Positions 1-5,265 of a stretch of 5,265 nt of DNA are shown here, in pieces; within the stretch, counting starts at the first letter, position 1, and each line of letters opens with the position of its first letter. The notes under the pieces are model-generated. The model was not told where the DNA came from. It saw nothing but the letters and a program-made list of their open reading frames with translations, and searched no databases. Position numbers and translations under genes: made by a program. Origin of the DNA: a bacterium (GTDB taxonomy: Bacteria > UBA9089 > CG2-30-40-21 > SBAY01); contig JBFLYA010000260.1 of assembly GCA_040757115.1 (NCBI GenBank), forward strand, positions 1 through 5,265, given 5' to 3'.

Positions 1-10
1 GGAAAACAAC

Positions 11-50
11 AAATTTCCATAAATTTCTATTAGTTTCTATTAATTTCAAT
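11..50. repeat. Degenerate 10-base tandem repeat, four units
   Basis: Four consecutive 10-mers begin at 11, 21, 31 and 41 and fit the pattern WARTTTCYAT with few exceptions (AAATTTCCAT, then AAATTTCTAT, and so on). The period is close to one helical turn, so the A/T tracts are phased and may bend the DNA. No coding potential is visible. It is the first of several short-period repeats packed into the 190 bases before the permease promoter. Function unknown. Confidence 0.7.
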
Positions 51-61
51 TTTTTTAATAA

Positions 62-97
62 TATCTCCCTATCTCCTTAATCTCCACATCTCCTTTT
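62..97. repeat. ATCTCC repeat, period 8-9
   Basis: The hexamer ATCTCC occurs at 63-68, 71-76, 80-85 and 88-93, a spacing of 8, 9 and 8 bases, in an otherwise T/A-rich context. A related 12-mer (ATATCTCCTTTT, 11 of 12 identical to 86-97) recurs at 5065-5076 near the other end of the window. This points to a dispersed repeat family rather than chance. No gene or known regulatory element is recognised. Confidence 0.6.
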
Positions 98-105
98 GTT
101 ACACC

Positions 106-184
106 ACCTGAACGCTTACAAAAAAAGATATTTTCCTCTCTGTTTCTCTGCGTCTCTGCGGTAAAGGATTACCTGAACGGTTAC
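106..184. repeat. 14-base direct repeat flanking an 8-base-period repeat
   Basis: ACCTGAACGCTTAC (106-119) and ACCTGAACGGTTAC (171-184) differ at one base. Between them TCTCTG occurs at 137-142, 145-150 and 153-158, an exact period of 8. The later part, TGCGTCTCTGCG (149-160), reappears inverted with one mismatch at 4883-4894. The arrangement looks like an intergenic repeat unit bounded by short direct repeats, but no transposase or clear element ends are present. Confidence 0.55.
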
Positions 185-196
185 GAAACTTTTTAC

Positions 197-226
197 TTGA
201 CAATAAAATAAGATTTATAGTAATAT
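197..226 (+). promoter_or_regulatory. Predicted sigma70-type promoter of the purine permease
   Basis: A perfect -35 hexamer TTGACA (197-202) is followed after 18 bases by TAATAT (221-226), five of six matches to the -10 consensus. Transcription would begin near 233, giving a leader of about 50 bases. That is too short for a purine riboswitch aptamer plus expression platform, so riboswitch control from this promoter is unlikely. Confidence 0.6.
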
Positions 227-265
227 ATATTCAGAAGGAGTAAAGAGCAAATTTCTAACGAATGC

Positions 266-274
266 AAAGGAGGT
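266..274 (+). promoter_or_regulatory. Ribosome binding site of the permease
   Basis: AAAGGAGGT is an essentially perfect complement to the 16S rRNA 3' end and lies 8 bases before the ATG at 283, which fixes that start. Confidence 0.85.
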
Positions 275-282
275 AAAGATTA

Positions 283-1653
283 ATGAAAGGGTTTTTAGAA
301 AAGATATTCAATCTTCGGGAGAATAATACGACGGTGAGAAAGGAAATCATTGCGGGGTTAACCACATTTATGACAATGTCCTACATTATATTCGTTAACC
401 CCATAATTTTGAGTGCAGGTCCTCTTGAAGGAGTAGGACCGGGTCTTGCACCTACCATTGCGGCAACATGCCTGGCGGCAAGTATTCTTTGCATTACAAT
501 GGGACTTTACACCAACTATCCCTTTGCCCTTGCCTCAGGAATGGGACTGAATGCGATTGTTGCCTTCCAACTTATATTGGGGATGAAACTTTCCTGGCAA
601 GCCGCTATGGGTGTCATATTCATAGAAGGTGTGGTTATCACCATACTCGTGCTTACCGGATTAAGGGAGGCAATTATGAACGCCATACCAATGTCTTTGA
701 AAAGAGCAATCGGTGTAGGTATTGGACTCTTTATTCTCTTTATTGGGATGTATGAAGCGGGACTGGTGAAACAAGGAACAGGCATACCAGTTACTTTAGG
801 CGAATTAAACACCCCATCTGTCTTTGTTGCCATAATAGGCATTTTTATTACAGCCTACCTGATGGCAAACCGGGTTCTCGGTTCACTTCTCCTGGGTATC
901 ATCCTGACGACAATACTTGCTATCATCGTCAATTATACATCAGGACTGACTGTATTCAAGAACGCCGCTGTCATACCTATATCGCTCATAAGCCTACCGG
1001 ACTTTTCTACTTTTGGAGCAGGCATAAACTTCGAGGTATTTTCAAAAGTAGGATTCCTTACAGCCATACTCACTATATTCTCAATTATGATGTCAGATTT
1101 CTTCGACACGATGGGGACAGTCATTGGTGTTGGGGAAGGAGGTGGCTTTCTTAAAGATGGCAAGCTTCCACGCCTCAATCGGGTATTACTTGTTGATTCT
1201 CTTGGTGCTACCTTCGGCGGATTAGCATCGGCAAGTTCTGTAACTACATACATAGAATCAGCCGCAGGTGTAGCCGAAGGTGGAAGAACAGGCTTGACAT
1301 CCGTAATAGTTGGCATATTGTTTCTTCTTGGGCTCTTTTTATCACCACTAATCAGTATCATACCTGTTCAGGCAACCGCGCCTGCCTTGATACTTGTAGG
1401 ATTCTATATGTGCAGTATTATCCTGCAAATTCCCTTTGCTGACTTTGAGGAAGGCTTTCCAGCGCTTATGATACTCGTGACAATGCCTTTCACCTACAGC
1501 ATAACAAATGGTATTGGCATAGGCTTCATTGTCTATACCTTCATAAAGATTGTAAGAGGAAAATTCCGTGAAGTGCACTGGATGATGTATTTAGCATCCA
1601 TAGCCTTCCTCATATACTTTACCACACCCCTTATTATGAGTCTTCTTCGTTAA
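283..1653 (+). CDS. NCS2 family purine permease, AzgA-like (guanine/hypoxanthine/adenine uptake)
   Basis: This 456-residue, strongly hydrophobic protein is an inner-membrane transporter of the nucleobase-cation symporter 2 superfamily, AzgA branch (relatives: PbuG/PbuO of Bacillus, AdeP/GhxP of E. coli). Such proteins bring purine bases into the cell with protons for salvage. Seen in the sequence: the family N-terminal motif TTFMTMSYIIFVNP (27-40), the TM3 motif ALASGMGLNA (82-91), the TM8 motif SDFFDTMGT (271-279), and the TM10 stretch SSVTTYIESAAGVAEGGRTG (318-337). By family knowledge N90, an aspartate of TM8 (D272 or D275) and E325 are the likely substrate-binding residues, and all are present. 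Length is normal and the fold should have about 14 membrane segments. Base preference (adenine versus guanine/hypoxanthine) cannot be read here. It is transcribed from its own promoter, with no partner gene. Hand counts of three 60-base lines give about 45-60% GC, against 20-45% in dnaA. Confidence 0.93.
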   Translation: MKGFLEKIFNLRENNTTVRKEIIAGLTTFMTMSYIIFVNPIILSAGPLEGVGPGLAPTIAATCLAASILCITMGLYTNYPFALASGMGLNAIVAFQLILGMKLSWQAAMGVIFIEGVVITILVLTGLREAIMNAIPMSLKRAIGVGIGLFILFIGMYEAGLVKQGTGIPVTLGELNTPSVFVAIIGIFITAYLMANRVLGSLLLGIILTTILAIIVNYTSGLTVFKNAAVIPISLISLPDFSTFGAGINFEVFSKVGFLTAILTIFSIMMSDFFDTMGTVIGVGEGGGFLKDGKLPRLNRVLLVDSLGATFGGLASASSVTTYIESAAGVAEGGRTGLTSVIVGILFLLGLFLSPLISIIPVQATAPALILVGFYMCSIILQIPFADFEEGFPALMILVTMPFTYSITNGIGIGFIVYTFIKIVRGKFREVHWMMYLASIAFLIYFTTPLIMSLLR

Positions 1654-1828
1654 TTTGGCAAAAAGAGGAAAGTGGAAAAAGAATGCTAATGGACTTTGCT
1701 CATCCGCAGACTGTCAAAATCTCATTTTTGTTAAAAAAATCTACAAATTTTTTTAACAGATTAACTACTGATATCTCAAAGGGTTAACGCTATTCTGGTT
1801 AGCCTACTTGCCGATTGCAGGTTTATTT
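1654..1828. other. Gene-free spacer after the permease
   Basis: No plausible gene is seen on either strand between the permease stop and the T-rich stretch before dnaA. The only clear structure is the A/T hairpin at 1729-1758. No DnaA box with one mismatch or fewer was found in this part. Confidence 0.6.
1729..1758. terminator. A/T-rich inverted repeat, possible bidirectional terminator
   Basis: TGTTAAAAAAA (1729-1739) pairs perfectly with TTTTTTTAACA (1748-1758). One further T-A pair leaves a 6-base loop. It lies 75 bases after the permease stop, where a terminator is expected, and the right arm supplies seven consecutive T. The stem has only one G-C pair, so it is weak for an intrinsic terminator. 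It could instead be an easily melted element at the edge of the origin region. Confidence 0.4.
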
Positions 1829-1842
1829 TTTATTTTTTTAGT

Positions 1843-1870
1843 TTGCTTTTTTTACAATGTGTGATATAAT
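1843..1870 (+). promoter_or_regulatory. Predicted dnaA promoter with extended -10
   Basis: TGATATAAT (1862-1870) contains a perfect TATAAT -10 preceded by the TGn extension. A weak -35, TTGCTT (1843-1848), lies 16 bases upstream, as is usual for extended -10 promoters. Transcription from about 1877 would give a dnaA leader of roughly 340 bases containing all ten DnaA-box-like sites. A dyad, TACAAT (1853-1858) and ATTGTA (1875-1880), is centred on the -10. Confidence 0.5.
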
Positions 1871-1901
1871 AAATATTGTACTATTAAATCCCCTCTAAAA
1901 C

Positions 1902-2019
1902 TTATTCACACCTGTGGATAACTATGTGTGTAACTTTTAAAGGATTTGTGTGGATATAAAAAATTAAGTCCTTGCTTTTCAATTAACTAACTCACTTGTG
2001 GACAACCTGTGGATAAAAA
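1902..2019. repeat. 118-bp tandem repeat, copy 1 (five DnaA boxes)
   Basis: This copy matches 2040-2157 at 117 of 118 positions, the only difference being C at 2003 versus T at 2141. Boxes start at offsets 0, 11, 47, 95 and 106. The first box is on the + strand and the rest are on the - strand. The flanking bases (1901 and 2020) differ from those of copy 2, so the boundaries are sharp. Confidence 0.95.
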
Positions 2020-2039
2020 ATGAGGGAGGCTAACGAAAT

Positions 2040-2157
2040 TTATTCACACCTGTGGATAACTATGTGTGTAACTTTTAAAGGATTTGTGTGGATATAAAAA
2101 ATTAAGTCCTTGCTTTTCAATTAACTAACTCACTTGTGGATAACCTGTGGATAAAAA
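2040..2157. repeat. 118-bp tandem repeat, copy 2 (five DnaA boxes)
   Basis: Second copy, 138 bases downstream of copy 1 and separated from it by a unique 20-base spacer (2020-2039). Here the fourth box is the perfect TGTGGATAA, whereas copy 1 has TGTGGACAA. The last two boxes form TGTGGATAACCTGTGGATAA at 2135-2154. The copy ends 62 bases before the dnaA ATG. Confidence 0.95.
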
Positions 2158-2167
2158 TAACCTCAAA

Positions 2168-2195
2168 AATCCAAAATCCGCAATCCAAAATTCGA
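2168..2195. repeat. Heptamer repeat in the dnaA leader
   Basis: Four back-to-back 7-mers (AATCCAA, AATCCGC, AATCCAA, AATTCGA) fill most of the space between the last DnaA box and the dnaA ribosome binding site. No role is known to me. Similar AATCCAAA-type strings are a common low-complexity repeat in environmental bacterial genomes (recollection, not tested). Confidence 0.6.
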
Positions 2196-2204
2196 AATAA
2201 AAAA

Positions 2205-2212
2205 GGGAGGGG
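2205..2212 (+). promoter_or_regulatory. Ribosome binding site deciding the dnaA start
   Basis: GGGAGGGG lies with its GGAGG core (2206-2210) 9 bases before the ATG at 2220. It favours this ATG over the in-frame GTG at 2136, which lies inside a DnaA box and has no ribosome binding site. Confidence 0.85.
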
Positions 2213-2219
2213 GATTATA

Positions 2220-3575
2220 ATGGAAAGTGAATTATTCTGGAATGATATTGTAACAGCCCTTAAAAAGAACTTAACAAAGGAAAGTTTTGAATTATGGATT
2301 AAACCTGTTTGTGTAAGTTCATTTAGTGATAATCTTTTAGAATTAGAGGTGCCAAATAAATTCTTTAAGGATAAATTAGATGATAATTATAAAAATATGA
2401 TTGAGGTAGTCGCCAGTGAGACCGCTGGTAGGAAAATTGAGGTGAAATTTGTTGTTACTTCAAAATTTAAAGAGACTGAATTAAATAAAATACAACCTGT
2501 TTCAGAATATATTGAGCATTCTATATCTTCTATCCCGGAGCATGATTTTCTAAATCCAAAATATACCTTTGAAAGTTTTGTTGTAGGTGAAAGCAATCGG
2601 TTTGCCCATGCGGCCTGCCAGGCAGTTGCCGACTCACCTTCTAAAGCTTATAACCCTTTATTTATCTATGGTGGTGTCGGATTGGGAAAAACTCATTTAC
2701 TCCATGCAATTGGACATCAAATTAGAAATAATAAACCAAAGAAAAAAATAGTTTATGTTTCATCCGAGCAATTCATGAATGAGTTTATTGATTCGATTAG
2801 ATATGGCTATGATAAAAGTATGAATTTTAAAAATAAATATAGAAATGTTGACCTTTTGTTAGTCGATGATATTCAATTTTTTGAAGGTAAGGAAACAACT
2901 CAAGATGAATTTTTCCATACATTTAATACCCTTTATGAATCCCGCAAACAAATTGTTCTGACCAGTGATAGACCCCCAAGAGAAATACCAACACTTGAAG
3001 ATAGATTAATTTCACGATTTGAACAAGGTTTAATTACTGACATTCAACCACCTGACCTTGAAACTCGAATGGCTATTTTAAAAAAAAGGGCTGAAAATGA
3101 AAAAGTTGATATTCCTGATGATGTTATCTATTTTATCGCAACTAAAATAAAGGCTAATATTAGAAAATTAGAAGGAGCACTTATTAGAATTATTGCCTAT
3201 GCATCTTTCCATAATAAAATAATAGATACAGCATTAGTTAGCAGTGTTTTAGAAGATGTTCTCGTTAGTAGTGAACCTAAGAAAATATCGATGGAGATAA
3301 TTCAAACGACTATCGCCAGGCAATTTAAGATTTCACCCGCTGAATTAAAAGGGAAAAGAAGAGATGCAACCACTGCCTTGCCACGACAAATGGCAATGTA
3401 TCTATGTCGAGAATTAACTCCACATTCTCTACCTGAAATTGGAAGAGAATTTGGAAAAGACCATACTACGGTCATTCATGCTTTTAATAAAATTAAAGAT
3501 CTGATGGATAGTGATAAAAATATAAAGGAAACCATTGACCGACTTACAACAAATATTAAAAGCACAATCTTATAA
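2220..3575 (+). CDS. dnaA: Chromosomal replication initiator protein DnaA
   Basis: DnaA is the ATP-dependent AAA+ initiator that binds DnaA boxes at oriC, melts the adjacent DNA and helps load the replicative helicase. The 451-residue protein has all four domains: an N-terminal interaction domain (about 1-80), a short linker, an AAA+ domain (about 110-325) and a C-terminal DNA-binding domain (about 355-451). Visible motifs are Walker A GGVGLGKT (151-158), Walker B LLLVDD (212-217), sensor I LTSDR (247-251), the arginine finger R266 in SRFEQGL, sensor II R315 in IRKLEGAL, and the DnaA signature EIGREFGKDHTTVIHA (406-421). The signature has one glycine fewer than the FGGRDHTTV form of E. coli and B. 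subtilis. I recall a similar FGRDHTTV form in mycobacteria. The ATG at 2220 is chosen because it has a ribosome binding site and yields the canonical start (ESELFWNDIVTALKKNLT). The upstream GTG extension encodes only repeat-derived residues. DnaA boxes on both sides suggest autoregulation and origin function. Confidence 0.98.
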   Translation: MESELFWNDIVTALKKNLTKESFELWIKPVCVSSFSDNLLELEVPNKFFKDKLDDNYKNMIEVVASETAGRKIEVKFVVTSKFKETELNKIQPVSEYIEHSISSIPEHDFLNPKYTFESFVVGESNRFAHAACQAVADSPSKAYNPLFIYGGVGLGKTHLLHAIGHQIRNNKPKKKIVYVSSEQFMNEFIDSIRYGYDKSMNFKNKYRNVDLLLVDDIQFFEGKETTQDEFFHTFNTLYESRKQIVLTSDRPPREIPTLEDRLISRFEQGLITDIQPPDLETRMAILKKRAENEKVDIPDDVIYFIATKIKANIRKLEGALIRIIAYASFHNKIIDTALVSSVLEDVLVSSEPKKISMEIIQTTIARQFKISPAELKGKRRDATTALPRQMAMYLCRELTPHSLPEIGREFGKDHTTVIHAFNKIKDLMDSDKNIKETIDRLTTNIKSTIL

Positions 3576-3577
3576 AG

Positions 3578-3586
3578 TTATCCACA
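3578..3586 (+). promoter_or_regulatory. Perfect DnaA box after dnaA
   Basis: TTATCCACA matches the consensus at all nine positions and begins 2 bases after the dnaA stop. A degenerate site TTATTAACA (two mismatches) follows at 3590-3598. Its orientation is opposite to most boxes upstream of dnaA. Confidence 0.8.
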
Positions 3587-3642
3587 AAGTTATTAACATA
3601 GATATGTCATTGTAAATAATTAACTTAAAGTAGATATTAACA

Positions 3643-3680
3643 CAATTCACAGTATTATTAATACTACTAATTTTTAAATT
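3643..3680 (+). other. Candidate DNA unwinding element with DnaA-trio-like repeats
   Basis: A weak DnaA box, CAATTCACA (3643-3651, three mismatches to consensus), is followed directly by trinucleotides TTA, TTA, ATA, CTA, CTA (3655-3669) and then a pure A/T stretch to 3680. In B. subtilis the unwinding site, also between dnaA and dnaN, consists of DnaA boxes followed by CTA/TTA/CTT-type trios (the complement of 3'-GAT-5') and an A/T tract. The order and location match. The GC-rich bases normally between box and trios are missing, and in such AT-rich DNA chance resemblance is possible. Confidence 0.45.
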
Positions 3681-3681
3681 T

Positions 3682-3688
3682 AAGGAGG
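3682..3688 (+). promoter_or_regulatory. Ribosome binding site of dnaN
   Basis: AAGGAGG lies 5 bases before the ATG at 3694 and supports that start. Confidence 0.85.
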
Positions 3689-3693
3689 ATAAT

Positions 3694-4791
3694 ATGAAAA
3701 TAAAAGGTAAAAAGGAAGCATTATTGGAGGGTATTCAATCAGCTCAAATAACCTCGCCAAAGACAACTTTACCAATTCTCTCTAATATCCTTATGTCTGC
3801 AGAGGAAGAAAATGAATTAACCGTAATTGCCACAGATTTAGAACTAAGCATAAAGACCAAATTTGAAATAGAGGTATTAGAAAAAGGAAGTATCTGTGTT
3901 CCATTAAAAAAATTAATTGAGATTATCCGTGAGTTAGTAGATAAAGAAGATGTTTTAATTGAGGTAGAAGAAAATAATAGAGTGGTTATTTCATCTAAGG
4001 ATTCCATATTTCATTTATTTGGTTTGCCTAAGGAAGATTTCCCATTATTTCCTGAATATAGTCAAGAAAAATCATTTAATCTATCTTCTACTTTACTTAA
4101 AGAGATGATTAGAAAAACAATCTTTGCTACGGCAATGGATGAGATTCGCTATGTTCTAAATGGGGTATTCTTTATTGTCAAAGAAAATGAATGTCGAATG
4201 GTAGCGACTGATGGACATCGTTTAGCTGTTATTAAAAAAACTCTACCGGGGACAATAGGTGAAGAACAGGAGATAATTGTGCCAACAAAGGCATTAACTG
4301 AAGTAAATAGAATCATTCCTGAAGAACAAAATGTCCAAATATCAATAGATAAGAATAAAATAGTGTTTCAAATAAATAATTTAATTATTGTTTCCAGATT
4401 AATCGAAGGCAAATTCCCTGATTATAAGAAAGTCATCCCTCAAGACCAGGATAAAACTCTAAAAATCAATACCCAACAATTAATTTCTACGAGTCGGAGA
4501 GTATCTTTAATGACAACTGATTTCTTAAAGTTTAATATTTGTAAAAATAAATTAAAATTATTTTCAACTTCTGAGTTAGGCGATGCAAAAGAAGAATTAG
4601 ATGTGAATTTCTCTGGAGGAGACATAGAAATTTGTTTCAATCCTAAATATCTAATGGATATTTTAAAAAATATTGAGGATGAAGAAATAGTAATTCTTCT
4701 TAAAACTCCATCAACCGCAGGGATTGTCCAACCACTGGAAGAAAAAGAAGGCGAGGAATATTTGTGTGTCCTTATGCCAGTCAGAACATAG
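3694..4791 (+). CDS. dnaN: DNA polymerase III subunit beta (sliding clamp) DnaN
   Basis: DnaN forms the ring-shaped homodimer that encircles DNA and holds DNA polymerase III and other repair and replication proteins on the template. At 365 residues it is the usual length for three clamp domains of about 120 residues each. Recognisable family motifs are TLPILSNIL in domain 1 (25-33), VATDGHRLAV in domain 2 (170-179), LIEGKFPDYKKVIP at the domain 2/3 transition (236-249) and the C-terminal YLCVLMPVRT (356-365), whose MPVR tail forms part of the partner-binding pocket. It starts 118 bases after dnaA in the same direction, the classic dnaA-dnaN order. No convincing separate promoter was seen (a weak TTGTAA at 3610-3615 paired with GATATT at 3633-3638 is possible), so co-transcription with dnaA is likely. 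recF, often next in this cluster, is not in the remaining 474 bases. Composition is AT-rich like dnaA. Confidence 0.97.
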   Translation: MKIKGKKEALLEGIQSAQITSPKTTLPILSNILMSAEEENELTVIATDLELSIKTKFEIEVLEKGSICVPLKKLIEIIRELVDKEDVLIEVEENNRVVISSKDSIFHLFGLPKEDFPLFPEYSQEKSFNLSSTLLKEMIRKTIFATAMDEIRYVLNGVFFIVKENECRMVATDGHRLAVIKKTLPGTIGEEQEIIVPTKALTEVNRIIPEEQNVQISIDKNKIVFQINNLIIVSRLIEGKFPDYKKVIPQDQDKTLKINTQQLISTSRRVSLMTTDFLKFNICKNKLKLFSTSELGDAKEELDVNFSGGDIEICFNPKYLMDILKNIEDEEIVILLKTPSTAGIVQPLEEKEGEEYLCVLMPVRT

Positions 4792-4904
4792 TGCTCTGTT
4801 AAACCTTAATTGATAGATAAATTGGGAAGGGAAAGAGATACTTGTCAGAAAAATATCGACCTGTGCGATTAGACTAATTCATCGTAGAGACGCAAAGGAA
4901 AAAT

Positions 4905-5012
4905 AAATGTAAAATGTAAAATAGGAAATGAAAAATGGGAAATTTTAGTAATTCGCAAGACTCATTACCTTTTAGTTATACATTTTCATTTTACATTATC
5001 CATTTTACATTT
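4905..5012. repeat. Imperfect long inverted repeat built of AAATG-type words
   Basis: AAATGTAAAATG (4905-4916) is the exact complement of CATTTTACATTT (5001-5012). The similarity continues inward with gaps: AAATGAAAAATG around 4926-4937 corresponds to CATTTTCATTTTACATT at 4981-4997. The arms are about 35-40 bases with roughly 35 bases between them. The same word CATTTTACATT also recurs directly at 4987-4997 and 5001-5011. It could fold as an AT-rich cruciform or, if transcribed, a long hairpin. No mobile-element ends or transposase are seen. Confidence 0.6.
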
Positions 5013-5140
5013 AACCACACAGGTGGAAAACTCCTAAATATATCCCCTTATTTTCTTTATCTTCATATCTCCTTTTTGGACACAGGTTAATAGGGTTCTG
5101 CAAAATGCCACTTTTTTGTCATCTCAGCCTCAAATTGTCA

Positions 5141-5157
5141 TTCCCGCGAAAGCGGGG
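5141..5157. repeat. CCCGC-GAAA-GCGGG hairpin repeat
   Basis: CCCGC (5143-5147) and GCGGG (5152-5156) form a GC-only stem with a GAAA loop, standing out in very AT-rich DNA. ATTCCCGCGAAAGCGGGAAT-like palindromes are widespread intergenic repeats in many bacteria. Here the right flank is GTAT rather than AAT, so the outer pairs are broken. No T-run follows, so it is not a standard terminator. Confidence 0.55.
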
Positions 5158-5187
5158 TATGTGTTTAGCGTATTTATGCATTGGATA

Positions 5188-5255
5188 TAAACCTGAAAGG
5201 TTTAAATTTTACATAACCGTAGGTGAAACCTACGGAAATGGACATCTACGATGTC
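5188..5255. repeat. Three consecutive perfect hairpins with 3-base loops
   Basis: Hairpin 1: TAAACCT (5188-5194), loop GAA, AGGTTTA (5198-5204). Hairpin 2: CCGTAGGT (5217-5224), loop GAA, ACCTACGG (5228-5235). Hairpin 3: GACATC (5241-5246), loop TAC, GATGTC (5250-5255). Every stem is perfectly paired, and the spacers are 12 and 5 bases. Hairpins 1 and 2 have mirror cores (ACCT-GAA-AGGT and AGGT-GAA-ACCT), so their arms could also pair with each other. The cluster resembles compound REP/BIME-like intergenic elements. It may continue past the window end. Confidence 0.75.
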
Positions 5256-5265
5256 TCTCAACCCT

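Follow-up and report, generated by a model that had tools for sequence, protein, structure and literature searches.

Why would a chromosomal origin carry its DnaA boxes in modules that are repeated almost letter by letter, and what might follow from such an arrangement? Most bacteria have an irregular cluster of DnaA boxes at the upstream half of the origin. Origins vary widely in the number and order of their boxes. The locus considered here lies in a window (the whole stretch of DNA that was analyzed) that represents an entire contig of 5,265 bp, G000:C260, from a 4.3-Mb assembly in 462 contigs (genome G000). It encodes, all on the + strand, a permease (283-1653; PF00860), DnaA (2220..3575, 451 aa; TIGR00362 with 576 bits) and DnaN (3694..4791, 365 aa; TIGR00663 and three Pfam beta-clamp domains), and the repeated boxes are situated between the permease gene and dnaA. 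The initiator itself is canonical: it scores above the TIGR00362 cut-off and has the N-terminal (PF11638), AAA+ (PF00308) and helix-turn-helix (PF08299) domains. In third-codon-position G+C, the permease gene (0.41) differs from dnaA and dnaN (0.22-0.23). Two further features of the window are an imperfect inverted repeat of the TAAATGTAAAATG / CATTTTACATTTA type 3' of dnaN (4904-5015), and one exact and one variant copy of the 12-mer GTAAGCGTTCAG at about 107-184. This 12-mer occurs 210 times in G000 (108 +, 102 -), 188 times in its sister genome, G001, and in 13 of the 19 genomes of the phylum, while its reversed pattern gives zero matches; at the places listed for the genome G005, copies often face opposite ways at distances of tens to hundreds of bp, and such pairs resemble the ends of a short dispersed element.

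The array consists of two 118-bp units on the + strand, unit 1 at 1902..2019 and unit 2 at 2040..2157, which are separated by 20 bp (2020..2039). As claimed by the first-pass annotation, they match at 117 of 118 positions, with C at 2003 versus T at 2141 as the sole difference. The pair was recovered by repeat finders, which give a period of 138 and lengthen the pair to 1898-2019 / 2036-2157, and by direct comparison; aligned to itself in register, the tandem repeat scores 118, compared to a shuffle maximum of 14. Since the 20-bp spacer repeats together with the unit in the sister genome, the spacer belongs to the period and the true repeating unit is 138 bp (118 + 20). The assignment of five DnaA-box 9-mers to each unit also proved correct, all ten lying within one mismatch of TTATCCACA, and a sixth site per unit, TTACACACA, has two mismatches. 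Unit 1 begins with box 1 on the + strand (TTATTCACA, 1902..1910), followed on the - strand by box 2 (TTATCCACA, perfect, 1913..1921), the weak box-like site (TTACACACA, 1925..1933), box 4 (ATATCCACA, 1949..1957), box 5 (TTGTCCACA, 1997..2005) and box 6 (TTATCCACA, perfect, 2008..2016). Unit 2 repeats this order and orientation with box 1 (TTATTCACA, 2040..2048), box 2 (TTATCCACA, perfect, 2051..2059), the weak site (TTACACACA, 2063..2071), box 4 (ATATCCACA, 2087..2095) and boxes 5 and 6 (both TTATCCACA and perfect, 2135..2143 and 2146..2154). The single C2003/T2141 difference is thus located inside a box, which reads TTGTCCACA in unit 1 and TTATCCACA in unit 2. In dinucleotide-preserving shuffles of one 138-bp period, the box count averages 0.06 and peaks at 2, versus the five that are observed.

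Related arrays are found upstream of dnaA in four other genomes: the sister genome G001; G003, which represents another genus of the same family (f1); and G008 and G013 of the family f3. The sister genome, whose dnaA is 99% identical, shares the flanks and the 138-bp period; it has three units, of which the first two are identical (118/118). In G003 (dnaA 77%), three units with a period of 130 bp are 84-85% identical to each other and 76-82% identical to those of G000 and G001. All eight units of f1 match a 34-bp core, TTATNCACACCTGTGGATAACTNTGTGTGTAACT, which occupies 1902..1935 in unit 1 and 2040..2073 in unit 2 (+ strand). In f3 (dnaA about 48% identical) the core copies are looser, with two copies 179 bp apart in G008 and four in G013. 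A genome of the family f2, G006, which belongs to the same order as f1, has two box pairs 188 bp apart, and the core is absent; G002 is uninformative on the array, as its contig stops 155 bp before dnaA. In G008 (locus L019, about -447 to -135 relative to dnaA), the duplicated 179-bp unit holds an inverted-repeat stretch, AGCCAATAGGCAATAGCC and CCTATTGGCTATTAG, beside the core, which might promote duplication. A separate observation concerns the signature loop of DnaA domain IV, which reads FGKDHTTV in G000, G001 and G008, i.e., one residue fewer in the DnaA-box-binding motif than the FGGRDHTTV or FGGKDHTTV of the others. Among the DnaA proteins compared, the shorter form occurs only in array-bearing genomes; G003 and G013 combine arrays with the usual loop.

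Unit copy number therefore varies among relatives, as the first-pass annotation had anticipated, with two units in G000, three in G001 and three in G003, all of them lower bounds, because every genome with an array is a draft of hundreds of contigs. At the 138-bp period, the longest exact internal repeat is 101 nt in G000 and 227 nt in G001, and further units may be collapsed in both assemblies. The opposite error, a single real unit that was written twice by the assembler, might be suspected in a draft contig of 5.3 kb whose longest exact repeat is only 101 nt. However, the units differ at 2003/2141, the same C/T difference parts the last unit from the earlier ones in G001, and three-unit arrays are present in two other assemblies, with G003 units that have diverged by 15-16%. 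An assembly artefact is hence very improbable.

How uncommon this design is was assessed in a survey of sequences upstream of dnaA: 205 distinct regions, each no longer than about 930 nt and from a set biased toward genomes near G000 or with a DnaA close to that of G000, were scored for unit-scale self-repetition. The five array genomes score 250, 159, 118, 83 and 33, compared to 21 for the sixth-ranked region of the 205; in a first pass over 104 regions, shuffles of the 16 top loci reached maxima of 12 to 25. Only five of the 205 regions surpass chance self-repetition, which bears out the earlier view that it is unusual to have DnaA boxes in a modular array next to dnaA. A search of the phylum's 19 genomes for the inner core TGTGGATAACTNTGTGTGTAA (21 nt, up to two mismatches) gave matches in the five array genomes alone, each with two or more copies and all of these upstream of dnaA, and the reversed-pattern control gives no match in the same 19 genomes. 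Since other families of the phylum are without the array, it is not required for an origin as such.

Within the units, conservation is higher in the boxes than elsewhere. In the first three box-like sites, 26 of 27 positions are invariant across the eight units and two genera, including the entire weak site TTACACACA; the sole exception, the fifth base of TTATNCACA (box 1), can be T, G or A and coincides with the degenerate position 5 of the consensus TTWTNCACA (quoted in PMC7561715). Over the eight units, 43 of 54 box columns are conserved versus 34 of 64 other columns (p = 0.0035). The constant part of the cassette is the first 34 bp, because G003, whose unit halves diverge outside the core, does not retain the fourth and sixth boxes. 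These patterns bear on the suggestion that an ordinary upstream cluster (oriC1) was duplicated by slippage and that copy number has no function. Neutral tandem duplication would agree with the different copy numbers of the sister genomes and with the divergence outside the core, but it has to accommodate arrays in five genomes of two families versus none of about 200 other regions, and a core that is constant in every f1 copy while the remainder changes. On this balance, a purely neutral origin of the array appears improbable.

The near-identity of the two units had initially been attributed to either a recent duplication or ongoing homogenization, and the comparison with relatives bears on this choice. 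At unit position 102, the last units of G000 and G001 have T (in G000 at 2141), and the earlier units have C; this common pattern implies that at least two units predate the split of the two genomes. At unit position 73, G000 has G in both of its units, and G001 has A in all of its three. Positions 73 and 102 show all four combinations within G000/G001 and thereby fail the four-gamete test, which implies either exchange between units or repeated mutation; probably, sequence was exchanged between units. In the unit tree, the G003 units form one clade versus those of G000 and G001 (98/96), while the dnaA tree leaves the order of the families unresolved. A recent duplication is not supported, given that two or more units were present before the two genomes separated and that the design is family-wide, whereas homogenization is favored by the incompatible site patterns and by the clustering of units by genus. 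As judged from these site patterns, near-identity is a matter of homogenization in an older array more than of recent birth.

Several simple sources of the units were considered and rejected. A one-step duplication of 118 bp is at odds with the flanks: by eye, the 20-bp spacer is absent from both outer flanks, and neither end therefore fits one duplication of unit plus flank. A dispersed repeat or mobile element was rejected as well, as the core is confined to dnaA leaders; the 341-bp region matches only its own locus in G000, apart from two matches of 25-32 nt to the right flank. Concerning a viral or phage origin, no phage match was obtained, and the 34-nt core is absent from viral contigs. 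The right flank itself (2167-2198, around AAATCCAAAATCCGCAATCCAAAATTCG) looks like a dispersed short repeat, with short matches at other places in both G000 and G001.

The position of the array relative to a putative dnaA promoter suggests a link to dnaA expression. The predicted promoter, TTGCTT-16-TATAAT with GTGTGATATAAT (1843..1870, + strand), is located upstream of the entire array. The same -35 element, a spacer of always 16 nt and TATAAT with an (A/G)TGATATAAT extension are present in six genomes of the three families f1, f2 and f3 (G000, G001, G003, G006, G008, and G013) and precede the boxes in all six; among the other loci of the 205 regions surveyed, none was seen to have the strict motif. 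The case for the promoter rests on this conservation, because a generic promoter scan did not list 1843-1870 and its count of sites was near that of shuffles (4 vs. 2.5). From the -10 box to dnaA, the leader measures 349 nt in G000, 475 nt in G001, 560 nt in G003, 623 nt in G008 and 863 nt in G013. As the conserved promoter stands before all units, the array is probably transcribed as part of the dnaA leader. Within such a transcript, inverted boxes can pair, and the units might accordingly be imagined as a repeated structured RNA element. Yet no Rfam match was obtained, the folding energy of the leader is unexceptional (z = -1.16; 9 of 100 shuffles fold as well), and the G opposite the variable position of box 1 is invariant, whether that position is T, G or A, which makes an RNA element hardly credible as an explanation.

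Where, then, would the strands open? That the array is the whole origin is not supported; more likely, it is the upstream half of a bipartite origin whose DnaA-trio-like site is in the gap between dnaA and dnaN. Features of a bipartite origin are indeed present, with a box cluster upstream of dnaA and boxes in the gap. The latter contains a perfect DnaA box (3578..3586, + strand) and, about 1.5 kb downstream of the array, the DnaA-trio-like run TATTATTAATACTACTAATTTTT (3653..3675, + strand), with weaker DnaA boxes adjoining it. The run, which is the probable unwinding site (oriC2), recurs at the corresponding position in G001, G002 and G003, and G004 and G006 have equivalent runs. A rule modeled on the published pattern of the basal unwinding system (BUS, PMC8287927), i.e., a DnaA box with at most two mismatches 0-16 nt from at least three trios, identifies trio-rich runs on the + strand of the gap in G001, G002, G003, G004, G006, G008, G011, G013 and G015. 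In G000, the boxes that adjoin the run have three mismatches each and are outside the two-mismatch rule, though the run is present. An unwinding site within the array was rejected: the scan of the G000 upstream region found a three-trio run at about 1700, outside the array and adjoining a two-mismatch 9-mer, and no comparable run beside the array. Strand opening probably occurs at 3653-3675, as far as can be judged from conserved sequence. The cumulative AT-skew curve reaches its lowest point at 1979, inside the array, and GC skew at third codon positions increases from gene to gene, being -0.175 in the permease gene, 0 in dnaA and 0.153 in dnaN; the total GC-skew minimum of the window is at position 156, away from the array, with all skews covering this contig alone.

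An alternative is that the array is mainly an autoregulatory element of dnaA, with repeated operators that would block transcription from within the leader, or a sink that titrates DnaA, and that the dnaA-dnaN gap suffices as the origin proper. In its favor, no unit falls outside the interval from the conserved promoter to dnaA, 1.5 kb separate the array from the trio-like run, and extra copies would bring many high-affinity boxes (as predicted) and no added unwinding sequence. On the other hand, the upstream cluster takes part in initiation in the bipartite origins that have been studied (PMC7561715), the change in AT skew centers near the array, and the two roles are not mutually exclusive. 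An exclusively regulatory or titrating array is therefore rather unlikely, although less so than the other alternatives.

The explanation that fits best, and that is considered fairly probable, is that the array represents oriC1 of a Bacillus-type bipartite origin, composed of repeated DnaA-loading cassettes that are also placed for possible repression of dnaA. At the head of each cassette stands an inverted box pair, TTATNCACA-CC-TGTGGATAA, and a third site in line comes after it. Once DnaA occupies the cassettes, looping over dnaA could raise the local concentration of DnaA at the weak boxes beside the trio-like run, where the strands would open. Bound DnaA might also hinder dnaA transcription, because every cassette is located between the predicted promoter and the start codon. 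Unequal exchange between units could alter the number of cassettes and, at the same time, keep the units alike. A more far-reaching suggestion, to be taken as tentative, is that cassette number serves as an evolvable dial: unequal exchange would add or remove whole cassettes, both initiation timing and dnaA repression would shift with their number, and several lineages of this phylum would have settled on different values. Irrespective of this suggestion, the cassette series, with two, three or four units and the same core, provides a natural dosage series for the upstream half, in which box dosage can be tested against initiation timing, dnaA repression, or both. Moreover, the array is an example of within-array homogenization at an essential chromosomal site.

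A literature search, mostly confined to titles and abstracts, returned whole-genome reports, plasmids and general oriC papers and no described precedent for unit-scale repetition of oriC1, which does not prove that there is none. The closest known system is that of B. subtilis, in which the dnaA promoter and the upstream box clusters (incA/incB) are 1.3 kb from the unwinding region (PMC4207641) and incC, which has DnaA-trios and is located between dnaA and dnaN, is supported by a distal DnaA box, apparently via looping (PMC6669920). G000 resembles it in having a box cluster and promoter upstream, a trio-type sequence in the gap, and a similar distance between them. Unlike in B. subtilis, however, the upstream cluster consists of two to three near-identical units with one period, all boxes are downstream of the predicted promoter, and the organism is known from a draft genome of a small, little-studied phylum. 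Clostridia share the bipartite oriC1/oriC2 layout and the variable number of upstream boxes (9-19), and in vitro melting at oriC2 of Clostridioides difficile depends on oriC1 (PMC7561715); their variation is described as box number in clusters, not as cassette copies. The origins of epsilonproteobacteria (Helicobacter, Arcobacter, Wolinella, Sulfurimonas) are similar in that oriC1 precedes and oriC2 follows dnaA, with unwinding in oriC2; their box pattern is not conserved between species, and unit-scale repetition is not mentioned in the part of that report drawn on here (PMC5043019). Weak tandem boxes with a trio-like run next to them, as in the dnaA-dnaN gap here, recall the BUS arrangement of DnaA boxes, spacer and DnaA-trios (PMC8287927; PMC6669920). 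In contrast to the latter, G000 misses the published box threshold. Repeated initiator-binding units are otherwise familiar from the iteron arrays of plasmids, in which sites of about 20 bp bind the plasmid Rep protein. Here, however, the units measure 118-138 bp, contain several DnaA boxes and lie beside a chromosomal dnaA. The architecture is real and uncommon, and among these systems it is best filed as a variant of the bipartite DnaA-box origin.
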